A model generated the notes under the pieces. That model worked only from the letters and a program-made list of their open reading frames with translations. It searched no databases and had not been told where the DNA came from. Shown here piece after piece: positions 1 through 64,000 of a stretch of DNA of 64,000 nt (positions within the stretch are counted from its first letter, which is position 1; the number at the start of each line of letters is the position of its first letter). The translations under genes were made by a program, and so were the position numbers. The DNA comes from a virus, in IMG/VR virus record IMGVR_UViG_3300025362_000007, positions 1-64,000 of that record. One strand, 5' to 3'.

Positions 1-41
1 TAACCTTGTAGCGGATAGAAAAGAGGCAAGGAGGTTGATAC

Positions 42-257
42 GTGAATACGAACAAACTCCTAACATCTGACAAAGCCCTCCATTTCCTCTACTGCTATCT
101 ATTAGCAACCATCTACCTTCCACTTGCTGTAGCCTTCGCACTCGGCAAAGAAGCATACGACATCAAGAAGAGGGGTTTCAGTCGGGATAATGTTTACGAT
201 TTGGTAGCAGATGGGTTGGGGATAGGATTGGCAGTGTTGATATTAATACTTAGATAG
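42..257 (+). CDS. Small membrane protein, YfiM/DUF2279-like
   Basis: A 71-residue protein starting at GTG, with AAGGAGG about 8 bases upstream. A hydrophobic segment spans roughly residues 14-34 and a second covers the last 15 residues. The order DKALHF, then a membrane segment, then GKEAYDIK and DLVADGLGIGLA resembles the DKxxHF...KExxD...DxxADxxG pattern of small phage and bacterial membrane proteins related to YfiM/DUF2279. The role is unknown; a membrane or lysis-related function is only a guess. It is followed by a promoter and a hairpin that separate it from nrdJ. Confidence 0.6.
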   Translation: MNTNKLLTSDKALHFLYCYLLATIYLPLAVAFALGKEAYDIKKRGFSRDNVYDLVADGLGIGLAVLILILR

Positions 258-265
258 ACTATACT
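237..265 (+). promoter_or_regulatory. Sigma70-type promoter upstream of nrdJ
   Basis: TTGATA at 237-242, a 17-bp spacer and TATACT at 260-265. The -35 lies inside the end of the upstream gene. Transcription would begin near 272, just before the hairpin at 283-309, so the nrdJ leader would contain that hairpin. Confidence 0.6.
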
Positions 266-282
266 AAAAATACGAAAGAGTG

Positions 283-320
283 AACAGCTCCTTTAATATA
301 GGGGCTGTTTATTTTTCTCT
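283..320 (+). terminator. Intrinsic terminator or leader attenuator before nrdJ
   Basis: Arms AACAGCTCC (283-291) and GGGGCTGTT (301-309) pair over 9 bp with one G-U wobble around a 9-nt loop, followed by a T-rich tract at 310-320. It could end transcription of the first gene. Because a promoter lies immediately upstream, it could also attenuate the nrdJ transcript. Confidence 0.7.
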
Positions 321-351
321 AAAAGGATTTCAATGAATAAAGGGGTAACGA

Positions 352-3300
352 ATGGAATTTAAGCAGAAGATCAGTGAAGAGATATTTTTTAGAAAATACG
401 CACTACATGGTGAGACAACAGTAGAAGAAGTATTGCAAGGTGTAGCGGAAGAAATTGCTTCCGTAGAAAAAGATAAGGAAAAATGGAAAACAGTATTTTA
501 TGACATAATGGTATCAGGAGAGTTTCTTCCTGCTGGAAGAATATTAGCTAATGCCCGTCCTTTATCTAAAATGAAAAATTACAATAACTGCTTTACTATT
601 GATATAGAAGATTCAATGGAAGGCATTTTTGAGTCATTGAAAGAGGATGCTTTGATTGGTAAAGTTGGAGGAGGAGTTGGATTTAATGCTTCTAAGCTCC
701 GTCCAAAAGGGGCTTACATAAGCAAGGGGGGTGAATCTTCTGGTGTGATGAGTTTCTTAGAAGTTTTTGATACTAGTGCAAAAGCAATCCATACAGGAGG
801 CGGAAGGCGATGTTTACCCGCAGGGACTTCAGTTCATGCAAAAACAGGGTTAAAAAGTATAGAAAATATAGTAATTGAGGATGAAGTTCTTACTTCAGAA
901 GGGTATGAGAAAGTAAGCAATTTTTTTGATCAAGGGGAACAAGAGACTATTGTTATTCATACTAACAACGGTGAATTTGAATGTACAGCTAATCATAAAA
1001 TGGCTGTATTTGATGGACTTTTTTCTTATATTTGGAAAGAAGCGAAAGACTTAAGAAATGGGGATAAACTTGTTTTTGTAGGGAAAACAATAGAAGGACA
1101 ACCCACTGAATTTCCTAAATTTTATTATGAGAAACCAAAACACTCTACTACAACAATAGATATTACTATTCCTACTTTAGACAAGAATAGTGCTTGGTTG
1201 CTTGGACTAATTTTTGGTGATGGATTTGTTTGGACTAATGAAAATAACACGAAGGGTGGGGTTTCTATTGCTTGTGCTAATGTGTATCCAAAAATTATAG
1301 AAAGAGCAGAAAAAGAACTTGAAAAGTTTGGGGCTAATGTTTACGCTAAAGATGGAGATGGTGCTTGTACTAATGTAGTAAGCTATTCCAACCAATTAGG
1401 GATTTTCTTTGGTCAATTTAAAAAAGCAAAAAAAACTCTTATAATCCCCAAATTTATAATGGATGGAACAGTAGAAATTAGAGCAGGATTTATCGCTGGT
1501 GTGTTTGACGCTGATGGTGCTTCTAAAAATAGGCCAATTAGAGTGGTATCTACTGTTTACAAAAAATTTGCAACACAAATTAAATATCTTTTACTTTCTC
1601 TTGGGATTCCTTCTACTGAATATGCTTATGATAGAAGTAAAGATGGGTGGCAAACATTATATAGTATAAATGTTTCTAATGCTGTTGGAGTAAGAAGTTG
1701 GGACAGATTGATTGCCCCCTCTAGTGAAAAATATGTCTCTGGAAGAAAAGATAAAAGGTTTTATCAATCAGGGACTAATGATTTTGGATGGACTAAAGAG
1801 ATGTTTGTGGAAGAAGAAAGAAAAACTAAAAGAAAAGTTTGGTTAAAAAATTCCACAAGTTTAAAGCTCACGTCTTTAGAAAGAGTGATAGGAAGAGAAC
1901 TTCAGTTATACCCAGTAGATTTTCTAGAAATAACTAAAGGAAGAATGGTTCAAACTTATGATATAGAGGTAGAGAATAAACATGAATTTGTAGCAGAAGG
2001 ATTGTTAACTCATAATTCAGCACATATAGTAGTACTAAATGTAGACCATCCAGATATTGAAGAATTTATTCTTTATAAAAAAGGTAGGGAAAATAATGCT
2101 CTTACTCAATTTAATATTAGCGTAGGTATCTCGGATGCTTTTATTTTTGCGGTAGAAAATGATTTAGATTGGAATTTGGTATTTGAAGGTACAGTGTACA
2201 AAACTATAAAAGCTAAAGAATTGTTTGATACTATGACAAAACAAGCATGGTGGTATAATGAACCTGGAGTTTTATTTTTAGATACTGTAGAAGCGGGGAA
2301 TAATGCTCCCCATGCTTTTAAGGTCGATCGCTGTAATCCCTGTGGTGAAATTGTAATGCCAGCTTATAATTTGTGTTGTTTATCTTCTATTAACTTATCT
2401 AAGTTAGTGAAGTATCCATTTACAAATGTAGCTGAGTTTGACTTTGATAGATTTAAAGAAATTATTGAAATTGGGGTTAGGTTCTTAGATAATGTACTCG
2501 ATGCTACCGACTATCCCTTAGATAAAATTGAAGTATTATCTAAAGAATGGAGAAGAATAGGATTGGGTATAACTGGATTGGCTGATGCTTTGCTTAAACT
2601 TAAACTAGCGTATGGTGAAAGAGAAAGTATTGTTATAGTAGATAAAATAGCACACACAATGGCAGAGACAGCATACAATGCTTCTATTGACTTAGCTATA
2701 GAGAAAGGGAGTTTCCCTGCTTTTGATGAAAACATTGGTAATGCTGGCTTTATTCTAAAATTAAGTAAAGAAACTCAAACTAGGATTAAGGTAAATGGAC
2801 TACGTAATATTGGTTTATTAACTATACCCCCAGCAGGCACTATTAGCCTCACATTAGGAAATAATTGTAGTTCGGGAATTGAACCTATATTCTCATTGCA
2901 ATATGATAGAACTGTTCGCCAAAATAATGAAGATACAATCACACAAACTGTGTATGATGATGGATGGTTGGAATATGTGGAATATGCTAATTACAAAGAT
3001 GGTGAACCACTTTCTGAGTATGTAGTAGTATCACATGATGTTTCTATTACTGATGGGATTAAAGTGCAAGCAGCTTTTCAATATTGGATAGATCATAGTA
3101 TAAGCCGAACAATAAACATGCCATTTGAAACTACATTGGAAGATTATAAAGATATTTTTATGTGTGCTTGGAAGATGGGATTAAAAGGTACAACTAGTTT
3201 TCATGAAGGGGCTAGTATGGATGGTATTCTTACCACTAAGAAAACAGAGACTAAGGATGGTACGCTATGGGATAAAATAACCGTACTACCCAATTCTACG

Positions 3301-3804
3301 AAAAGGCCAGAATCATTAGAATGTGATATTTATGAAATGACTGTGAATAAACAGAAAATGTTAGTATTAGTAGGCTTACATAAAGGTAGCCCCTATGAAG
3401 TATTTTTAACAGCCAATAGTGATAATCTAATTGATGTAGAACGAGCCAAGCATGGGGAGATTAGGAAAACAAGTAAGGGAGCGTACAATCTTAGTATTAA
3501 AGGGAAACGAAGTACATTTGTGTTAGAGAATATCACAGCATTGTTTGACGATGATTTTGCTATAATGTGTAGATTAGTTTCTTTGAGTATGCGCCACCAC
3601 ATACCCTTACAGTTTATTATAGATCAACTAAATAAAACTAGTAGGTTTGGTAATTTCTCTAAGATTATGGCTAGAGTATTGAAGAAATATATTAAGGATG
3701 GAGAGAGAGTGATAGCAAAGGAAGTATGCCCCGATTGTAAGGGAGAACTTAGATTTGTGGAAGGTTGTAAAAGTTGCCAAAATTGTGGTTGGAGTAAATG
3801 TTAA
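352..3804 (+). CDS. nrdJ: Class II (B12-dependent) ribonucleotide reductase, intein-containing
   Basis: The precursor is 1150 residues; removing the intein at residues 154-555 leaves 748, normal for NrdJ. The enzyme reduces ribonucleotides to deoxyribonucleotides using adenosylcobalamin. Visible signatures are FLPAGRILANAR near residue 57, the NPCGE loop with downstream LCCLSSINLSKL, GLGITGLADALL, TIPPAGTISLTLGNNCSSGIEP, and the C-terminal zinc-ribbon CPDC...CKSCQNCGWSKC over the last 26 residues, characteristic of the NrdJ family. It heads the replication gene string and would supply dNTPs independently of host regulation. ATG start with an AAGGGG site. No separate beta subunit is seen, as expected for class II. 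Confidence 0.93.
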   Translation: MEFKQKISEEIFFRKYALHGETTVEEVLQGVAEEIASVEKDKEKWKTVFYDIMVSGEFLPAGRILANARPLSKMKNYNNCFTIDIEDSMEGIFESLKEDALIGKVGGGVGFNASKLRPKGAYISKGGESSGVMSFLEVFDTSAKAIHTGGGRRCLPAGTSVHAKTGLKSIENIVIEDEVLTSEGYEKVSNFFDQGEQETIVIHTNNGEFECTANHKMAVFDGLFSYIWKEAKDLRNGDKLVFVGKTIEGQPTEFPKFYYEKPKHSTTTIDITIPTLDKNSAWLLGLIFGDGFVWTNENNTKGGVSIACANVYPKIIERAEKELEKFGANVYAKDGDGACTNVVSYSNQLGIFFGQFKKAKKTLIIPKFIMDGTVEIRAGFIAGVFDADGASKNRPIRVVSTVYKKFATQIKYLLLSLGIPSTEYAYDRSKDGWQTLYSINVSNAVGVRSWDRLIAPSSEKYVSGRKDKRFYQSGTNDFGWTKEMFVEEERKTKRKVWLKNSTSLKLTSLERVIGRELQLYPVDFLEITKGRMVQTYDIEVENKHEFVAEGLLTHNSAHIVVLNVDHPDIEEFILYKKGRENNALTQFNISVGISDAFIFAVENDLDWNLVFEGTVYKTIKAKELFDTMTKQAWWYNEPGVLFLDTVEAGNNAPHAFKVDRCNPCGEIVMPAYNLCCLSSINLSKLVKYPFTNVAEFDFDRFKEIIEIGVRFLDNVLDATDYPLDKIEVLSKEWRRIGLGITGLADALLKLKLAYGERESIVIVDKIAHTMAETAYNASIDLAIEKGSFPAFDENIGNAGFILKLSKETQTRIKVNGLRNIGLLTIPPAGTISLTLGNNCSSGIEPIFSLQYDRTVRQNNEDTITQTVYDDGWLEYVEYANYKDGEPLSEYVVVSHDVSITDGIKVQAAFQYWIDHSISRTINMPFETTLEDYKDIFMCAWKMGLKGTTSFHEGASMDGILTTKKTETKDGTLWDKITVLPNSTKRPESLECDIYEMTVNKQKMLVLVGLHKGSPYEVFLTANSDNLIDVERAKHGEIRKTSKGAYNLSIKGKRSTFVLENITALFDDDFAIMCRLVSLSMRHHIPLQFIIDQLNKTSRFGNFSKIMARVLKKYIKDGERVIAKEVCPDCKGELRFVEGCKSCQNCGWSKC
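811..2016 (+). other. Intein with LAGLIDADG homing endonuclease, inserted in NrdJ
   Basis: Residues 154-555 of the precursor (402 aa). It begins with Cys (CLPAGTSVHAKTG) and ends with LLTHN followed by Ser as the +1 residue. The exteins rejoin as GGRR/SAHIVVLNVDHPD, the uninterrupted RNR sequence. Splicing block B has the TANHK histidine, and block F reads VQTYDIEVENKHEF. The endonuclease has both DOD motifs, LLGLIFGDG (about residue 283) and AGFIAGVFDADG (about 379), each keeping its catalytic aspartate, so it is probably active and mobile. Confidence 0.92.
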
Positions 3805-3814
3805 GTAAATAATT

Positions 3815-3854
3815 CAAGAAAGGGCTTTACATAAGTCCTTTCTTGTGCTACGAT
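3815..3854 (+). promoter_or_regulatory. Promoter overlapping a 9-bp inverted repeat, upstream of dnaB-like helicase
   Basis: TTTACA at 3826-3831, 17 bp, TACGAT at 3849-3854. The inverted repeat CAAGAAAGG (3815-3823) / CCTTTCTTG (3837-3845) embraces the -35 and most of the spacer and is not followed by a T run, so it looks more like an operator or an mRNA hairpin than a terminator. Confidence 0.5.
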
Positions 3855-3883
3855 AGAAACAAGGAGAAAGTAGTGAGGAATGA

Positions 3884-5263
3884 ATGGCAAAAATAAAAGT
3901 AACACAAGAGAAAGAACTGATAATTGGGATGATAGTATCTACTGATTTTCTGACACAAATAGCTCCTTTAATACAACTAAACCAGTTGCAAGCCACAAGT
4001 AGCAAGACAGTTGCTAAATGGTGTATGGAGTATTACGCTACATATAAAACAGCACCTCAAGAATTTATCCAAGATATTTATAATCAATATAAAAAGCAAT
4101 TATCTGAGGATGATGCTATAATTATAGCTAAAACATTGACACATATATCTGAAAAGTATGAGGAAAAAGAAAAGTACAATGTTCCTTATATGATTGATAA
4201 AGCTAATGATTATCTAAGAGAACGTAGACTAATTACCTTACAAGAACAATTAGAACACGATGTAACATTAGGTAGATTGGATAAGGCTGAGAATGCCATA
4301 GTTGGGTATAACAAAATAGCTAAGACTGTACGAAAGGAGACTAATATATGGACTAATACACAGGTAGTACAAAATATACTAAACGAAGATACATACAAAC
4401 TGTTTAGATTTCCAGGAGCAGTTGGTGAACTAATGGGGTACTATAGAAGAAGTAACTTATATGCATATGCAGGGGTAGCTAAAAGAGGAAAGAGTAGATG
4501 GCTTATGCAAACTGCTGTGTTTGCATCAATAAATAAATTAAATACGATGGTGGTAAGTTTAGAAATGGATGATGAGGAAGCAAATGATATGTTGTTTAAA
4601 ACTATGATTCGTAAACCATCGGGGAGTGAGGAAAATAAATCATGGGTACTTCCTTCCTTTAGTGATGATAATAACATAGTGTATACACACACTACAATAG
4701 ATACTATTAATGCGTATGACTACAATAGGTGGCAAAGAAAGGGGAGTATTCAGTGTTCCCCTATAGAAGTGATTACAGGCGAACCTAATAGTATGACCTT
4801 GGATGATTTAGAAAATGAAATATTAGCCTTAGAATTATATAAAGGGTTTGTTCCAGATATAATTATAATTGATTATGCGGATATTATCGCAGGGAAAGGG
4901 TATGACTCTAGGGATAGAGTTAATAATATATGGATTGGATTAAAAGCATTAGCAAAAAAATATCACGCAGTTGTGTTTACGGCTACACACATGAATAGCG
5001 AAGCACTAAAGAAAGATGGAGAAGGGTACAACATAGGGGAAGACAGGAGAAAATTGAATCATGTAGCAGGAATGTATATATTGAACCAAAGTGAACAAGA
5101 GAAAAAAGACAGAGTAATGAGGGTAAAAGCTACAGCAACTAGATTTGGAGAACACACTGAATTAGATGAAGTAGTTGTGCTATATGACTATGGAGTAGGA
5201 AGGACTTACATTGATAGTAGGTTTAAGAAAGATATACCGAATTATACGGAAAAAGGAGAATGA
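3884..5263 (+). CDS. DnaB-like replicative DNA helicase
   Basis: A 459-residue RecA-fold hexameric helicase, expected to unwind DNA 5'-3' ahead of the polymerase. The N-terminal 150 residues are helical and DnaB-like. Walker A is GVAKRGKSRW near residue 196, less canonical than the usual GxPxxGKT. A DnaB-style VVSLEMDDEEA follows. Walker B is DIIIIDYADII near residue 325, then RVNNIWIGLKALAKKYHAVVFTATHMNSE, matching the helicase motif 3 region. No primase domain is fused and no separate primase is recognised in this window. It sits 3 bp before the clamp-like gene and is served by the promoter at 3826-3854. Confidence 0.85.
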   Translation: MAKIKVTQEKELIIGMIVSTDFLTQIAPLIQLNQLQATSSKTVAKWCMEYYATYKTAPQEFIQDIYNQYKKQLSEDDAIIIAKTLTHISEKYEEKEKYNVPYMIDKANDYLRERRLITLQEQLEHDVTLGRLDKAENAIVGYNKIAKTVRKETNIWTNTQVVQNILNEDTYKLFRFPGAVGELMGYYRRSNLYAYAGVAKRGKSRWLMQTAVFASINKLNTMVVSLEMDDEEANDMLFKTMIRKPSGSEENKSWVLPSFSDDNNIVYTHTTIDTINAYDYNRWQRKGSIQCSPIEVITGEPNSMTLDDLENEILALELYKGFVPDIIIIDYADIIAGKGYDSRDRVNNIWIGLKALAKKYHAVVFTATHMNSEALKKDGEGYNIGEDRRKLNHVAGMYILNQSEQEKKDRVMRVKATATRFGEHTELDEVVVLYDYGVGRTYIDSRFKKDIPNYTEKGE

Positions 5264-5266
5264 TGA

Positions 5267-6280
5267 ATGAAAGAAGTATTGCAATTTGCAAAGAAAGGGA
5301 CAACAAAGAACTCTACGGAAATAAGTGGAAGTAACACCTTTTATTTTAAAGATAGCTATGTGTATGCTTATAATAACATGACAGCTATAAAAGCTAAAAC
5401 AACTTTAGGCATCGAAGGATCTATTAACGCAGAAATGTTCCAACGATTATTGGAGAACGTTAATATTGATGTGATATTCACCCAAGATACTAAATCTGTT
5501 ATTGTAAAATATGGTACAAGTAAAACTAAATTTTCTAAGGAAAAAGATGGGTTAGCTCCTTATCTCAACGTAATATTTCCAGAGAATCTTGAAGTAAAAC
5601 CTATACCCAGTGATTTTCTTAAGGGGCTGACTGTAAGTGCTTTCCAAAGAAATTCTAATAAAATATCGGGTATCTGCATCGATGATAAAAATTACTATGC
5701 AATAGATAAAGATGATATTGCTGTGTACAAAGCGGAAGTAGGGGTGAATGATACATATTGGCTTTCATTGGAAGGGGTGGAATTACTAAACAGTATTCCA
5801 GAGACAATAAAAAACTACAGTGCTACACGTTCTTTCTTTTATGTATACACAGATACATACACTGTTGCAGTGAAACTATTGTTTGTAGATAAATTCCCAC
5901 TAAAAACAGCCACTAAGTTTATGAAAGCATACAGTGATTTTAGCAAACAAATTACTGTTCCTCAAGATATTGTGGAGACATTAAAAAGAATAAAGTTAGC
6001 AAGCAGTAGAACTAGAGTAAATGGGGAAATGATGTGTAAAATTACTACAGGAAAAGATTTAATTGTTGAAAGTATGCACAACGAAGACATGAACGTGGTT
6101 GAACACCTGGTGTATGAGAATATAGGGGTAGAAGAAATTACTGTAGTATTGCCTATAGATGGGTTTTTAGAATTACTAAAAGAGAGCCTTACTTTATTTG
6201 TTATAGTAGAAGAGAAATTAGCATCATTAATTGTACACGAGGATACCCACACACACATACTGCGAGCAGGAAGGGAATAA
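5267..6280 (+). CDS. Probable sliding-clamp-like DNA polymerase processivity factor
   Basis: A 337-residue protein with no cysteine motif or membrane segment, rich in alternating beta-strand patterns, for example DSYVYAYNNMTAIKAKT followed by a helix NAEMFQRLLENV and more strands. That alternation, repeated in the C-terminal part (ITVVLPIDGFLELLKESLTLFVIVEEKLASLIV), resembles the repeated fold of DnaN/PCNA clamps. It lies between the helicase and the DNA polymerase. A clamp-loader-type AAA+ gene at 25210-26118 implies a clamp is encoded, and this is the best candidate. The assignment is inferred from pattern and neighbours; direct sequence identity to DnaN was not recognised. Confidence 0.5.
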   Translation: MKEVLQFAKKGTTKNSTEISGSNTFYFKDSYVYAYNNMTAIKAKTTLGIEGSINAEMFQRLLENVNIDVIFTQDTKSVIVKYGTSKTKFSKEKDGLAPYLNVIFPENLEVKPIPSDFLKGLTVSAFQRNSNKISGICIDDKNYYAIDKDDIAVYKAEVGVNDTYWLSLEGVELLNSIPETIKNYSATRSFFYVYTDTYTVAVKLLFVDKFPLKTATKFMKAYSDFSKQITVPQDIVETLKRIKLASSRTRVNGEMMCKITTGKDLIVESMHNEDMNVVEHLVYENIGVEEITVVLPIDGFLELLKESLTLFVIVEEKLASLIVHEDTHTHILRAGRE

Positions 6281-6282
6281 TT

Positions 6283-9255
6283 ATGAATGGATTCTTTGAA
6301 ATGAATGATATTGATATTGTTCAACCAACTAAAGCAAAGAAACTAAACCCAAAAGTAAAGAAAGAAATTTACACCTGTGAGGGGTGTGGGTTGTACAAAC
6401 AATGCAATGGTAAATTAGATTATGTGGGGGAAGGTAGAGAAGGAATATTAGTTGTATTAGAACAAGCCACTACCACATCTGACAGATTACAAAATCCGCT
6501 TACAGGAGAAACAAAACACATCATTACAGACTTGTGTAAGAAGGCTCAGCTTAGCCTACAGGACGTTTGGGTGGTGAATAGTATAAGATGCATAGGTAAA
6601 CGCAACAAAGCCACTGTGCCAGCTTGTAGGGGGCTATTAAAGCAAACTATAGCTGAGTTAAAACCTAGAAGTATTATAACCATTGGCCCCCAAGCATTAG
6701 ATGTATTAATAGGAGATATGACTAGTGTCGGGGGAAGTGGCAAAAAGAAAAAAGAGGATAAAGGTATACCAACATATAAGTGGGATGGGAGAGCCATTCC
6801 TTTCCATGAATATATGTGTTATATTTACCCTACATATGGAATAAAGGATCTAATTAAAAGCAGATATAATAAAGTTGTGGAACTAAAAATGACTAGGCAA
6901 TTTATAGCCGCTAAGAAAGGAGATACCTATGTAGATTACACAATAAAACCTATAGAGATACTGACTTCTATACACGACATTAAAAATGTATTACTAACCA
7001 TGGAAACAGAGAAAATAGTGGCATTTGACTATGAGACAACAGGTATTCAACCATACAAGAAAGGGCATGAAATTATTTGCATGAGTGTAGCTACTTCTCG
7101 TAAGGCATATGCGTTTGAAAATACCAAAGCTATACTTCCTTATATACAACATTTTTTAACTAGTGATGTACCTAAAGTAATGCACAATGCAAAATATGAA
7201 TTGATATGGAGTAAAGAACTAGCTAAAGTAGATGTAAATAATGTAATAGCAGATACTATGCTTATTGCTCATAGTATAGATAATACTCCTGGAACTGTAG
7301 GGCTAAAACCTCAGACATTCTTTAACTTTGGTGTTGCTGGTTATGATGATACTATTGCACCACTATTAAAAGCAAAAGATAAATCTGTGCATAGCTTTAA
7401 TTCTTTATATTATATGAAGCAACAAGGAGAACTAACCTATGTAATGGAAGAACTTTTAACCTACTGTGCTTTCGATAGTTTGTATACTATATGGTTGTAT
7501 GAAAAGCAATTAGAACAGATATTACCACACATGCAACAAGGGATTGATATATTCTTAGAAGCAACCAAGGTATTTGCTGAAATAGAATATAGAGGAATGA
7601 GAATTGACATTGATATTGTACGTAAAAACATAAAGTTACTTACACTAAAAATGCAAGAATTAAAAGAACAAATATATGCTACAGAAGAAGTTAAAGCATG
7701 GAACAGAGAAACAGAGTTTAATTTTAATAGTAATAAGGATATGGGAGTATTACTCTATGAAATATTAGGGTATACACCGTATAAGGAAACTTCTAGTGGA
7801 GCAAACAGCACAGACAAGGAAGCATTAGAAAAGATTATAGAAAAAGAAGGAAGTGAGTTCCTTGTATTACTATTGGAATATAAGAAATTAGTAAAAATGA
7901 GGGACACTTATCTAGTAGGATTAGAAAGTGGGACATTAGATGGATATATTAGACCTAGTTTTAATTTGCATACTGTGCAGACTTTCAGAAGTTGCTTGGT
8001 TGGCAACACACCAATATCTACTATTAATGATACTATCCCAATAAAAGACGTTTTTATAGGAACACATGTAATGTGTGTTGATGAGAATAATAAGATTGTG
8101 CATAGAAAAGTTATATGGAGTGGGCTTACGGGACGTAGAAAAGTAATTAAATTAAAACTAATCTACGCAGATTGTGCAGAGAAAACACTGCTTTGCACCG
8201 AAGAACATAAATTAAGGTGTTCAGATGGCACATATATTCAAGCACAAGATTCGTTGGGACACGTTATAAAAGGAGAAACTATAAATTATGCTGTGATGGC
8301 GATAGAAGCATTACCAGATAAAGTAGATGTGTATGATATAGAAGTAGAAGAATTACATAATTTCTTTGCTAATGGCATCTGTGTGCATAATTCATCCTCC
8401 AACCCAAACTTTCAAAACGTGCCAAAAAGAGATAAGTTAGCATCAACAATGATACGTTCTGCTTTCATCCCTGACGAAGGTGCTTTTATAGAGGAACTGG
8501 ACTTTAGTAGTTTAGAGGTAAACATTTCACAGTGTTATAACCAAGATAAAAACTTACTCAAGTATCTAACAGATCCTTCACACAATATGCACACAGATAG
8601 TGCTTGCGACATATTCCTAAGAACCAAAGAAACAATGCTTAAAGAAGAAAGGAGAAATACCAAAGGCGGGTTTGTGTTTGCCCAATCATATGGTTCTACA
8701 TTTAAGAATTGTGCTAAGAATATGTGGGATAATATGGGACAAGTAAGTAAGAAACATTTAGCATCGAAAGGGTGTGTTAACTTAGATAAGTTCACTGATA
8801 TAGTAGAAGAAGCAGAATATCAATTTTGGAATGTACGATTCAAAAGGTGGGGCCAATGGAAGAAAGAGAATTGGAGTGAGTACCTTAAAAAGGGATATAT
8901 AGATACTTATACAGGGTTCAGGTTAAATGCTCTCATGGGCTCTACACAGGCTTCTAATGCTGCAATACAGGGGAGTGCTACACACTGTCTGCTTTTTGTA
9001 CTTATGTTCTTACATATCTATACTAAACAGTTAGGGTTGAAGTCAAGGATTATAGGTCAAATTCATGACTCGATAGTTTTAAATTTATTTCCCGAAGAGG
9101 AAGAGATTATCCATAAAATAGTTAAATTGGGCTTAGATAGATTAAGAGATGAATGGAAATGGGTTACAGTACAATTAACAATGGACTATGAGCAAACTCC
9201 TGTGAATGGAGATTGGAGTCAATTAGAAGAGAAAGGCGAGATAAGGAGTAAATAA
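6283..9255 (+). CDS. Uracil-DNA-glycosylase-like / family A DNA polymerase fusion, intein-containing
   Basis: A 990-residue precursor, 857 after removal of the intein at 571-703. Residues about 25-150 resemble type 4/5 uracil-DNA glycosylase (CEGCGLYKQC cysteine cluster, YVGEGREGILVVLEQA, and IITIGPQAL). Residues about 240-430 are a DnaQ-like 3'-5' exonuclease with FDYETTG (Exo I), MHNAKYE (Exo II) and YCAFDSLYT (Exo III). The polymerase domain has motif A LDFSSLEVN (about 740), motif B RRNTKGGFVFAQSYG (about 790) and motif C QIHDSIV (about 925, HDS in place of the usual HDE). A similar glycosylase-like N-terminus is known in the SPO1 polymerase. This should be the replicative polymerase. Confidence 0.9.
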   Translation: MNGFFEMNDIDIVQPTKAKKLNPKVKKEIYTCEGCGLYKQCNGKLDYVGEGREGILVVLEQATTTSDRLQNPLTGETKHIITDLCKKAQLSLQDVWVVNSIRCIGKRNKATVPACRGLLKQTIAELKPRSIITIGPQALDVLIGDMTSVGGSGKKKKEDKGIPTYKWDGRAIPFHEYMCYIYPTYGIKDLIKSRYNKVVELKMTRQFIAAKKGDTYVDYTIKPIEILTSIHDIKNVLLTMETEKIVAFDYETTGIQPYKKGHEIICMSVATSRKAYAFENTKAILPYIQHFLTSDVPKVMHNAKYELIWSKELAKVDVNNVIADTMLIAHSIDNTPGTVGLKPQTFFNFGVAGYDDTIAPLLKAKDKSVHSFNSLYYMKQQGELTYVMEELLTYCAFDSLYTIWLYEKQLEQILPHMQQGIDIFLEATKVFAEIEYRGMRIDIDIVRKNIKLLTLKMQELKEQIYATEEVKAWNRETEFNFNSNKDMGVLLYEILGYTPYKETSSGANSTDKEALEKIIEKEGSEFLVLLLEYKKLVKMRDTYLVGLESGTLDGYIRPSFNLHTVQTFRSCLVGNTPISTINDTIPIKDVFIGTHVMCVDENNKIVHRKVIWSGLTGRRKVIKLKLIYADCAEKTLLCTEEHKLRCSDGTYIQAQDSLGHVIKGETINYAVMAIEALPDKVDVYDIEVEELHNFFANGICVHNSSSNPNFQNVPKRDKLASTMIRSAFIPDEGAFIEELDFSSLEVNISQCYNQDKNLLKYLTDPSHNMHTDSACDIFLRTKETMLKEERRNTKGGFVFAQSYGSTFKNCAKNMWDNMGQVSKKHLASKGCVNLDKFTDIVEEAEYQFWNVRFKRWGQWKKENWSEYLKKGYIDTYTGFRLNALMGSTQASNAAIQGSATHCLLFVLMFLHIYTKQLGLKSRIIGQIHDSIVLNLFPEEEEIIHKIVKLGLDRLRDEWKWVTVQLTMDYEQTPVNGDWSQLEEKGEIRSK
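7993..8391 (+). other. Mini-intein in the DNA polymerase
   Basis: Residues 571-703 (133 aa), beginning CLVGNTPIST and ending GICVHN with Ser at +1. Block B is TEEHKLR and block F VDVYDIEVEELHNFFANG. No endonuclease domain is present, so this is a splicing-only mini-intein. Splicing joins TFRS to SSSNPNFQNVP, which aligns without gaps to the TGRLSSTDPNLQNIP region of Pol I, confirming both borders. The site is a conserved substrate-binding loop of the polymerase. Confidence 0.9.
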
Positions 9256-10172
9256 TGGAGATGTGGCAGTTGCAACAAAGGCAATCTTTACCTTTGGCAC
9301 AAAAAATAGTTCTTTCACAGCAAAGAATAAAACAATGGTATTCTCATTACCAAGGGGATGTATATGTCTCATTTTCGGGGGGCAAAGATTCCACTGTGTT
9401 GCTACATTTAGTTCGCCAAATATACCCAAAAGTGCCTGCTGTTTTTATAGACACGGGGCTTGAGTATCCAGAAATACGAGAATTTGTCAAAACTATCGAT
9501 AATGTGGTGTGGGTAAAGCCCAAAGTGAATTTTAGGGATGTATTAGATAAATATGGCTTTCCTATTATTAGCAAAGAAAATGCACAAAAAATAGCAGAGA
9601 TAAGAAACACTAGTTCAGAAAAACTAAAAGAAAAAAGAATGTATGGTGACGATAAAGGCAATGGTAAATTAGCTAACAAATGGAGATATGTTATAAATGC
9701 CCCTTTTAAAGTATCTGATAGATGTTGTCATATTATGAAGAAGTCGCCTATCAAAACATATGAACATAAAACAGGTAATAAGCCTTATGTTGGTACAATG
9801 GCAGTAGACTCAAGTTTAAGAAATACTTCATACTTACAGCACGGGTGTAATTCGTTTGATGGTAATCGACCTATGTCAACCCCCATAGCTTTTTGGAGAG
9901 AAAGAGACATCTGGCAATATATTGACGAATTAGAATTACCCTATTCTAAAATATATGACATGGGATATGAGAGAACTGGTTGTATGTTTTGTATGTTTGG
10001 GGTACATTTAGAAGGACAACCTAATAGATTTCAAAAAATGGCAATAACACATCCTAAACAATATGATTATTGTATAAATAAATTAGGTTGCGGAGAAGTT
10101 ATGAATTTTATAGGAGTACCCTATAAAGAAAAAGTAAAAATAGAAAATCATTCATTTTTTAATGAAGAATAA
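9255..10172 (+). CDS. PAPS-reductase/ATP-pyrophosphatase family protein
   Basis: A 305-residue adenine-nucleotide alpha hydrolase. The PP-loop is YVSFSGGKDSTVLLHL near residue 34, followed by VFIDTGLEYPEI. Cysteines at RCCHIMK, RTGCMFCMFG and NKLGCGE suggest a metal or Fe-S site, as in phage phosphoadenosine-phosphosulfate-reductase-like and DndC-like proteins. The start overlaps the polymerase stop (TAATG), so the two are translationally coupled. The substrate is unknown; sulfur chemistry on nucleic acid or sulfur assimilation is possible, but no dnd partner genes are seen here. Confidence 0.8.
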   Translation: MEMWQLQQRQSLPLAQKIVLSQQRIKQWYSHYQGDVYVSFSGGKDSTVLLHLVRQIYPKVPAVFIDTGLEYPEIREFVKTIDNVVWVKPKVNFRDVLDKYGFPIISKENAQKIAEIRNTSSEKLKEKRMYGDDKGNGKLANKWRYVINAPFKVSDRCCHIMKKSPIKTYEHKTGNKPYVGTMAVDSSLRNTSYLQHGCNSFDGNRPMSTPIAFWRERDIWQYIDELELPYSKIYDMGYERTGCMFCMFGVHLEGQPNRFQKMAITHPKQYDYCINKLGCGEVMNFIGVPYKEKVKIENHSFFNEE

Positions 10173-10188
10173 GTAAGGAGTAAATAAA

Positions 10189-10905
10189 ATGAGACGATTA
10201 GTATTAGGAGATATACACGCGGCGTACAAAGCCCTAGTAGATGTGTTAGCTAAAGCTAAGTTCAATCCAGATAAGGATTTATTAATTGGGATTGGTGATT
10301 ATGTAGATGGTTATTCAGAAAGTTATAAAGTTGTTGAGTATTTACGTACACTGCCTAACTTCATAGGGGTAAAAGGGAATCACGAAGAAATGGCCATTCC
10401 TTGGTTGTTAAGTGAGGGAAATAAAGATTATGAAATACCTCTATGGGTGACTCAAGGTGGGCAGGCTACTATAAATAGTTATTTCTCTCTTGATGAGATG
10501 GCAAAGATGAAAAAACATGGTGCGTTTCTAGATTCACTCCCTTACTATATAGAATTAGATAACATGTTGTTTGTTCATGGAGGATACAATCCTAATTACC
10601 CAATAAGTGAACAGGATGTGTGGGACTTAACATGGGATAGAAGTTTATATGCATACCATGCAATTTGTAAACATTATAATAACCCCACTTCTACTGAACC
10701 CTATGATAAAATTTTTGTAGGTCATTCTCAAACTTATCACGGGAGTGGCGATTCAAAACCATTTACTTACAACAACTTTTGGAATATAGACCAGACTGCT
10801 GGTTGGGGTGGAGTACTATCTTTAGTTGATATAGACACAGAAGAGTATTGGCAGAGCACATCTACTTCTATCCTATATCCACACGAACAAAGGAGAGAAA
10901 AATGA
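10189..10905 (+). CDS. Metallophosphoesterase, serine/threonine phosphatase-like
   Basis: A 238-residue protein with the calcineurin-type metal-site motifs in order: GDIHAA (residue 7), GDYVDG, GNHEE, VHGG and GHSQT. Its size and motif spacing resemble lambda protein phosphatase. It could dephosphorylate host or phage proteins or nucleotides; the substrate cannot be read from sequence. A good AAGGAG site precedes the ATG, and the stop overlaps the next gene's start (ATGA). Confidence 0.88.
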   Translation: MRRLVLGDIHAAYKALVDVLAKAKFNPDKDLLIGIGDYVDGYSESYKVVEYLRTLPNFIGVKGNHEEMAIPWLLSEGNKDYEIPLWVTQGGQATINSYFSLDEMAKMKKHGAFLDSLPYYIELDNMLFVHGGYNPNYPISEQDVWDLTWDRSLYAYHAICKHYNNPTSTEPYDKIFVGHSQTYHGSGDSKPFTYNNFWNIDQTAGWGGVLSLVDIDTEEYWQSTSTSILYPHEQRREK

Positions 10906-11156
10906 ACTTGACAGATAGAATAAAGTACTCTATACTAGAGTTCCATCCATTGTTATACGTTAAGTCTTTATTTGTGAAGAAGAATGAAGGGAAGATACCG
11001 TTAGGATTTTATTGCTATGATAGTACTTCTTGTGAGTATTTATCTACGCACAAGAGGTTTGGGGACACGTTTAATTGGTGTTCATATTGTAGACGATCAG
11101 ATTGTATGTTGTTGGATGATGAGTGCAAAATATGCGGGGTAGATGAGGAATGGTAG
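10902..11156 (+). CDS. Small cysteine-rich (zinc-binding) protein, unknown
   Basis: 84 residues. The ATG at 10902 is chosen because AAAGGAG lies just upstream and it forms an ATGA overlap with the phosphatase stop. The C-terminal half carries WCSYCRRSDCMLLDDECKICG, a treble-clef or zinc-ribbon-like set of cysteines. The function is not recognised. Confidence 0.7.
   Translation: MNLTDRIKYSILEFHPLLYVKSLFVKKNEGKIPLGFYCYDSTSCEYLSTHKRFGDTFNWCSYCRRSDCMLLDDECKICGVDEEW
10908..10936 (+). promoter_or_regulatory. Consensus promoter inside the 10902 gene
   Basis: TTGACA at 10908-10913, 17 bp, TATACT at 10931-10936, within the first codons of a gene. It could drive the ThyX-like and methyltransferase genes downstream. 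It may be fortuitous. Confidence 0.45.
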
Positions 11157-11731
11157 AAATTAGTAATGTAGAAGTTTTTGGATTAGAAAGAAGTGCAAGA
11201 GCAAGTGGGTATCCTATGCTCACATCTATTAAAGCACAAGAAGTTAATGAAGTTAAAGATTATGCTAGAATGGGTAAGTTAGCAAAAGTGCCTACAGGTA
11301 GTGGGCATGACAATGCTTTGAAGGGTGTAAGAGTTATGTTCGATATAAATTATCCTCAATATTTTACACCACAATTACAAAGATATAATTTTATAGATAT
11401 TATTTCAAGCCAAAGCAAAATGCATAAATTGGTAAAGATGGATATTGATAAAAGTTGTAATAAATATGTTACCAATGAAATATTAAGCATAGTAGACATA
11501 TACAAACAAGATTATATAGATAATCCTTCTTATAAGAATTTTATGAGACTGTTGAGCAACACCCCACTGGGTTTCGAGCTTACCATGCGCATATCTACTA
11601 ACTACTTGCAGTTAAAGACTATATATCAACAAAGGAAAAATCATAAATTGAAAGAAGATTGGGGTTCGTTTCGTGATATGATTAAAGCACTACCACATAG
11701 TGAGTGGATAACAGGAGAAGCAAATGGCTAA
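11150..11731 (+). CDS. Conserved phage protein, distantly ThyX-like
   Basis: 193 residues. The arrangement VEVFGLERSARASGYPM, then GHDNALKGVRVMFDINYPQYFTPQLQRY, then SSQSKMHKL, and at the end TIYQQRKNHKLKEDWGSF with LPHSEWI matches a widespread phage family, usually left as hypothetical, whose layout recalls flavin-dependent thymidylate synthase. The ThyX RHR...S motif is not intact here (QRYNFIDIISSQS), so catalytic thymidylate synthase activity is uncertain. Its start overlaps the cysteine-rich gene and its end overlaps the methyltransferase, suggesting one operon. Confidence 0.6.
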   Translation: MVEISNVEVFGLERSARASGYPMLTSIKAQEVNEVKDYARMGKLAKVPTGSGHDNALKGVRVMFDINYPQYFTPQLQRYNFIDIISSQSKMHKLVKMDIDKSCNKYVTNEILSIVDIYKQDYIDNPSYKNFMRLLSNTPLGFELTMRISTNYLQLKTIYQQRKNHKLKEDWGSFRDMIKALPHSEWITGEANG

Positions 11732-12131
11732 AAATCTCAAAGTACACTTTACGAGTGCATCAGACCAATATAGTACACCTACAGATGTTTACGAAAAACT
11801 AAACAAGGAATTTCACTTTGACTTTGACCCTTGTCCACTAGCAGATCCTCCGTTATTTGATGGGCTATCTACTGATTGGGGGGGGGTAAACTACGTAAAC
11901 CCTCCATATTCACAAATAAAACTATGGTGCAAGAAAGCGTACGAAGAGTGGCAAAAGGGGAAAACTGTAGTGATGTTGATTCCATCGAGAACAGATACGA
12001 GATATTGGCATGATTATATTATGAAGGCGACAGAGATACGATTCATAAAAGGTAGATTAAAGTTTGGTGGAATGAAGAACTCAGCCCCGTTTCCATCAGC
12101 AATAATAATTTTTAAACACCCTATATGTTGA
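11724..12131 (+). CDS. Phage N6-adenine DNA methyltransferase, Dam-like family
   Basis: 135 residues matching the compact phage DNA N-6-adenine methyltransferase family (PF05869 type): SASDQYSTPTDVYEKLNKEFHFDFDPCP, the catalytic NPPYS at about residue 57, and PSRTDTRYWHDYI, then FIKGRLKFGG and APFPSAIIIF. It transfers methyl groups from S-adenosylmethionine to adenine in DNA, probably protecting phage DNA from restriction. It overlaps the previous gene by 8 bp. Confidence 0.87.
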   Translation: MAKNLKVHFTSASDQYSTPTDVYEKLNKEFHFDFDPCPLADPPLFDGLSTDWGGVNYVNPPYSQIKLWCKKAYEEWQKGKTVVMLIPSRTDTRYWHDYIMKATEIRFIKGRLKFGGMKNSAPFPSAIIIFKHPIC

Positions 12132-12229
12132 CTTCATCACATAGCGGGGGCTAAAAACACAGAAAAGGTCTGTAAAATGTTGTATTATATAGACATAACA
12201 ATGAGGATTAAAAAAGGAGAAACGAGAAG

Positions 12230-12916
12230 ATGAATACAGTACACCTGATCGACAACATGGAATTTATGAAGGGGATATCGGATAAGTATTTCGAGCTGGC
12301 GATAATCGATCCGCCGTATGGGATTGGTATGGATAACTCTAATAAACGTACAAAACCGTCAAGACCAAATAGTTATACTGATTATCCAGATTTTAGATAC
12401 CATGAGTCTAAATGGGATAACTCTATACCGACAAAAGAATATTTTGATGAATTGTTTAGGATATCAGTAAACCAAATAATATGGGGAGCAAATTACATGT
12501 GCCAATATCTACCATCAGGGTATGGTTGGATTTTCTGGAACAAACTTAACGGAGAAAATAACTGTTTTTCAGACGGCGAATTTGCCTTCGCTTCTAGGGG
12601 AGTGCAAAGCAGATATATTGCTATATCTCAATTCGATAAATTAAGGGGTGGTAAGGATAGAATCCACCCCACCCAGAAACCTGTTTCCCTATATAAGTTT
12701 CTACTCAAAAACTACGCCAAGCCCAATGACAAGATATTTGACAGTCATGTTGGAAGTGGCTCAAGCCGTATAGCTTGTTACGATATGGGGTTTGATTTCG
12801 AGGGTTGTGAGCTTGACCCCGATTATTGGAAAGCTCAAGAGGAACGATTCGAACAACATACAATGCAAGGGGATTTGTTCTCAGGCTCAGACCTGCAGGA
12901 ATTAATCTATACTTGA
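12230..12916 (+). CDS. DNA methyltransferase, DPPY-type (N6-adenine or N4-cytosine)
   Basis: 228 residues. DPPYG near residue 27 is the catalytic motif IV and comes first; HPTQKPVSLYKFLL and the SAM-binding FDSHVGSGSSRIA come near the C-terminus, the order of beta-class methyltransferases such as those acting with restriction systems. No restriction endonuclease lies nearby, so it is likely an orphan protective enzyme. GGAGAAACGAG precedes the ATG. The 98-bp gap before it has no clear promoter. Confidence 0.88.
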   Translation: MNTVHLIDNMEFMKGISDKYFELAIIDPPYGIGMDNSNKRTKPSRPNSYTDYPDFRYHESKWDNSIPTKEYFDELFRISVNQIIWGANYMCQYLPSGYGWIFWNKLNGENNCFSDGEFAFASRGVQSRYIAISQFDKLRGGKDRIHPTQKPVSLYKFLLKNYAKPNDKIFDSHVGSGSSRIACYDMGFDFEGCELDPDYWKAQEERFEQHTMQGDLFSGSDLQELIYT

Positions 12917-12941
12917 CATTACGGTATGGCGGTGGTACAAT
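12913..12941 (+). promoter_or_regulatory. Sigma70-type promoter for the cytosine methyltransferase-like gene
   Basis: TTGACA at 12913-12918, 17 bp, TACAAT at 12936-12941, ending 19 bp before the TTG start codon. Confidence 0.75.
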
Positions 12942-12960
12942 GAAATAAAGGAGAAGTAAA

Positions 12961-13635
12961 TTGAAAGTCTTAGAGTTGTTTTGTGGGACTAAGTCCATAA
13001 GCAAAGAGTTCAAGAAAGCAGGGCATGAAACCTACACAGTAGATTGGAATGTTGAGTTCAATCCTACATTGCAAGCAGACATCTCTACACTCACAAAAGA
13101 ACAAGTGTTAGAATTGTGTGAAGGGTATCCTGATGTTATATGGATTTCTCCAGATTGTACCAGCTATTCTGTTGCGGCAATATATCGACATAGGAAAAAA
13201 GAAGCAAATGGTAATTTAAAAGCCACTAGTGAGTATGCTAAATTTTGTGATATGACAAATGCACATGTGCTTGATTTAGTAAAAGAACTAAACCCTAAAT
13301 ATTACTTTATAGAAAATCCTAGAGGTGCTTTACGTAAGATGAATTTTATGCAAGAATTACCTAGGTATACACTGACATATTGTCAATACGGAGATACTAG
13401 ACAAAAGCCTACAGACATATGGACAAACCATCCAAACCCAAGGTTCAAGCCTATGTGCAAGCCAGGAGCTCCTTGCCATGTAGCGGCCCCTAGAGGCTCA
13501 CGTACTGGCACACAAGGAATTAAAGGCGCTAGGGACAGAGCAATCATTCCAGAAGCCCTGTGCAAGCACATAGTAGAAATAAGTGAAGAATCCCTAGACG
13601 AAGTACAATCCACAACTTTCTTCAATATTAATTAA
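12961..13635 (+). CDS. C5-cytosine methyltransferase-like protein
   Basis: 224 residues from a TTG start chosen for its AAAGGAG site. VLELFCGTKSISKEFKKAGH is a motif I SAM-binding loop, PDCTSYS replaces the usual PCQ catalytic loop, and YFIENPRG corresponds to motif VI (ENV). It is shorter than classical C5 methyltransferases (about 300-420 residues) and lacks a recognisable target-recognition domain. Such short forms are common in phages. It may methylate cytosine or perform a related base modification. Confidence 0.72.
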   Translation: MKVLELFCGTKSISKEFKKAGHETYTVDWNVEFNPTLQADISTLTKEQVLELCEGYPDVIWISPDCTSYSVAAIYRHRKKEANGNLKATSEYAKFCDMTNAHVLDLVKELNPKYYFIENPRGALRKMNFMQELPRYTLTYCQYGDTRQKPTDIWTNHPNPRFKPMCKPGAPCHVAAPRGSRTGTQGIKGARDRAIIPEALCKHIVEISEESLDEVQSTTFFNIN

Positions 13636-13643
13636 AATAGTGC

Positions 13644-13672
13644 TTGTGTATCTACACTAAGTATGATATAGT
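13644..13672 (+). promoter_or_regulatory. Promoter upstream of 13693 gene
   Basis: TTGTGT at 13644-13649, 17 bp, TATAGT at 13667-13672, followed by AAGGAG and an ATG at 13693. Confidence 0.5.
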
Positions 13673-13692
13673 TGTACTTGAAGGAGAAAGAA

Positions 13693-13911
13693 ATGGAAAA
13701 TGAAGAATATACTACTATAATAGTTACAAAAGAAGAACTTTCTGTTGTACTCAAAACTCTATTAGCTTTTAGGTATATGGGCAATACTAGCGAAAGTAAA
13801 GCAATCCACAGTATGCTCGATAAAATAGACAGAATATACGAGGCAAGATACAAACAAAAGAAAGTAGAAGTACAACGGATGGATATATTAAAGGAATGTA
13901 ATGAAAAGTAA
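13693..13911 (+). CDS. Small hypothetical protein
   Basis: 72 residues, acidic N-terminus (MENEEYTTIIVTKEEL) and a lysine-rich tail. The ATG at 13693 follows AAGGAG. Helical throughout by eye. No family recognised. It overlaps the next gene by 11 bp. Confidence 0.65.
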   Translation: MENEEYTTIIVTKEELSVVLKTLLAFRYMGNTSESKAIHSMLDKIDRIYEARYKQKKVEVQRMDILKECNEK

Positions 13912-14251
13912 AGCACAACAATTTACCGATATGGTAAGAAAATGGCAAAAGGAACTAGGATTGATGTCTTGGGAAATATTTATAGAAAGTGGGGTATCTG
14001 ATGAAAATAGAGCATGGGTGAATGTCCATGCTTCAGGGTTGATTGCTACAGTATCCTATAATAAAAAATGGATACAAACAGCAAACAAAGATGAATTAGA
14101 AAGGGTAGCTTTCCACGAATGTTTCGAGATATTAATGATGAATATTGATATGGATATGCGTAAATATTATTCAACTACACATATAGAAACTAAAATTCAC
14201 GAAATTATTAGAACCATGGAGAATGTTATACTAGGACAAAAGGGGGTATAA
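13901..14251 (+). CDS. Putative zinc-metalloprotease-like protein
   Basis: 116 residues. The segment ERVAFHECFEILMMN and a later HEIIR resemble the HExxH-type helix of small SprT/ImmA-like phage proteins, but the second histidine of HExxH is replaced (HECFE), so a catalytic role is doubtful. The N-terminal MVRKWQKELGLMSWEIFIE and the WVNVHASGLIATVSYNKKW strand-turn-strand precede the helix as in that fold. Low-certainty family call. Confidence 0.5.
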   Translation: MKSKAQQFTDMVRKWQKELGLMSWEIFIESGVSDENRAWVNVHASGLIATVSYNKKWIQTANKDELERVAFHECFEILMMNIDMDMRKYYSTTHIETKIHEIIRTMENVILGQKGV

Positions 14252-14252
14252 A

Positions 14253-14465
14253 ATGAATATTGAATGGGAATACAAGTACAGGAGTTGCAGTGCTATAATT
14301 GGCAACTACACTTTAACAATAAACAGAGGGGCATATAATTTTATATGGCTAGTAGAAAAAGATGATAAAGAAGTTGCTACGGGAATAACCAATGAGTACG
14401 ACACTGCCAGAGAGCTGTGTAGCATAGTAGTAGAGAAACTAGTAAAAGCAGAATATAAAGTATAA
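14253..14465 (+). CDS. Small hypothetical protein
   Basis: 70 residues beginning MNIEWEYKYRSCS, with alternating strands and a C-terminal helix (TARELCSIVVEKLVKAEYKV). It starts 1 bp after the previous stop. No family recognised. Confidence 0.6.
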   Translation: MNIEWEYKYRSCSAIIGNYTLTINRGAYNFIWLVEKDDKEVATGITNEYDTARELCSIVVEKLVKAEYKV

Positions 14466-14474
14466 GGAGTAGAA

Positions 14475-14786
14475 ATGAAGATAGATGAAATCGTAAATAG
14501 TTGTTGGGCGTTTGAGGCTGACAAGATGGTAAAAGCAGAAGCAAATAGGGCTGTGTACAACAAGTACAAGCATTTGGTAAAAAGATACAGAGAACACTTA
14601 TCACAAGAAGAGTTAGATAATTTTATTTGCATCAAATCTAAAATGCCCACTTATACTACAGCCCATTATGAGGTGAGAACTAACATCATTTGCAGTAATG
14701 ATCTTAAAGCATTGATGTGTGATGGGGGTAACTTGTGTTTTGGCTATAGTTCAAGTGGAATTAATTTTAATATTCATACAGATTAA
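14475..14786 (+). CDS. Hypothetical protein
   Basis: 103 residues with a helical, charged N-terminal half and a strand-rich C-terminal half ending SSSGINFNIHTD. AAGGAG precedes the ATG. No recognised motif. Confidence 0.6.
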   Translation: MKIDEIVNSCWAFEADKMVKAEANRAVYNKYKHLVKRYREHLSQEELDNFICIKSKMPTYTTAHYEVRTNIICSNDLKALMCDGGNLCFGYSSSGINFNIHTD

Positions 14787-14796
14787 GGAGTAGAAT

Positions 14797-15381
14797 ATGT
14801 TGGTGGTAGTGACAGGTAAAAAAAGAAGCGGTAAAGATACGTTGGGTGATTATTTAGTTGATACATATGGGTGCGCAAAAGCTAGACCATTGGCAGTATT
14901 CAAAGAAGCATTTACATCTTGGTTCGATTGGGATGAACGACATATGAATGGGGAACTAAAAGAAGTAGTCGATGAAAGGTGGGGGTTCAGTCCACGTAGG
15001 TTGATGCAAGTTTTTGGTACTGAATTGATGAAATATGATTTAGGTGATAGGTTGCCACAGTATCGTGAAACTTGTGCTTATGATATTTGGGTACAGAGTT
15101 TTCTAATATGGTATTTGAAACAAGATAGGAATAGAGATTATGTATTGACAGATATGAGGTTTCCAAATGAGCAAGATAGAATAAAAGACGAATTGAAAGA
15201 TGAAGTTGTATTTGTGAAAACTATTTCAGATAGAAGTCCACAAGATGAACACGAAAGTGAAAGTTATTTTGACCAACTCACATCAGACTTTTCTATTGTA
15301 AATAATGGTTGGGATACATACAAGGAATACTACACTAATATAGATAGCTTAATGGATAATATTAAATGGTTGAGGGGATAA
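14797..15381 (+). CDS. Deoxynucleoside monophosphate kinase
   Basis: 194-residue P-loop kinase. Walker A is VVVTGKKRSGKDTLGDYL at the N-terminus. SPRRLMQVFGTELMK and VLTDMRFPNEQDRI match the T4 gene 1-like dNMP kinase family. It would phosphorylate dNMPs, possibly modified ones, feeding the polymerase. It is followed after 1 bp by a cytosine methyltransferase and fits the nucleotide-metabolism set with NrdJ and MazG. Confidence 0.82.
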   Translation: MLVVVTGKKRSGKDTLGDYLVDTYGCAKARPLAVFKEAFTSWFDWDERHMNGELKEVVDERWGFSPRRLMQVFGTELMKYDLGDRLPQYRETCAYDIWVQSFLIWYLKQDRNRDYVLTDMRFPNEQDRIKDELKDEVVFVKTISDRSPQDEHESESYFDQLTSDFSIVNNGWDTYKEYYTNIDSLMDNIKWLRG

Positions 15382-15382
15382 A

Positions 15383-16639
15383 ATGAACGTACTAAGTTTG
15401 TTCGATGGAATTTCCGTAGGAAGGGTAGCTCTAGAAAAAGCCAACATACAGGTAGATAAATATTACTCTAGTGAGATAGATAAATACGCTATTCAAGTAG
15501 CAGATAATAATTGGTCAAATAATATAAAGCTAGGCGATGTTACTAAGTGGAAAGAATGGGATATTGATTGGGCTAGTATCGATCTACTCATTGGGGGAAG
15601 TCCCTGCACCGGGTTCAGTTTTTCAGGCAAACAATTAAACTTTAATGACCCCCAAAGTAAACTATTCTTTGTGTACGCAGATATACTTCATCATTTACAG
15701 AAAGTAAATCCTAATGTGAAATTCTTATTAGAAAATGTAAAGATGAAAAAAGAATATCAAGATAAAATAAGTGAAATTATAGGAGTAGAACCTGTAGAAA
15801 TAAATAGTGCCCTGCTCTCAGCTCAATCAAGACGCAGGCTATATTGGAAAAACTGGTATGTACCACAACCAGAGGATAAGGGAATTATGTTAAAAGATAT
15901 TGTGCATGAGAATACCTGGACGGACGCAGACAAATCATATTGTATTGATGCTAATTACTGGAAAGGTGGAAATGCCAAACAATATTATGAGAAAGCTAGG
16001 AGGCAGCAAGTATACGATAAGTTGAAAGAGTACATCGTCCCTTTCGACAAAACACTAAAGATACTAGACAAGGAAGTAGAACGTGGTAAAGTGGGGTATT
16101 TTAGAAAAGACTCACAAGCCAACAGAGTATATTATATCCACGATAAAGCAGTTACACTCACAGGAGAAGCTGGTGGTGGGGCAGCTAAGATGGGGCAATA
16201 TTTATTTGCAGACATTACAAAGAATTATTTGCAATATGATTTGTCGGGTAAAGGGCATAAAAGCCAAGACCAAAGGGCATATTATTTAGATGGTAAACAT
16301 GGAACATTGCCTGCTACTGGGGGAGAAACTAAATGTAAGGTATTATTTGGTTGTATCACACCAGACAGAGTAGAAAAACGACAGAACGGGCAACGATTTA
16401 GCGAAGGTAAGAAATTCTACACACTTACAGCACAGGATCAACATGGAATATTGATAGAAGGCTACATACGGAAACTTACTCCAATAGAAGCAGAGAGACT
16501 GCAAACATTGCCAGATAACTATACAGAGGGAATAAGCAATTCGCAACGTTATAAGTGTTTAGGCAACTCGTTTACATCAGATGTGATAGCACACATACTG
16601 AGTAATATAGATAACACAGATAATATTTCATTTTTTTAA
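15383..16639 (+). CDS. DNA (cytosine-5) methyltransferase
   Basis: 418 residues with the full C5 set: motif I LSLFDGISVGRVALE, motif IV GGSPCTGFSFSGKQ (catalytic Cys about residue 74), motif VI FLLENVKM, motif VIII SAQSRRRLYWKNW, and near the end LTPIEAERLQTLPDNYT (motif IX) and LGNSFTSDVI (motif X). The region between about 190 and 360 is the target-recognition domain. No endonuclease partner is adjacent, so it probably protects phage DNA. It is the last gene before the large noncoding RNA. Confidence 0.92.
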   Translation: MNVLSLFDGISVGRVALEKANIQVDKYYSSEIDKYAIQVADNNWSNNIKLGDVTKWKEWDIDWASIDLLIGGSPCTGFSFSGKQLNFNDPQSKLFFVYADILHHLQKVNPNVKFLLENVKMKKEYQDKISEIIGVEPVEINSALLSAQSRRRLYWKNWYVPQPEDKGIMLKDIVHENTWTDADKSYCIDANYWKGGNAKQYYEKARRQQVYDKLKEYIVPFDKTLKILDKEVERGKVGYFRKDSQANRVYYIHDKAVTLTGEAGGGAAKMGQYLFADITKNYLQYDLSGKGHKSQDQRAYYLDGKHGTLPATGGETKCKVLFGCITPDRVEKRQNGQRFSEGKKFYTLTAQDQHGILIEGYIRKLTPIEAERLQTLPDNYTEGISNSQRYKCLGNSFTSDVIAHILSNIDNTDNISFF

Positions 16640-16648
16640 AGAGGTATA

Positions 16649-16677
16649 TTGACACTTTTACAAAAATTGTATATATT
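16649..16677 (+). promoter_or_regulatory. Promoter of the large structured RNA
   Basis: TTGACA at 16649-16654, 17 bp, TATATT at 16672-16677. The predicted start (about 16681-16684) coincides with the 5' strand of the closing stem of the RNA. Confidence 0.75.
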
Positions 16678-16680
16678 AGG

Positions 16681-17155
16681 GATAGATAGGATAACTACCT
16701 ACCTTACCCCTGGGGATGACCATCGTATTGGACGAAGATACTTAAACTCAGGGCAAAGTATCATTACTCTTTAGTTAAGAGCGTCCAGTAGGGTGGTTTT
16801 TCCTTTCTACGGGCAACTGAACCGAAAAGGTTAGTGGTTACGAGTATACCAGCAGTCCATAAAACGTAGGGTAGCTATTAGATAGGAAGCCGTAAATTTG
16901 CCTAACACCATGTCAGAGGAAAAGACCCTAAGCACCTCATATTGAGGGATGCTTGTGAGACGGACAATGGCAGGACTGATGGTTGCTATACATCAGTTGT
17001 CTTGGGCTCGCAGTGCTAATGCTAGTATGAGAGTGTTAGCTTTATCTGTTTACCTATGCTCTAGGCTCGCCTCTATCGGATTGAGGAAAAGGCTTAGGGG
17101 GGGTACTGACAGGTAGCGATAGCTGTATCCACACTTAGGTAACTACCTAACTATC
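16681..17155 (+). ncRNA. Large structured noncoding RNA, about 475 nt
   Basis: A 616-bp stretch without a credible reading frame begins with a consensus promoter. The two ends pair: GATAG 16681-16685 with CTATC 17151-17155, TAGG 16687-16690 with CCTA 17146-17149, and TACCTA 16696-16701 with TAGGTA 17136-17141. Internal hairpins include AAGCA/TGCTT enclosing CCTCA/TGAGG near 16930, and ACTGATG/CATCAGT near 16975-17000. Length, closing stem, phage context and a tRNA array 3 kb downstream recall the ornate phage RNAs ROOL and GOLLD, but I could not match it to either consensus. It could also be a new class. Confidence 0.75.
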
Positions 17156-17207
17156 AGCCTTTAATAATACTACATATATTATATATAAATATTTATAAAA
17201 TTTCCTC

Positions 17208-17236
17208 TTGACAAACTATTTCCCATGCTATACACT
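17208..17236 (+). promoter_or_regulatory. Promoter for the 17256 gene
   Basis: TTGACA at 17208-17213, 17 bp, TACACT at 17231-17236, then AAGGAG and ATG at 17256. An AT-rich tract lies just upstream at 17161-17200. Confidence 0.65.
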
Positions 17237-17255
17237 GAAACACAAGGAGAACGAA

Positions 17256-17591
17256 ATGAAAACAATACCAAGAGCAGTAGATTACAATTTACTGTATGCA
17301 ACTGATGATGAGATAAGAGTACTAAGGGACTCTTTAGTTTGTTACGAAAGAAAACTCGATGCAAGGCGGAGAACTGCTTTAGATGAGTTAGCAAGTAGCC
17401 GTGACAAAAACACTGGTGCGGTACAGCCAAGGACAATAGAACTGGTAACTATCATTGAAAAAGCAAAAGCAACACAAAAAGTAGCAGGAAAGTTACGAGA
17501 TACTATACGTGATACATGTTTTGCTAATCGTAGTGCTGATGCTAATTTCGATGCAGTAGACAACTTTGGAATGGAGGTAGCAGATGAATAG
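17256..17591 (+). CDS. Hypothetical helical protein
   Basis: 111 residues from the ATG at 17256, chosen for the promoter and AAGGAG upstream. Mostly helical, basic in the middle (CYERKLDARRRTALDELASS). No family recognised. It overlaps the following gene by 8 bp. Confidence 0.65.
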   Translation: MKTIPRAVDYNLLYATDDEIRVLRDSLVCYERKLDARRRTALDELASSRDKNTGAVQPRTIELVTIIEKAKATQKVAGKLRDTIRDTCFANRSADANFDAVDNFGMEVADE

Positions 17592-17847
17592 GCAATGGGT
17601 TGAAGCATTAGGGGATGAAAGAATCCTTTATACAGAGAATGATGGAGGATTGAGTTTTAGAACTCTTGGTTCAATAAATGAAGAAGGTTTCTTACCTTGT
17701 GGCTTTTGTTGGAAATATCCTGTAATACGCAATGACTTTGGGTTTTATAATATTGAGCATATACATACAGAAGAACACACTAAGATAATAGTTGGTGGGT
17801 TTAAAGATAAACAAGCCTTAAGGGATGAATGGAATAAGAGGGAATAA
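17584..17847 (+). CDS. Lar-like small zinc-binding protein
   Basis: 87 residues. FLPCGFCWKYPVIR followed at the C-terminus by GGFKDKQALRDEWNKRE resembles the CPFCG...A...WN(R/K)R pattern of restriction-alleviation (Lar) family proteins, though only one cysteine pair is present. A role against host restriction would fit the many methyltransferases but is inferred. Confidence 0.5.
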   Translation: MNRQWVEALGDERILYTENDGGLSFRTLGSINEEGFLPCGFCWKYPVIRNDFGFYNIEHIHTEEHTKIIVGGFKDKQALRDEWNKRE

Positions 17848-17848
17848 A

Positions 17849-18157
17849 ATGGCTAATATATTATTTGAGTTAATAAAGCAAAAATACATAGATTATTTGA
17901 AATCGGTCAAGGGGGATATAAATAAACCTTTCGCTACATACGTAGATGTGTACATAGAAGAAGCTAAGGCGTCCACCACTAAAGAAGAATTAGATAAAGT
18001 TAGTTATGCACTAAGCTTATCATTTAAAGCCATGAAGACAGCCTATGGTGGGGGAGTAAATAACTCAGAGTCATTTGATAATTTAGATCTTGTGAAAATA
18101 GTAACTGGTGATGGAAAGGAGATGTTTATGGAACGTCCTAAAGGTAAAAAACTATGA
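17849..18157 (+). CDS. Hypothetical protein
   Basis: 102 residues from the ATG at 17849, preceded by AGAGGGA. Helical, with SLSFKAMKTAYGGGVNNSES in the middle. Its stop overlaps the next start (ATGA). No family recognised. Confidence 0.6.
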   Translation: MANILFELIKQKYIDYLKSVKGDINKPFATYVDVYIEEAKASTTKEELDKVSYALSLSFKAMKTAYGGGVNNSESFDNLDLVKIVTGDGKEMFMERPKGKKL

Positions 18158-18459
18158 AAGTTAAAGTAAATATTAGTAGTAGTGATTGTAGCTACAAATT
18201 TGAGGTTATATGTCCTTTCTGTGGGAATGAATATAGAGATAGTTGGGAATTACCTGTTGGAGAAGATGAGTTAGATTGTGGTGCGTGTGGGAGAACTTTT
18301 ATATTCTCTAAAGAAATTTCTGTAAATTATTCTTCTTACATAAAATCTATAGAAGGTATAGATTGGAAAGAAGGGGCTGAGGTAGAAGACGGCTTAAATG
18401 AGGAGGAAGAAGAATGGGCTAATAAGAATGGTAAAGTCCCTTGTGAGGTAGTAAAATGA
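18154..18459 (+). CDS. Zinc-ribbon-like hypothetical protein
   Basis: 101 residues. CPFCGNEYRDSWELPVGEDE followed by LDCGACGRTF forms a C4 zinc ribbon at residues 24-50, with an acidic C-terminus. ATGA junctions on both sides place it in a coupled string with its neighbours. Confidence 0.65.
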   Translation: MKVKVNISSSDCSYKFEVICPFCGNEYRDSWELPVGEDELDCGACGRTFIFSKEISVNYSSYIKSIEGIDWKEGAEVEDGLNEEEEEWANKNGKVPCEVVK

Positions 18460-18815
18460 GTTTTAGAGAACACATGCAAGAAGTACACAAAAGATACACT
18501 AATATGTCTGACGAAGAATTGAGGGCAACTGCTATGCGTAGTGGAAAAACAAACCAAACTTACTTTCAATTTAAAATGGCATCATTTAGTAATGATCCTA
18601 TTGTATTTAATAGAATAGTTATTATAGATAATATCTGTAATATAATGCGTCAGAAAGAAATAACTACAGCACAACTAGCTAAATCGATAAAGATGCACAA
18701 GCTAAAGTTACATAATATTCTTAATAACTATGTTAACTTCACTTTAGACGAGTTAAGTGTAATAACGGAAGCATTAGATAAAAAATTAGTAATGAAATTG
18801 GAAGATAAAAAATGA
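18456..18815 (+). CDS. HTH (XRE-like) DNA-binding protein
   Basis: 119 residues. The C-terminal 55 residues, from MRQKEITTAQLAKSIKMHKL through NYVNFTLDELSVITEALD, follow the five-helix layout of Xre/Cro-type domains: recognition helix in the middle and a conserved LDELSVI late helix. The N-terminal half is charged and helical. It may be a small regulator of phage or host genes, or an antitoxin-like protein; no toxin partner is evident. Confidence 0.65.
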   Translation: MSFREHMQEVHKRYTNMSDEELRATAMRSGKTNQTYFQFKMASFSNDPIVFNRIVIIDNICNIMRQKEITTAQLAKSIKMHKLKLHNILNNYVNFTLDELSVITEALDKKLVMKLEDKK

Positions 18816-18985
18816 AGTTAAACATAATCACAGGGGTTAACGCAGGGTTATACTATGCTTATAGAGAAAAAAGTATGGTAAAAGCTGGGTTTGGAAGAAC
18901 AGAGCGAGAGGCTGTAAAAGATTTATTAGCACAAGAGGGAGACTTAGCCATTGACATAAGCAAAAAGGTAGTGTACACTGCTTAA
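18812..18985 (+). CDS. Small hypothetical protein
   Basis: 57 residues, MKLNIITGVNAGLYYAYREK and onward, linked to the HTH gene by an ATGA overlap. The pattern GFGRTEREAVKDLLAQ suggests a strand-helix mini-domain. The promoter for the next gene lies within its 3' end. Confidence 0.6.
   Translation: MKLNIITGVNAGLYYAYREKSMVKAGFGRTEREAVKDLLAQEGDLAIDISKKVVYTA
18951..18979 (+). promoter_or_regulatory. Promoter for the secreted protein gene
   Basis: TTGACA at 18951-18956, 17 bp, TACACT at 18974-18979; the same -10 as the promoter at 17208-17236. Confidence 0.6.
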
Positions 18986-19001
18986 TGTAAAAGGAGACAA
19001 A

Positions 19002-19538
19002 ATGAAAAAAATATTTATATTGGTAGCAATAATGTTACTAATGGTGCTACTGCCTATGGGAGCAGAGGGGTTAGATAGTGCTACGCTAACAATAAATACT
19101 AGCGTACAAGGGGTTTACGAGGTAGGAGTTTTTGAAACTGCTATAACAAGTCTTTCTGCATTTACTGGTGGGGATACTGTAACAAAAGTACTGGCAGAAA
19201 TAGATCCTGCTGATACTGATACAAAAAGTATTACACCTTTATTTTTAGCCGTACGTACCAATCAAAAATTAGGCACTAGTATAACTTTGCAAGTTCTTAG
19301 TTTAATGAATGGTACAAACGAAATGAACTATGATTTAGTATTTACAGGGGAATTAAATGGCACGGTAGCTACAGTTACTTCTAGTAGTGCATCCTTACAC
19401 ACAATTAGTGTAAGTGGGGGGAATGGAGTACGGATATATAATTTTCCATTTCACGTTGATATTTTACAAGCCTATTACGTGGCAGCAGTTCCAGGTTCAT
19501 ACACAACTGCCATAGTAATAAATTATGAAACTTTATAA
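19002..19538 (+). CDS. Secreted beta-rich protein, unknown
   Basis: 178 residues with a clear signal peptide (MKKIFILVAIMLLMVLLPMG, cleavage likely after the AEG segment near residue 23). The mature part is rich in Thr, Ser, Val and Ile strands and ends GSYTTAIVINYETL, like the closing strand of bacterial surface or pilin-type beta-sandwiches. No cysteine or anchor is present, so it would be released to the periplasm or outside. Expression from its own promoter in the accessory region suggests a host-surface or superinfection-exclusion role, or a lysogenic-conversion-type product. This is inference only. Confidence 0.65.
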   Translation: MKKIFILVAIMLLMVLLPMGAEGLDSATLTINTSVQGVYEVGVFETAITSLSAFTGGDTVTKVLAEIDPADTDTKSITPLFLAVRTNQKLGTSITLQVLSLMNGTNEMNYDLVFTGELNGTVATVTSSSASLHTISVSGGNGVRIYNFPFHVDILQAYYVAAVPGSYTTAIVINYETL

Positions 19539-19545
19539 ATAGTAC

Positions 19546-19574
19546 TTGACATACATATTAGAGTATGGTAGTAT
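19546..19574 (+). promoter_or_regulatory. Promoter upstream of 19595 gene
   Basis: TTGACA at 19546-19551, 17 bp, TAGTAT at 19569-19574, followed by AAAGGAG and ATG at 19595. Confidence 0.6.
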
Positions 19575-19594
19575 AGGATAAAAGGAGAAAAGAA

Positions 19595-19823
19595 ATGAGC
19601 GAAAAAGCAAAATTAGTAGTTGGGGGATGTTGTGTATTTAAACAGTGATGAAGAGAGACTTCAACCAATGACAATTACTTCCATAAAAAGTGGTTTCATT
19701 AATTTAATTTATATAACATTCCACCCTGTTGAAGTTAATGATGAAGGGACTCACATAGTACTATTTACTTTTGGGCATGAAGACTACATTAATGAAATAC
19801 CTATTGAGTGTGTTTGGAAATAA
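19595..19823 (+). pseudogene. YodC/DUF2158-like small protein, frameshifted at a G5 run
   Basis: From the ATG at 19595, with promoter and AAAGGAG, translation reads MSEKAKLVVGG and stops after 17 residues. Removing one G from the GGGGG at 19622-19626 continues as VVGDVVYLNSDEERLQPMTI, which matches the VGDVVxLxSxGxxMTV opening of YodC/DUF2158 proteins, and runs to the stop at 19823. The downstream part is intact. It is either a one-base expansion inactivating the gene, a switchable homopolymer, or a sequencing error. Confidence 0.6.
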
Positions 19824-19961
19824 AAAGCAACAGAGCATTTGAAGAAGTTAAAATAGCACACCTGTGATGCCTCTGATGCAAGCATAATTTCATGGGTTAT
19901 ATAGAATTTGGTAGGGATGTTTTATAAATTCTCACCAATGACTCTTAGCAAAGACTAAGGT

Positions 19962-20085
19962 AAGATGAGTAGTGGAATGGTAAACCACAATCATGGTCGG
20001 TAGAGGAAGATACTGCGAACAACAGCCTCAAAGGAAAAGCCGATTGCCCATGACCTAAAAACAGGTTCAATTCCTGTCCATCTTA
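19962..20085 (+). tRNA. tRNA-like gene with about 50-nt insertion in the anticodon region
   Basis: The acceptor AAGATG pairs with CATCTT (A19968 bulged, then G69-C66 pairing). T8 and A9 precede the D arm GTGG/CCAC, whose loop holds GG. The T arm is perfect (ACAGG, loop TTCAATT, CCTGT, 20061-20077) and the discriminator is A20085. Between D and T arms, however, there are about 71 nt instead of 22. TCATGG (19991-19996) pairs with CCATGA (20048-20053) as an anticodon stem enclosing a structured 51-nt loop containing CGG/CCG, GAGG/CCTC and CTG/CAG helices. No group I core is present. No anticodon can be assigned. Confidence 0.5.
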
Positions 20086-20223
20086 ATTTGTCACAGACGT
20101 GTGGATCGAAACTCTTCGCAAGCCTCTTAATAATGCTCAAATGGCGGAGTGGATGAGGGAACGTTAGCCCCAAACTACAACGGAAAAGGGAGTGTAGTTG
20201 ACTGCTGGGAAAGACTAGCTAAA

Positions 20224-20300
20224 GTAAGAATGTGGTGGACACATGGGGTGAGTTAAAGACTTGGGATTCCCCAACTAGCAACACTAGTATTTCTGCTTAC
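20224..20300 (+). ncRNA. Cloverleaf-like element without a T-loop consensus
   Basis: GTAAG 20224-20228 pairs with CTTAC 20296-20300 and encloses a hairpin ATGTG/CACAT, a GGGG/CCCC arm and ACTAG/CTAGT with a 5-nt loop. The shape recalls a tRNA but TTCRA is absent. It follows the same leader sequence as the tRNA-like genes. May be a decayed tRNA. Confidence 0.25.
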
Positions 20301-20326
20301 TTTACGGACACTGGGAAAGACTAGGT

Positions 20327-20419
20327 AGTATGGTGGCTATCTATGAAAATAAATAGTTACTGGGAGTGGTGGCTTAATACGTAGGGTCACCTGTGTGAGT
20401 TCAAATCTTGCCCATACTA
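20327..20419 (+). tRNA. tRNA-like gene with abnormal D and anticodon arms
   Basis: The acceptor is perfect, AGTATGG with CCATACT, and the T arm is GTGAG, TTCAAAT, CTTGC (with wobbles); discriminator A. The D arm lacks the GG loop. A GGTGG/TCACC stem carries a 14-nt loop in place of the usual 7. The octamer TGGTGGCT occurs twice (20331, 20368), flanking a 29-nt segment. No reliable anticodon. Confidence 0.45.
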
Positions 20420-20455
20420 GGCTCTAGCTTTTAGTTAGAGGGAATTATTGCTGTA

Positions 20456-20628
20456 CCATGTATGTACGTAGGGAGTACTAAACGTTAGGCAATCTATAGC
20501 CTAGAAAAAGAGCGGAGGATGGATAAATGAGACTGCGATTCCATAGGAGTAAATTCTACACCGCAAAGATGTTACGTTAAGTTAATAGGAATATTAACAG
20601 CAGAGGGGTTCAACTCCCCTCACATGGT
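20456..20628 (+). tRNA. Class II tRNA-like gene with about 90-nt insertion in the anticodon loop
   Basis: The acceptor CCATGT pairs with ACATGG. The T arm is perfect (AGGGG, TTCAACT, CCCCT, 20604-20620). A long variable arm GTTAATA/TATTAAC (20581-20598) marks it as class II (Leu/Ser/Tyr type), and a D-arm-like GTAC/GTAC hairpin is present. The anticodon stem appears to be AACGT/ACGTT, 20481-20485 with 20574-20578, with 88 nt between the strands. That insert folds on its own (TAGGC/GCCTA, GCGG/CCGC, ATGG/CCAT). It is too short for a group I intron. Confidence 0.5.
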
Positions 20629-20657
20629 AGAATACGACACTTTGGAAAGACAAAGGT

Positions 20658-20757
20658 AGCATAATGGTGGTGTAGGATAACCACACTGGCCAGTTTGGGG
20701 GTGAAGATATCCACTTCGTAAACAACAGAGAAACAGGTTCAAGTCCTGTCTATGCTA
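20658..20757 (+). tRNA. tRNA-like gene with about 26-nt excess in the anticodon region
   Basis: AGCATA pairs with TATGCT, with an A-C mismatch at position 7-66. The D arm is GTGG/CCAC with GG in the loop. The T arm is perfect (ACAGG, TTCAAGT, CCTGT, 20733-20749). There are about 48 nt between D and T arms, with GTTT/AAAC enclosing a smaller hairpin TGAAG/CTTCG. No canonical anticodon arm can be placed directly after the D arm. Confidence 0.5.
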
Positions 20758-20833
20758 AAGGTCGGATAATTACCGAATGAACTACGGAGATTTGGGGTAG
20801 CCGTAGAGAGATTGACAAAATTGCCCATCCATT

Positions 20834-20907
20834 GCTACAGTAGCTCAGTTGGTCAGAGCACGTGACTTGTAATCTCGGTGTCGTCAGTTCGAATCTGACT
20901 TGTAGCT
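20834..20907 (+). tRNA. tRNA-Thr (anticodon TGT)
   Basis: The cloverleaf is complete: acceptor GCTACAG/TTGTAGC, D arm AGCTC...GAGC, anticodon loop CTTGTAA (TGT), T arm GTCAG, TTCGAAT, CTGAC. One T-T mismatch occurs in the anticodon stem. No encoded CCA. Confidence 0.88.
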
Positions 20908-20921
20908 TTTAAGAGTATTTT

Positions 20922-20994
20922 GGAAGTGAGCCTAATGGTGGGAAACTGTCTTGAAAACAGTCGATGGTATCCAACGATGTTCACGTTAGAAGCG
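20922..20994 (+). pseudogene. Degenerate tRNA-Ser-like sequence (TGA)
   Basis: It starts GGAAGTG like the intact tRNA-Ser(TGA) at 21195 and has a perfect anticodon arm ACTGT, CTTGAAA, ACAGT. The downstream sequence lacks a pairable T stem and a matching acceptor 3' strand. Probably a broken copy. Confidence 0.45.
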
Positions 20995-21022
20995 GAACAA
21001 GAGAGTAAGAGAAAGTAAAAAT

Positions 21023-21093
21023 GCATTTGTGGCATATTGGCTGTGCGCTAGCCTTCCAAGCTAGTGAAGAGAGTTCGATTCTCTCCAAGTGCT
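21023..21093 (+). tRNA. tRNA-Gly (anticodon TCC)
   Basis: Acceptor GCATTTG/CAAGTGC, a perfect anticodon stem CTAGC/GCTAG with loop CTTCCAA (TCC), and T arm GAGAG, TTCGATT, CTCTC. No encoded CCA. Confidence 0.88.
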
Positions 21094-21103
21094 TATAGTA
21101 ATA

Positions 21104-21182
21104 GGGGGCGTAGCTCAATCGGCAGAGCACTGGGTGCACCATAACGTGGCAGTGGATAGGAGTTCGAGTCTCCTCGGCTCCT
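21104..21182 (+). tRNA. tRNA-like gene, possibly Met/Ile-derived, with enlarged anticodon loop
   Basis: The D arm (TAGCTCAATCGGCAGAGCA) and T arm (AGGAG, TTCGAGT, CTCCT) are canonical. The acceptor is GGGGGCG/CGGCTCC with one G-G mismatch. The anticodon stem CACTG/CAGTG closes a 17-nt loop instead of 7. ACCATAAC within it suggests a former CAT anticodon, but T33 is lacking. Confidence 0.5.
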
Positions 21183-21194
21183 ATTACTAGTATT

Positions 21195-21279
21195 GGAAGT
21201 GTGTAGCAGAATTGGTATTGCCCTAGTCTTGAAAACTAACGTGGTAAAACACATGGGGGTTCGAATCCCTCCGCTTCCG
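21195..21279 (+). tRNA. tRNA-Ser (anticodon TGA)
   Basis: Acceptor GGAAGTG/CGCTTCC, anticodon loop CTTGAAA (TGA), a long class II variable arm, T arm GGGGG, TTCGAAT, CCCTC, discriminator G as expected for serine. Confidence 0.88.
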
Positions 21280-21283
21280 TATT

Positions 21284-21368
21284 GGAAAGTTGCCAGAGCG
21301 GTAATGGAGCAGATTGCTAATCTGTAGCCTCTTAATTGGGGTCAGGGGTTCGATTCCTCTACTTTCCG
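21284..21368 (+). tRNA. tRNA-Ser (anticodon GCT)
   Basis: Acceptor GGAAAGT/ACTTTCC, anticodon stem GCAGA/TCTGT with loop TTGCTAA (GCT), a long variable arm, loop TTCGATT, discriminator G. It lies 4 nt after tRNA-Ser(TGA). Confidence 0.9.
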
Positions 21369-21669
21369 AATATCGCACTTTGGACTCTTCGGAACAAAGA
21401 GGGTTTAGTCAGCCATAGAGTGACTTTGGAAAGTTGGTGGAAAGGTTTAGGCTATTTTCCTAAGGATGGACGAGGCACTTCAACTAGACGGTGGATTGAC
21501 ACCTACTGGGGTATATGTAATGGCAGAGGGGAAAACAAGCTAGGTAAAATACTAATGGAAATACGGGATGTATTGAGAGAGCAGGAGAGTATGCTATAGC
21601 GCATTCTTAAGATTATGCTTAGCAACGTAATCTATTACATAGTATGGTATTGCATATAAGAAACTAACC
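21369..21669 (+). other. Noncoding stretch after the tRNA array
   Basis: About 300 bp without a credible gene. It opens with a sequence (ATATCGCACTTTGGACTC) resembling the leaders found before the tRNA-like genes at 20300 and 20635, and contains several short GACTTTGG/GGAAAG repeats. No T-arm consensus is visible, so no tRNA is called. Confidence 0.3.
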
Positions 21670-21711
21670 GTAAAATTTCACAAAAAAGTAGTAGTATTTG
21701 TGAAATTTTAC
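21670..21711. terminator. 15-bp perfect inverted repeat, probable terminator of the tRNA region
   Basis: GTAAAATTTCACAAA (21670-21684) and its exact complement (21697-21711) flank a 12-nt loop. The T-rich right arm suits termination of the RNA operon; alternatively it is a protein-binding site beside the promoter at 21714. Confidence 0.55.
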
Positions 21712-21713
21712 TG

Positions 21714-21742
21714 TTGACAAAGAACGAGAAATATAGTAATAT
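21714..21742 (+). promoter_or_regulatory. Promoter of an interrupted tRNA gene
   Basis: TTGACA at 21714-21719, 17 bp, TAATAT at 21737-21742, directly before a tRNA 5' half. Confidence 0.6.
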
Positions 21743-21752
21743 ACTATATATC

Positions 21753-21773
21753 GGGGTGTAGCTCAGATGATGG
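21753..21773 (+). pseudogene. tRNA 5' fragment cut at its D loop by the IS607-type element
   Basis: GGGGTGTAGCTCAGATGATGG is a typical acceptor strand plus D arm, ending at the G18-G19 pair. The sequence then departs from a tRNA. No 3' half is recognised downstream of the transposon. Confidence 0.5.
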
Positions 21774-21850
21774 CCCGTATGATTACAAATAGGAGAAATT
21801 AAACTGTTACTATAATTCTGTAAAAACATAGAAAAATATAGAAAGCTATA

Positions 21851-21879
21851 TTGACAAACACTTAAATATACACTAAACT
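21851..21879 (+). promoter_or_regulatory. Promoter of tnpA
   Basis: TTGACA at 21851-21856, 17 bp, TAAACT at 21874-21879, 17 bp before the GTG start. Confidence 0.55.
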
Positions 21880-21896
21880 CTAATTAAGAGGTATGG

Positions 21897-22490
21897 GTGT
21901 TATATTCAATAGGGAAATTTGCAAAACAGATAGGGGTAACAACCGCTACACTACGAAATTGGGATGCTAGTGGGGAACTGACCCCACAAAAAGTTACAAA
22001 TGGTGGTACTCGTTATTATTCAGAACAGCAATTAAATAGTTATATGAACAAAACTATTAGTAGCAAAAAAGAGACATATATATATGCAAGAGTATCAAGT
22101 AATAATCAAAAAAAGGATTTGGTAAATCAAGTAGATTTTTTAAGACAATATTGTAATGCAAAAGGGTACATTGTAAATGTATTAACTGATACAGGTAGTG
22201 GATTAAATTATAAAAGAAAAAATTGGAATGTACTACTTGATTTAGTAATTAAGGGCAGTGTAGATCGAATAGTAATAGCGCACAAAGATAGATTTGTTCG
22301 TTTTGGGTGTGACTGGTTTTTCTCTCTTTGTGAAAAACATGGGTGTATTATAGAGGTAGTAAATAATGACACACTAAGCCCCCAAGAAGAAATGGTTCAA
22401 GATTTAATTTCTATTATTCACGTATTCAGTTGCCGTATATATGGGTTACGAAAGTACAAAGAAAAATTACAGAATGATGAAAGCATATAA
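21897..22490 (+). CDS. tnpA: IS607-family serine transposase TnpA
   Basis: 197 residues. Residues 1-50 form a MerR-type HTH (YSIGKFAKQIGVTTATLRNWDASGELTP). The serine-recombinase domain follows: YIYARVSSNNQKKDL with the catalytic serine, then LTDTGSGLNYKRKNW and VDRIVIAHKDRFVRFG. It catalyses excision and insertion through a circular intermediate. GTG start; the 3' end overlaps tnpB. All expected motifs are intact, so the element may be active. Confidence 0.9.
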   Translation: MLYSIGKFAKQIGVTTATLRNWDASGELTPQKVTNGGTRYYSEQQLNSYMNKTISSKKETYIYARVSSNNQKKDLVNQVDFLRQYCNAKGYIVNVLTDTGSGLNYKRKNWNVLLDLVIKGSVDRIVIAHKDRFVRFGCDWFFSLCEKHGCIIEVVNNDTLSPQEEMVQDLISIIHVFSCRIYGLRKYKEKLQNDESI

Positions 22491-23622
22491 AATAGAAATA
22501 AATCCTACAGAGGAACAGAAAACAAAGATAAACAAGACTATGGGGGTTTGTCGTTTTATTTATAATCTATATATTTCTAAAAATAAGGAAGAGTACGAAA
22601 CTACTAAAAAGTTTATAAGTGCCTATGATTTTAGTAAATATATAAATAATGTTTTTATTAAGGAGAATCCTTCCTATGCTTGGATTAAAGATGTATCAAG
22701 TAAATCAGTAAAACAATCTGTATGTAATGCTGAAAAGGCATTTAAATTATTTTTTAATAAAAAGGCATGCTTTCCTAAATACAAGAAAAAGCATGTATCT
22801 AACATAAAAATGTATTTGCCTAAAAACAATAATACAGATTGGGCAATAGAAAGACATAGGGTAAAAATACCCACATTAGGCTTTGTTAGATTAAAAGAAT
22901 TTGGATATATACCTAAGGATGCTGTTGTATCTAGTGGTGCAGTAAGTAAAGAGGCTGATAAGTATTTTGTTTCTATTTTAGTGAAAGAAGATAGGGTATA
23001 TACTAGCAAGAAAGGGAAACAAGCAATAGGAATAGATTTAGGGATAAAAACGTTTGCTGTATGTTCTGACGGCAGAACTTTTAAGAATATAAACAAGACA
23101 GCTAAGATAAAAGCACTAGAAAAGAAATTAAAAAAAGAACAAAAAGCTTTCAGTAGAAAGTTAGGATCTCGAAAAAAGGAGGAGTCTAATAAAAATTTAG
23201 ATAAAAATAGAATACGAGTACAAAGATTACATAGGCGGTTACGTAATATTCGTCAAGAATATGTAAAATTTGTGGTAAATTCACTTGTGAAAGCCAATAA
23301 TTTACCTGTATACATTTCTATTGAAGATTTGAATGTCAATGGTATGATGAAAAACAGACATTTGAGCAAAGCTATCCAAAAGCAAAATTTTTATTATTTT
23401 AGAACTAAACTTATAGAAAAATGCAACAAATATGATGTTGAGGTAAGGGTTATAGACAGATTCTACCCAAGCAGTAAAACTTGTAGTATTTGCGGAGCAT
23501 ATAAATCTGATTTGAAGTTAAGTGATAGAGTATATAAATGTGGGTGTGGTGGTAGTTTAGATAGGGATTTAAATGCAAGTATAAATATTAGGGATTGCAA
23601 GATATATAAAGTAGCAATTTAA
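22477..23622 (+). CDS. tnpB: TnpB RNA-guided endonuclease
   Basis: 381 residues from the second of two adjacent ATGs, giving the standard MKAYKIEINPTEEQ opening. The RuvC catalytic residues are present in order: GIDLGIKTFAV (Asp), ISIEDLNVNGMM (Glu), and DRDLNASINI (Asp). A zinc-finger CSICG...KCGCGG sits between the last two. TnpB cleaves donor DNA guided by a right-end omegaRNA, promoting transposon retention. The start overlaps tnpA. Confidence 0.9.
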   Translation: MKAYKIEINPTEEQKTKINKTMGVCRFIYNLYISKNKEEYETTKKFISAYDFSKYINNVFIKENPSYAWIKDVSSKSVKQSVCNAEKAFKLFFNKKACFPKYKKKHVSNIKMYLPKNNNTDWAIERHRVKIPTLGFVRLKEFGYIPKDAVVSSGAVSKEADKYFVSILVKEDRVYTSKKGKQAIGIDLGIKTFAVCSDGRTFKNINKTAKIKALEKKLKKEQKAFSRKLGSRKKEESNKNLDKNRIRVQRLHRRLRNIRQEYVKFVVNSLVKANNLPVYISIEDLNVNGMMKNRHLSKAIQKQNFYYFRTKLIEKCNKYDVEVRVIDRFYPSSKTCSICGAYKSDLKLSDRVYKCGCGGSLDRDLNASINIRDCKIYKVAI

Positions 23623-23715
23623 AGCATTTATATATGTGTACTGTGGGCTAACACAGGAATTTACGATTGTGGACATCTACACAAACAATAGTAGCATTAT
23701 GCGAGATTGGGGTGG
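23623..23715 (+). ncRNA. Probable omegaRNA scaffold at the IS607 right end
   Basis: Just after the tnpB stop, CTGTG/CACAG (23641-23656) and TTGTG/CACAA (23667-23684) form two hairpins before the element's estimated right end. Position and hairpins match where TnpB guide RNAs are encoded; the guide would begin at the right border. Confidence 0.5.
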
Positions 23716-23774
23716 TTGAAGCAATAAAACTCAAAAATATATAATTTTATAGATTTTTGTTAGCAGGAATTGGT

Positions 23775-24209
23775 ATGATATTTGAAGTAGGAAAGAGTTA
23801 TAAGTATGTTGGGGGTAATCCAGATTACTTTCGTAGTGATGGTGAGATGGATTACATAAAACAAGGGACGCACACTGTTGTCTTTAGTGAGAAATGTCCA
23901 GGTAAGTACGATGTACTATTTGCGGACGACCCAAATGGGCGCTCGTGGTACGTAGACTCAAAAGACTTTGTTCGTGTGCTTGCCCGAGGTGATAGAGTCA
24001 CAGTCTGGGACATTGAGAAGCAATTTGCAGATAAAGCACTATTTTTGGGATATTTTGATGAAGCCCTATATCCGTATGTTGCAATGGTGGATGGTGACGT
24101 GTTACCCCAAGGTTTTATGCACGCAATACTGGAAGAAGACACTAAGCTAGTAGAACTTCAACTGGCGCTTACTGCTGCCCAGAAAGCAATTGACGATTAT
24201 ATAAGATAA
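23775..24209 (+). CDS. Hypothetical protein
   Basis: 144 residues from the ATG at 23775. The N-terminus MIFEVGKSYKYVGGNPDYF looks like a small beta-barrel of the kind seen in phage proteins, with a second strand-rich repeat RGDRVTVWDIEKQFADKALF and a helical tail. It is the first gene after the transposon, 9 bp before the tmRNA-like RNA. No family recognised. Confidence 0.55.
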   Translation: MIFEVGKSYKYVGGNPDYFRSDGEMDYIKQGTHTVVFSEKCPGKYDVLFADDPNGRSWYVDSKDFVRVLARGDRVTVWDIEKQFADKALFLGYFDEALYPYVAMVDGDVLPQGFMHAILEEDTKLVELQLALTAAQKAIDDYIR

Positions 24210-24218
24210 GAGATTTAC

Positions 24219-24297
24219 GGGGGTAAAATTGGTTTCGACAACTATTAAGTCTTGAAAGAGAAATAGTTGGAAGTGGGTTCGATTCCCACTTGCTCCA
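24219..24297 (+). ncRNA. tmRNA-like RNA lacking the tag reading frame (mini-ssrA)
   Basis: The 5' end, GGGGGTA then AATTGGTTTCGACA, matches the GGGG...GGxTTCGAC signature at the start of bacterial tmRNA, which has no D stem. The 3' end has the T arm GTGGG, TTCGATT, CCCAC and acceptor strand TTGCTCC with discriminator A, including the G3-U70 wobble used by alanyl-tRNA synthetase. Positions 5-68 and 6-67 are mismatched. Between them only a 7-bp stem AACTATT/AATAGTT (24240-24246 with 24262-24268) and a 15-nt loop remain; pseudoknots and the tag frame are absent. No encoded CCA. Confidence 0.7.
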
Positions 24298-24324
24298 AAT
24301 TAGTACATAGAAGGAAGTAGAAAT

Positions 24325-24454
24325 ATGGAACAATATTCAAACATATATTTCTTCATTACAAAATGATAAGGATATTGATTTAAAGATGGATGATAAAGAT
24401 AAAGCTACAACTCATGGATTTGATAAATATTCTTTTCGGAATCCAATAAAATAA
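24325..24454 (+). pseudogene. Small gene apparently frameshifted near its start
   Basis: From the ATG at 24325, after AAGGAAG, only MEQYSNIYFFITK is read. The +1 frame continues as ISSLQNDKDIDLKMDDKDK, then ATTHGFDKYSFRNPIK to a stop at 24454, a plausible protein C-terminus without its own start codon. One base appears lost or gained early in the gene. Confidence 0.4.
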
Positions 24455-24457
24455 TGC

Positions 24458-24486
24458 TTGACACTCAATAAGTACTGTGGTAGAGT
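24458..24486 (+). promoter_or_regulatory. Promoter for the 24555 gene
   Basis: TTGACA at 24458-24463, 17 bp, TAGAGT at 24481-24486. Its position rules out the GTG at 24477 as the natural start of the downstream gene. Confidence 0.6.
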
Positions 24487-24554
24487 TAATAAATAGCAAC
24501 GAATATTTCCACTACACTGTATATATAGTGCATTATGGAAAGGAAGGAGTAGAA

Positions 24555-24836
24555 GTGCGAAATAAAGAAGTGTATGATACACTCATAGCCATAGAAGGGA
24601 TCACTACACAACGTGAAGCAGAAAGTAATTGGTATGATGAAACTATGTTTGAAGTAGGAAACTATTTTCTTATATATAATCCGTCTCATCATTCCTTAAT
24701 AGCTGCTACAGGTAATCAGAGGTTTGGTACATACCTGTACACAGGGGCTATTAGCGCTATAATGCTTGTAGAGAACGAAGTACATATACATGTGTCAAGC
24801 AGTACAATAATAATTAGTTTGAGTAAGGGAAAATAG
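24555..24836 (+). CDS. Hypothetical protein
   Basis: 93 residues. The GTG at 24555 is preferred over an earlier in-frame GTG because GGAAGGAG lies just upstream and the earlier codon falls inside the promoter. Strand-rich, ending HIHVSSSTIIISLSKGK. No family recognised. Confidence 0.55.
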   Translation: MRNKEVYDTLIAIEGITTQREAESNWYDETMFEVGNYFLIYNPSHHSLIAATGNQRFGTYLYTGAISAIMLVENEVHIHVSSSTIIISLSKGK

Positions 24837-24838
24837 AA

Positions 24839-25051
24839 ATGTCATTAGACAAGGGAAAGGAAAATATTCAATACAAAATTAAAGGAATTAAAACTAAAGA
24901 ACAAGATATGGAAAAGTTACTATTTACGTTAGGGTGTTATACAGGTGAACCAATAACAATAATAAATACTTTAGCATCTAATATGATTATACATATTAAA
25001 GATGCAAGATACAGTATCGACATTGAACTAGCAAAAGCTATATTAATATAA
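24839..25051 (+). CDS. Small hypothetical protein
   Basis: 70 residues, basic N-terminus and beta-rich C-terminus (MIIHIKDARYSIDIELAKAILI). It lies 2 bp after the previous stop. No family recognised. Confidence 0.55.
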   Translation: MSLDKGKENIQYKIKGIKTKEQDMEKLLFTLGCYTGEPITIINTLASNMIIHIKDARYSIDIELAKAILI

Positions 25052-25062
25052 AGGGGAAAGAA

Positions 25063-25206
25063 ATGACACTTACGGACGTTCAAAACTATGAACAAGCACT
25101 AGTAGAATTAGAGGATGCATTTGCATCACAAGAACCAGATTACATAAAAATAGATAATCTTTACAAAGTAATCGCAGAGTACGAAGATAGCATTTACAAG
25201 GAGTAG
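25063..25206 (+). CDS. Small acidic protein
   Basis: 47 residues beginning MTLTDVQNYEQALVELEDAF, acidic and helical, with AAGGGGAAAG upstream. It ends 3 bp before the clamp loader start. No family recognised. Confidence 0.5.
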   Translation: MTLTDVQNYEQALVELEDAFASQEPDYIKIDNLYKVIAEYEDSIYKE

Positions 25207-25209
25207 AAA

Positions 25210-26118
25210 TTGGCAGATTTATTAAAAGAACTTCGCCCAAAGAAATTTAGCGAGGTACTGGGCAACAAAGAGGCAGTCAAGTCTCTTAAAGAAAAATTCA
25301 ATTCAGATCAAAAACCTCATTGTGTTATGTTCTCAGGATTATCTGGGGGCGGTAAAACAACACTCATGCGAATATGTTCTGGTATAGTGGGGGCAATGGA
25401 TTTAGATATACATGAATTTAACATAGGGGATGCTAGGGGTATAGAGGATGCTAGAGGAATAATTCAATTAATGAATTACCAACCCTATGGCGGGAGTACT
25501 GTGATTATCTTAGATGAGATTCACAATAGCACTAAGCTATTCCAGGAATCATTATTAAAACCGTTTGAGGACATTCCAGAACATGTGTATGTGTTTATTG
25601 CTACCACAGAACCAAGTAAAATTATACCTACATTAAAGAGAAGGTTTACTCATTATCAAATAAAACCTGTGGAATCACAAGAACTATTTATGTATTTAGC
25701 AAAAGTTGCAAAGCAATATAGTATGAAATTGAATGAGGATGCAATGGATAATATTATAGAGCAAGCCAGTGGAAGTACAGCTATTGCACTATCATTATTA
25801 AACACAATTATGGAAGTAGGTGTAGATGAGCAACTCGCCTTACTAGACTATGCTAAAAATGAAACCAATGGGGTCATAAAGCTCTGTCAGTCGCTTTTAT
25901 ATCAAAAAGGGTGGAATAGTACTATTAGTATAGTAAACGAGCTAGAGGACTCACCAGAGGGCTACAGGAGGATTATACTAAATTATATGATGAAAGTATT
26001 GTTGAATCCTAAGTCTAGTAAGATGCACCACACTGCTGCGAGTATTATAGATATATTTGTTGGCTATATAGATACAAAAGCTGAATTTGTGATGAGATGC
26101 TATAAGTGCACGATATAA
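25210..26118 (+). CDS. AAA+ clamp loader ATPase, DnaX/RFC-like
   Basis: 302 residues from a TTG start with AAGGAG upstream. It opens LLKELRPKKFSEVLGNKEAV as clamp-loader large subunits do. Walker A is FSGLSGGGKTT near residue 48, Walker B is VIILDEIHN near 100, sensor 1 is IATTEPSK, followed by PTLKRRFTHYQI with the arginine finger region. It should open and load the sliding clamp onto primed DNA. No second loader subunit is evident, so it may act as a homo-oligomer or with host subunits. Confidence 0.85.
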   Translation: MADLLKELRPKKFSEVLGNKEAVKSLKEKFNSDQKPHCVMFSGLSGGGKTTLMRICSGIVGAMDLDIHEFNIGDARGIEDARGIIQLMNYQPYGGSTVIILDEIHNSTKLFQESLLKPFEDIPEHVYVFIATTEPSKIIPTLKRRFTHYQIKPVESQELFMYLAKVAKQYSMKLNEDAMDNIIEQASGSTAIALSLLNTIMEVGVDEQLALLDYAKNETNGVIKLCQSLLYQKGWNSTISIVNELEDSPEGYRRIILNYMMKVLLNPKSSKMHHTAASIIDIFVGYIDTKAEFVMRCYKCTI

Positions 26119-26164
26119 GAAAGTGCAAGTAATAGAGAGTAATTAAATTAAAAGGATAAGAAAT

Positions 26165-26332
26165 ATGTGTGCATATTGTGAGCAAGAAAAAGAAGTAACT
26201 CAGTCATTATTTTATGCTGTGAATCTTAAAGATAATTTTTTAGAAGTGTGGGCAAAGAATGAAGAAGTAAGAGGCAGGATTCTCTCTTTAGAGATAGCCT
26301 ATTGTCCTTTCTGTGGAGAAAAACTACCATGA
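26165..26332 (+). CDS. Small zinc-ribbon protein
   Basis: 55 residues with CAYCEQEKE at the start and YCPFCGEKLP at the end, a C4 zinc ribbon wrapped around a short strand region. AAGGATAAG precedes the ATG. The stop overlaps the next start (ATGA). Confidence 0.6.
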   Translation: MCAYCEQEKEVTQSLFYAVNLKDNFLEVWAKNEEVRGRILSLEIAYCPFCGEKLP

Positions 26333-26514
26333 TGGGAAATAGACAAAGGTTAAAAAATGGTAATGAAATAGATGCTATATTAGCTAGACACTATTATAAG
26401 TATTTAGCTAGAGCAGGCAAAGCAAAAAGTGTAAAAGTTAAATTAGCAAAACGCAGAAGATACGAAGCAAAACAGGAATTAAAGGAAAGGCAGGAACATG
26501 ATATTACCAGATAA
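26329..26514 (+). CDS. Small basic helical protein
   Basis: 61 residues starting MMGNRQRLKNGNEIDAILAR, strongly basic (VKVKLAKRRRYEAKQELKER), possibly nucleic-acid binding. ATGA overlap with the previous gene and 17-bp overlap with the helicase gene. Confidence 0.55.
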   Translation: MMGNRQRLKNGNEIDAILARHYYKYLARAGKAKSVKVKLAKRRRYEAKQELKERQEHDITR

Positions 26515-27835
26515 ATATAGTTATTTAGAGATGCACGCTGATTTAGAAAAAGCTCTAGATATACTTACAAATACCAATGATAATATGTGTATTATAGGGC
26601 CTAGTGGAACAGGGAAAACTGCGTTTCTTAGCCTTATTACAGATAGACAAATATACCCACACAACACAATAACATGCTGTCCTACAGGAATTGCAGCAGT
26701 AAATGCCTCTACAGAGGGGATTAAAGCTCAAACTATACACAGCTTATTTAGATTTCCCCCCATGAGTATTATCCCTGTCAATAGATTGAAAGTATCGGAA
26801 GATAAAGTACAAATGTTTAGAGCATTACACACATTGGTTATAGACGAAATTTCCATGGTGAATAGTGACTTACTTACAAAGATAGTTCACTTACTTAATA
26901 TGTATAGAGATGGAGAACCAGTTAGGTTTATCTTATTGGGTGATCCTAGTCAACTAGCCCCTATATTGTCCACCAATGAAGAGAGGAATTATATGGAAGA
27001 TATGTATGATTCTAAGTTCTTCTTTGGGGCTGATATGTTTAAATATATGCACCTACTATACTTTAATAAAATATTTAGGCAAAAGGATATGGAGTTTAAG
27101 GAAGTATTAAATAGATTTAGGCACAATGAGGCGATACTGTCAGATTACGCCTACTTGAATGAAAAAGTAGTAGATTACAAAGAGTTTATACAAGATAGAG
27201 ATGCGGTGTATATTGCTATGACTAATAAAACTGTTGATAAAATAAATGACAGATATATTACTGCTAACCCTAATCCTGAGAAAGTATACTATGGTATAGC
27301 AACAAACTTTAACGAAAGGATAGTGCCTCAAGAGTTAATATTGAAAGAAGGGGCGCAAGTAATGATTGTGGCTAATAATATGATTATGGGATATTTTAAT
27401 GGATTACTGGGAAAGGTAAGTAAATTAAATAATGACAGTATAGAAGTGGTTACAAATAAAGGTACAGTTACTATCACTCAATACACTTGGGAAAAGTATA
27501 CTTTCAAATATGATAAAGAGACAAAAGAAATAACTGCCAAAGTAACAGGTAAGTATAGTCAGTTTCCAGTAAAAGTTGCTCACGCAATGACTTCACATAA
27601 AACACAAGGATTAACATTAGAAAATATTTATCTAGATTTAGAGAGAGGTACGTTTAGTTCTGGTCAATTATATACTAGCTTATCCAGAGTTACTTCTATA
27701 GATGGACTAGGGTTAGCTAGACCAATAAAGAAAAGAGATAGTAAGTTAAGTAGAGAAGTAAAAAAGTTCTATAAAAGCATTGACACGAATAAAGAAGTAG
27801 CGTATGATACTAAATATGATGATTTACCTTTTTAA
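26498..27835 (+). CDS. SF1B helicase, Dda/RecD2/Pif1-like
   Basis: 445 residues. Motif I is IIGPSGTGKTAFL near residue 33, Ia ITCCPTGIAAVNA, then AQTIHSLF, motif II LVIDEISMV, motif III LLGDPSQLAPI, motif V VAHAMTSHKTQGLTL and motif VI QLYTSLSRVTSIDGL. This is the Dda/RecD2 type of 5'-3' DNA helicase, which in T4 helps replication initiation, fork progression and recombination. GGCAGGAAC precedes the ATG. Confidence 0.9.
   Translation: MILPDKYSYLEMHADLEKALDILTNTNDNMCIIGPSGTGKTAFLSLITDRQIYPHNTITCCPTGIAAVNASTEGIKAQTIHSLFRFPPMSIIPVNRLKVSEDKVQMFRALHTLVIDEISMVNSDLLTKIVHLLNMYRDGEPVRFILLGDPSQLAPILSTNEERNYMEDMYDSKFFFGADMFKYMHLLYFNKIFRQKDMEFKEVLNRFRHNEAILSDYAYLNEKVVDYKEFIQDRDAVYIAMTNKTVDKINDRYITANPNPEKVYYGIATNFNERIVPQELILKEGAQVMIVANNMIMGYFNGLLGKVSKLNNDSIEVVTNKGTVTITQYTWEKYTFKYDKETKEITAKVTGKYSQFPVKVAHAMTSHKTQGLTLENIYLDLERGTFSSGQLYTSLSRVTSIDGLGLARPIKKRDSKLSREVKKFYKSIDTNKEVAYDTKYDDLPF
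27780..27808 (+). promoter_or_regulatory. Promoter at the end of the SF1B helicase gene
   Basis: TTGACA at 27780-27785, 17 bp, TATGAT at 27803-27808; places the following recombination/SSB genes under their own promoter. Confidence 0.65.
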
Positions 27836-27848
27836 GGAGGAGTAGAAA

Positions 27849-28007
27849 ATGAACAAAAAGTTTAGACGGTTTAGTTTGGGGGATTCATTTGTAGCAGAGG
27901 GTAAACCTCATAGTGCTTATAGTAAAAATCCAGATGGAATGATAAAAAGAAATTTTGAGAAAACAAATAAAAAATGGAGGAAGGAAAATGGAAAGAAATT
28001 ACCATGA
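27849..28007 (+). CDS. Small basic protein
   Basis: 52 residues, MNKKFRRFSLGDSFVAEGKP and onward, very lysine-rich, after AAGGAGGAG. Its end overlaps the next gene by 20 bp. No family recognised. Confidence 0.55.
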   Translation: MNKKFRRFSLGDSFVAEGKPHSAYSKNPDGMIKRNFEKTNKKWRKENGKKLP

Positions 28008-28485
28008 TGATTTAGAGATTAATGAGTTTGATTTAGTGGACGAATGGAAAAACCAAGCAGGGTTGTATGTGAGTTATGCTACAGATGGTGTAGATTTACA
28101 GGAGGACACAGATAACAAGAAAGATGAACTAGATTTAAAGGAGGCTAAAACAGAATTAGACATTCGTAATGGGGTATATGCCTTAGCAGGGGATATGAAG
28201 ATTACAGACAAAGCTATCAGTGCTTTGGTGACTAATGACCCTGATGTTATTAGACTAAAGGAGGAATACAACGAACTCAAGAAAGAAGTAAGTTTAGCTA
28301 GAAAGGTAGAAGCAGGTTTTTACATGAGAAAAGAATCCTTAGAGAATATAGTTAAGCTAACTGGCAGAGAACAGTACTCCGAACCGAAAGACTCAACTGG
28401 ATATGTGGACAATGAAAAAGAAAACTATGTGCGTGGCACAATGAACAACAAATTGAATAATAAATATAATAAAGAGGAAAAATAA
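27988..28485 (+). CDS. Hypothetical protein upstream of the SSB-like gene
   Basis: 165 residues from the ATG at 27988, chosen for GGAAGGAAA upstream. Helical core: DIRNGVYALAGDMKITDKAI then LVTNDPDVIRLKEEYNELKK with RKESLENIVKL. Proteins with this look often accompany phage ssDNA-binding proteins, and the next gene follows after 1 bp, so a recombination or replication accessory role is likely but unproven. Confidence 0.55.
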   Translation: MERNYHDDLEINEFDLVDEWKNQAGLYVSYATDGVDLQEDTDNKKDELDLKEAKTELDIRNGVYALAGDMKITDKAISALVTNDPDVIRLKEEYNELKKEVSLARKVEAGFYMRKESLENIVKLTGREQYSEPKDSTGYVDNEKENYVRGTMNNKLNNKYNKEEK

Positions 28486-28486
28486 T

Positions 28487-29650
28487 ATGGCTATAAAAGG
28501 GCTAAAGCAACAATTACAGAGCAGAGCAAGAGAAGTATATGATGAGAGAGATAAAGGAGGAGTAACAGGAGAGCGCTATCTTAGCATTGGTGGAGACGTA
28601 TCCATCTACAAACCTAAAGATGGGAAAAATGCTATTGATATTATCCCCTTTTACAGAGGGACAGACTTGTTCAAAGGCAAGCCAGCAGGCACACCAGATT
28701 ATCAAATTGAAATATTTATCCACAAGAGTTTTAACCAATCTGGCGATAGAGTTATTTGCCCAAAAAAAACTCGTGGAAAACCATGCCCTGCCTGTGAAAA
28801 AAGATACCTTCTTATGGATTTAAATAGAGAGGAAACCGAAGCTAAAGATGCTAAGGAACGACAAACAGAGATTGATAATCTAAGACCACAAAGAAGAGTG
28901 TTGTTAAATGTTATTAATTTAAAAGAAGATGAGGATGATGAACATAATGGTGATATTCAGATTTTAGATGAATCACAGTATTTATTTGCTAAAGAACTTA
29001 TTGAAGAATCTATGGAAGGGGATGAGAATGGCGACCCTATTGACTTTACCACACCAGATGAAGGCAAGAGTGTGTTCTTTAGTGGTAGACCAAAACCAAT
29101 TGGTAATAGCAAACACACTTACTTAGAGTTCAAATCCTTTAGTTTCACAGAAAGAGACGAACCTTATGATGATGAAATTATCAATGAATCACATAAACTT
29201 GACTCATTACTTAAAATACACACATATGAAGAGATTGCGGCTATGCTTAGTGAAACTAAAATTATTGCTAGTGAGGATACAACTGATGAAGAGGAAGAGA
29301 AATCTACCAAGAAATCTAAGGCTTCACGTTTCAAGAAAGGTAAAGCTAAGGTGCAGGAAGAAGAGGATGATGAGGAAGAGGAGTATGAAGAACCAGATGA
29401 TGAGGAAGAGGAAGAAGATACTCCACCGCCAGCTTCTAAGAAACGGGCTAGAAAACCTAAAGCACCCGAAGTAGAGGAAGATGAGGACGAAGAAGAAGAA
29501 GCCCCTACCAAACCTAAAGGTAAAGCTGAGCTATGTCCACACGGGCTTACCTACGGAGTAGATGGTGACCCTACAGAAGAGACTTGCCAAAAGTGTGCTA
29601 AAGAAAATAAAACACTTTCCCGTAAGTGTATTCTAGCGAGTATATCGTAA
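28487..29650 (+). CDS. ssDNA-binding protein, gp32-like
   Basis: 387 residues. The core has DVSIYKPKDGKNAIDIIPFY and a zinc motif ICPKKTRGKPCPACEKR near residues 88-105, as in T4 gp32-type SSBs of many phages, then RRVLLNVINLKED. From about residue 265 it becomes extremely acidic, with Asp/Glu runs interrupted by KKSKASRFKKGKAK and KKRARKPKAP, the usual SSB tail that binds partner proteins. A second CPHG...CQKC zinc pair closes the protein. It is followed by an intrinsic terminator, suggesting high-level independent expression. Confidence 0.8.
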   Translation: MAIKGLKQQLQSRAREVYDERDKGGVTGERYLSIGGDVSIYKPKDGKNAIDIIPFYRGTDLFKGKPAGTPDYQIEIFIHKSFNQSGDRVICPKKTRGKPCPACEKRYLLMDLNREETEAKDAKERQTEIDNLRPQRRVLLNVINLKEDEDDEHNGDIQILDESQYLFAKELIEESMEGDENGDPIDFTTPDEGKSVFFSGRPKPIGNSKHTYLEFKSFSFTERDEPYDDEIINESHKLDSLLKIHTYEEIAAMLSETKIIASEDTTDEEEEKSTKKSKASRFKKGKAKVQEEEDDEEEEYEEPDDEEEEEDTPPPASKKRARKPKAPEVEEDEDEEEEAPTKPKGKAELCPHGLTYGVDGDPTEETCQKCAKENKTLSRKCILASIS

Positions 29651-29658
29651 CTTTTAAT

Positions 29659-29685
29659 GGGGGTGTATAGCCCCCTTTATTTTTC
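29659..29685 (+). terminator. Intrinsic terminator after the SSB-like gene
   Basis: GGGGG 29659-29663, 7-nt loop, CCCCC 29671-29675, then TTTATTTTTC. Confidence 0.85.
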
Positions 29686-29700
29686 ATAAGGAGTATATAA

Positions 29701-30455
29701 ATGAGATTGCTACAAGGTGACTGCCTACAAGAAATGGATAAACTAATAGAAGAGGGGGTTAGGGTGGACGCAATTATTTGTGATCCACCCTACTGAACGG
29801 AACTACAGCGTGTAAGTGGGATAGTATCATACCGTTTGATGCAATGTGGGAAAGATTGAATAAATTGATTAAACCGAATGGTGCAATAGTGCTGTTTGGA
29901 AGTGAGCCTTTTTCTAGTGCATTGAGAATGTCGAATATCAAGAACTATAAGTATGATTGGGTGTGGGAGAAAAACAAGGCTACTGGTTTTCTTAATGCTA
30001 AGAAACAACCATTAAATGATAATGAGCTAATTAGTGTTTTTTATGGAACCCAATGTACATACAATCCGCAGAAAAGTATAGCGGAGATGTTGTATAAAAG
30101 AGGTCTAGCAAAAAGAACAAAATCTGACTGTTATGGTCAAGAAAAAGACTTTGAGCAAATAGACGATGGAATGAGATATCCCAAGCGGATTATATATTTT
30201 AATAACAACTATACTAGAGAGCAAGTCCACCCAACCCAAAAGCCCGTCAAGCTCATGGAGTATCTTATCAAGACCTACACAAACGAAGGTGAAACCGTTC
30301 TTGATTTTACTATGGGAAGTGGGACTACTGGAGTAGCCTCAGTAAATACAGGCAGAAACTTCATAGGCATTGAATTAGATCAGGGATATTTCAAAATAGC
30401 AGAAAATAGAATAAAAAAAGCACAGAAAGAAAGAGAAATAGCGTTCTTTATGTAA
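29701..30455 (+). pseudogene. DNA methyltransferase interrupted at its catalytic motif
   Basis: From the ATG at 29701, with AAGGAG, the frame reads MRLLQGDCLQEMDKLIEEGV, then RVDAIICDPPY and hits TGA at 29794. Five bases later (29799) the expected continuation GTTACKWDSIIPFDAMWERL resumes in another frame and runs to 30455 with HPTQKPVKLMEYLI and DFTMGSGTTGVA. Together they make a complete beta-class methyltransferase (DPPYGTT family) broken by a 5-nt insertion after DPPY. As written it is inactive, since the N-terminal piece ends at the active site. Confidence 0.75.
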
Positions 30456-30465
30456 AGGAGAAATT

Positions 30466-31542
30466 ATGGCTAAAGCTAAAGCAAAGATTGAAGATCAAAT
30501 TATTAGGGTGAAAGAAAAACCACAATATATCACTACGGGATGTACTCTAAGAGATTTAGTACTAGGGGGAAATAAAGATTGTTTTGGATACAAAGTAGGA
30601 AAAATATATAACTTGGTAGCAGACAGTACTTTTGGGAAATCTCTCCTAGCAACTCAAAGTGTTGTGGCAAATCATTTTGTCTTGGGCGATAAGTTTGCAT
30701 GGAACTACGATGATGCCGAAAAAGGAAATACTTTCCGAACAGACATAATGTATAGAATGAAGAAACCTCTCATTACAAAAGATTCCCTTACCTCTGAAAC
30801 TGTAGAGGAACTGTACAATAATATTAGACTGTTCGATAGTACTTTAAAAAAAGGACAGATAGGGATGTATATAGTAGATAGCTTAGATAGTATTACTAGT
30901 GCAGCTACTATCCAACGAGGGGATGATAGATATAAAAAGTTTGAAGATGGCAAAGACTTCAAGGAAGGCACATATGCTATGGACAAAGCCAAGTTCTTAT
31001 CACAAGAGTTCTTTCCCGATGTGTCCAGGAGAATAGAAGGATCGAACATAGTATTACTAATAATCTCACAAGTAAGGGATAAAATTAATGCTACTATGTT
31101 CGAGAAGAAACAAACAAGAGCAGGGGGTAGAGCCCTACAATTCTATTGCCACTCAGTAGAATGGCTTGCAGCAGTGCAGAAGAAAGAGATGGAAGATGCA
31201 GATAGTGGCTTACGTGCTGGTGGAGTTATTGTATGTGAAACTGAGAAGAGCAAAACACCTCGTCCGTATAGAAAGGGAGTTATTACCATAGATTTCTCTA
31301 TTGGAGTAGACGATATTGCTAGTAATATCGATTACTTATATGATTTAAGGACTGATAAGTCATACAAACTTAGACCAACTAAGAGAGATAAATTAGATTG
31401 GGATGGTGGATTATACACTAGGGATGAATTGTGTGATTTTATTTATGACGGTGAACTAGAACCTGAGTTAAAGAAACGAGTAATAGATAAGTGGGAAGAG
31501 GCTGAAAGCAAGATGGTGAATAGACGGAAGTCGAGATTCTAA
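30466..31542 (+). CDS. RecA/UvsX-like recombinase
   Basis: 358 residues. Walker A ADSTFGKSLLATQSV lies near residue 50 and Walker B GMYIVDSLDSI near 135. LLIISQVRDKI and GGRALQFYCHSVEWL follow, as in RecA/RadA/UvsX cores. The sequence lacks the long C-terminal domain of bacterial RecA and resembles phage RecA-like proteins. It should carry out strand exchange in recombination-dependent replication with the SbcCD-like nuclease and SSB nearby. Confidence 0.85.
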   Translation: MAKAKAKIEDQIIRVKEKPQYITTGCTLRDLVLGGNKDCFGYKVGKIYNLVADSTFGKSLLATQSVVANHFVLGDKFAWNYDDAEKGNTFRTDIMYRMKKPLITKDSLTSETVEELYNNIRLFDSTLKKGQIGMYIVDSLDSITSAATIQRGDDRYKKFEDGKDFKEGTYAMDKAKFLSQEFFPDVSRRIEGSNIVLLIISQVRDKINATMFEKKQTRAGGRALQFYCHSVEWLAAVQKKEMEDADSGLRAGGVIVCETEKSKTPRPYRKGVITIDFSIGVDDIASNIDYLYDLRTDKSYKLRPTKRDKLDWDGGLYTRDELCDFIYDGELEPELKKRVIDKWEEAESKMVNRRKSRF

Positions 31543-31593
31543 CTAGTAGTAATTATGGATATAGTATATACTTACTATTAAGGAGTTAGAAGA

Positions 31594-31989
31594 ATGGCTA
31601 GTACTGTTGCTTCAAGAAAAGCTAAGGGTAGAAATTTACAATATTGGGTGGCTAAAAGATTAGGCAAAGTATTTGGAATAGAGTTCAACCAGCAAGATGA
31701 TTTGTGTAAGATTCACAGTAGAGAGATGGGGCAGGCAGGCACAGATATCTACTTTAGAGATAAAGAGTTACATGACAAATTCCCATTCGATATAGAGTGT
31801 AAGAATCAAGAGAAGATATCAGTATACGCCTATATAGAGCAAGCATCAGCTAATACAGTAAAGGGAAGAGAGTGGTTGGTTATACATAAGAAAAACCGTA
31901 GCCAACCAATAGCAATATTAGATGCAGAAGCGTTCTTTTCTTTAATAGAAGAGAACATAAAATTAAAGGGGAAACTAAATGAAAGTTAG
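31594..31989 (+). CDS. PD-(D/E)XK nuclease, Holliday-junction-resolvase-like
   Basis: 131 residues. SRKAKGRNLQYWVAKRLGKV, then GQAGTDIYF and FPFDIECKNQEKISV give the E...D...ExK layout of the resolvase/restriction fold, with catalytic Asp about residue 50 and Glu-Cys-Lys about 68. It most likely processes recombination or packaging intermediates. It lies directly after the recombinase. Confidence 0.72.
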   Translation: MASTVASRKAKGRNLQYWVAKRLGKVFGIEFNQQDDLCKIHSREMGQAGTDIYFRDKELHDKFPFDIECKNQEKISVYAYIEQASANTVKGREWLVIHKKNRSQPIAILDAEAFFSLIEENIKLKGKLNES

Positions 31990-32194
31990 AGTTAAAAAAG
32001 CAAAAGAAGATAGGTTGTGGTACGCAGATAAACTAGGGGAAGAGTTTGAGGTTGAAGAGTTCAATAAAAAACTTTATGTGGTAACTGGCGATGAGTTTTA
32101 CAAACTACATAAATCTGATTGTACCAAAATACAAGAAACACTAGTAGATGATATAGATGAAATAGAGGCAGAATTTTACAGAGAGGGTCAATAG
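31979..32194 (+). CDS. Small phage protein with SH3-like N-terminus
   Basis: 71 residues. KVRVKKAKEDRLWYADKLGEEFEVEE resembles short phage proteins with a KAxxxxxWYxxxIGxxF motif, whose function is unknown. Acidic C-terminus. Overlaps the nuclease gene by 11 bp. Confidence 0.55.
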   Translation: MKVRVKKAKEDRLWYADKLGEEFEVEEFNKKLYVVTGDEFYKLHKSDCTKIQETLVDDIDEIEAEFYREGQ

Positions 32195-32500
32195 ATGAAA
32201 ATATATCTAAGTGAGGCTATTTCGAATAACCTCGACAAGTACGAAAAAGAGTTCAGCGATAAGGAACGGGTATTAATAAATGGTGGGTTTGAGGTACACA
32301 ACCCTGTGGCACACAATAAGTATCTTGGGTGTAGAACCTACGAAGAGTTTATGAAAGAAAGTATTCGAGCACTTCTAAATTGCGATGCTATCTACACAGT
32401 AAACGATACTACATTTAGTGGTGGGGCTATCTTAGAACATATTATAGCAAAAGCTATAGGACTAAGGGACATGTCTCACCATAAAGAGGGGCTTTCATGA
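32195..32500 (+). CDS. DUF4406 / nucleoside 2-deoxyribosyltransferase-like protein
   Basis: 101 residues. MKIYLSEAISNN, then RVLINGGFEVHNPVAHNKYLG and LLNCDAIYTVNDTTFSGGAI with LEHIIAKAIGL match the DUF4406 fold, related to nucleoside deoxyribosyltransferases. May act in nucleotide salvage; the catalytic Glu may be the one in ILEHI. Start follows the previous stop directly. Confidence 0.65.
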   Translation: MKIYLSEAISNNLDKYEKEFSDKERVLINGGFEVHNPVAHNKYLGCRTYEEFMKESIRALLNCDAIYTVNDTTFSGGAILEHIIAKAIGLRDMSHHKEGLS

Positions 32501-33015
32501 AAGAAAAACTATTCAGGGTGTATGTTAAATTCATACGCCCATTTATTGAAAAAGGACTAAACGATAGGTTTGGTGTCCACAATCCTATAGATACATGGGG
32601 CACAATAAAGAATTTATCCTTGTATGACTTTAGCAAAGTAATCAACGTATACGGGTATAAAATGGATAGGCTTGGAGGGTTAATAGACCATGCGTTTAAT
32701 TTCGATAATCCTAATAGTTTTTTTGCTACCACAGAAAAAAATAGAGACTGCGACCAATGGGCTAGAATATGGGCTGTATGGGCTATACACAATGGCTATG
32801 AGTTCCAGGAGTACATAATTACTACTAGAGAACACTTAATAAAAGATAGCCATGTTGTGTGTACTATACTAATTAAAGGTAAATGGTATCTATGTGATTA
32901 TACTCCCTATGGAAAATACAACACGAAAGAACAAGCTGTTGAAGATGTAGTGGAACATTGGAATAAATATACAAAACATAATCTAGTGTATGAAGCATAT
33001 CAAGGAAGGCAATAA
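32497..33015 (+). CDS. Transglutaminase-like cysteine protease-fold protein
   Basis: 172 residues. NRDCDQWARIWAVWAIHNGY, then SHVVCTILIKGKWYLCDYTPYG gives Cys, His and Asp in the order of the transglutaminase-like catalytic triad. No signal peptide. Whether it is an amidase, peptidase or structural relic is not clear; a cell-wall or protein-processing role is possible. ATGA overlap with the preceding gene. Confidence 0.6.
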   Translation: MKEKLFRVYVKFIRPFIEKGLNDRFGVHNPIDTWGTIKNLSLYDFSKVINVYGYKMDRLGGLIDHAFNFDNPNSFFATTEKNRDCDQWARIWAVWAIHNGYEFQEYIITTREHLIKDSHVVCTILIKGKWYLCDYTPYGKYNTKEQAVEDVVEHWNKYTKHNLVYEAYQGRQ

Positions 33016-33359
33016 TGAAATATATAAAATGGATTATAGGAATATTAGCAATTATAGGGGTAGCAATTATCTCTATAGTTACTGTTAATAAATTTAATAC
33101 AAGTAAATTATTTACATCGGTAAAAGAATACTTCTTTTTAAAAGATAGGGGATATAAACGAAAAGATGATAAAGTAACTAATGATGAAGGTGATGAAATA
33201 GATATACCAGAACAATATGAAGATAATACGATTACAGGGGCAGGACACTCAACTGAATATGACGTAGGAGAGGGAACAATAAACCACGAAACTGTAGATA
33301 GAAAAAATACTACTCCGATAGAAAATAGTTACAAGAAAAAGGTTGACAAGAAGCAATAA
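33015..33359 (+). CDS. Single-pass membrane protein, unknown
   Basis: 114 residues with a membrane segment at residues 5-25 (IKWIIGILAIIGVAIISIVTV) and a long hydrophilic, charged tail. The topology would leave the tail outside the cytoplasm or inside depending on orientation. It could be an inner-membrane spanin-like protein but lacks a clear coiled coil. Starts at the previous stop. Confidence 0.55.
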   Translation: MKYIKWIIGILAIIGVAIISIVTVNKFNTSKLFTSVKEYFFLKDRGYKRKDDKVTNDEGDEIDIPEQYEDNTITGAGHSTEYDVGEGTINHETVDRKNTTPIENSYKKKVDKKQ

Positions 33360-33372
33360 GATAGAGTAGAAT
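33343..33372 (+). promoter_or_regulatory. Promoter upstream of 33392 gene
   Basis: TTGACA at 33343-33348, 18 bp, TAGAAT at 33367-33372, then AGGAG and ATG at 33392. It drives the SbcCD-like operon. Confidence 0.65.
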
Positions 33373-33391
33373 GAAGAAATAGGAGAACGAA

Positions 33392-33793
33392 ATGAAGAAA
33401 GTAATTATGACACTCATTATACTGATGTGTGTATTCCAATTATCCGCTACTGTATACAAACCATTGACTATGGAACAAGCAGATAATTATTTAGATTCAG
33501 TCAAATATGAGGTGGTAAGGGATCTAGTTATTAAATATGATGTACTAGAGCACACAATACCACAACTCACTATACCACATATAGAATATCTATTGATTGA
33601 CAATGATTTAGTAATTACCCCAGTGACAAACATACTAATCAAACACGGTACTTTTAGTTGGTCAGTACCAATGAAACAAGATATTATTTATAGTTTCACT
33701 GAACCCCCTAAGAGTGGCATACCTATATTAGCATTAATAACTAGCGTAGCCTCGGCATTAGCCATAGGCTTTATTATAGGGGTAGGATTATGA
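33392..33793 (+). CDS. Exported membrane-anchored protein, unknown
   Basis: 133 residues with an N-terminal signal peptide (IMTLIILMCVFQLSATVY) and a C-terminal hydrophobic segment IPILALITSVASALAIGFII. The middle 80 residues are predicted outside the cytoplasm. No family recognised. Overlaps the SbcC-like gene by 4 bp. Confidence 0.55.
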   Translation: MKKVIMTLIILMCVFQLSATVYKPLTMEQADNYLDSVKYEVVRDLVIKYDVLEHTIPQLTIPHIEYLLIDNDLVITPVTNILIKHGTFSWSVPMKQDIIYSFTEPPKSGIPILALITSVASALAIGFIIGVGL

Positions 33794-34992
33794 TAAAAAG
33801 TATTAGACTAAGGAATTTCCAAGCACACGTAGACACCACTATCAATTTCCATAAAGGGGTAAATGCTATCACAGGCAAAACTGATAGTGGGAAAACAGCT
33901 TGCATAAGAGCATTAAAGTGGGTATTAACTAACAGACCAACAGGAGACAGTATAGTAAACCACAGTGCCTTTGTTGATGGCAAGCAGATAGCCCCTTGTA
34001 TCGTCACAATTGTCACAGATACCAGTATAGTGGAAAGAGAGAAATTTGGGGCAACTAACAAATATACTGGTACAGTTGGGGGCAAAAACTTTGAATTGGA
34101 TAGTGGTGTAGCAGTTCCCCAAGAGGTAATAGATGCCCTTAACTTAGATGAGATAAATAGCCAATACCAACTAGATATGCCTTTCTTACTCACAGAGACA
34201 GCAGGGGAAGTAGCTAGGATGCTTAATAAAATTGTTAAGTTAGATGATATTGATTCTACACTAAAGAATATCAATGGCTATACAAAGATAAAAGCAGCAG
34301 ATAAAAAACGTATAGAGTATGAGTTGGCACAGATTACAGAAGAGATAGATTCTATAAATTTAGATGGAATTACTACACTAGTAGAAACAGGCGAATTGTT
34401 AGAGGAAGTAGAGGCTGTTCTAGTAGAAAAAATAGGTAGAATAGATGCTTTGGATTTGGACATTAGAAGGGTACAAGATTCTTTGAAACAGAGTGCCCTC
34501 ACAGCCTCGTCAGCCGCTTTTCTCGATGATTGGTACAAACTATACCTTTCACACAAAGAAGTCCACCAGAGAGCCTCTACGGTGGATACATACATCAAGG
34601 ATGCAAAGGCACTAGAAGCTAAAATTTTAGTACAAAAACCTTATACTAACATTGCTGTATTTGCAACAGATAAATATGTGAAAAACTATACTGAGATTAA
34701 AACCCAACTTACATTATTAAATAGTTTAACTACAGAATTAAAGAAACTTAAAGTAAGGGTAAATAGTACAAAGAAACTAACTTCCATTAATACAAGCAAC
34801 ACAGATGAATTAGTGGGTAAATTACAGAGTACTAATAAAAATATAAAAGTGCTTGACACTGTATATAACGATGTGGTAAACTACACTAAGTCACTAAAAG
34901 AAGGCAAGGCTACTATTAAGAAAGAAGAACAAGAGATTAAAGAAATGATTGGTGATGTATGTCCCATATGTGGGCAAAAGGTGGGAGAATGA
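33790..34992 (+). CDS. SbcC/Rad50-like ATPase, N-terminal half ending at the zinc hook
   Basis: 400 residues. The N-terminus IKSIRLRNFQAHVDTTINFH plus GVNAITGKTDSGKTACIRAL is the Rad50/SbcC Walker A half. A helical, coiled-coil-rich region follows, and the protein ends with DVCPICGQKVGE, the CxxC zinc hook found at the middle of normal SbcC. The second ATPase half (signature, Walker B) is absent and is encoded separately at 36090-36692. It would pair with SbcD (34989-35867) to resect and process DNA ends. Confidence 0.82.
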   Translation: MIKSIRLRNFQAHVDTTINFHKGVNAITGKTDSGKTACIRALKWVLTNRPTGDSIVNHSAFVDGKQIAPCIVTIVTDTSIVEREKFGATNKYTGTVGGKNFELDSGVAVPQEVIDALNLDEINSQYQLDMPFLLTETAGEVARMLNKIVKLDDIDSTLKNINGYTKIKAADKKRIEYELAQITEEIDSINLDGITTLVETGELLEEVEAVLVEKIGRIDALDLDIRRVQDSLKQSALTASSAAFLDDWYKLYLSHKEVHQRASTVDTYIKDAKALEAKILVQKPYTNIAVFATDKYVKNYTEIKTQLTLLNSLTTELKKLKVRVNSTKKLTSINTSNTDELVGKLQSTNKNIKVLDTVYNDVVNYTKSLKEGKATIKKEEQEIKEMIGDVCPICGQKVGE

Positions 34993-35867
34993 AATTTTTA
35001 GTGGGAAGTGATTTTCATTTTATGGATACTACCCCTAGATGTAGGGTAGATAATTTTTATGCTACACAGGAAGAAAGAGTTAAATGGTTGGTAGAGCAAA
35101 TTAACTTTCACAAATGTCCTTTGTTTGTTCCAGGAGATGTCTTGGACAAAGGATCGATCAGTCAAAAAATGGAGAATATGCTAATAAGGGAATTAAAGAA
35201 AACTAAATATCCTATCTACACTAGTGCTGGAAATCACGATATGAATTACCATTCTATTGCACACCTAAAAACATCTAGTTATTGGGTGTTATATCAAGCA
35301 GGGGTAATACAACATGTAGAAAGTATGGAGTTTGAAGGTATGCAAGTAACTGCTTTTCAATACGGACAAAAGATAGAGAATGGAACAGGTATGGCTATGA
35401 TACACACCTTAGTATTTCCGCACAACCCACCAGCATATCTGCCAACTGCTGTTAAGGCTCAAACCTTATTAGAGAAGTTTGATTATGACATCATATTAAG
35501 TGGTGATAATCATATGGCATTTGTTACAGAATATGAGGGTAAAATACTAATTAATGGTGGAGGTATATTTAGGTTAACAGGGGATAAAAAACACACTACT
35601 CCTAAGATATATTTATATGAAGAGGGAGAAGTAACTGCTATAGATGTTCCCTATACCCTAGATAATGTGGAAGAAGAATATCTATTAGTAGAGAAAGCCA
35701 GAAATGATAGGATTACTGCATTTGTTGAAAGAGTAAAAGTAAGCCAAGAGATAGGACTTAGTTTCACAGACAATATAAGAACGACATTAGATACAACGGA
35801 AGTAAGTAAAGAAGTGCAAGAGCTCATTTTTAGAGCTTTGAATAATACGTTAAAAGAGAAGGAGTGA
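34989..35867 (+). CDS. SbcD/Mre11-like nuclease
   Basis: 292 residues from the ATG at 34989, which overlaps the SbcC-half stop (ATGA). The metallophosphoesterase motifs are VGSDFHFMD, FVPGDVLDKG, SAGNHDMN, MAMIHTL and LSGDNHMAF, in the order of Mre11/SbcD/gp47. It should cut DNA ends and hairpins in an ATP-driven complex with the split SbcC. The capping domain is short. Confidence 0.85.
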   Translation: MKFLVGSDFHFMDTTPRCRVDNFYATQEERVKWLVEQINFHKCPLFVPGDVLDKGSISQKMENMLIRELKKTKYPIYTSAGNHDMNYHSIAHLKTSSYWVLYQAGVIQHVESMEFEGMQVTAFQYGQKIENGTGMAMIHTLVFPHNPPAYLPTAVKAQTLLEKFDYDIILSGDNHMAFVTEYEGKILINGGGIFRLTGDKKHTTPKIYLYEEGEVTAIDVPYTLDNVEEEYLLVEKARNDRITAFVERVKVSQEIGLSFTDNIRTTLDTTEVSKEVQELIFRALNNTLKEKE

Positions 35868-35869
35868 TT

Positions 35870-36106
35870 ATGTTTGATGTACAAGAGTATGAAAAAAGAA
35901 AGAAGATTATTGCAAATAAGAAAGAGCAATTAGCTAGGGATGAAGGTAAGTTAGAGAGCTTACAGGAAAGATTGCAAACTGAGTTTAACTGTTCTGTAGA
36001 GGAAGCTCCCATTAAAAGGGAAGAACTTCTTACTAAGCAACAAAAGATTAGTTTAGAATTAGATAAAATAGAAAAGGAGCTAGATAAATATGATTGGAGC
36101 GTATAG
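35870..36106 (+). CDS. Small coiled-coil protein between SbcD and the SbcC C-half
   Basis: 78 residues from the ATG at 35870, chosen for AAGGAG at 7 nt. Almost entirely heptad-like and charged: KRKKIIANKKEQLARDEGKL, then LLTKQQKISLELDKIEKELD. It overlaps the SbcC C-terminal half by 17 bp. It may supply part of the coiled coil missing from the split SbcC. Confidence 0.6.
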   Translation: MFDVQEYEKRKKIIANKKEQLARDEGKLESLQERLQTEFNCSVEEAPIKREELLTKQQKISLELDKIEKELDKYDWSV

Positions 36107-36692
36107 GCTTAAACTAGAGAGAGAACACGGCTACAAAGGCACTTTAGTAAAAAGACAGAATACATACAAAGATACATTAGATGCCACTAAGCAAACGCTC
36201 ATCTATGCAGAGGAAGCCCTAGCGTTCATTCAGAAAGTAGCACAAGCAACCCAAGGACAGGTGAAAGTGCACATAGAAGATATTATCACTATGGCATTGG
36301 AAACTATCATGGACAATCCTTACAAATTAGAATTAGACTTTGTCCCACGAAGAAACAAAACTGAATGTGATATTTACTTCGTAAGAGATGGGCAGAGGAT
36401 AAAGCCTATAGAAGAAGCTGGTGGGGGAGCAGTAGACATTGCTAGTTTTGCTAGTAGAATAGCTCTATGGAGTTTAGGGACAACAGATAATGTGTTGGTA
36501 TTTGATGAGCCATTTAGATTTGTGTCCAAGCAGTACCAATTAAAGGTAGCAGAATTATTAAGTAAATTGAGTGAGCAACTTGGCTTACAAATTATTATGG
36601 TAAGTCATAATGATAACTACATACAGCAAGCAGACTTAGTGCTAGAGGTATACAAAGATGGGCAAGTGTCAAAGGTAAAAGAGGGAGTATAG
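36090..36692 (+). CDS. SbcC/Rad50-like ATPase, C-terminal half
   Basis: 200 residues. A short helical start is followed by KPIEEAGGGAVDIASFASRI (ABC signature), NVLVFDEPFRF (Walker B) and IIMVSHND (H-loop). There is no Walker A and no zinc hook, so it cannot work alone and complements the 33790-34992 product. Together the two plus the 78-residue coil make a compact Rad50. Confidence 0.82.
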   Translation: MIGAYRLKLEREHGYKGTLVKRQNTYKDTLDATKQTLIYAEEALAFIQKVAQATQGQVKVHIEDIITMALETIMDNPYKLELDFVPRRNKTECDIYFVRDGQRIKPIEEAGGGAVDIASFASRIALWSLGTTDNVLVFDEPFRFVSKQYQLKVAELLSKLSEQLGLQIIMVSHNDNYIQQADLVLEVYKDGQVSKVKEGV

Positions 36693-36847
36693 TGTTTAAA
36701 CTTATTTATGGAATGGGGTTGGTGCTTTTACTTACTATAGGGGCGATTAGAGGGTTGTTAGAAGCAGAAGAAAATGAAGATGTGTTTGCAGAACTAATCT
36801 CTTTTTTCTTATTTGTGCCATTCTTAATATGGATAACAATAAATTAA
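36692..36847 (+). CDS. Small membrane protein
   Basis: 51 residues from a GTG overlapping the previous TAG. Two hydrophobic segments (LIYGMGLVLLLTIGAI and ISFFLFVPFLIWITI) are separated by the acidic LEAEENEDVF. A hairpin-topology holin-like protein is conceivable; no family recognised. Confidence 0.45.
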   Translation: MFKLIYGMGLVLLLTIGAIRGLLEAEENEDVFAELISFFLFVPFLIWITIN

Positions 36848-36859
36848 AGGAGTAGAAAA

Positions 36860-37102
36860 ATGAAATTAACAGTTATAGAAATTATATTAGAACTTGCAGA
36901 AAAAGAAGGGTGGGATATACTAACCAAAGATGAAAGAATTAATTTAACAATTACGCTAGCGTATAAGAGTGAAGGAAGTATAAATTTAATTAGTGACAAA
37001 CTTTCTTTAATTTTACTGCACTCTTTTAATTGGGAAAAGACATCTCAAAGTGTAGATTATTGGGATAAGTTACATAGTAAACTTGATGATGCGGGATACT
37101 AA
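36860..37102 (+). CDS. Hypothetical protein
   Basis: 80 residues, helical, MKLTVIEIILELAEKEGWDI and onward, with AAAGGAG upstream. No family recognised. Confidence 0.55.
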   Translation: MKLTVIEIILELAEKEGWDILTKDERINLTITLAYKSEGSINLISDKLSLILLHSFNWEKTSQSVDYWDKLHSKLDDAGY

Positions 37103-37112
37103 GGGGAATAAT

Positions 37113-37610
37113 ATGACATACAATGAATATCAAGAAGCAACAAAGACGGTAGAGATTAGACCACAGACAGCAACAGTTAATTTGAGACTAATGTGTTCTA
37201 TCTGTGGGTTGTTAGAAGAGAAAGAAGAACTATTTACAGCAAACTCAGAAAGTGATATAGTAAAAGAAGCTGGGGACGTACTCTTCTATATAGCAAGCAT
37301 TGCTATTGAAACAGGGATTACCATGGAAGAACTAAAGCAGAGATTTACAGAAATAGAAGTTGTTTCTTATGTGAACACTCTACCATTAAAAATACTAAAA
37401 AAAACTTACAGAGATATGGGTGGAGCAATGTCAAAAGAATATAAAAATAGGTTATGGGGTTATTTATCAATTACACTCTATGATATACTTGCGTTTTTAA
37501 GTGTTAATAGTATAGAAACTACTATAGAAGAGATAATGGAAATGAATATTGCTAAACTCCAAGATAGGCTTGCAAGAGGGGTTATCAAAGGAGATGGTGA
37601 TACCAGATGA
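37113..37610 (+). CDS. MazG-like nucleotide pyrophosphohydrolase
   Basis: 165 residues from the ATG at 37113 (AAGGGG upstream). LICGLLEEKEELF-type EExx(E) helix, then IVKEAGDVLFYIASIAIETG (ExxD helix) form the metal-binding all-alpha NTP-pyrophosphatase site. The ending MNIAKLQDRLARGVIKGDGD is the classic MazG C-terminal motif. It would hydrolyse noncanonical or regulatory nucleotides, as phage MazG proteins do. Confidence 0.82.
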   Translation: MTYNEYQEATKTVEIRPQTATVNLRLMCSICGLLEEKEELFTANSESDIVKEAGDVLFYIASIAIETGITMEELKQRFTEIEVVSYVNTLPLKILKKTYRDMGGAMSKEYKNRLWGYLSITLYDILAFLSVNSIETTIEEIMEMNIAKLQDRLARGVIKGDGDTR

Positions 37611-38011
37611 AAGTAATAACAAAACTAGATTATGAAATACTAAAACGTATTACCCTCTTCCCTAGAGAAATATCTAGGGGGGACATTGTACGAGACATAA
37701 AACTAACATATTCTACAGGAGAATACGACAACTTAACTACAGCTAGTTTTGATTCCATATTACTAAAGTACACCTACATCTTTCCCTTGGTAGAAGATAA
37801 ATTAGTGCCAGATCATGCGTTCTTTATAAATCTATATGATGATGCAGACTGTATGCAATCTACACTAGAAGAGTTATCCTTAACATGGGTAAAAAATAAC
37901 ATAGGGAAGCCTATCGATATTGATGGTAATGAATATATAGACTTATTTGGAGGTAAACTTAACCAAAAAAACTCTACTTGGTATAAAACTAGTGATTTTC
38001 GTTTTTCTTAA
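37607..38011 (+). CDS. Hypothetical protein, last plus-strand gene
   Basis: 134 residues with an ATGA overlap to mazG. Contains LDYEILKRITLFPREISRGD and a C-terminal IDLFGGKLNQKNSTW. No family recognised. Its 3' end overlaps the convergent minus-strand gene by 23 bp. Confidence 0.6.
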   Translation: MKVITKLDYEILKRITLFPREISRGDIVRDIKLTYSTGEYDNLTTASFDSILLKYTYIFPLVEDKLVPDHAFFINLYDDADCMQSTLEELSLTWVKNNIGKPIDIDGNEYIDLFGGKLNQKNSTWYKTSDFRFS

Positions 38012-38198
38012 TTTGGTCAGCAAACGCTTTGGCTTTAGGTGTATACTTGGCTATGGTGTTTGCTGCAATATATGCTACTGTAATAGTAGTAAATTGTCCT
38101 GCATCCAGCAAAGCAAACATAAACAATACTAAACAAATAACCCACAGTATAAATTTTTTAGGCAACATAGAGTTGAGAAAGTAACTTACTTTTTCCAT
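37989..38198 (-). CDS. Small membrane protein, possible holin
   Basis: 69 residues with one strong membrane segment (FILWVICLVLFMFALLDAG) and a second weaker one (FTTITVAYIAANTIA), then a charged tail. Last gene of the late operon, coupled to the preceding gene by TAATG. Size, topology and position fit a holin, but the family is not recognised. Confidence 0.5.
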   Translation of the reverse strand: MEKVSYFLNSMLPKKFILWVICLVLFMFALLDAGQFTTITVAYIAANTIAKYTPKAKAFADQIKKNENH

Positions 38199-38572
38199 TA
38201 TAATACCCCCATAGCACTTAGAACAACACTTCCTACAGTAATTATAGCCATAGTAATATAGAGTGTATCTTTTACTCTTAGTACTGTGGCTTTTGGTTTG
38301 TCTTTTATGTTTTGTATATGTATTGATAGATTGTCTAATTTGTTGTTAATTTGTATATTATTTTTTTCCAAATCGTTTACTCTGCGTTGAAGAATTTCCA
38401 CTCCATTTTGTATTTTACCGCTCCACCCATTTCCTAGTTTTAAATATAACTGTTCTATTTGGTATCGTTGCTTTTCAGTTTCAACATGGTCAGTGTGGTA
38501 TTTTTCTATAAGTTTTTGCACACCTTCTTCATTTTTAGTAATCTTTTCGTTTAATAGTTGTTGTGTTTCCAT
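38198..38572 (-). CDS. Coiled-coil protein with C-terminal membrane anchor, possible lysis protein
   Basis: 124 residues, heptad-rich from about 20 to 95 (VEILQRRVNDLEKNNIQINN), with a hydrophobic segment at 103-123 (TLYITMAIITVGSVVLSAMG). Such proteins lie next to holins in many phages. It has its own strong promoter. A spanin-like or hemolysin-XhlA-like role is possible. Confidence 0.55.
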   Translation of the reverse strand: METQQLLNEKITKNEEGVQKLIEKYHTDHVETEKQRYQIEQLYLKLGNGWSGKIQNGVEILQRRVNDLEKNNIQINNKLDNLSIHIQNIKDKPKATVLRVKDTLYITMAIITVGSVVLSAMGVL

Positions 38573-38627
38573 TGCTTATCCTCTTATAGTAATTTTTGTA
38601 CATGATAAGTTCTGGCTTCTGTTGAGT

Positions 38628-38656
38628 ATTATATCAGATACTAAAAGAAAAATCAA
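38628..38656 (-). promoter_or_regulatory. Minus-strand promoter for the terminal membrane-protein genes
   Basis: On the minus strand TTGATT (38656-38651), 17 bp, TATAAT (38633-38628), a perfect -10, placed at the end of the fibre-assembly gene. Confidence 0.7.
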
Positions 38657-39042
38657 GGAAGGGTTGGCCAGATAATATCAGTTGGAAACCCTTCTTGCTG
38701 TGGGATATCTCTGAGTGCTTGGATGTACTCGTCAATATTTGTAATGTTATCTGTTGTAGTAATACCTAATCTTGTTTCACTCTCATAGCGTTGCACACGC
38801 CATACAGTGTCGTTGATAAGCTTACCACGAGTAGACTTAACTTGTTCTACTAACAATTCTTGTTGCAATGCTTCAAAGTCTAATACATCTTCTGGATGTT
38901 CTAAAACGTAAGCCCTCACATCTTCTATGTCATATTTGTTGTATGGGTCAACTGATTTAGGTACTACATTGTATCCACCATTGCCATTTTCATCTGCGTT
39001 TATTACATAATCATTTTCATTGCGAATTATTGTGTATTTCAT
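38653..39042 (-). CDS. Tail fibre assembly-like protein
   Basis: 129 residues from the ATG at 39042, preceded by GGAGG and overlapping the fibre stop (TAATG). The C-terminus YIQALRDIPQQEGFPTDIIW followed by PTLP is the typical ending of phage tail fibre assembly proteins. Position directly after the fibre gene agrees. Confidence 0.72.
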   Translation of the reverse strand: MKYTIIRNENDYVINADENGNGGYNVVPKSVDPYNKYDIEDVRAYVLEHPEDVLDFEALQQELLVEQVKSTRGKLINDTVWRVQRYESETRLGITTTDNITNIDEYIQALRDIPQQEGFPTDIIWPTLP

Positions 39043-42000
39043 TATGATATCCTCCATACAATACCTGCTACATTCGTACTCTCATACGAATGTGTTGTTT
39101 GCTCATAAACAATGCTTCCTCCTGAAAGATAGTTATCAGAAAAAGTTGAACCAAAAACACCCCCACTTGGAAGAGTGATACTTGCTGTGTTGTCGTCCCT
39201 TGAGATTACATTCCCATAGAATCTTTTCGTTTCCCCTATCACCATTGAGGAGAGTGTGTATGTTCTCGAAGAAATAGAGGGTAGATAAGTACTAACAGAG
39301 GCATCCTCTGATGTTACTCTATACACCTCATTCGCCCCAAATCCTGTATTAACTGTTGCAAACTCAACATCACTAGTTGTTAATACATCTTGTCCAATTT
39401 CAAAATTACCTTGTCCTGTATTGATAGTAGCCATGTGACCAGTGCCCGTTAAGTATAAATCCCTATAAAACCTATCAACAAGCCCAGCAGGGGTAACTAC
39501 ACCAATTTGACCTAAATCATAGTCCCCATTTATTTTTGGGTACATATTAGTGGTTAATACCGCTTCTTTCTGCTCATAGGTCGCTATAGCTGACATTGCT
39601 AAAGTTAAATACACCCCTATTGTTGTACCAACCTGAAACTTATTTATTAAAACTTCGCCCTCACTAGCTAAGAAAAATTGCACATAATTATCACTAACAC
39701 GTACACCAGATAAAGCATCTCCGTTAATTGTTCCGTCTGTTTGTATATAAGTGGAAAGAGGGAAAGAAGAAAAGGCATCATAAACATCGGTACCAGATTT
39801 TCTATCCATAATACTAGTGACATTCCAAGCAGGAGAGGAAGTAGAAAATGCATAATTTTGATATTTTGTTGCTGTGTTAGTCATAGGAAGAATTTCCGTA
39901 GTATTGTCAGATTTTAATGCCACAATACCTGTATAATACCCTATAGATTGTACTCTTGTATAAGTTGCTGTCACACTTAAACCAAAGGTAAATGAACTGG
40001 CGTTCCAATACATTTTGATTACATCCCCAGGATGAAGATAAGTAGAACTTATAGGTATACTATAATTTCCACCCCATGAACCACCACTATAAGTTAAAAC
40101 TAGTGAACCACCCCTATATACATTAATAAAACTAATTCCAGCAAGGTGGTTTCCAGCATCAATTTTTATTTTTACATAATTGGCAGTCTCATCACCGTTC
40201 GGCATACCACTAGGTACTGTCCATTCTTTAATTAGTTGATTACTAGTACCAAGCCATTGAGTAACACTAATACTAGGGCCGAGAGACTCCGAATAAATTA
40301 ACTGTTGATTTACTACCTTAGTAGCTTTTGTATAGCTCGAACTAAGGTAAGAAAAGGTAACGCTTTGCAATTCTCTCGATACATCAACGGGAAAATTAGC
40401 ATAAAAATTAGCTTCACTCCATAATGTATTAGTTGGGCTTACAGCGCTTGCTGATAGCCCCGAATCAACCGTTTTCTGCGTACTCAAAGGATCTGATGTT
40501 ATTAACCCTCTTATATCTGCACCAACTAAAAAAGCACCTACTGCTTTTAATATACCGTCAGCCTCTACTTTCATCCCCTGTGAGGGGATTCCATCAGTTT
40601 CTTCATAATGTACATTAAGTTCTTTTGTTATATATACTTTATTAGCATACAATTTATCTAAAAAAGCAGTAGCAGCGTACATTGTTGTTTTTGAGTCTTT
40701 AGCTATGTCGAGTGCATCTGTCAAAAGTTCTCCTTGGATATACTTGTTTTCTAATGTATCATCCCAACTTTCCCCAACCCTTGCATATATGTGGTTTTCT
40801 GTAAAATCTGCATCAGTTGTGCCTATATAGAGGAAATAGTCACCATCAACAAGTGGTTCTCCATCTGCACCAGTATTCACATCTGGTTCTTCTTCTAATG
40901 TGCCTAAATATTCTCCTTTGATTGGGGTGGCATACATTTTCGTACTAGTAATAGATGAAGTATATCCCCCACAAGTTACACTAACAATAACAGAATCGCC
41001 TACCATAGTAGTACAATCAAGTATTTGGTTATTATCATCAACCACAGAAAGTGTACCACTAGTTGTGCTCCATACAACATTGTCTATATCTAGTAATTTT
41101 ACACCAACAGTAAACAAAATATCCGTAGTTAAAAGCACCCCTCTATCAGATATTTGAATAGCAGAACTATTTGAAATAAGTGTTAAGCCTCTTGCATCAA
41201 AGTCACTTATAGCTTCATCTAACTCTGCTTTAGCTAACAAATAAGTAGCAACCACAGCTCTAAACGCTGATCCTATAATAGCAGTAGAAACAGTTAAATC
41301 ATCTAAAATACTATTTGTGGAGACATATGTTATTAATGCATCATAAGCAGTTATGTAATCAGTTGTAGTTACATCTCTTGCATCGGCAAGTCTTATAGCA
41401 ACTATGTATTCAGCTACAATAGAATCATATTGTATTTTGAATACTTGCTTCTCAGAAGGAGCAATCCGATTATCACTAGAAATATCTGCAACCATATTAT
41501 ATACGCCAGTGCCATCAGGTATTTCTCTAATACTATTAGGCACTTCTTCTAGTGAGATTACATCCACATAAAACACACCCCCAGATGAATCCAATATCAT
41601 AGCAACTTCATCAGTGCCAGTAGGCATGTTACTAGGGTTATCTGCGGTAGTACTTCCCTCTACAAAGGCACTCCCTGTCCCTGAGACAAAACCTATATAT
41701 GTAGCATACGCATCTGTGAGTACTTCATCGTTTAAAGTAATTTTAGGATAGTTAGTTAATAAAGGATTCCCATCTTTATTGAGGAAGTTCTTCTCTTTGT
41801 AAGCAACTAAAGAGGCAGATAACGTATTTACGTTTCCAGTGTCCCTACGAGCCTTCACAGTGAGTTTCTTTAGTAAGTTGGGTACATAACTAGTCGGAGT
41901 GCCAAAGATGATTGTCTGCGCTCCTGTGAGCTTTAAAGCATACCCAGAAGAAGCAGTAACATCTTTCACTATTTCCATAGTAGAAGCACTATCCCCTGTT

Positions 42001-42200
42001 CCTATCATAGATAAGAAATCTATGTCTACTGTAGTGTTGTTTTCTGCTACGAAAGCTATTTTAGTATAATCTTTTAACGATAAGGATTGGCGTATTTCCC
42101 CCTCAGTTATTGTTAATGGGATTGCATTATTTAAAGCTACTGGTATTGACCCATCGCCTTGCAAATAATTATTATCTAAATTGTCATATTTCTTTATCAT
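39042..42200 (-). CDS. Tail fibre / receptor-binding protein
   Basis: 1052 residues, rich in Thr, Ser, Val and short beta motifs. A central carbohydrate-binding or jelly-roll-like stretch lies around residues 570-700, and the late segment DLGQIGVVTPAGLVDRFYRD resembles trimeric fibre repeats ending in a fibre tip. It follows the J-like protein after 1 bp, as host-specificity modules do, so it should attach to the tail tip and bind the receptor. No intramolecular chaperone motif was recognised. Confidence 0.7.
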   Translation of the reverse strand: MIKKYDNLDNNYLQGDGSIPVALNNAIPLTITEGEIRQSLSLKDYTKIAFVAENNTTVDIDFLSMIGTGDSASTMEIVKDVTASSGYALKLTGAQTIIFGTPTSYVPNLLKKLTVKARRDTGNVNTLSASLVAYKEKNFLNKDGNPLLTNYPKITLNDEVLTDAYATYIGFVSGTGSAFVEGSTTADNPSNMPTGTDEVAMILDSSGGVFYVDVISLEEVPNSIREIPDGTGVYNMVADISSDNRIAPSEKQVFKIQYDSIVAEYIVAIRLADARDVTTTDYITAYDALITYVSTNSILDDLTVSTAIIGSAFRAVVATYLLAKAELDEAISDFDARGLTLISNSSAIQISDRGVLLTTDILFTVGVKLLDIDNVVWSTTSGTLSVVDDNNQILDCTTMVGDSVIVSVTCGGYTSSITSTKMYATPIKGEYLGTLEEEPDVNTGADGEPLVDGDYFLYIGTTDADFTENHIYARVGESWDDTLENKYIQGELLTDALDIAKDSKTTMYAATAFLDKLYANKVYITKELNVHYEETDGIPSQGMKVEADGILKAVGAFLVGADIRGLITSDPLSTQKTVDSGLSASAVSPTNTLWSEANFYANFPVDVSRELQSVTFSYLSSSYTKATKVVNQQLIYSESLGPSISVTQWLGTSNQLIKEWTVPSGMPNGDETANYVKIKIDAGNHLAGISFINVYRGGSLVLTYSGGSWGGNYSIPISSTYLHPGDVIKMYWNASSFTFGLSVTATYTRVQSIGYYTGIVALKSDNTTEILPMTNTATKYQNYAFSTSSPAWNVTSIMDRKSGTDVYDAFSSFPLSTYIQTDGTINGDALSGVRVSDNYVQFFLASEGEVLINKFQVGTTIGVYLTLAMSAIATYEQKEAVLTTNMYPKINGDYDLGQIGVVTPAGLVDRFYRDLYLTGTGHMATINTGQGNFEIGQDVLTTSDVEFATVNTGFGANEVYRVTSEDASVSTYLPSISSRTYTLSSMVIGETKRFYGNVISRDDNTASITLPSGGVFGSTFSDNYLSGGSIVYEQTTHSYESTNVAGIVWRIS

Positions 42201-45200
42201 TTATACCTCTATCTCCGTTACTATATTATTATAATATGTAGTATCTACCTTTCCAATATTAATTGTAGTCAATCCAGTGGCGAAAGCCAAAGTAGCATCA
42301 TCATAACCATAACTATCAGGGCCAAACCCGTAAGAATCAAACAAAGTATACCCATAACTATCTCCTGTTTCTGTGTAATAATAATTTGTACCATCAATAG
42401 ATAATGTAACTGTAGTAGCCCAATCTATCGTGAATACATGAGCCCCTTCTGCAAGCACCTGTGTACCTGCATATTCGCCACCAGTAGCCTTTATATAAAT
42501 ATATATCCCACCAGCCATTAGTTGCAGATTGATATAATTATCAGCATCACCGTAGAGTTGTAACATTCCATAGAACACACCCTCATCTGGCATATTACTA
42601 ATTTCTGTGGTTAATTCCAACCTAGTACTCGTAATAGCAAATGTATCATAATTAGCTGTGAATGTCCCACTAATATAAGGGGGTACAAATGCTGTTTCAG
42701 ATAACATCCCATATTTAACTGAATCCATTGTTAAAGTTAAAGTTTCCCCTGTACTTACAAATACAAGTGGATTGCCATAACTAGCTACACCATATGAAGT
42801 TGTGATAGTACCCCTATAACATTGTATTACCACTGCCCCTGCTGATATAACTACATCTTGTGTTGTGGGATTATCAGGGCTAACAACAAGGTTGGTATAT
42901 GTTTCGCCCATATAACCACTCATCCCATATCTACCAACTATGTGAGCAGTAGTCATATTTCCACTAGTAATAACTTCGCTTAAACCACTTGCATCTACTG
43001 TTACAGCAGCTAGGTATTCTTCACTTTCCCAATCCACTTCATCGTCTACTAGTAATTCAGCTCTTGTAGCTTCTCCACTAGTAACTTCATAAGCAGTAGT
43101 CTGCAATAGGTTATAAGGTAAGGCACTGCCCCCAATATGTTCCCATCTGTGTTGAGGATTAGGTTCATTAAATGTGTCTGTGTTCAATAAATCAAAAGCA
43201 GAAGAACCTCTCAATCTCCAATCTATTTGCTCGAAGGACGTACTCACTCTTTTGGAAATAGCACAATCATATATTAGTGAACCTACTAACCACAAATCTC
43301 CCTCAGTATAAGGAGGGACTGGTCTAGTTTGAAATATTCTCACATTACTACTGTTGTTTTGTACACTAATTATTTGAGATAGCGTGGCATCCACATCCCC
43401 ATATGTAGATATATCTACTCTAGGAGTTTTTTCATTGGTAATAGTGAGTAGAGATTCCCACTCTGGTATTTGCCCCAAATCATACATAGTCTCATTATAA
43501 ATTACTGCTGAAATTCTACCATTCCCATTCTCGTCATAAGTTATATCAGTAATAAGGCAATCAACTACTTCTGCTTCTGCAATACCAAAACTAAATAAAT
43601 CACCTGCTAAAATTTCTCCCTCTGGTACAGACTCGTTCAATATAAGTGTGTTAGTTTCTCCGTTGTAAGTATCTATTTTATATCTGTTGATAGTAGTTCC
43701 TGTTCTTACTACAATGCCATAGTTCTTACCAAGTTCCATCGTACACACTTCATCAACCAATAAAGTAGAAATCAATCCCCCAACTATTGTAGTAGATTTT
43801 ACTCTCCCTGTAGACAGCCCAAGTAAAGAAGCATCATGCTGAACTAGTATTCTATCGCCTCTGGTGGCTACAAGTGCATCCAAACTTACTGTAAATACGT
43901 ATCCTCTATCTTGAAGAAGCCTAGAATTATACACATATTTACCTATAGCATATGCTTGAGCATAGTTGTCTATATATCCTAATGTTATAGGATCTGTTTT
44001 CTTTTCTATATCAGGAGGTATTTGAATTGTGTTTGTAGTATACACAGCTTCTTTATCAATAAAAGTAACCTCTATAGATTCGGGAATGTCTTCATAGCTT
44101 CTTGAAGCAGAAAAACTATCCGCTAACATATTTCTAGCAGTAAACATTTGCACAGGTGTACTTCTTGGTATATCATGTATTACTGTATACTTCCCATCTA
44201 TTATAGCAAATTCTGCTCTAGCTACTCCTACTATATTTTTTAATTCCTCTTGTAAAGTTGTCTCCGTACTTAACAATCCATTACATGAGTAATTTACCCC
44301 CACACTGCCATCAGGATTCACATCGGGGTTTCCTTTATCACACCATTCATAAAAAGCAACTAACGCAGGGAAGTTAAAGTGTAATGCATCAAAGGGTATA
44401 GGGTATTGGTTTAACAAAGGATTAGTTACAGCATCAATATACATACTAGCAGGATTGTGACTTTCTCTTACTATCCACTTATCTTCTTCATTAGCAGACA
44501 CAATAGTAGAATCATATTCTTTTACCCATCTAGTAACTACAGTTTGCAAATCAGTAATACTACCAGAAAGTTGCTCACTTGCTTTTATTTTAAGTGCCAT
44601 AAGTACTAAGTTGCTAGCTACATCTGTGGCTACTGGATTTATATTGTTGCCGTCTGTATCTAGTTTGTATGTACGAACATTCAATAACGTCATATTATCA
44701 GAAATACCAGTACCAACATTATCAGTACTTGTCCTAGTAATTCTCATATCATACCTACCTATTACAGGAAAGTATATGTGAGCTTCTCTTCGATATGCTT
44801 CTCTAGTTTTACCCTTTGCAGTATTAGTCTCAGCGACAATCCACTCAGTGTCAGTAACTTCTTTATACTCTATTGTGTATTTAACTGAGGTTGCTTCCAT
44901 TTTGTTGCTGTTAGTTATTTCTATTAAACCACTCATAAACCCGATATTTACAAATGCTTCTTTTACACTTGCAGGGGTGGTGTAAAATATAGGGGAATTA
45001 TACATGCAAGATTGGTTTAATGAGGCTTGTGTTACTTGATGAGGGTAATTATTAGGCATAGTTCCATCATACCTAAATTCAATAAATAAGTCAGAATAAA
45101 TTCCTGTATTTTCTAAAAAACTAAAGGTAATGCTTTCAGTACCACTCACTACAGCTTTGTCTAAAGTTATAGTGTCTGAGGTTGCCGTAACTACAGAGTA

Positions 45201-45959
45201 TTCTCCATAATTTACAACGCCTTCAATTAATACCCTCATCCCAACAACTATATCAGTAAATTTACCCACGGCTGTAACTGTGCTTCCTGAAAATGTAGCC
45301 ATAAATGTACTTCTAATTCTTTCTATAGCAACAGAACCTTTGATAATAAGTTGTTCCAAAATAGTAGGTTGGTAGCCTAATACATATAATTGATGTAGAA
45401 ATATTTCTGCATCTGCACCTTCACCTGTTGTAGTGGTGAAATCATTTCCACCATATGAAGGGCTCATTTTTGTAGTGCCATATACTACAGGAACAATTGC
45501 ATATTGCTCACCACTATTTCGCTTGCCTTCCATAGTGTGTGTAGGATCGATAGCTTGGGTAGAATCATAAAGACGGCCAGCACTTATTCCCCCAGAAACA
45601 GCGCCAATAACACCTCCAATAATTCCCCCTATTAGAGCTCCAGGAGGCCCAAAAATAGCCCCAATACCAGCGCCTGCCCCAGCGCCTCCTAGTAAACCAA
45701 CCCCTATACCTTTAAAGATAGTTCCTATACGCCCTTCTCCTGCTGGAAATGCCCTAATAATAAGTGTATCATTTTCAAATGGAATTATATCATAATCGGT
45801 AATAGAAATATCATTAAGAATAACAATACAGTTTTCAACAGGAAGCCCGATATCTTGTAAGTCAAATAACTCCTTAATGGAGTATTGTTGGGCTGTATAT
45901 TCTTTTATTTCATATTCTACCTTAAAGGGATTGGGCTGTATAATAACTTTTACTGACAC
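42201..45959 (-). CDS. Tail tip host-specificity protein, J-like
   Basis: 1252 residues. The N-terminal EYTAQQYSIKELFDLQDIGL domain leads to a Gly/Ala-rich hydrophobic stretch (about residues 82-130), then YGTTKMSPSYGG and TGEGADAEIFLHQLYVLGYQ, typical of lambda J-family central tail-hub proteins. The later parts contain fibronectin-like repeats. It should form the hub and tip and trigger DNA ejection. It overlaps the K-like gene by 38 bp. Confidence 0.82.
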   Translation of the reverse strand: MSVKVIIQPNPFKVEYEIKEYTAQQYSIKELFDLQDIGLPVENCIVILNDISITDYDIIPFENDTLIIRAFPAGEGRIGTIFKGIGVGLLGGAGAGAGIGAIFGPPGALIGGIIGGVIGAVSGGISAGRLYDSTQAIDPTHTMEGKRNSGEQYAIVPVVYGTTKMSPSYGGNDFTTTTGEGADAEIFLHQLYVLGYQPTILEQLIIKGSVAIERIRSTFMATFSGSTVTAVGKFTDIVVGMRVLIEGVVNYGEYSVVTATSDTITLDKAVVSGTESITFSFLENTGIYSDLFIEFRYDGTMPNNYPHQVTQASLNQSCMYNSPIFYTTPASVKEAFVNIGFMSGLIEITNSNKMEATSVKYTIEYKEVTDTEWIVAETNTAKGKTREAYRREAHIYFPVIGRYDMRITRTSTDNVGTGISDNMTLLNVRTYKLDTDGNNINPVATDVASNLVLMALKIKASEQLSGSITDLQTVVTRWVKEYDSTIVSANEEDKWIVRESHNPASMYIDAVTNPLLNQYPIPFDALHFNFPALVAFYEWCDKGNPDVNPDGSVGVNYSCNGLLSTETTLQEELKNIVGVARAEFAIIDGKYTVIHDIPRSTPVQMFTARNMLADSFSASRSYEDIPESIEVTFIDKEAVYTTNTIQIPPDIEKKTDPITLGYIDNYAQAYAIGKYVYNSRLLQDRGYVFTVSLDALVATRGDRILVQHDASLLGLSTGRVKSTTIVGGLISTLLVDEVCTMELGKNYGIVVRTGTTINRYKIDTYNGETNTLILNESVPEGEILAGDLFSFGIAEAEVVDCLITDITYDENGNGRISAVIYNETMYDLGQIPEWESLLTITNEKTPRVDISTYGDVDATLSQIISVQNNSSNVRIFQTRPVPPYTEGDLWLVGSLIYDCAISKRVSTSFEQIDWRLRGSSAFDLLNTDTFNEPNPQHRWEHIGGSALPYNLLQTTAYEVTSGEATRAELLVDDEVDWESEEYLAAVTVDASGLSEVITSGNMTTAHIVGRYGMSGYMGETYTNLVVSPDNPTTQDVVISAGAVVIQCYRGTITTSYGVASYGNPLVFVSTGETLTLTMDSVKYGMLSETAFVPPYISGTFTANYDTFAITSTRLELTTEISNMPDEGVFYGMLQLYGDADNYINLQLMAGGIYIYIKATGGEYAGTQVLAEGAHVFTIDWATTVTLSIDGTNYYYTETGDSYGYTLFDSYGFGPDSYGYDDATLAFATGLTTINIGKVDTTYYNNIVTEIEV

Positions 45960-46323
45960 TGTAATACTCCATTTTTGAAAATCTTTGTAGCTTAGGAGAA
46001 TTTATGTGTTCAAACACACTATCTCGCTGCTCTGATGTGTGGAGCACACCGCCTTGCGTGTATACCCCTACATGCACTGGACGACTTCTTCTATAAAAAA
46101 GTACTATAGCTAATTCCGTAGGTTCGTCAAGTTTAGTACCCAATAACAAGGCTCTATCCACTGTAATCTCTTCTTTGCTAGTTTCTAGTGTATAGGAAAA
46201 GTCGTATTTAGGCAAGGTATAGCCCTTGGACTTCATATATAAATATACAAGTCCATAACAGTCACAACCATCATAATTTCTTCCATGTAGTTTATAGGGG
46301 ATTCCTATGAAGCGTATGTCCAT
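45922..46323 (-). CDS. NlpC/P60-type tail hydrolase, K-like
   Basis: 133 residues from the ATG at 46323, preferred because GGAG lies just upstream; the in-frame ATG at 46335 has none. YDGCDCYGLVYLYM supplies the catalytic cysteine and PVHVGVYTQGGVLHT the histidine. It likely cleaves peptidoglycan peptides during penetration, as lambda K is thought to. Confidence 0.78.
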   Translation of the reverse strand: MDIRFIGIPYKLHGRNYDGCDCYGLVYLYMKSKGYTLPKYDFSYTLETSKEEITVDRALLLGTKLDEPTELAIVLFYRRSRPVHVGVYTQGGVLHTSEQRDSVFEHINSPKLQRFSKMEYYSVSKSYYTAQSL

Positions 46324-46369
46324 GCTATTCTCCATTCTAAGGGGGCTGAGAAGCCCACTAGAGCATTAG

Positions 46370-46861
46370 TTAGAACACTCCAGGGAATCTACTCGGTGTC
46401 TTAATAAGATACGGGTAGCGATACTGTAGGTATTCTAAATAAGTTAATTCCCCAGCTACAGTCGCTCTTGTTACCACTACATTTTTAAGGATATAGTCCC
46501 TTGATATTTCTATCCCCGCATCTGAACCAGAGTCAACCGCACTCACATCTAATAAATGTTCAGTCATATGAATTTTAGTATTTTGAGGGACACTCAAAGC
46601 AAACGCAGATATTCTTCTGTCCACATTATCAATAGTAATACTAGCCCCTCTAGAACCTTCACTATCTTGGGGAATGATAAATGAAAAAGCTAAGGGTAAA
46701 TAAGTTTTAGTATTACTTATAATAGCTTGGTGATTGTTTACCATATAAAAAGTTTCGTCAGTCCCATCAACAGTATACTTTAGTTCTATTAAAGTTAAAT
46801 ATAAATTTTCTATAGATTGTTTTTGTATGTCTTGCTTTACTTCATTACTTATTGTTCTCAC
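46370..46861 (-). CDS. Minor tail protein, DUF1833-like (L-like)
   Basis: 163 residues from a GTG start. LYLTLIELKYTVDGTDETFY, ITIDNVDRRISAFAL and LTYLEYLQYRYPYLIKTPSR with FPGVF match the DUF1833 minor tail proteins that sit at the lambda L position. It probably connects the tape measure/distal tail to the hub. Overlaps the upstream gene by 4 bp. Confidence 0.7.
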   Translation of the reverse strand: MRTISNEVKQDIQKQSIENLYLTLIELKYTVDGTDETFYMVNNHQAIISNTKTYLPLAFSFIIPQDSEGSRGASITIDNVDRRISAFALSVPQNTKIHMTEHLLDVSAVDSGSDAGIEISRDYILKNVVVTRATVAGELTYLEYLQYRYPYLIKTPSRFPGVF

Positions 46862-47208
46862 GGTAATATCTCCACACTAAAGGATACCATAAAGTTATCA
46901 TATCCTGCATTAGATATACTAGGTAGTGATGTAAATCTCATATCAGCACTAGTATATCTACGGGGGTGAATCCATTCAAAGGAGACTACCCCATTTTTAC
47001 ATTCAGTATAATAAAAAGTATCTAAAATATCAACTTGGGTAGATGTGAGATTCATAGCTATGTTGTACCCATAAGGGGTTGCTGTGAATATACTTCTATT
47101 TACACTTGGGCCAGAGTCCATTTTTGTGACTAACTTTCCATCTACTCTCTGTTCGTTATACCCATCTTGGTTTACAAATTGTGGTAATCCACTTGGCCAT
47201 GTTATCAC
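46858..47208 (-). CDS. Minor tail protein, M-like
   Basis: 116 residues. WPSGLPQFVNQDGYNEQRVD and VSFEWIHPRR are features of distal tail proteins of the lambda M position. It lies between tape measure and L-like gene. Confidence 0.65.
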   Translation of the reverse strand: MITWPSGLPQFVNQDGYNEQRVDGKLVTKMDSGPSVNRSIFTATPYGYNIAMNLTSTQVDILDTFYYTECKNGVVSFEWIHPRRYTSADMRFTSLPSISNAGYDNFMVSFSVEILP

Positions 47209-50200
47209 TATCTTCCCCTTCTTGTGCTACCATATACTTTCTGCATTGGTCTATCATATTCACCCGAAGCCATCCCTTGCTTGACTGTTTCATGTATCAA
47301 GAAATTTAGTGTCTTAGTGCCATCTGAGTTTTCTTTTACTTCTTTTGTTACTTTGGCAGAAGTGTTATTTACTACATTTACATATACATTTCCTCCCCCA
47401 CCACCAGCTATTCCTAATTTACCTGAACTTCCTCTAGTTAATGGCATTACAGCTTCTGTGCCAGCTTCCCCTATCACGCTTACACCGTATCCTGAACTTC
47501 TCATCATAGCTGAATCAGCTAGATACCCTTTGTTAAAAGTATCCCCACTAGCAGAATAAGAAATCTCTGATGGAGTAGTAGAAGATTCTACTTTACTTTC
47601 GGCACTAGTAAGCCCCCCTAAGAATGAAACCAAACCAGAACCAGCAATGAGTCCTACACCAATCCACTTGGTTGTGGAATCCTCGCTACTCAGCAGGGAT
47701 AATCCAGCTTGCAACATTAGTTGTGGCATGGCTTTCATTATAGCATCACTTACTGTTTGCAAAGCACTGCCCCACGCATCGATACCAGAAGCACCTTCGC
47801 CTATGCTAGTACCTAATTGTTCAAAAGCAGGGAGAATAGAACCTTCTAATACCTTCTGAAAACTTTCTGCCAGGCCCATCAAAGTATCCTTAAGCTTTAC
47901 TTCTTCATCCTCTATTTCAGGGAGTAACCCTTTTAATATACGCATAAGTTCAATTAGCTTTATTAACTCAGGCTTAGATTTCTTGATACTCTCTGGTAAA
48001 GCAGCAAAAGCATCAAAAATAGTATCTAAATCTATAAAATCATCTATCTCTCCTAAAGCGTCCATATCAAACATGCCCGCAAAGTCAATCATAGAAGTAC
48101 CACTATTTTCGGTAAGTTTACGCATTTTCTCTTGTATCTTACTATACATGCCCTCTATCTCTAAATTTTCAATATACTCATCGAAAGACTTAGGACTGCC
48201 AATCAAGGCTTCTATAAGTGAAGTTTGATCTTCGGGTACACCAAGGGAGTTATCGATAAATTCTTTAAGTTGTTTGTATCCAACATAAAACTCTATCCAA
48301 GCCTTTGCGCTTCCTTTGCTCATTCCATCTAATGCGCTGGTAATGTCTCCCGTCTTTGCTTCCACTTCCGCTAAGTACTGCAACTGATGCGCTGTACTGT
48401 CTGGGTTAAACTTTGTTTTTTCAATGAAGGCATTAAAAGTCTTTTCAAAGTCCTTTTTCATATTTCCTATCTTTATGGAGTCAAAATAAGTGGTTAAACT
48501 ATCCTTGTCCCCTAGCAGAGCTTCTATAAGACTTTTATTGTCCCCAGCATCCTCTGTTAACTTTTTAATTTTGTCAGAGAAACTTACTACCAAAGCATAA
48601 GCATCTTGTGTAGCTTTATCTGCTTCGCCTATGAACCCTTCTAATGTTCCAGCTTTCATATGACCAAAAATAACATCTATCAAAGACTCATCGCCCGTTA
48701 CTAGTGTGCCGAGGTCTGCGCTTTCCGCTAATTTGATGGCTAAATCACTAATAGCAACTTTTATTTGTCTTTCCAACTTATCTATTTCAGTGGTAGCTAA
48801 ATCACCCTCAAAAAAAGTAGTAAATAAAGAGATTCTATCTTTATGTGCTAACTGCACAGCTAACCTCTCGCCTATTTCAGTAGAAGCATCTACCAATACT
48901 TGCACAACATCAGGTATTTTCCCTGTAAGCAACATATCTTCTATATCTGCAAATGAGTAGTCCAAACCAGCCATTTCTGTGCTAATTAAATCTAATTGAG
49001 CCTCTAATGTTTTTATTACATCTTTGTCATCGGAGATACCAAGTAGTTGCAAAATAGCCCCTTCATATCCAGTTTCGTCTTTTATTTCAAATACTCTATT
49101 CTGCATTAAACCAATTAAATCTGTATCAAAATTATCTAAACTAGTTTCATAAACCTCCAATGCGGTAGAGGCCTTTTTATCAAGAGATGCCTGTGAACCT
49201 TCAAAAGTATTAAAGTTTATCTCATTTTTAATAAGTTTATCCTCTACTTCCTCTCTCTCCTGTTCAATATCTTCCTTGAAATTACTGTATAACATCTTTA
49301 CTTTATTTCTATTTTCTTGAAGCTTGTTGATTATAGTACTAGTAGTAGCAAGTTCATTATCGCCCATTGAACTCATTGAGGCAGAATTAACTCCTTCTAA
49401 AAAAGTTTCCAAAGGTGAGGCAACACTTAGCCCGCTGTCAATTCGTAATTCACGCTCACTAGTCAATTTGCTAGCAGTTTCCAACAATAAATTTCTCCAA
49501 TTTTCTTCACTTTGTGCCATAAATTCTTCTTTGTTAGGAACTTTAAGCCCCCCACTAAATAATACAGAAAAATTTTTATCAAATCCAGCTTCTATTAGTG
49601 CGCCTATTTCTTTTGAATCGCCTTTTAGGTCGCCTCCAATTAATTCAATAACTCTTTTTTTGTACACTTCGTTAATATCAGCTAGTTCCTTGAAAGCCTT
49701 ATTTAATGCATCATAATCTGCCTCAGAAGATTTGCCAAATCCTATGCCCTTTAAAATTGGTTTTATAGTGTCATTTATCCTAGAGAAAGTATTTGTTCTA
49801 CCGTCATCTATCATAGACCTATATTGCTTTGAAGCCACAGAAAAGGCATCAGAAGCCTTAAAACCAGCCCTCAATTCAGCTAATAATTCTTCTGCTTGTA
49901 AAACTCTCCCAATCGCTTCTGCTTGTAAACCATAGGCTTTTGCTGTTTCAAACAATCCCTTGTTCATTAAGGGCATATTAGTTTGACTATAGTCTTGTGC
50001 ATCATTCATTCTTTCAGTGTACTCAGCTAATTTCTTAGCTTTATCCCCTGCTTCATCTAATTGTCCTTTCAACTTTTTATATGCAACATAAATAGCTGTT
50101 GCAGCAGCAGCTACAGCTATAAAAATAGCTAGTACAGGATTAAATGCAGTCTGTGCTAATTTCAAAGCAATGTAAGCAGAAGTAACTACTTTAATTCCCC

Positions 50201-51908
50201 CAGCTAATATTGTTAAAGCAGGCCCTACAGCGGCCAACCCAACAACTAATTTAGCTATGGATTCTCGTGTTCCCTCAGAAAGTAATCTAAATCCTTGTGA
50301 CCAATCAATAAATCCTTCTAACATAGATTTTAAATCATCAGTAAATACTTCAAATACAGAAGCTAAATTAAGTTTCAAGTTGTCTAATGCAGTACTAAAT
50401 CTACCTTCTAATGTCCTAGAAGTTCTCAGTGTCATATCATGGAATCTACCACCAGAAGCAGTTAATGTTACAACAGCCTGATTAACTTGTTCAAAAGATA
50501 TTTTATTTTGTCTAACCATCTCAAACAAATCCTCACCAGTACCACCAATGTTCTTCCGCAATTCTTGAAATATAGGTACACCAGCCATGATAAATCTATT
50601 TAACTCTCTCATGTGGGCTGTACCCCTAGAACGTACTTTACCAAAACTAGAGGCAATCCTTTCTAATTTCTCAGAATCACCCATTGCAATATCACCCAAC
50701 ATTCTTAATTCATTCATTACAGCCTCTAATGGGCTACCGAAAGCCAAAAGAATCTGCACAGTTTTATCTAAATCAGGTAATTGGAAAGGAGTTACAGCAC
50801 TAAACTCGACAATTTGTTTATATAATTTAGCTCCCTTTTCCATACTACCAGTAAGAATACTAAACCTAACTATTTGGCTTTCAATTCCAGCAGCCATTTT
50901 CACACCAGCCGCAACAGCCGCCATCATAGCAGGAGTCAACGTTCTAGTTAATACTCTACCAGCAGTACGCATACCCCCCGTTAACGTATTCATAGTTGTT
51001 TTTAATCGCATCATAGAGTCTCTCTGCATTTTCTGAATAACAAGAGAAGCAGAAGTTTGCATTGCTAACTTTTCTTCCTCCATTGCTTTCCGTTTAGTAA
51101 CAAGTATATTTTTCTCTGATACATCAGTTGTTTTCTTAATTGCTACATTAAGCCTATCAATAGCTTCTTGCTGTGATTTAACTATTACAGTGCTATCACG
51201 CATTACAGCCTTGCTAGCTTTATTGGCAGAGGTTACATGGGCTATAAGCCCTTTGTGTTTTATTATAGTAGAGTTCGCTTGTTTAATTGCTGCGTTGAGT
51301 CTGTCGGTGTTAGATACAAATTGTACCTCTTCACCCTTTAGCTCTGAAAGCTCTTGTTTAAGTTTTTTGATTGTAGCTTCATATTGCAACTGAGTTTTGT
51401 TAAGTCTTTCTAATGAACGTAATCTACCTTCGATTCCTTTTAGAGATTCCTTAACTACTTTATTTTCTGCCTTCATAGTTTTAAGTTGTTCTTTTTGAAC
51501 TTTATTGCTTTCTTTAATGGCATCTTTTAGTTTATTCTCGGCTACTTTTCTATTGGCAGTTTCTGTAGATATTTTCTTAATCATCTTTTCGTTAGTAGAA
51601 GATTGACTTCTAGTTAATTTATTATTCTCTTTAGTTATAGCCTGTAATGATTTTTCTAATTTTTTATTCTCAAGTATTTGAGATTGAGTACTTCGTTTTT
51701 GAGTAGCTCTAAGCCCCTCAATAACTGCCTGTTGTTTTGCTAGTTTATTTGTTAATTTATCAACAGCTGCCATACCACTATTTTTAGCTAATTTAGTTAT
51801 AGCTTTGTCTAACTTGTCCATTGAAGTATTTATTTTAGTGAGGGCATTGGTGGCACTTGCAAACCCTTTGGCACTTATCTCTAATATAACTGTGCTTTTC
51901 TCATCCAT
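47208..51908 (-). CDS. Tail tape measure protein
   Basis: 1566 residues. A coiled-coil N-terminus (residues 1-290) precedes the tape-measure domain containing GGMRTAGRVLTRTLTPAMMA, PFQLPDLDKTVQILLAFGSP and LRTSRTLEGRFSTALDNLKL, then a hydrophobic stretch near 550-610. The C-terminus ends in YSASGDTFNKGYLADSAMMR and GEAGTEAVMPLTRG, a common ending. At about 1.5 angstrom per residue it predicts a tail near 230 nm, a siphovirus. No lytic transglycosylase domain is evident. Confidence 0.9.
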   Translation of the reverse strand: MDEKSTVILEISAKGFASATNALTKINTSMDKLDKAITKLAKNSGMAAVDKLTNKLAKQQAVIEGLRATQKRSTQSQILENKKLEKSLQAITKENNKLTRSQSSTNEKMIKKISTETANRKVAENKLKDAIKESNKVQKEQLKTMKAENKVVKESLKGIEGRLRSLERLNKTQLQYEATIKKLKQELSELKGEEVQFVSNTDRLNAAIKQANSTIIKHKGLIAHVTSANKASKAVMRDSTVIVKSQQEAIDRLNVAIKKTTDVSEKNILVTKRKAMEEEKLAMQTSASLVIQKMQRDSMMRLKTTMNTLTGGMRTAGRVLTRTLTPAMMAAVAAGVKMAAGIESQIVRFSILTGSMEKGAKLYKQIVEFSAVTPFQLPDLDKTVQILLAFGSPLEAVMNELRMLGDIAMGDSEKLERIASSFGKVRSRGTAHMRELNRFIMAGVPIFQELRKNIGGTGEDLFEMVRQNKISFEQVNQAVVTLTASGGRFHDMTLRTSRTLEGRFSTALDNLKLNLASVFEVFTDDLKSMLEGFIDWSQGFRLLSEGTRESIAKLVVGLAAVGPALTILAGGIKVVTSAYIALKLAQTAFNPVLAIFIAVAAAATAIYVAYKKLKGQLDEAGDKAKKLAEYTERMNDAQDYSQTNMPLMNKGLFETAKAYGLQAEAIGRVLQAEELLAELRAGFKASDAFSVASKQYRSMIDDGRTNTFSRINDTIKPILKGIGFGKSSEADYDALNKAFKELADINEVYKKRVIELIGGDLKGDSKEIGALIEAGFDKNFSVLFSGGLKVPNKEEFMAQSEENWRNLLLETASKLTSERELRIDSGLSVASPLETFLEGVNSASMSSMGDNELATTSTIINKLQENRNKVKMLYSNFKEDIEQEREEVEDKLIKNEINFNTFEGSQASLDKKASTALEVYETSLDNFDTDLIGLMQNRVFEIKDETGYEGAILQLLGISDDKDVIKTLEAQLDLISTEMAGLDYSFADIEDMLLTGKIPDVVQVLVDASTEIGERLAVQLAHKDRISLFTTFFEGDLATTEIDKLERQIKVAISDLAIKLAESADLGTLVTGDESLIDVIFGHMKAGTLEGFIGEADKATQDAYALVVSFSDKIKKLTEDAGDNKSLIEALLGDKDSLTTYFDSIKIGNMKKDFEKTFNAFIEKTKFNPDSTAHQLQYLAEVEAKTGDITSALDGMSKGSAKAWIEFYVGYKQLKEFIDNSLGVPEDQTSLIEALIGSPKSFDEYIENLEIEGMYSKIQEKMRKLTENSGTSMIDFAGMFDMDALGEIDDFIDLDTIFDAFAALPESIKKSKPELIKLIELMRILKGLLPEIEDEEVKLKDTLMGLAESFQKVLEGSILPAFEQLGTSIGEGASGIDAWGSALQTVSDAIMKAMPQLMLQAGLSLLSSEDSTTKWIGVGLIAGSGLVSFLGGLTSAESKVESSTTPSEISYSASGDTFNKGYLADSAMMRSSGYGVSVIGEAGTEAVMPLTRGSSGKLGIAGGGGGNVYVNVVNNTSAKVTKEVKENSDGTKTLNFLIHETVKQGMASGEYDRPMQKVYGSTRRGR

Positions 51909-52630
51909 CTATTTTCCCCCACTATTGGAACGTCTATGATATTCCATTCGTTCGCCTACATACGAATCAATTATGAACATTTCGTGTAACTCAAATCTCC
52001 CTATTTCTACTCCTGTCATTTGTGTATATGCATATGCTTCACTGACTCTAAAAATACCCTCCGTACGTATAAGCCAATACTGTCTCCATATATTGACACA
52101 ATACACAGGAGGGATAGCACGATCAAACATACTATCCCTTTCACCCGATGTTTTCTCGTGCTGTATTAGGTGGTCAGCCAAAGTGCTACCATCTTTTCGA
52201 GGATAGCTTAAGTCAACCTTAGCAAAGACAGCTTCTTTTAAAGACTGTCTGATACCGCTAAAAAATTTGCACGTTCCGTTACAAACTCACTAATTTGGTC
52301 TTTAAATTGTGGACTCTCCACAAAAAACTTACGCAAGGCTACTTTGTCTTGGTTTTTAACCAAATCCTCATTATATTGAAACTCATCCCAAGACTTAACA
52401 CAAGCAGTAATAAAGTCAAGCAGATACTCATCTTTTTTCCACTCTTTCATATGTTTTACAGCCACAAGTTCCGAATATTTTCTACGGGCAAGGGTAACTA
52501 TTTCAGAATCCATCCCATAAACCACAAATTTTGGTTCTTCGATTTCGAGCCCTGTTCTAATATCAGTTAAATAAAATTCAACCCCTGTTTCCGATAATTC
52601 TTTTACTGAATACTTCCCTAAGTTTACCAT
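51909..52630 (-). CDS. Tail assembly chaperone GT-like fusion, produced by -1 frameshift
   Basis: The frame containing MADHLIQHEKTSGERDSMFD and ending at 51909 is open upstream through the end of the G-like gene, with no ribosome binding site of its own. A -1 shift at 52259-52265 joins it to the G-like N-terminus, giving about 240 residues. In lambda, G and GT guide tail-tube assembly on the tape measure, and this pair lies in the matching place. The T part begins SGIRQSLKEAVFAKVDLSYP after the shift. Confidence 0.75.
52238..52630 (-). CDS. Tail assembly chaperone, G-like
   Basis: 130 residues. It starts MVNLGKYSVKELSETGVEFY and includes KFVVYGMDSEIVTLARRKYS, then a helical region. AGGAG precedes the ATG. 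Position between the tail tube and tape measure and the frameshift to the next frame identify it as the G-type chaperone rather than sequence alone. Confidence 0.75.
   Translation of the reverse strand: MVNLGKYSVKELSETGVEFYLTDIRTGLEIEEPKFVVYGMDSEIVTLARRKYSELVAVKHMKEWKKDEYLLDFITACVKSWDEFQYNEDLVKNQDKVALRKFFVESPQFKDQISEFVTERANFLAVSDSL
52259..52265 (-). promoter_or_regulatory. -1 ribosomal frameshift slippery site T TTT TTA
   Basis: In the G frame the codons are AAT TTT TTA, so the heptamer TTTTTTA is phased X XXY YYZ. Shifting back one base enters the T frame, which is open from there to 51909. The G stop lies 19 bases downstream of the heptamer. Confidence 0.78.
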
Positions 52631-52661
52631 GTTTTTCTCCTATAATTTCTGCCTGCTATGG

Positions 52662-53834
52662 TTAAGCCATAACAGGATAACGTGTGATACTAATGTTTGT
52701 CAATTCTGTCTGGTCGTCTAGTGCTTGGTAATTCATTGTGTTGATAATTGCAGCATCGCTAGATACTGGTGTGTCAGCAGATGAATATTTAATTCTAGGT
52801 AAGCTAATAACATAAGCATTACCTAACTGATCAGTTAATTTCAATTCGATAGCTGATTCTGTTTCATTTACAAACTTATCATACATTGTACTGTTTGCAA
52901 AATAGAGTGTTACACTTCCTGTTGCATTAGATTTCCCACTAGTCATTTGTGGACAAGTGTTTGCCATTAATACAAAGTTTCTTTCAAATCCATTGTCTAA
53001 TGAAATTGACAAACTAGCTGTCTCAGCAGTAGCTGTCCCACCTTCCTTAATGTAGCCTGTAAAAGCATCAAAAGGAGGATTAGCAACAACGCCAGCAACA
53101 TCATTATGATATTTAACAGTTCCATTCTCAGCATCTTTAAATAACATACCGAATGAACCTGTAATCATTGCATTAGGTGAAACATCTAATGCAAATGAAT
53201 TTATCAGCCCACCTGTATATAATTGGTATTCGGGAACATCAGTGTCAGTAAATACTTTCTCAACTTGGAAAGAAGTAACTGTACTGCCTTTTATAATTTT
53301 TGCAGTAGTAGTATTAAATACACCTGCCTCTGCTACCGAAGCATCAGCTAAACCAGTTGCATTAGCAAAAGTAATCACTAAAGCGGCAACAGCTGTAACT
53401 TCTGCTGTAATATTGTCTGCTGTGGTTGTAAGCCCTGTAATGGTGATTATATCCCCCACTTTAACTCCGTCAGTTACCCAACTTCCTGTGGCTCTTGTAA
53501 ATGTTTTATCTAATGCAACCACTGTTACTGCCACAGATAAATCAACATAAGGAGCAACCCATGCAGAAGCACCTAAAGCCGCTTTCAAAAAATCATCAAA
53601 AGCTCCATAGCTAAATTCGTAGGAAATATCACCTGCTGGCTGTTTATTCCCAAGTCTCATGTCATGAATACCTCTATCACCCCTACGTTCATTAGAAACA
53701 AAACTGTCCCTAGATAAATTCAATGAGTCCTCAGTATTACGAACCTCTGTCATGTCAAGAACTTCTGGCCCAACACCATATGCAGTTTCCTCAACATAAT
53801 ATAAATCTCTTTGTGCACCTGAACTAAATGCCAT
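52662..53834 (-). CDS. Major tail tube protein
   Basis: 390 residues from MAFSSGAQRDLYYVEETAYG at 53834. The segment FVSNERRGDRGIHDMRLGNK then QPAGDISYEFSYGAFDDFLK with AALG is the hallmark of the phage tail tube family (PF18906 type). An extra domain near residues 95-155 resembles an inserted Ig-like or cell-adhesion loop (TVVALDKTFTRATGSWVTDG). It polymerises into the tail tube around the tape measure. Confidence 0.85.
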   Translation of the reverse strand: MAFSSGAQRDLYYVEETAYGVGPEVLDMTEVRNTEDSLNLSRDSFVSNERRGDRGIHDMRLGNKQPAGDISYEFSYGAFDDFLKAALGASAWVAPYVDLSVAVTVVALDKTFTRATGSWVTDGVKVGDIITITGLTTTADNITAEVTAVAALVITFANATGLADASVAEAGVFNTTTAKIIKGSTVTSFQVEKVFTDTDVPEYQLYTGGLINSFALDVSPNAMITGSFGMLFKDAENGTVKYHNDVAGVVANPPFDAFTGYIKEGGTATAETASLSISLDNGFERNFVLMANTCPQMTSGKSNATGSVTLYFANSTMYDKFVNETESAIELKLTDQLGNAYVISLPRIKYSSADTPVSSDAAIINTMNYQALDDQTELTNISITRYPVMA

Positions 53835-53848
53835 ATATAACCTCCAAA

Positions 53849-54271
53849 TTATCTGCTTGTATAAGCATACCATCTAACGTTAATCGGCACTATGTACCAA
53901 TTATCTTGAAAATCCTGCGTTGATTCCCACACTGTCTTACATTGTACTGATATTTCACCATTTGTCAATGTAGTCCCAGGAAGAAACAACTCTTTAATCT
54001 CTTTCAGGATAGGATTTACCCCACCTCTGCCTGTATTCATTTGTGTGTATACGTCTATCTCAAACACACCATCAAACCTAAACTGACCTATTGTCCCTAA
54101 ACTTGCTTGGGATGGCTCTGCCGCAAATATCATTACTTGAAGAAAAGTTTCTCCCGATGGAACATAGGAAGTGTTAATAAAATTTATATGGTCAGTAGAA
54201 ATAGATGTTATTGTGGCTAATTGAGTTTCCATAATAGAAATAACATCACTAATTGCTTCACTATATGCCAT
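53849..54271 (-). CDS. Tail terminator-like protein, U-like / DUF4128
   Basis: 140 residues from MAYSEAISDVISIMETQLAT; GGGG lies at suitable distance from this ATG. TFLQVMIFAAEPSQASLGTI, then RFDGVFEIDVYTQMNTGRGG match the minor tail/terminator family around lambda U (DUF4128). It lies upstream of the tail tube gene as expected. Confidence 0.7.
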   Translation of the reverse strand: MAYSEAISDVISIMETQLATITSISTDHINFINTSYVPSGETFLQVMIFAAEPSQASLGTIGQFRFDGVFEIDVYTQMNTGRGGVNPILKEIKELFLPGTTLTNGEISVQCKTVWESTQDFQDNWYIVPINVRWYAYTSR

Positions 54272-54839
54272 TTTGTACCCCATTCATTTTTTGTTTGAAT
54301 ATATCAGCTACTTCAATAGCCACTATCTTTACCATACCACCTGTAGCTTTTAACGACCATCCACCACTAGTTAATTCAAAAGGTGTGGGCTGTATATAAT
54401 ATGGTCTAATAATATAATCATACACATGCCCTATATACGTACCACCCTCAATCATCTCTGCATGATATACTGTATTCTCTATCTTGTATCTCATTACAGG
54501 CATCGAACCCTGCACATGGGAGCGTAGAGCTTGTCTAAAACTTTCAGATAACTCAAAGGCTTTTTGCCTTGACCAACTCACCGTAGTATTCTCAGTCATA
54601 TTTGCGTAGTCTATTAACTTTAACTCCGTATCTTCTCCCACATACACTTTCCAACCACTAATTAAAGTCCCCTTTTTAATAGGAGTGTTGGCAACAACAC
54701 GAGTGAATGCTTCAATTACTGTTTCTTCAAGGGCTCTTGAAGTTTCTTTTAACAACCCCTCACCAATTTTATGTTTAGAAGAGCTTGTTTGCCCCTTATG
54801 ATCTACTCGCTCATACTTGGCAGTAATCATTATGCTCAT
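54261..54839 (-). CDS. Neck / head-tail joining protein, gp10/Z-like
   Basis: 192 residues. VIEAFTRVVANTPIKKGTLI followed by SGWKVYVG is the TPVxTGxLRxSW-type motif of HK97 gp10/lambda Z-like tail completion proteins. Overlaps both neighbours by a few bases. Confidence 0.68.
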   Translation of the reverse strand: MSIMITAKYERVDHKGQTSSSKHKIGEGLLKETSRALEETVIEAFTRVVANTPIKKGTLISGWKVYVGEDTELKLIDYANMTENTTVSWSRQKAFELSESFRQALRSHVQGSMPVMRYKIENTVYHAEMIEGGTYIGHVYDYIIRPYYIQPTPFELTSGGWSLKATGGMVKIVAIEVADIFKQKMNGVQNGI

Positions 54840-55225
54840 CGTCTCACTACCAACTTATACAACAGCGATACAGTGGAAGGTTTTACTTCATTTACTTTTA
54901 CCACAGTGTGCTCAGTGCCATCTATGGAAACTGTGCTCCCAATAGCAGGCTTAGGTATTCCTGATACAAGAAAAATTGAATCATTTTCCTGAACATATCC
55001 CTTTGCTTTAAAATAATCACTTATTGTGGTTTGCAAACAAACCCCTTTATGTGTTACCATAGTAGGCTCGTTCACTTCATTCCCACTCAAATACCATGTG
55101 TATGAACTTGTACTAGGATTATATGTTTTTGTATACCCAGTAGGTTTAGTAGTATATGTAATTACTAAATCACTGTAATTTCCAATGAGGTTGCTTACTG
55201 TTTCTGCTAGTTGTGTATAATCCAT
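54836..55225 (-). CDS. Head closure / connector protein
   Basis: 129 residues, beta-rich with QTTISDYFKAKGYVQENDSI and FLVSGIPKPAIGSTVSIDGT. Located between adaptor and neck genes where phages encode the stopper (head closure) protein. Family identified by position and fold pattern only. Confidence 0.58.
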   Translation of the reverse strand: MDYTQLAETVSNLIGNYSDLVITYTTKPTGYTKTYNPSTSSYTWYLSGNEVNEPTMVTHKGVCLQTTISDYFKAKGYVQENDSIFLVSGIPKPAIGSTVSIDGTEHTVVKVNEVKPSTVSLLYKLVVRR

Positions 55226-55228
55226 ATA

Positions 55229-55750
55229 TTACCCCTGTATAATTCGTATATTAGCACTTGAATTTCTATTTTGTGTTATTAGGTTAGATGCCTTCAATAG
55301 ATTATCTATATCAGTGTATCTGGTATAACGGGAACTACCCTCAGCATATGTAATATCAATGGTATCCACTTTTTCTCTTATGATACCACCTCTAGAAACA
55401 TCAGGACTTAAATTTATTCCACCTAACATCCTAACAGCAGCTAAACAAGCAGCTTGCTTAATGACAGTGGGTATGCCAGATATAAGAGCCCCATCAATAT
55501 CATATACTAAGCTTCTAGGAAACTGCAATGCTTGTGTAGAAAGTAATTTTCTTCCCTTAAATACATAAGTGGTATCAAGATACATAGAAGCTCTATTGAG
55601 ACTTCTTTCAAGGTCAGCCTCAGTAACATTAGTCCACGTAGTATATTGTGCACTAGTAAAATAAGAATCGGCATATGCAGAAGCAAACGCTAAATCTACA
55701 TATGAAGTACTGGTTGCTAATCCTGTTCCATCGGCTACAACAAATGCCAT
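55229..55750 (-). CDS. Head-tail adaptor (DnaT-like connector family)
   Basis: 173 residues. YVDLAFASAYADSYFTSAQY, LERSLNRASMYLDTTYVFKG and ALQFPRSLVYDIDGALISGI with PTVIKQAACLAA match the portal-adaptor family often mislabelled DnaT-like ssDNA-binding in phages. It should dock under the portal. Confidence 0.75.
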   Translation of the reverse strand: MAFVVADGTGLATSTSYVDLAFASAYADSYFTSAQYTTWTNVTEADLERSLNRASMYLDTTYVFKGRKLLSTQALQFPRSLVYDIDGALISGIPTVIKQAACLAAVRMLGGINLSPDVSRGGIIREKVDTIDITYAEGSSRYTRYTDIDNLLKASNLITQNRNSSANIRIIQG

Positions 55751-55753
55751 AGT

Positions 55754-56056
55754 TTACTCCCCTGCTAATAATAGTACAGTGTATGTTCCGTCTGTTCTAT
55801 CACTTACTTTTGCTCTAATATGTTTATGTAACCCTGTAATAATCTTTTCGGTAACTTCATTGGCAGTTACTGCTACAGTTTCAAGTACTACATAGTTAGT
55901 CCCATCTAATGACGATTCTAAGGCTACTGTAGCCCCTGTAAAGACATCTTCTGCAATAATATGAATAGTTACATAAGTAAATAATTGTACGTCCTTGTCA
56001 ACGCCTACGGTATTTGCGACTACTTCATCTAATAACGTATATTCTAAATTTTTCAT
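55754..56056 (-). CDS. Small beta-rich head-region protein
   Basis: 100 residues, all strands: VTIHIIAEDVFTGATVALES, then SLDGTNYVVLETVAV. It resembles discoidin/fibre-like beta sandwiches in head modules; perhaps a decoration or head fibre protein. Function inferred from position. Confidence 0.5.
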   Translation of the reverse strand: MKNLEYTLLDEVVANTVGVDKDVQLFTYVTIHIIAEDVFTGATVALESSLDGTNYVVLETVAVTANEVTEKIITGLHKHIRAKVSDRTDGTYTVLLLAGE

Positions 56057-56586
56057 TTTAATAATCCTTTCCTGTCTAACAATTTATAAGTTAGTTCAAC
56101 AGCTTTCTCTTTAGTAACTTTAAGAAAAGTGGTATCCCCAAGTGCGTCATATTCTTTCAGTATGCTCCTGAGTTTAGCTATTCCCATTGTCTTTATTTCT
56201 TTGTTAATTTTATGTTCGCCTAACAAATAGAAATTTCCAAGTTCCTCTTCCCCTTGTTCCTCTGCTTCTTTAACAGAGACTATTTTAACTGGTATATTAA
56301 CTGTATCAGCTAAAGCATTGTACTTTCTGTAAAGTTCATCATACTTTTCTTCCAGCGCTACCCTTGCAAAATGTTCATTCTCATACCTATCTTGCCATTT
56401 AATCTCCGTACCACTTTCTTTATATGCTTCAAGAATATTTTTATTCTCTTTAGATGTATAACCTGCTTTCTTTAGTTGTTCAATGATATAAGCATCCTCG
56501 GTTACTAGCACGCCTCTTTCATCAAAAGCACATAAAACGCTACCTTTTTTTGAATCCCACACTCTTCCTCTTCCGTTAAATACCAT
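56053..56586 (-). CDS. Hypothetical head-module protein
   Basis: 177 residues. MVFNGRGRVWDSKKGSVLCA, then EDAYIIEQLKKAGYTSKENK is seen in phage proteins downstream of capsid genes; a coiled coil follows (NEHFARVALEEKYDELYRKY). Possible connector or assembly role. Confidence 0.5.
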   Translation of the reverse strand: MVFNGRGRVWDSKKGSVLCAFDERGVLVTEDAYIIEQLKKAGYTSKENKNILEAYKESGTEIKWQDRYENEHFARVALEEKYDELYRKYNALADTVNIPVKIVSVKEAEEQGEEELGNFYLLGEHKINKEIKTMGIAKLRSILKEYDALGDTTFLKVTKEKAVELTYKLLDRKGLLK

Positions 56587-56610
56587 AATTTTTTCTCCTT
56601 ATTAATAGCA

Positions 56611-56633
56611 AAGGTGATGCCTTGCACCACCTT
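56611..56633 (-). terminator. Hairpin after the capsid genes, partial terminator or processing site
   Basis: On the minus strand AAGGTGGTG pairs with CATCACCTT (9 bp, one wobble) around a 5-nt loop, without a T run. It could lower expression of the genes below the capsid block. Confidence 0.4.
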
Positions 56634-56672
56634 CACTTTATACTACTTTAATCATTTTTACAACACAGTGCA

Positions 56673-57635
56673 TTAAATCAATACAATAGCGTATTCCCCG
56701 CTTGATGCCCCGACAACGACCTTGCCTACAACTAGTTTTTGTGCGTCCTCAGTAGCAGCGACATCTAAGTCAAGATTGACTGTAGAAGCAACTCCCCCCA
56801 CCATAAGTGTATTAATTTTATAACTAAGCGCACTAAGAGCAACTTCTGTAGTCCCATTTAATGTAAGTACTAAATTGGTTTCATCAGCACCATCAGTAGC
56901 TTCATGCACAATAACAACATCAGTTGTTGAAGCACCATCTGCTACAAGTGTAGCTATTTTATTATAAGCATAACCATCAGTAATAGTTTCAATACCAGCA
57001 GACAATACTCCTGATGCTAAAGTTACAAGTGTGGCTGATGCTGATGCTTCTGATACAGTTATAATGCCAGAACAAACCGCATCAATAGTAATACCCGAAA
57101 CAGTAGACCACAGTGCCGAAGCAGTGTCCACCTCAGTAGTACCATTAACAGCAAGCTCCTCAGTGATATAATCACCAGATGAATCAACCCCATACAAAGT
57201 AACCGTTTGGGAAGTATCAAGCGCACTATCCGAAACTATAGTAACAGTGTCAGTACTTGGTTGATTTGCGATAGTGAAATCTCCACCATCAACAGAAGCA
57301 ATTTCAGTACTAATTAAATCAGAATCGATAAGCGCAATAGCTTTACCATTAGTGCCAGCTTTCACTTTTTGTCCAGCAACTAATGCTGTTCCAGCTTCTA
57401 CATATACAAGCCCAGTTTCAATATCAAACATATCATCAATTGCCCGAACTCCATTTTGATTTGCCCCAATTACTCTAGCCGAATTAACTGATGCCTGTTG
57501 AATATTTCCTGTAGAAGCATTTCTTTCGACAAGACGATTGCTATTGATAATAGCATCGGCTTCTAATCTAGTAATGAATTTTGATGTAAGTGTTTCCCTA
57601 ATTGCGGGATTTTTTACAGCATACTTTTTTAACAT
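56673..57635 (-). CDS. Capsid decoration-like protein
   Basis: 320 residues from MLKKYAVKNPAIRETLTSKF, chosen for AGGAG upstream. Residues about 70-110 (VYVEAGTALVAGQKVKAGTN) recall decoration or structural beta domains. The rest consists of Ser/Thr/Val strands in repeated Ig-like units. It follows the major capsid gene with a hairpin between them, so it may decorate the capsid surface. Confidence 0.55.
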   Translation of the reverse strand: MLKKYAVKNPAIRETLTSKFITRLEADAIINSNRLVERNASTGNIQQASVNSARVIGANQNGVRAIDDMFDIETGLVYVEAGTALVAGQKVKAGTNGKAIALIDSDLISTEIASVDGGDFTIANQPSTDTVTIVSDSALDTSQTVTLYGVDSSGDYITEELAVNGTTEVDTASALWSTVSGITIDAVCSGIITVSEASASATLVTLASGVLSAGIETITDGYAYNKIATLVADGASTTDVVIVHEATDGADETNLVLTLNGTTEVALSALSYKINTLMVGGVASTVNLDLDVAATEDAQKLVVGKVVVGASSGEYAIVLI

Positions 57636-57657
57636 AATTTTCTCTCCTATAAATGTA

Positions 57658-57677
57658 GTGGGGGTTTTACGCCCCAC
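57658..57677 (-). other. GC-rich hairpin between capsid and decoration genes
   Basis: On the minus strand GTGGGG pairs with CCCCAC around a short loop, with no T run. Probably an mRNA-stability or partial terminator element behind the highly expressed capsid gene. Confidence 0.4.
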
Positions 57678-57697
57678 ATTTGTTCCATTTACCTAAT

Positions 57698-58726
57698 TTA
57701 CACTAATGTGCTTCTACGAAGCCCTGAAATTTTACCGTGCATTTTTTGGTGTGAATAGTCCACGCCCATATGCCCAAGGAATTGTCCTTTCATAGCTGCA
57801 CCACTTTTTGCTAAATCTTCATAAAGCAATAAGCCCTGATTACCAAGGTCGGTAACAACAGAGTTGAATACAGGTCTGATTGCATCCATAGAAGCAAAGA
57901 GAATAGTATCCGTACCAGCACCAGTGACATTTACCATTGGTTCGTACACAACACCAACAGGCCCAAAGTCAGTTAAAATAACATCAATCTTAACTCCACC
58001 AATATCCCAAGCAGTAGGTTGATTACCAAAAATCTTACTTATATTTTGTTTCTGTGTTGCAGGAACAAATAAAAGTGGTGTGTTTTGGAAAGCCATGTTG
58101 TTAGTACCTTCTGCCATTGTTCGGAAAAGCTCTTGTAAAAGTGCTTCACTTAATTCTGCACTTGCGGCAGCAATAGCATTGGTTGTAGCCGCAGTAGAAA
58201 CCCCACGGGAAAGAGATGAGACATCAGTACCAGTAGACATTTGGTATACCCCATTGATACAAGCATAGTTATAGTCTCTCGCAATTTTTTGTAAGATGTA
58301 TGCTTTGCGTTCAGCGATTAAACCTTGAACTGCTCCACCCTCTGGTGCAATATAACCAACCCCACCATGAACAATACCAGTAGCTAAACGAGCATCAGTT
58401 GAAAGTTTCTTATAGGAAATATTCACTGCTTCTTGATAGATACCTACAGCATTTCTCTGTTGGTCATACACAGGAGAAGTAGCCCCGGGAGCAGTATAAG
58501 AATCTGTCTCGTCAATGTCTGGCTGTGCAGCCGCAGGGAAATCGTATTCATTTGTCATGACAAAATCAAAATCGTGTACAATTCTCATGTTAGCAGCATT
58601 AAGCCCACCCATGAGTGTGAGGAAAGGTGTCCCTGTTCCTTTACCTTGTACTGCGTTTGCTGTCCATAATTGCCCTTCATAATGTGGGCTATTCCAATAA
58701 TTTGTAATTCCTGTAATTTGTGACAT
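57698..58726 (-). CDS. Major capsid protein, SU10-like HK97 fold
   Basis: 342 residues. PFLTLMGGLNAANMRIVHDF, then FDFVMTNEYDFPAAAQPDI, ERKAYILQKIARDYNYACIN and a C-terminal FLGHMGVDYSHQKMHGKISG are typical of the SU10/DUF5309-type major capsid family with HK97 fold. Flanked by scaffold and decoration genes. No N-terminal prohead-protease delta domain is obvious, agreeing with a separate scaffold. Confidence 0.85.
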   Translation of the reverse strand: MSQITGITNYWNSPHYEGQLWTANAVQGKGTGTPFLTLMGGLNAANMRIVHDFDFVMTNEYDFPAAAQPDIDETDSYTAPGATSPVYDQQRNAVGIYQEAVNISYKKLSTDARLATGIVHGGVGYIAPEGGAVQGLIAERKAYILQKIARDYNYACINGVYQMSTGTDVSSLSRGVSTAATTNAIAAASAELSEALLQELFRTMAEGTNNMAFQNTPLLFVPATQKQNISKIFGNQPTAWDIGGVKIDVILTDFGPVGVVYEPMVNVTGAGTDTILFASMDAIRPVFNSVVTDLGNQGLLLYEDLAKSGAAMKGQFLGHMGVDYSHQKMHGKISGLRRSTLV

Positions 58727-58756
58727 AAATGTCCTCCATTAAAAATCAAGCTGTTT

Positions 58757-59632
58757 TTATTTTTCAGCATGCATTTTTGCTAATTTTTCTGACAGGATTA
58801 GTCTATCTTTTAATGTAATTTTAGGATCATCCAATTGTGCAATCAATTTATCTTTTACACTTGGCCCAGCATTCGAGTTAGCCCCAGCACTACCACCACC
58901 ACTATTATCCGCAGATAAAATGTATTTTTGGTGTTTTGCATCACTAGCCCACGCATCCCAATACTTACTTAAAGGAATAGAATCTTTCCCCTCTTCCTTG
59001 AAAACAACTGTAAAGTTATCCCCATCCGTTTCTGCAATTTCGGCTCTGCCTAAATTAGCTTGCAGGATTAATGACTTATCTTCTGGATTCACATTAATTC
59101 TGGCGAGTTCGTTTTCTACAGCTTCTTTTTTAAGTTTACTAAAATACTTACCTTTGTAAGTTCCAACAGCCGTAACTAACTTCTCTAATTCTGCTTCTAA
59201 AGGTTTTTTGTCCTCTAAAAACTTTGCTTCAAACTCTTTCTCTTTCTCTGCTATCTCAGAAGCATGTCTAGATTTAAGTTTATCAATATCAAAACCACCA
59301 TCGTTTTCCTTAATAACTTCTTTCAAAGAAGTAAGTTCCTCAACAGCAGCATTATATTTTGTTACAATGTTCTGGTCAACTTTCCCCCACTTTTCTTCCA
59401 TTGAAGTTTTGTAGGTAGCAAAATCTTCTACTGCTTTCAATTTCTCCTGTTTGATTGTATCTCTATTCTGTAAGATACCTTCGTTTGCTTTATAAAAATT
59501 CTCTGTAAATTCATCATAATCAAATGTTACTTTAGAATCTTCTGGTAATGCACCGTTAATGCTGTCTGCAAATCCCTTCATTTGTAGTAAAAACTTTTGC
59601 ACACTTTTTACATCACTTAAATCATACTTCAT
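58757..59632 (-). CDS. Capsid scaffolding protein
   Basis: 291 residues, highly charged and helical from about 60 to 190 (KEVIKENDGGFDIDKLKSRH and EIAEKEKEFEAKFLEDKKPL). A Gly/Ser/Ala/Asn linker (about 245-258) precedes a basic C-terminal helix that would contact the capsid protein. Its position between portal and capsid genes and its composition identify it. Confidence 0.78.
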   Translation of the reverse strand: MKYDLSDVKSVQKFLLQMKGFADSINGALPEDSKVTFDYDEFTENFYKANEGILQNRDTIKQEKLKAVEDFATYKTSMEEKWGKVDQNIVTKYNAAVEELTSLKEVIKENDGGFDIDKLKSRHASEIAEKEKEFEAKFLEDKKPLEAELEKLVTAVGTYKGKYFSKLKKEAVENELARINVNPEDKSLILQANLGRAEIAETDGDNFTVVFKEEGKDSIPLSKYWDAWASDAKHQKYILSADNSGGGSAGANSNAGPSVKDKLIAQLDDPKITLKDRLILSEKLAKMHAEK

Positions 59633-59664
59633 AATTTAAACCTCCAAGGTTTTATTTCTTGCTT

Positions 59665-59693
59665 ATATTAACACTTTTACCATAATGTGTCAA
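59665..59693 (-). promoter_or_regulatory. Strong minus-strand promoter for scaffold and capsid genes
   Basis: On the minus strand TTGACA (59693-59688), 17 bp, TAATAT (59670-59665), lying in the gap between portal and scaffold genes. Confidence 0.75.
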
Positions 59694-59698
59694 TATAG

Positions 59699-61315
59699 CT
59701 ATTCTTCTATTTGTTTAGTAGCATCAATTTGTAGTGGATTTGGCACTACAGCGTCTACTTCTGCTTTCTTTTTTATATCTTCGTCTGCTTCCTCTATAAT
59801 CTTTGCATCTTTCTTATTAACATATATTGGTGAACTTTTAGAAACAACCATCTTTCTTCCTTTCTTAATCAAAGCTAGTTCCTCTTCTAACGATCTAGTT
59901 GCGGAGGCTAATTCCCCTCGTTGCATTGCCCAATAATATGTTTCATGACTAATATTACCAGCTTGCAATTCTTTACCCATAGCAATAAGTGTATTAGCAT
60001 CCATGATAATTGGTGAAAAGTCTTTATTAATGTGTACAGTAATACTGTTGGTTTTAGCTCCCCTCCAATCTGCAATTATTTTTATTGCTGTTTCTGCAAC
60101 TCCTTCAATAGTAGTGGCTACATCAGATAATATCCCTTGTTCCCCAGCCCTATGAATTAATGCTGCTTCACCTGATTCTGCTTTACCAGCAGTTGTCGCT
60201 AATATCTTAGTACCCAGCACTGCCATTAAATTCTCTTTAGAATCTAATGCTTCTTTTATAGCATCGAGGCCTCTACCTTCATATTCCAAATATTTTGCCG
60301 TACCCCCTGGAGCTATAATTATTCCCCTAGAACTACCAATAGCAATTTCTTGTGCTTCATCGGGCAAGCCACTAAATACAGCTGTGGGTGATGCTGTCCA
60401 TGCGATAGCTTTTTCATAAAATGCTGTATCTCTATAGTGAGCTAAGTTGACATTTACTAAATCCTCTATAATAGATTTACTTAACGTCCACGTAACTCCT
60501 TGGGCTGTAACAGGTATAAAAGGAATTTGTGTTAGCTTTTCTCCATTCTTTCGGGGATACACAATCTTTTTAATTTCATTAGCCGACCCTCTATTCATTC
60601 CTTCGGTTATAGCAACTGGTTCAACTATTATTTGTCTATAGTACCCATACTCGTCTAACTCTAATACTCTATAAGTAGTTTTTGCTACTGGTGTAAAAGA
60701 ATCAATACGCACATAATCAATTTCCCGCAATATTACAAGACTAGTTACTATCTTATTGTTTACTCTAGTTTCTTCCCAATTTATAATACTCTCCGCAGGG
60801 TACATTGTTGCATAAGGAGAAAAATTATATTTCTTCTCGTCTGCTTTAGTAAATGGGCTACCACTGTCTCTATATGGATAGTCAATAAAAATACCAACTC
60901 TATTAGTGGTAATTACTTCGGTTTCAACTTGCTCTAAAAACGTATTTATAGATTCCCCTTTAATAGTAAAATTACTTTTTAAATCTTCTATCTCTTTTGG
61001 CAAATCTACTATGGGTGATTTTCTGTTCAAGAGCCCTCTATAGGCTTCAACAGTCCGTCCTGTAGCATTAAACAACATTGCATACTCTACAAACTGTTTA
61101 TAGTCTCTGTTGCCTTCCTCGTCATATGCGTGCCCACCAAGTCTAGCTAAATACTTTTCTCTTTTAGCAAGGGTTTTTAATTCGGTTTCCCCCATTAATA
61201 TATCACGGGCTTTACTCCATAAAGGAGAATACTTATCGTATTCAGGGTGAGTGTACTCTATGCCATTTATATATTTTTTTCCCTTCATCTCTTTTATATA
61301 GTTTGTTATAGCCAA
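59699..61315 (-). CDS. Portal protein, DUF4055 family
   Basis: 538 residues. It opens YINGIEYTHPEYDKYSPLWS with KARDILMGE, then RLGGHAYDEEGNRDYKQFVE, GLLNRKSP and TNRVGIFIDYP, the DUF4055 portal arrangement. Later VNLAHYRDTAFYEKAIAWTA and the long C-terminal helix follow. It forms the dodecameric vertex for DNA entry. It lies 10 bp after the large terminase. Confidence 0.82.
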   Translation of the reverse strand: MAITNYIKEMKGKKYINGIEYTHPEYDKYSPLWSKARDILMGETELKTLAKREKYLARLGGHAYDEEGNRDYKQFVEYAMLFNATGRTVEAYRGLLNRKSPIVDLPKEIEDLKSNFTIKGESINTFLEQVETEVITTNRVGIFIDYPYRDSGSPFTKADEKKYNFSPYATMYPAESIINWEETRVNNKIVTSLVILREIDYVRIDSFTPVAKTTYRVLELDEYGYYRQIIVEPVAITEGMNRGSANEIKKIVYPRKNGEKLTQIPFIPVTAQGVTWTLSKSIIEDLVNVNLAHYRDTAFYEKAIAWTASPTAVFSGLPDEAQEIAIGSSRGIIIAPGGTAKYLEYEGRGLDAIKEALDSKENLMAVLGTKILATTAGKAESGEAALIHRAGEQGILSDVATTIEGVAETAIKIIADWRGAKTNSITVHINKDFSPIIMDANTLIAMGKELQAGNISHETYYWAMQRGELASATRSLEEELALIKKGRKMVVSKSSPIYVNKKDAKIIEEADEDIKKKAEVDAVVPNPLQIDATKQIEE

Positions 61316-61325
61316 AACACGCTCC

Positions 61326-63818
61326 TTATGATAATACTGTTCGTATTTTTCGAGAGCGATGCACTTTATGCACTACTCTATATTTGATTTCATCGACAAC
61401 GTGATCCTCTTGTTCTTTAGCTATTTCTTCAATCCTATTCTCATCTCTCATAATTATAGGCAAAGTTCTAGCTACATGCACATTCGTATTGAAAAAAAAG
61501 ATACACTTCCTGTCCATATTAGGATAATTCAAAGAATTTTTCAAGTGAGTCCTCACCATCTCCCATCCTATTACATTAGAACCAGCTCCCTTTGATGCTT
61601 TTGTAAACACATCAAACAGTTTGTATGACTCTTTTCCATAGTAGCCAGCGTTAACTTCTTGTGCAATAGACATATATGAAGAATCATATTTTGGATTCTT
61701 ATTCCATAACTGTGTATCGGCTGGCCCAGGATATACTTTGTGGATATTTTTAAATACAGGGTTGCTCTCTTCCATCTGCTTAACTCCGTGTCCTACTTCA
61801 TATCCAGTGAGGCCACACCCTTCATTCTCTTCACCATTCCAACCATACCATTCTGCTATTCTAAATAAAATACCAGCAGGATATGTGTATTTACTACCAT
61901 CTTTCAGGGTAACTTCTGTACCATCACTTTCTGCGTACCAACCAATAGAGAACGGAGCAGAAGAACCCCAATCGAGTGCTCTATCAACATACCAAGAAGA
62001 AGGTATTTCAAAAGGCTCAATCATGTGTACTTTTTCGTCCCACACATCATCAAACATCCCCCCTGCTATAGCATCCCAATCTCCTTCTAATAGCATTTTA
62101 GCTGTAGCAGCATTTCCAACACCCATAACTCTGCCTTCATACTCTTCTTTGTCAATAGAAGGATTATCGTCTAATGTAGCAGGAATAAATTGTCGCAACA
62201 TACCCCCCATAGTCTTAGGCATCTTTACAATAGTAAGTGGGGGAGCTACTTTTACAAACTCTTTTCTTATTTTTGAATGAGATATACCTCCTGGGTTAGT
62301 GCCTAAAAGTATACGGGGAAAGAAATTCTCCCCCCATTTTTGTCTAAAAGCCAAAGGTGGTTGCCATGTTTTAGGTGTACGAACACGAGTACGGAGATAT
62401 GTATATTTACTCCACGTAAAGTGTGTGGCCTCATCTATCATCAAAGCATCCATCTCAGCCCCTTGATACTTGTACTTATCTTTCTCATACAAACAGTGAC
62501 AGAGGTGAATAATACTTCCTCCCATATAGCCCCCACGAGGCCCATTCTTAAACTGAATCTGATAGTCAGAGTTATTTATCTTTACAAATTTATCATCCAC
62601 AGCATCACCCAGTAGTTCATGGAATGACCCTTTACCTGTCATATGATTATCTTCCAATTCTTTACGAGTTAAACGAAACAAATATATTTGTGCTCCTGGA
62701 GCTTCCATAGCCCATGTAATTGCAGCCACACGCATAAGAAAACTATTGTGTGTGGGAACTAATTCCTTACCTGCTAAGTATGTATGATTAGGGCTATCTA
62801 CCTGAATACACTGCTTTGCTCTCGCTGGTATTCTGCGTATAGCCTTAATATAGTATCTACTATTTTTTTCTGTACGCTTCTTCTCAGGTAGTTTGTCTTG
62901 CTCTAATTTTATTCTAGAAAATTCTTTTGTGCCCTCAAATCTTACCCGTACTTCATACTCCCCTTTGTAGTTATTGAACTCAAACTCATTATGTGAACTT
63001 GTAATAGCACTACGTATCCCTAAAGAACGAACTAGTTCAACTATATCTTCGGCAAACTTCTGTGTTCTACAGTGGATACCTATTCTACTTTGTTTTAATT
63101 CAGGGCTACCTGATATATCTATAATCCCTTGAAGAACAGAAAGCCTTTGTTCTCTATCCCCATACTTATACATATCGGGAATTACTTTGTTATCTTCGGA
63201 CAAACCTACTAAAGCTATGTGCTCATAGAAGTCCTTTGGGTTGGTATATTTCCCACCACAATAATCAGCTAATTGCCAAGTACTTCCCATAGCACTTGCT
63301 TGTTGTACCATGAGATCCTTTTTACGTTTTTTTAAAAACCCACCATTACAAAACATCCCTACTAAGTAGGGGTCAACTGGAAAATCTTTTGTTGGAAAAT
63401 TTAAAAAAGGTGCTCCCTTAACTATAAACTTACTTCTATGAGTATCTGTAAACAACCCTTCTCTAAGTAACTGCTCTGTGGTCAATAAAGCATTACGCCT
63501 TCCTAACCGTCTTTCAACAAGCCACCCATGCCTGCCATCGCATACTAACGTAGTACCACGATTAAATTCTACCTCATAAGTTTTGGATTTTGTATTTATA
63601 GCACTTTTTGCTAGTACATTGCATAAATTACCATTTCCCCCAAATACTTTATCCCCTACTTCTAAAGTTTCCATTGTTTTCCAACAAGTATCAGTGAGTA
63701 TTGGTGTGTGTATGTCTAATGCTTTTCCCCCACCTACAGCCCCACCATACAATATTTCATTCGCAGGGGAGGTAAGTGCAATTATTTGCTTGGGGTGAAG
63801 TTCAATATTTAGTGCCAT
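61326..63818 (-). CDS. terL: Terminase large subunit, intein-containing
   Basis: 830-residue precursor, 504 after removal of the intein at 33-358. The rejoined N-terminus reads ILYGGAVGGGKSFLMRV, a complete Walker A. Walker B is DALMIDEATHF. The C-terminal RNase-H-like nuclease shows VDRALDWGSSAPFSIGWYAE (first Asp) and VYPGPADTQLW (second), with a late acidic residue expected near the DRKCIFFF region. It powers DNA packaging and cuts concatemers. Packaging depends on splicing, since the intein interrupts the ATP-binding loop. Confidence 0.92.
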   Translation of the reverse strand: MALNIELHPKQIIALTSPANEILYGGAVGGGKALDIHTPILTDTCWKTMETLEVGDKVFGGNGNLCNVLAKSAINTKSKTYEVEFNRGTTLVCDGRHGWLVERRLGRRNALLTTEQLLREGLFTDTHRSKFIVKGAPFLNFPTKDFPVDPYLVGMFCNGGFLKKRKKDLMVQQASAMGSTWQLADYCGGKYTNPKDFYEHIALVGLSEDNKVIPDMYKYGDREQRLSVLQGIIDISGSPELKQSRIGIHCRTQKFAEDIVELVRSLGIRSAITSSHNEFEFNNYKGEYEVRVRFEGTKEFSRIKLEQDKLPEKKRTEKNSRYYIKAIRRIPARAKQCIQVDSPNHTYLAGKELVPTHNSFLMRVAAITWAMEAPGAQIYLFRLTRKELEDNHMTGKGSFHELLGDAVDDKFVKINNSDYQIQFKNGPRGGYMGGSIIHLCHCLYEKDKYKYQGAEMDALMIDEATHFTWSKYTYLRTRVRTPKTWQPPLAFRQKWGENFFPRILLGTNPGGISHSKIRKEFVKVAPPLTIVKMPKTMGGMLRQFIPATLDDNPSIDKEEYEGRVMGVGNAATAKMLLEGDWDAIAGGMFDDVWDEKVHMIEPFEIPSSWYVDRALDWGSSAPFSIGWYAESDGTEVTLKDGSKYTYPAGILFRIAEWYGWNGEENEGCGLTGYEVGHGVKQMEESNPVFKNIHKVYPGPADTQLWNKNPKYDSSYMSIAQEVNAGYYGKESYKLFDVFTKASKGAGSNVIGWEMVRTHLKNSLNYPNMDRKCIFFFNTNVHVARTLPIIMRDENRIEEIAKEQEDHVVDEIKYRVVHKVHRSRKIRTVLS
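62745..63722 (-). other. Class 3-like intein in TerL Walker A with degenerate endonuclease
   Basis: Residues 33-358 (326 aa), ALDIHTPILT to LVPTHN, with Ser at +1. Residue 1 is Ala rather than Cys or Ser. The W-C-T set of class 3 inteins can be read: HGWLV in block B, RAKQCIQVDSPNHTYL in block F, and VPTHN in block G. LAGLIDADG-like helices are YLVGMFCNGGF and VLQGIIDISGS; the first lacks its catalytic Asp (CNGG for GDG), so the endonuclease is probably inactive. Confidence 0.85.
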
Positions 63819-63830
63819 ATACTTTTATCC

Positions 63831-64000
63831 TTATTTCTTTGCTTCAATAACGTCCTGATAATCCTTGATTTCGTAAATCTGCTTTACTTCCCGTTGGTGC
63901 ACATTGAGATTAACTATAAAGCTACTAGCTTCCCCATCAGCTTCTTTTGGTGAATAGGCTAATAACTCTTTTAGCGCTTGGGCTCTGTTAGCTAAGTCTA
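63831..64000 (-). CDS. Terminase small subunit (3' part, cut by window end)
   Basis: The last 56 or so codons read DLANRAQALKELLAYSPKEA and on through VHQREVKQIYEIKDYQDVIE, ending AKK. The position upstream of terL and the helical charged tail fit TerS. The start lies beyond position 64000. Confidence 0.6.
   Translation of the reverse strand, partial: DLANRAQALKELLAYSPKEADGEASSFIVNLNVHQREVKQIYEIKDYQDVIEAKK

Follow-up and report, generated by a model that had tools for sequence, protein, structure and literature searches.

What does a phage transcribe when a strong promoter opens onto DNA in which no gene is apparent? The question is raised by a gap in the IMG/VR record IMGVR_UViG_3300025362_000007 (70,851 bases), of which bases 1–64000, the whole stretch of 64,000 nucleotides analyzed here, are called the window. 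Phage capsid and terminase genes in the record mark it as a virus of bacteria. Six internal ORF-free gaps in the record exceed 250 nt, and one of these, the ORF-poor gap of 568 nt at 16640–17207, had been predicted to encode a large structured RNA. We conclude that this gap very probably contains a non-coding, structured RNA gene of the phage.

The Gap, Its Promoter, and Its Predicted Fold

The gap is preceded by a DNA methyltransferase gene (PHROG 116; 15383–16639, plus strand) that ends directly before the −35 box of a sigma-70-type promoter on the same strand, TTGACA-17-TATATT (16649–16677), which opens the gap and scores 11/12. With both strands of the record counted, it is one of only 10 sites that score at least 11/12, which confirms the strong promoter of the original prediction. 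The heptamer AGAGGTA (16640–16646, plus strand) abuts the −35 box upstream, and the homolog described below also has AGAGGTA upstream of its −35 box; we treat this as weak evidence because the motif is common elsewhere in both genomes. A second promoter on the plus strand, TTGACA-17-TACACT (17208–17236, 10/12), belongs to the next gene, an ORF that starts from the ATG at 17256, and the possession by that gene of its own promoter suggests that the RNA forms a transcription unit of its own. We place the RNA at about 16685–17160 on the plus strand, from some 7 nt downstream of the −10 box to the last hairpin followed by CUAUC; a search near the 3′ end revealed no intrinsic terminator, so this end and the length of 475 nt are estimates. 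The first tRNA called by ARAGORN lies at 20834, 3.7 kb downstream of the RNA on the same strand, and tRNA-like sequences begin at about 19961.

The longest ORFs inside the gap encode 41 amino acids, beginning within the promoter, and 55 amino acids (16949–17116). Stops are numerous in all three frames of both the window RNA and its homolog, and the predicted lack of a reading frame is upheld by these short maximal ORFs and by frames that are interrupted throughout. The fold of 16685–17170 has an energy of −156.1 kcal/mol (z −2.67), with 1 of 100 dinucleotide shuffles equally good. For 16685–17160 the energy is −155.3 kcal/mol, and none of 352 segments of 476 nt sampled from both strands of the record (mean −92.8, sd 16.2) is as stable, which bears out the claim that the RNA is richly folded. 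Its GC content is 45.4% against 35.8% for the record, a level attained by 9 of 1408 segments, all within the tRNA array.

The 5′ and 3′ ends had been proposed to pair in three consecutive helices. The pairing itself stands in the window RNA, where 16685–16710 finds its partners in 17100–17155 (plus strand) to form a duplex of −26.4 kcal/mol that 5 of 1000 shuffles reach; however, it consists of five short helices (4+5+3+6+6 bp) in the minimum free energy structure rather than three, and it is not conserved in the homolog, where the duplex has −9.6 kcal/mol and 588 of 1000 shuffles are equally good. The end-to-end pairing may thus be a local feature, as it is not above chance in the homolog. 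The minimum free energy structure also lacks the conserved central helix described in the next section (16867–16872/16925–16930), which costs 4.3 kcal/mol to force; given that this core helix is absent, the drawing is partly wrong, its middle being misdrawn by energy folding alone.

A Homolog with a Shared Architecture

Eight loci from related phages were found, four of them with a capsid protein 55–64% identical to that of the window phage. One related record, G005 (90,240 bases), is broadly syntenic with the window phage, and comparison of the ORF-free gaps of related records located a homolog of about 450 nt at G005:29536–29086 (minus strand), within the ORF-free gap G005:29086–29576. This homolog, which BLAST of the RNA against 15 related records had missed, aligns on the expected strand and has a promoter, TTGATG-17-TATAGT, in the same place as in the window. 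The stretch G005:29141–29660 (minus strand) ranks first of 1382 overlapping G005 segments in three scoring schemes; in the middle scheme the homolog scores 225 against a mean of 97 (sd 19), and the next independent segment scores 175. With the promoter included, the observed alignment score of 379 exceeds the maximum of 367 in 500 dinucleotide shuffles of the G005 stretch, and when the promoter is left out 1 of 500 such shuffles attains the observed score. The homolog is neither GC-rich (34.4%, a level reached by 1405 of 1796 G005 segments) nor exceptionally stable (35 of 450 G005 segments fold equally well). Each of the two phages has tRNAs downstream of the RNA and on its strand, about 6 kb away in G005.

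The two RNAs have in common a core that reads UAGGGU-AG-n2-3-AUUAGA ... CAGArGAAAA-ACCCUA, and around it a series of stems that can be followed along the plus strand of the window. The octamer UAACUACC (16692–16699), kept in both homologs, precedes a 5′ domain (16713–16803) whose long stem (16713–16734/16782–16803) has 19 shared base pairs, 11 of them changed on both sides, and carries two hairpins (16737–16743/16756–16762 and 16769–16771/16777–16779); in the first of these, five of seven pairs are changed on both sides. After an invariant GUUACGA (16837–16843) comes the core (16867–16930), in which the invariant helix UAGGGU/ACCCUA (16867–16872/16925–16930) surrounds AUUAGA (16877–16882), a covarying 4-bp hairpin (16883–16886/16901–16904), and CAGARGAAAA (16914–16923). 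Because it never varies, the core helix itself is backed by conservation only. Three hairpins follow, with two-sided changes in five of nine pairs (16931–16953), five of six pairs (16976–16996), and two of seven pairs (17015–17040, GCUAAUG/UGUUAGC), and then a 3′ stem (17051–17105) in which 9 of 14 shared base pairs are two-sided. The two RNAs have this arrangement of hairpins in common, with many two-sided changes in the pairs.

These changes are drawn from two sequences, with which no formal covariation test is possible, and the pair counts exclude MAFFT alignments of the two RNAs, which were wrong by eye. We used a custom-written program for simultaneous folding and alignment, with 32 shuffles of the homolog that keep the conserved anchors. 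The anchored comparison gave 99 shared pairs, 57 of them two-sided, against shuffle means of 69 and 38 and maxima of 99 and 51. The shared-structure score was 61405 against 54453 ± 1480 for the 32 shuffles, and it exceeds the best of them (57704) by 2.5 standard deviations of the shuffles. When no anchors were used, the score of the real pair was above those of all 20 shuffles and of all 10 other G005 segments, the margin over the best shuffle being small (17343 against 16950), and one shuffle had 76 two-sided pairs against 65 for the real pair. Simultaneous folding and alignment gives the best support to the 5′ arm, its first hairpin, and the 3′ stem.

When only the window sequence was used to build a covariance model of the core, the homolog came out as the best match in 392 kb, at full length (a modest 12.3 bits, E 0.4) and in the same register as the alignment made by eye. 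A second match in G010 follows closely (11.3 bits); we attribute it to chance, the core helix being broken there. In the alignment made by this model pairing extends to 98% of cells, and two-sided changes affect 13 of the 25 pairs, counts that lean towards the core pairing because this pairing was chosen after both sequences had been seen; none of 500 column shuffles is as high, and controls slid out of register give 0–2. Compensatory base-pair changes, by which a structured non-coding RNA gene may be tested, were accordingly found, in a comparison of two sequences only: the one homolog has many pairs changed on both sides, and a lack of covarying pairs had been named as grounds for abandoning the original prediction.

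Searches for Further Members and Other RNAs Nearby

At gathering score, the window RNA matched none of the 4227 families of Rfam 15 (introns, RNase P, tmRNA, HEARO, riboswitches, and others). With E values up to 10, nothing credible was found for it on either strand, the best hit having 15.2 bits against a cut-off of 45, and the same 4227 models gave no credible match to the G005 homolog. The covariance search against Rfam that the original prediction had proposed thus returns no family, ROOL and GOLLD included, and the suggested membership in ROOL or GOLLD is not supported, given that neither the RNA nor its homolog matches the Rfam models of these two classes. A likeness of GAGGAAAAGACCC to ribosomal and RNase P sequence was also weighed and then dropped, as no Rfam model matched.

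Neither BLAST nor motif patterns extended the family. Against 50,697 phage records, BLAST returned 6 records for the window RNA and 14 for the homolog, all of them short chance matches, and an exact 20-mer scan for more members returned none. An exact pattern of the core with both strands, run on IMG/VR contigs, matched 16 stretches, among which only that in G005 is real. Fourteen stretches were compared with their own shuffles, and none exceeded them except L111, which sits in ORFs and was rejected; L114 was rejected because its match agrees in length and spacing with the L105 group. With a looser form of the core, the pattern matched 69 stretches in viral contigs of IMG/VR, only G005 being real; a related pattern run on one genome each for 84,980 species matched 20 stretches in genome contigs, none of them a real member; and the loosest pattern matched at least 119 stretches in IMG/VR contigs, with only G005 real among the matches listed. 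Two stretches found with the loosest pattern have the 6-bp helix and no alignment score. In 4.19 Mb of fetched sequence, the full core (helix and both loop motifs, with no mismatch) occurs only in the two RNAs.

A covariance model built from both sequences was run on 90 viral records (47 + 43; 33 of 80 portal loci and 43 of 80 methyltransferase loci were supplied for this set). It returned both RNAs and four weak places, and only the two RNAs are credible: the best weak place (G051, E 0.028) lies inside a protein gene and was rejected, and the other three cover less than half the model. In a third relative, G009 (85 kb), no copy was seen by segment comparison, the core pattern, or the two-sequence model, and this phage seems to be without the RNA. 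Because BLAST, patterns, and covariance model found no further members, we regard the family as either rare or diverging fast.

The surroundings of the tRNA genes hold several other unusual RNAs. At 24220–24298 (plus strand), a 79-nt match to the tmRNA family covers the tRNA-like domain only, with the D-loop GGUUUCGAC, a T-arm, and an acceptor GGGGUAA/UUGCUCC that has a G3-U70-type pair; only 11 nt stand where the message and pseudoknot domain would take up about 304 nt, and this RNA is possibly a decoy or a message-less tmRNA. A sequence at about G005:23632–23530 (minus strand) is similar by eye to the tmRNA tRNA-like domain, and Rfam makes no call there. Between 19961 and 20830, tRNA-like genes are interrupted by insertions and are missed in ordinary searches. 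One of them, at 19961–20086, is detected by ARAGORN when introns are allowed and has a 46-nt insert in the anticodon loop; G009:17589–17746 holds a similar interrupted gene. T-arms at 20395, 20604, and 20733 are accompanied by acceptor-like ends with no ordinary tRNA called. Lying between the tRNA-like genes, 20114–20150 (plus strand) matches the abiF RNA (46.6 bits against a cut-off of 37) and could be an RNA antitoxin mimic; an AbiF model matched none of ten neighboring proteins. Short hairpins with (G/C)AAAGA loops and differing stems were seen by eye directly before tRNA or tRNA-like genes; the window has four such hairpins (19930–20660) and G009 one (18550–18570). A 74-nt sequence at 20753–20826, inside the tRNA arrays of both phages, is 88% identical to G005:22998–22925, with no tRNA called there. 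The G005 tRNAs are preceded by an RNA-rich stretch in which L099:3423–3508 (minus strand; equivalent to G005:23423–23508) has a sub-threshold match to the drum RNA (31.0 bits against a cut-off of 43, E 0.00095).

Mobile and protein-splicing elements occur in the window as well. An IS607-type element (21897–23727, plus strand) consists of a recombinase-like ORF (by eye), TnpB, and a RAGATH-18 RNA 44 nt downstream; PMC11061315 describes such an arrangement for TnpB guide RNAs. Intein domains were found among 352–3804, 6283–9255, and 61326–63818, in ribonucleotide reductase (with a homing endonuclease) and DNA polymerase, and the terminase appears by eye to be split by an intein with no Pfam match.

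Possible Roles and Known Large RNAs

The main rival to a structural role, because the phage carries both the abiF RNA match and the message-less tmRNA tRNA-like domain, is that the RNA acts in counter-defense as a decoy, by imitating or tying up either a host RNA or that part of a defense system which binds RNA. Phage-borne RNA antitoxin mimics provide a precedent, and the small RNAs at 20114–20150 and 24220–24298 are likewise out of place in this phage, the former with no AbiF homolog in the ten neighboring proteins scanned. We nevertheless consider a decoy unlikely, given that neither the RNA of the gap nor its homolog resembles any Rfam family and that a large architecture kept across two diverged phages exceeds what a decoy would need. 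It is quite unlikely that the RNA is instead a long cis-acting leader or attenuator of the next gene. The G005 homolog does extend to the start codon of the following gene (G005:28204–29085, toprim-like by eye) with no promoter scoring at least 11/12 between them; however, the next gene in the window has the promoter at 17208–17236, and the two downstream genes are unrelated, that of G005 being absent from the blastp list.

The several downstream tRNA-like genes with insertions raise the idea of a ribozyme or guide that makes or processes these tRNAs. We judge this very unlikely: no sequence link was seen between the RNA and the tRNA-like genes, no ribozyme family matched, and G009 has an interrupted tRNA-like gene yet no copy of the RNA. 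It is extremely improbable that the gap holds no RNA gene at all and is instead coding sequence, short or degenerate, or an AT-rich spacer whose fold is due to chance. The 55-residue ORF is what such a reading can point to, whereas the frames of the homolog are interrupted throughout and conservation follows base pairs and loops rather than codons.

The sequences themselves establish a promoter, a lack of a reading frame, a homolog, a shared fold with two-sided changes, and invariant unpaired stretches. Given probable separate transcription, an architecture kept over sequence, and invariant, unpaired, purine-rich AUUAGA, CAGArGAAAA, and GUUACGA beside an invariant helix, we favor an RNA that folds, acts in trans, and docks through a conserved surface, and the most likely function appears to be that of a trans-acting structural RNA; here we infer a structural or assembling role from a structured RNA. 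The phage would transcribe the RNA from its own host-type promoter to act in trans. The transcript would fold into a compact core, with the AUUAGA and CAGArGAAAA strands facing the UAGGGU/ACCCUA helix, flanked by a long 5′ three-way-junction arm and by the 3′ arm. The invariant purine-rich loops may serve as docking sites. These would make tertiary contacts inside one RNA copy or from copy to copy, as in ornate phage RNAs, or would bind one partner (the ribosome, a protein, or an RNA).

Taken whole, the proposal of a stand-alone, trans-acting phage RNA gene of about 475 nt with a compact docking core, the founder of a new family of two members, is offered tentatively, at a little short of an even chance. 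That it is a trans-acting structural RNA working like ROOL and GOLLD is somewhat less likely. A more doubtful extension is that the RNA represents a new ornate class in phages, with no sequence relationship to ROOL, GOLLD, and OLE, whose members fold by themselves and use the invariant purine-rich core to assemble or dock. The original suggestion of a new class of large phage non-coding RNA finds support, with two members only. With no fit to Rfam, the RNA appears to be the first example seen of a new family. The literature searched yielded OLE, ROOL, and GOLLD as ornate RNAs together with earlier surveys of structured RNAs, and an unnamed motif of this kind in the supplements of those surveys is possible. 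If the more doubtful extension is true, large structural RNAs have originated in phages on more occasions than can be told from the known classes. Another independent class, with a short invariant core and a size below that of GOLLD, would demonstrate the repeated origin of such RNAs and would offer a compact, manageable subject for probing and cryo-EM. The core motif, together with its helix, is defined precisely enough to be used in searching for more members.

RNA-based counter-defense elements of phages mimic a known host RNA. The window RNA is like them in being a non-coding RNA gene in a phage and differs in that Rfam recognized no mimicked RNA in it. Passages of PMC12286853 describe only a few classes of large structured RNA in phages, which form RNA-only cages of unknown function. 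The same passages give a 577-nt member for OLE, found mainly in extremophilic bacteria; our RNA is similar in size class and rich folding, occurs in a phage instead, and has no match in Rfam. As described there, GOLLD RNAs are large, ornate, phage-borne, and near tRNAs, traits in which the window RNA is like them; however, many GOLLD members exceed 800 nt, in contrast to about 475 nt here, about 450 nt in the homolog, and an ORF-free gap of 568 nt, and Rfam finds no match. ROOL, by the account of these passages a large structured phage RNA of unknown function that is often near tRNA islands, assembles from several copies into a closed cage. Our RNA has no match to the Rfam ROOL model; the two are alike in being large, structured, phage-borne, and close to tRNA genes, which lie 3.7 kb downstream in the window and about 6 kb downstream of the homolog.

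Follow-up and report, generated by a model that had tools for sequence, protein, structure and literature searches.

The outer half of a tRNA is recognised by RNase P, RNase Z, the CCA-adding enzyme, EF-Tu and elbow-binding proteins. A known RNA in which this half is kept and the anticodon domain is replaced is tmRNA (SsrA; RF00023), and, of the phage elements described here (E1 to E6), E1-E4 share this layout as well as, presumably, a tRNA-like maturation and charging. They differ from tmRNA in size, with about 93-174 nt for E1-E4 compared to 300-400 nt, and the tmRNA combination of the GGUUCGAC D-loop signature and G3.U70 is not found in E1-E4, which lack this signature as well as an RF00023 match and a known tag frame; the only RF00023 match in the analysed DNA lies at about 24220-24298. 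Phage tRNA arrays, including those with defence-evading tRNAs (PMC11555353), correspond to the locus in genomic setting and outer arms, whereas E1, E2, E4 and their relatives lack the decoding arm and possess a dedicated leader hairpin. The engineered tRNA scaffold, in which recombinant RNA is carried in the anticodon arm of a tRNA whose ends protect and mature it (PMC3753655), is man-made, while the phage elements occur naturally in phages and are diverse. Novel cloverleaves are also known from allo-tRNAs (mentioned in PMC7590224), whose fold is likewise non-standard but which retain an anticodon loop and decode. Finally, abiF RNA (RF03085) is, like the elements, a structured small RNA borne by the phage with no recognised toxin nearby, but represents a distinct motif which gives no match within E1, E2, E4 or E6. 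A search of the open-access literature yielded no description of such elements, of their leader or of phage mini-tmRNAs; such absence is not proof of novelty. E1, E2, E4 and probably E6 apparently belong to a so far undescribed viral RNA class.

The window, i.e., the whole stretch of DNA analysed, comprises 64 kb out of a 70.85-kb IMG/VR virus record of a tailed phage encoding a DNA polymerase, a clamp loader, a Dda-like helicase, a portal protein and a tape measure protein. Close relatives of this phage were found neither by megablast of 18 kb nor with the clamp loader in IMG/VR, a T-arm pattern or blastn of the array, and the GenBank phages contain no near relative; all relatives of the portal protein show less than 60% identity (28-29% among the matches listed). 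The gene for the large subunit of ribonucleotide reductase (352-3801) is split by an intein with a homing endonuclease, and the terminase gene (61326-63818) may contain a second intein interruption. The RNA region at 19.9-21.4 kb harbors no convincing gene and has a GC content of 42-44%, compared to a window average of 36%. Between the array and a mini-tmRNA located about 3.5 kb from it, an inserted element is present at 21897-23727, consisting of an IS607-like serine recombinase, TnpB and a RAGATH-18 RNA directly 3' of the TnpB gene. The features of the region are listed in Table 1.

Table 1. RNA features of the array and its surroundings (window coordinates).
Feature	Position	Strand	Basis and remarks
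UGAC leader hairpin of E1	19939..19960	+	TGAC + TCTTAG-CAAAGA-CTAAGG; loop variant CAAAGA
E1, tRNA-shaped RNA, 124 nt	19962..20085	+	R1 31.6 bits, E=1.2e-5; Rfam tRNA 22.5 bits
abiF-family RNA	20114..20150	+	RF03085 46.6 bits (gathering 37)
UGAC leader hairpin of E6	20199..20219	+	TGACT GCTGG-GAAAGA-CTAGC
E6, closed cloverleaf-like RNA, 9-bp closing stem, three internal arms	20220..20304	+	script-found stem; fold z -2.1
UGAC-type leader hairpin of E2	20306..20324	+	GGACA CTGG-GAAAGA-CTAG; 4-bp stem
E2, tRNA-shaped RNA, 93 nt	20327..20419	+	R1 31.3 bits, E=1.4e-5
E3, tRNA-like ends, ~97 nt extra	about 20455..20628	+	acceptor/T-arm scan; R1 partial match 11.6 bits
UGAC-type leader hairpin of E4	20635..20655	+	CGACA CTTTG-GAAAGA-CAAAG
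E4, tRNA-shaped RNA, 100 nt, ~24 nt extra	20658..20757	+	R1 27.8 bits, E=1e-4; acceptor 6/7
Decoding tRNA-Thr(TGT)	20834..20907	+	ARAGORN
Ser(TGA)-like relic: anticodon arm intact, T arm lost	20922..20990	+	read from sequence; fold
Decoding tRNA-Gly(TCC)	21023..21093	+	ARAGORN
E5, ordinary tRNA body, 79 nt, ~10 nt extra	21104..21182	+	RF00005 43.1 bits; R1 9.7 bits
tRNA-Ser(TGA)	21195..21279	+	ARAGORN
tRNA-Ser(GCT)	21283..21369	+	ARAGORN
Mini-tmRNA: tRNA-like domain, G3.U70, A73, short closing hairpin	24220..24297	+	RF00023 54.1 bits over 79 nt; z -3.05

The initial annotation had named five elements (E1-E5) with matching acceptor strands and TTCRANY T loops next to four normal tRNAs; paired acceptors and T loops are indeed present in all five, and ARAGORN calls the Thr, Gly and two Ser tRNAs. 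The signal of the array is real and not due to chance, as a scan for acceptor, T arm and D arm yields seven rows in the window, all at 20.6-21.4 kb, compared to 0-1 per 64 kb in Markov-shuffled windows. The list was incomplete in that the array also contains E6 and the Ser-like relic. The acceptor of E1 consists of seven pairs with one bulged A, the D loop contains GG, the T arm reads ACAGG-TTCAATT-CCTGT, and about 48 nt extra (counted, as for all of E1-E5, from the total length relative to a normal tRNA) replace the anticodon arm. E2 has a fully paired acceptor (AGTATGG/CCATACT, 7/7) and about 17 nt extra; its D region is non-canonical, so the good D arms claimed for several elements do not extend to E2. 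E4 is probably a paralogue of E1, as suggested by their similar D and T arms (repeat D3, 86% over 28 nt). The covariance model alignment places A1-U72 with A73 in E1, E2 and E4; in E3 and E6 the geometry is too ambiguous for the same assignment. The end features of decoding tRNAs (7-bp acceptor, TTCRANY T arm, discriminator) are recognisable in E1, E2, E4 and E5 if one mismatch or bulge is allowed. In E3, the acceptor has 6/7 pairs with a 5-bp T stem and 7/7 if the T stem is counted as 6 bp, and E6 does not show these end features, containing no TTCRANY T loop. A 5-bp anticodon stem with a 7-nt loop and U33 is absent from the best folds of E1, E2 and E4 and from the fold of E3, and ARAGORN makes no call. 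The claim that the inserts fold on their own holds weakly, since the folds of whole elements are mildly better than those of shuffled sequences (z of -1.0, -1.8 and -2.1 for E1, E2 and E4, but +0.4 for E5).

Relatives were collected from IMG/VR with a pattern of GTGGCG.AAT and GGTTCRANTCC spaced 60-90 nt apart (about 48 in a normal tRNA-Leu). Among the matches listed, 129 places carry this D-arm/T-arm pattern, and 110 of these show at least six of seven acceptor pairs, although the pattern leaves acceptor pairing free. The scan provided at least 104 distinct Leu-like elements of 98-128 nt with 7-bp acceptors; a core set of 72 excludes those of loci L303, L309 and L312, which resemble decoding tRNAs with long variable arms. 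The acceptor, D and T pairs of 60 aligned elements are 99.8% standard, and two-sided changes occur in 101 cells, compared to 14.5 (sd 3) after shuffling and 13-24 after sliding, with variation on both sides in every acceptor pair except one and in three T-stem pairs. As the relatives were found by a D/T-arm pattern and then filtered for acceptors, their conservation is partly built in: the identities of the D and T arms are partly fixed by the search and pairing was filtered, while compensation was neither required nor filtered. This strong compensation was measured in elements of unrelated phages, as no close relatives of the present phage were found for an alignment of its own elements, and there it does not correspond to the random decay of all arms that would have marked plain pseudogenes.

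The inserts of the relatives behave differently from the arms, with a mean pairwise identity of 51% compared to 50% for shuffled sequences and 91% for the arms. They are modestly structured (mean z -0.80, s.e. 0.12 relative to shuffles); a helix two nt 5' of the T arm, resembling a class II variable arm, shows five Watson-Crick pairs in 36.5% of cases compared to 6.8% after swapping, and the 5' end of the insert pairs with itself in 26% compared to 18% after swapping. A pseudoknot between the 5' part of the insert and the variable-arm loop was considered and rejected, as its excess is weak (11.5 compared to 10.6 shuffled and 10.3 swapped). At the position of the anticodon arm, only two of the 72 core relatives form a stem of 5 bp with a loop of 7 nt. 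In the outer half, U8, A14-A15, GG in the D loop, the TTC loop, U48 and A73 are retained. The acceptor AGTCAGG is found in 57 of 104 relatives and is absent from the 15 acceptors most often seen in 101 normal tRNA-Leu, and A1-U72 with A73 is present in 61 of 104, compared to 5.9% of 984 normal tRNAs. As no more than four contigs in a set of 85,000 species genomes, all four from MAGs, match the strict pattern, the Leu-like class appears to be mainly viral. One unannotated Leu-like element of 93 nt (R1 49 bits) is located at 1496-1588 of L382, Sulfitobacter phage phiCB2047-B, overlapping a hypothetical CDS.

A covariance model built from the Leu-like relatives with no window sequence (R1) identifies E1, E2 and E4 in the 64 kb, at the scores shown in Table 1, and does not recover E3, E5 or E6 as members. 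E1 and E2 rank above the normal tRNAs of the window and E4 is level with one Ser tRNA. With the Rfam tRNA model, E1 and E2 (26.8 bits) both remain under the cut-off and E4 is not listed. The Ser tRNA at about 21284 follows the opposite trend (Rfam 54.5, R1 16.6 bits), which is less clear for that at 21195 (Rfam 35.2, R1 27.8 bits). The window elements reach modest R1 scores; one Ser tRNA equals E4, and E2 has no D arm.

Directly 5' of E1, E6, E2 and E4, and not of E3, E5 or the four tRNAs, a leader hairpin is located, which in the relatives follows the motif TGAC-N-(5 bp)-GAAAGA-(5 bp), comprises 22 nt and ends 3-6 nt 5' of position 1. The window leaders include variants in loop (E1), stem and 5' motif (E2, GGAC) or 5' motif (E4, CGAC), and within the whole 70.85-kb record leaders occur only at 19943-20655. 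In 3.54 Mb chosen without reference to the motif, 22 GAC-preceded GAAAGA hairpins were counted, compared to 0-3 for each of 14 permuted loops; the stem shows 26 compensated cells compared to 6.7, with pairing itself demanded for detection. IMG/VR was also probed with one version of the leader stem, bringing the total to at least 145 distinct leaders, of which 32 precede tRNA-like elements uncalled by ARAGORN, 19 decoding tRNAs, 30 RNAs closed by 9 bp, 29 CDS starts and 35 something else. The 32 leader-led tRNA-like elements contain A1-U72 in 23 cases, A73 in 29 and both in 20, again to be compared with 5.9% of normal tRNAs for both.

Because the leader is found 5' of decoding tRNAs and CDSs as well, it does not define a function and should rather be regarded, as far as its placements indicate, as a cis element of general use in phage RNA units. 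Its conservation is limited to about 25 nt, and a reading as sigma-70 promoter was discarded, as neither a -10 region nor any other conserved block is present beyond the hairpin. General enrichment of upstream hairpins in core class-A elements is marginal at best (37.5% compared to 27% (sd 4.6) shuffled and 28% for normal tRNAs), and only the GAAAGA leader is distinct. Lambda-type boxB, located 5' of transcribed units, likewise combines a stem of 5 bp with a purine loop rich in GA; compared by description, the leader differs from it by the six-nt GAAAGA loop and the 5' UGAC. In loci L388 (8751-9062, minus strand), L389, L391, L393, L395 and L459, the leader is followed by other closed-stem RNAs, e.g., ACTATCAAG...CTTGATAGT, with tandem leader units of about 78 nt in the 322-kb phage of L388. 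Several closed RNAs start exactly at the 3' base of the leader, which suggests processing or initiation at this point. In L394, L410, L414, L417, L466 and others, the leader lies mostly 17-37 nt 5' of start codons of phage genes, placements from which it would be a general phage expression or processing element. In L503, a RAGATH-1 hammerhead ribozyme (570-642) is located 5' of two UGAC-type leaders in the crAss-like phage cr272_1. Culturable phages that combine the leader with non-decoding tRNA-like elements include the Vibrio phages 1.285.O and 1.012.O (host V. lentus) and Iodobacter phage PhiPLPE.

Related units with covarying acceptor and T stems, a missing anticodon arm and a conserved leader thus occur in many unrelated phages, and the recurrence of the same design, often behind the same hairpin, argues for a working class rather than broken tRNA genes. 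As judged from sequence comparison, these units very probably constitute a conserved, functional and non-decoding RNA class. For the window itself, E1, E2, E4 and probably E6 are best interpreted as genes for non-decoding, tRNA-scaffolded phage ncRNAs, a reading to which we assign a probability of about 0.6. The suggestion of tRNA-shaped RNAs without a decoding function is thereby borne out for E1, E2 and E4 through their related elements and common leader; E3, whose membership is uncertain in view of the missing UGAC leader, is less clear, as are E5 and the Ser-like relic.

It is unlikely, but to be considered first, that the elements are pseudogenes, i.e., phage tRNAs in which indels have disrupted the anticodon arm while the other arms have not yet decayed. 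Defective copies are common in phage tRNA arrays, E3 and E6 deviate from tRNA geometry, and E5 shows an ordinary tRNA body with G1-C72 (T73, acceptor 6/7 with one G.U, a 17-nt anticodon-loop region and no UGAC leader) and is probably an altered or decaying tRNA. The relic at 20922-20990 is clearly degenerate and shows that ordinary decay is present in the array too; the statement of the initial annotation that general decay does not explain the array was therefore overstated, as its filter on intact acceptor and T arms would have concealed this relic. Decay is the best reading for the relic and a fair one for E5. For E1, E2 and E4, however, selective decay is opposed by the compensated acceptor and T stems combined with unrelated inserts in the relatives from unrelated phages, by the shared acceptor of these relatives, unseen among common tRNA-Leu acceptors, and by the restriction of the conserved leader within the record to the four window elements.

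Similarly improbable is the view that the elements are decoys, which would titrate host tRNA-directed toxins, tRNA-modifying enzymes, synthetases or EF-Tu via the tRNA elbow, the insert serving as filler. It is known that tRNAs can help phages to counter defences that cleave tRNA (PMC11555353), the conserved outer half of the relatives (U8, A14, D-loop GG, TTC loop, A73) would suit such a function, and an abiF RNA adjoins. A pure decoy, however, would have no need of an insert of about 60 nt, and the inserts are somewhat structured and retain the helix beside the T arm. In its literal form, as decoys against anticodon nucleases, the proposal is unlikely because no anticodon loop is present for cleavage; decoys aimed at other factors that bind tRNA are conceivable.

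That a small intron of a new type sits in the anticodon arm, its removal yielding a decoding tRNA, is very unlikely: ARAGORN in its intron-aware mode (-i) fits E1 with a 46-nt intron, but leaves its identity ambiguous (Gln CTG or Pro CGG) and E2, E3 and E4 uncalled, while its other calls, 21104-21279 (E5 plus the next tRNA) and 24077-24298, merge neighbouring genes. Moreover, the relatives show neither a uniform insertion point nor a flanking 5-bp stem, and the host is presumably bacterial; to our knowledge, bacteria have no tRNA splicing endonuclease. Least probable are decoding tRNAs of unusual shape, with an odd cloverleaf or a very long variable arm in the manner of allo-tRNAs. In favour of this reading, L309 (U33, CAT) and L303 and L312 (U33, GTT, G73, encoded CCA) show 7-nt anticodon loops and long variable arms; against it, an anticodon-arm geometry is absent from nearly all core relatives, from the best folds of E1, E2 and E4 and from E3. 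The elements of L303 (3439-3548) and L312 (410-517) are probable tRNA-Asn(GTT)-type genes with U1-A72, a Leu-like D arm and a very long variable arm.

The surroundings of the array contain two further types of structured RNA. Between E1 and E6 lies an abiF RNA, a motif that acts as the RNA antitoxin in AbiF systems; no AbiF-like gene was found among the neighbouring ORFs. At least 79 IMG/VR contigs contain this motif; 32 of these show tRNAs at a distance of up to 3 kb, and in 51 of the 79 no ORF of more than 150 aa starts within 900 nt downstream, as judged by ORF length and with some loci incomplete; at L060 and L013, abiF RNAs are embedded in similar islands of long tRNA-like elements. The abiF RNA of C. 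difficile neutralises AbiF in trans (PMC12373285), and an abiF RNA is known in cyanophage S-CREM1 (PMC9964418); phage-borne abiF RNAs may act as counter-antitoxins. The mini-tmRNA at 24220 has no tag frame, no pseudoknots and no mRNA-like domain, and thus lacks this part of a tmRNA. It belongs to a set of at least 79 unique elements of 62-92 nt from viral contigs, all with G3.U70 and A73, of which U70 and A73 were required by the second search pattern, while about 37 of the 79 derive from loci of the first pattern, which required neither. None of the 79 is preceded by the leader. Carrying the alanine determinant without a tag, these RNAs might vie with the tmRNA of the host for SmpB and for stalled ribosomes.

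Taken together, a unit of the preferred type, a non-decoding tRNA-scaffolded RNA, would consist of a short UGAC-GAAAGA hairpin, a few nt and an RNA with the outer half of a tRNA, formed by the acceptor and usually the D and T arms, in which a variable sequence replaces the anticodon domain. The leader would probably mark the start of the RNA as a processing or initiation signal, and the tRNA-like ends would provide maturation and stability via RNase P, RNase Z and CCA addition, possibly also charging with leucine. LeuRS disregards the anticodon and recognises tRNA-Leu via A14-A15, U48 and A73; as the relatives keep these positions, they may be leucylated, whereas E1 and E4 contain A48 in place of U48 before the T stem, making leucylation of the window copies doubtful. 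The variable insert would be the active cargo and would most likely serve host takeover or counter-defence as a regulatory RNA or a decoy. This role is a first guess prompted by the abiF RNA between E1 and E6 and the nearby tag-less mini-tmRNA; counter-defence is tentatively proposed from this genomic context, which is an association and not proof. Equally tentative is the idea of a natural expression scaffold, in which leader and tRNA-like ends would carry fast-changing cargo, forming islands of counter-defence or takeover RNAs that include abiF and elsewhere tag-less alanine-type mini-tmRNAs.

If the interpretation is correct, some of the phage genes now recorded as tRNA pseudogenes or, in the case of Vibrio phage 1.285.O, under 'tRNA-OTHER, anticodon ???' would represent a functional class of RNA equipped with a leader element of its own. 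The combination of leader, A1-U72 with A73 and a missing anticodon arm provides a search handle for phage ncRNAs in culturable phages, and phage tRNA arrays would become connected with RNA-based counter-defence in a testable manner.

Follow-up and report, generated by a model that had tools for sequence, protein, structure and literature searches.

Phage tmRNAs reduced to the tRNA-like domain (TLD) are already known, with one named phage example, the mycobacteriophage DS6A, whose tmRNA has been described as 'TLD only' (PMC4131195; tmRNA database, PMC11915505). A DS6A-like molecule strongly inhibits tmRNA, perhaps by titration of SmpB, and inhibition was seen with chargeable and non-chargeable molecules alike (PMC4131195). 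In E. coli, inhibition of endogenous tmRNA by the DS6A form is also said to have been demonstrated (PMC11915505). The 2025 tmRNA database holds 79 unique phage tmRNAs and, for all groups together, 9 standard-order genes without a tag frame, and DS6A is the sole phage gene of this kind named in its text (PMC11915505). tmRNAs without a coding sequence (CDS) are known as well from mitochondria and Mallomonadaceae plastids (~65 bp); these are considered beneficial to the cell and not inhibitory, and the mitochondrial form has been suggested to handle incomplete messages (PMC11915505). In addition, two-piece tmRNAs have been described (PMC9004378).

The window analysed here, a stretch of 64,000 nucleotides, comes from a virus record of 70,851 bases and about 35% G+C that carries genes for portal, terminase, capsid and tail tape-measure proteins, together with those for DNA polymerase A, a RecA-like protein, ribonucleotide reductase and a helicase. 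Our analysis confirmed that the window contains a tag-less tmRNA gene (Table 1), as the initial annotation had observed. Judged by the published description, DS6A resembles the window RNA in being phage-encoded, in holding little beyond the tmRNA TLD and in having no tag frame, but it is a single mycobacterial phage, whereas the window copy comes from a virus of 35% G+C and belongs to a far larger family. The organelle RNAs likewise consist of a TLD without a tag frame but are organelle-encoded, with a partner SmpB encoded in the nucleus. The full-length tmRNAs of mycobacteriophages such as Bxz1, of the Streptomyces phages Forrest and Riptide (where they lie inside a tRNA array) and of Melnitz are phage-encoded like the window RNA; unlike it, they encode a tag (ANSNFALAA in Forrest), and the Melnitz tmRNA is made of two pieces rather than one. 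What is new is the size of the family, its covariation, its alanine identity, its genomic placement, its near-restriction to viruses and its presence in cultured phages. No report of the short tmRNA family was found in the freely accessible papers searched.

Table 1. Positions, in the window, of the short tmRNA gene, its parts and the adjacent reading frame.
Feature	Position	Strand	Support or remark
150-aa ORF, ends 10 nt before the short tmRNA	23757..24209	+	possibly co-transcribed with the RNA
Tag-less (tRNA-like-domain-only) tmRNA gene, 78 nt	24220..24297	+	RF00023 54.1 bits; model R2 66.7 bits
Acceptor stem, 5' strand GGGGTAA (G3 = 24222)	24220..24226	+	7/7 pairs with 24290-24296
tmRNA D-loop-like signature GGTTTCGAC	24231..24239	+	sequence
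P2 helix, AAG bulge and P2b hairpin, in place of pseudoknots and tag frame	24240..24268	+	fold; family P2 covariation
T arm GTGGG-TTCGATT-CCCAC	24273..24289	+	sequence and covariance-model alignment
Acceptor stem, 3' strand TTGCTCC (U70 = 24294), and discriminator A73 (24297)	24290..24297	+	sequence and pairing

The mature RNA measures 78 nt before any CCA addition; CCA is not encoded at its 3' end, where AAAT follows. It had been drawn initially as 79 nt from 24219 to 24297, and a short RNA does lie there, but G24219 falls outside the acceptor stem and the boundaries are those of Table 1. The tmRNA 5' signature, the T arm, TTGCTCC, the A discriminator and the G3-U70 pair recognised in the initial annotation were all borne out by the sequence and by the pairing of all seven acceptor positions, among which this copy has no mismatch. 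Alanine identity is thus present as a 7-bp acceptor stem that includes G3-U70, together with A73. The RNA also has the tmRNA-type D-loop segment GGNTTCGAC without a D stem, and a T arm with a TTCRANT loop. P2 begins directly 3' of TTCGAC, stops before GGA and comprises 7 bp (24240-24246 with 24262-24268, AACUAUU/AAUAGUU); atop it sit a 3-nt AAG bulge and then a 4-bp hairpin with a GAAA loop (UCUU-GAAA-GAGA, 24250-24261), and GGAA separates its 3' strand from the T arm. The pseudoknots and mRNA-like part had been thought to be replaced by one 7-bp hairpin. The replacement and the 7-bp P2 are correct, but the element is a two-part stem in which the bulge leads to the second, GAAA-capped helix. 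Set against the Rfam consensus, this layout of P2a, purine-rich internal loop and P2b matches the base of canonical tmRNA helix 2, shortened and capped.

The Rfam tmRNA model RF00023 matched the RNA end to end at 54.1 bits (E 1.8e-18; gathering score 47), sharing with it the acceptor stem, the D-loop-like segment, P2 and the T arm and skipping about 300 of 374 model positions, which correspond to the missing pseudoknots and tag frame. R2, a covariance model of the short form built from other phages only and without the window sequence, gave 66.7 bits (E 2.6e-14), so that both models support the assignment to tmRNA, and the two scores rule out a chance match. The single-strand fold had a z of −2.6. 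ARAGORN made no call on the window copy and misses short forms in the loci scanned. The 33-nt insert between the 5' and 3' halves contains no GC dinucleotide, which makes an alanine resume codon impossible, and the claim of a TLD without a tag frame therefore stands. Other marks of a complete tmRNA are missing too: a tag reading frame that has a resume codon and ends in a stop, pseudoknots, and a length of ~260-400 nt. The permuted two-piece layout, with the 3' half of the gene before the 5' half and a segment intervening, is likewise absent: the two TLD parts stand in standard order on one 78-nt RNA.

A strict sequence pattern recovered two further viral contigs with RNAs of 80-84 nt, each above the Rfam gathering score. 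Broader patterns (GG[T/A]TTCGAC or GGTTTTGAC, 18-48 nt, GGGTTCRANTCC), in which the acceptor stem was not specified, were used for three scans of IMG/VR, of which the first returned 120 stretches at the least, the second 23 and the third 24. By these pattern scans, IMG/VR holds at least about 110 unique short tmRNAs. Among the matches listed from the first two viral scans and a genome scan, 130 of 162 start with GG and pair at least six of seven acceptor positions (97 unique sequences). With the third scan, the matches listed give 117 unique sequences that form six to seven acceptor pairs, and 111 of these have both G3-U70 and A73; by eye, the six without G3-U70 comprise a deleted copy, a genuine tRNA behind a chance motif, two sequences with acceptor stems not of the tmRNA type and, otherwise, register shifts. 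A tRNA-like match in L199 and L209 (acceptor CCGGTTC/GAACCGG, GGTTTTGAC, a hairpin and no G3-U70) may represent another kind of small tRNA-like RNA. When 85,000 prokaryote genomes were scanned with the GGTTTCGACA form, 15 matches were found, of which two were short tmRNAs (L162 and L167), versus at least 23 unique viral ones; both metagenome-assembled genomes concerned also hold a tmRNA of about 350-360 nt. The family is nearly restricted to viruses. That 13 of the 15 genome matches are not short tmRNAs, whereas most viral matches pair six to seven of the seven acceptor positions although the pattern omits the stem, again rules out chance. Relatives of the window phage were partial contigs only (portal 100% and 60%; helicase 100%) in which the RNA region was not seen, and no close cultured relative of the virus was found.

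Because TTCGAC and GGGTTC were fixed by the search patterns, the invariance of the former in alignments A1 and A2 and the conservation of the latter arise by construction, and acceptor pairs 1 and 2 were partly fixed by the GG-start filter; G3-U70, A73, acceptor pairs 4-7 and P2 pairing were not fixed. In the 97 unique members among the matches listed, G3-U70 and A73 were each present in all 97. Acceptor pairs 4-7, in contrast, vary freely, with four to six pair types (G-C, C-G, A-U, U-A and wobble) and one unpaired case. In a padded alignment of 55 diverse members, the window copy excluded, from which R2 was built, 96.3% of cells were paired, versus 65.8% after shuffling and 44-54% after sliding, and the covariation score was 0.77 versus 0.15 shuffled. 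Across the family, strong covariation is seen in acceptor pairs 4-7, in the T stem and in P2, whose outer six pairs were 90% paired, compared with 43% ± 2% when the 3' arms were redealt among sequences. No tag frame is common to the family (a GCN...stop frame occurs in the insert of only 34 of the 97 members), which, with the missing alanine codon in the window insert, rules out a concealed tag frame.

In the window, a tRNA cluster and an IS607-type element precede the short tmRNA, for which no promoter or terminator of its own is recognisable, and the ORF that precedes it has no Pfam or PHROG match and no relative in IMG/VR. A tRNA gene lies within 1 kb of 24 of the 111 copies. Besides tRNA arrays, there is a second conserved context: at 13 loci (L098, L038, L106, L113, L145, L022, L121, L049, L044, L043, L100, L072 and L127) a gene for an HK97-type capsid protein follows on the same strand, typically about 190 nt from the short tmRNA, and prohead protease and portal genes recur nearby. 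Capsid identity across these loci is 48-99% in twelve and 29% in the thirteenth (L127). SmpB was encoded in none of the 48 carrier records tested, and among 46 records tested with RF00023 no longer tmRNA accompanied an intact short form, the sole exception being Riptide, whose short copy is degenerate; since IMG/VR contigs are mostly fragments, these absences are lower bounds. No other tmRNA-like match over the cut-off was found in the window's own record.

The short tmRNA is probably functional, either disturbing one step of host ribosome rescue or taking the place of that step. Judging from the sequence, we consider it an even call whether it is a functional, phage-encoded dominant-negative partner of the host tmRNA. 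Such an RNA would be transcribed, tRNA-processing enzymes would trim it, and a CCA end would be added; it would be charged with alanine by the host alanyl-tRNA synthetase, as the strict G3-U70 and A73 suggest; and, having bound host SmpB and EF-Tu, it would compete with host tmRNA for SmpB and stalled ribosomes, thereby lowering the tagging of unfinished proteins during infection. Host SmpB is the likely partner because the D-loop and T-loop motifs that SmpB contacts are kept and SmpB was not found in the phages examined; the retained G3-U70, A73, TTCGAC and T-loop motifs make binding of both SmpB and alanyl-tRNA synthetase plausible. With no resume codon or tag frame, trans-translation cannot be completed, and an RNA that carries no message and cannot finish the reaction is most simply read as dominant-negative. 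The published behaviour of the similar molecule also suggests inhibition of host trans-translation (PMC4131195, PMC11915505). In keeping with this role, host tmRNA persists where it is visible, as in the two prokaryote genomes that carry a short form. If the family does act on trans-translation, phages would commonly target ribosome rescue with an RNA mimic.

The dominant-negative role explains the G3-U70 pair only in part. Because inhibition was independent of charging (PMC4131195), an SmpB sponge would not need G3-U70. Strict alanine identity next to freely varying neighbouring pairs argues that charging by alanyl-tRNA synthetase has been selected, and strict retention of G3-U70 suggests selection for something beyond titration. 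Charging would, therefore, appear to matter, which the titration idea leaves unexplained. Three further points speak against a dominant-negative role: the helpful function ascribed to organelle tmRNAs that lack a tag frame (PMC11915505), the decayed copies in two Streptomyces phages, and the want of a recognisable promoter or terminator for the window copy. One broader hypothesis, which we advance tentatively and would not favour, is that this widespread, unannotated phage RNA family is an alanine-charged, message-less tmRNA that acts on ribosomes, by poisoning or by tag-free rescue, and does not merely soak up SmpB, and that in some lineages it has been fixed beside the major capsid gene for late protein synthesis.

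The main rival to a dominant-negative role is rescue without a tag, in which the charged RNA and SmpB would enter stalled ribosomes, take the nascent chain and leave as peptidyl-RNA for hydrolysis, so that ribosomes are freed untagged. Such rescue would aid phage protein output rather than block the host system. The strict G3-U70 and A73, which imply that charging is important, would fit this idea, as would the retention of CDS-less tmRNAs in mitochondria and plastids (PMC11915505). About a dozen divergent phages have the short tmRNA close in front of the major capsid gene and on its strand, and others have it in tRNA arrays; both locations are consistent with support of translation. However, without a resume codon the ribosome would have no message to move onto, release would need an unproven extra step, and the similar molecule inhibited tmRNA when tested (PMC4131195). 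We think that tag-free rescue is, on the whole, unlikely.

More doubtful still is a decoy that draws a host-defence nuclease or RNA-modifying enzyme away from its tRNA or tmRNA targets and so protects phage tRNAs or the host tmRNA. The copies that lie within 1 kb of a tRNA gene, and an RNA ligase gene in the region of the Streptomyces phage LuckySocke, could be read in this way, but the majority of copies are not near tRNAs, the RNA has no anticodon, and a nuclease decoy would not need the exact alanine identity pair. It is very unlikely that the gene is a functionless leftover, by deletion or integration, of a tmRNA gene of host or phage. Such remnants do exist, as degenerate copies in two cultured phages attest (see below), but the window copy retains all seven acceptor pairs and P2, a neat cap rather than a random join closes the base of helix 2, covariation extends over more than 100 copies, and the place before the capsid gene is conserved down to about 48% capsid identity. 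The initial annotation had kept a deletion remnant among its options; a lone remnant does not agree with a form conserved, with compensatory changes, across many phages. It had also argued against an attP relic, rightly, since an attachment-site fragment would carry one end only and both gene ends are present and paired here, which rules out such a relic. That the RNA is half of a split tmRNA whose mRNA-like partner is encoded elsewhere is scarcely credible, because, although two-piece tmRNAs exist (PMC9004378), a permuted tmRNA has its 5' and 3' TLD parts on different pieces, whereas here both are on one capped stem, and neither the window's record nor those with an intact short form held another tmRNA-like match over the cut-off.

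Four Streptomyces phages in culture (BRock, LuckySocke, GiJojo and pSt2308) have intact short tmRNAs, flanked by tRNA-Val on one side and the next tRNAs on the other and lacking a tmRNA annotation; the recorded hosts are S. lividans for LuckySocke and S. mirabilis for GiJojo, both of them strains from laboratories or culture collections. These copies make the question of function testable. Degenerate short tmRNAs in the Streptomyces phages Alone3 (L175, 1487-1563) and Riptide (L176, 1477-1553), which also has an annotated 267-nt tagged tmRNA, indicate that the gene is dispensable in some lineages. The annotated hypothetical protein gp44 of GiJojo (L173, 1499-1741), with which the short tmRNA overlaps, is probably a spurious gene call.

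Several other elements of the window were recorded. The IS607-type element (21897-23727) consists of a serine resolvase gene (21897-22490), TnpB (22441-23622) and, directly downstream, a RAGATH-18 RNA (23666-23727); the pairing of TnpB with RAGATH-18 is already known (PMC11061315) and recurs in the TnpB relatives L007-L010, none of which has a short tmRNA. The segment at 19860-20830, which separates the ARAGORN-called tRNAs from the genes upstream, contains several T-arm-like stretches (near 20065, 20400, 20605 and 20730) that look like further unusual or degenerate tRNA genes. A tRNA called by Rfam at 21104-21182 (43.1 bits) and not by ARAGORN has an unusual-looking anticodon region. An Rfam match to abiF RNA lies at 20114-20150 (46.6 bits; gathering 37), with no AbiF-type gene recognised alongside. 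Finally, inteins occur in ribonucleotide reductase and in DNA polymerase A (352-3804 and 6283-9255), the one in the reductase having a LAGLIDADG/homing endonuclease domain.
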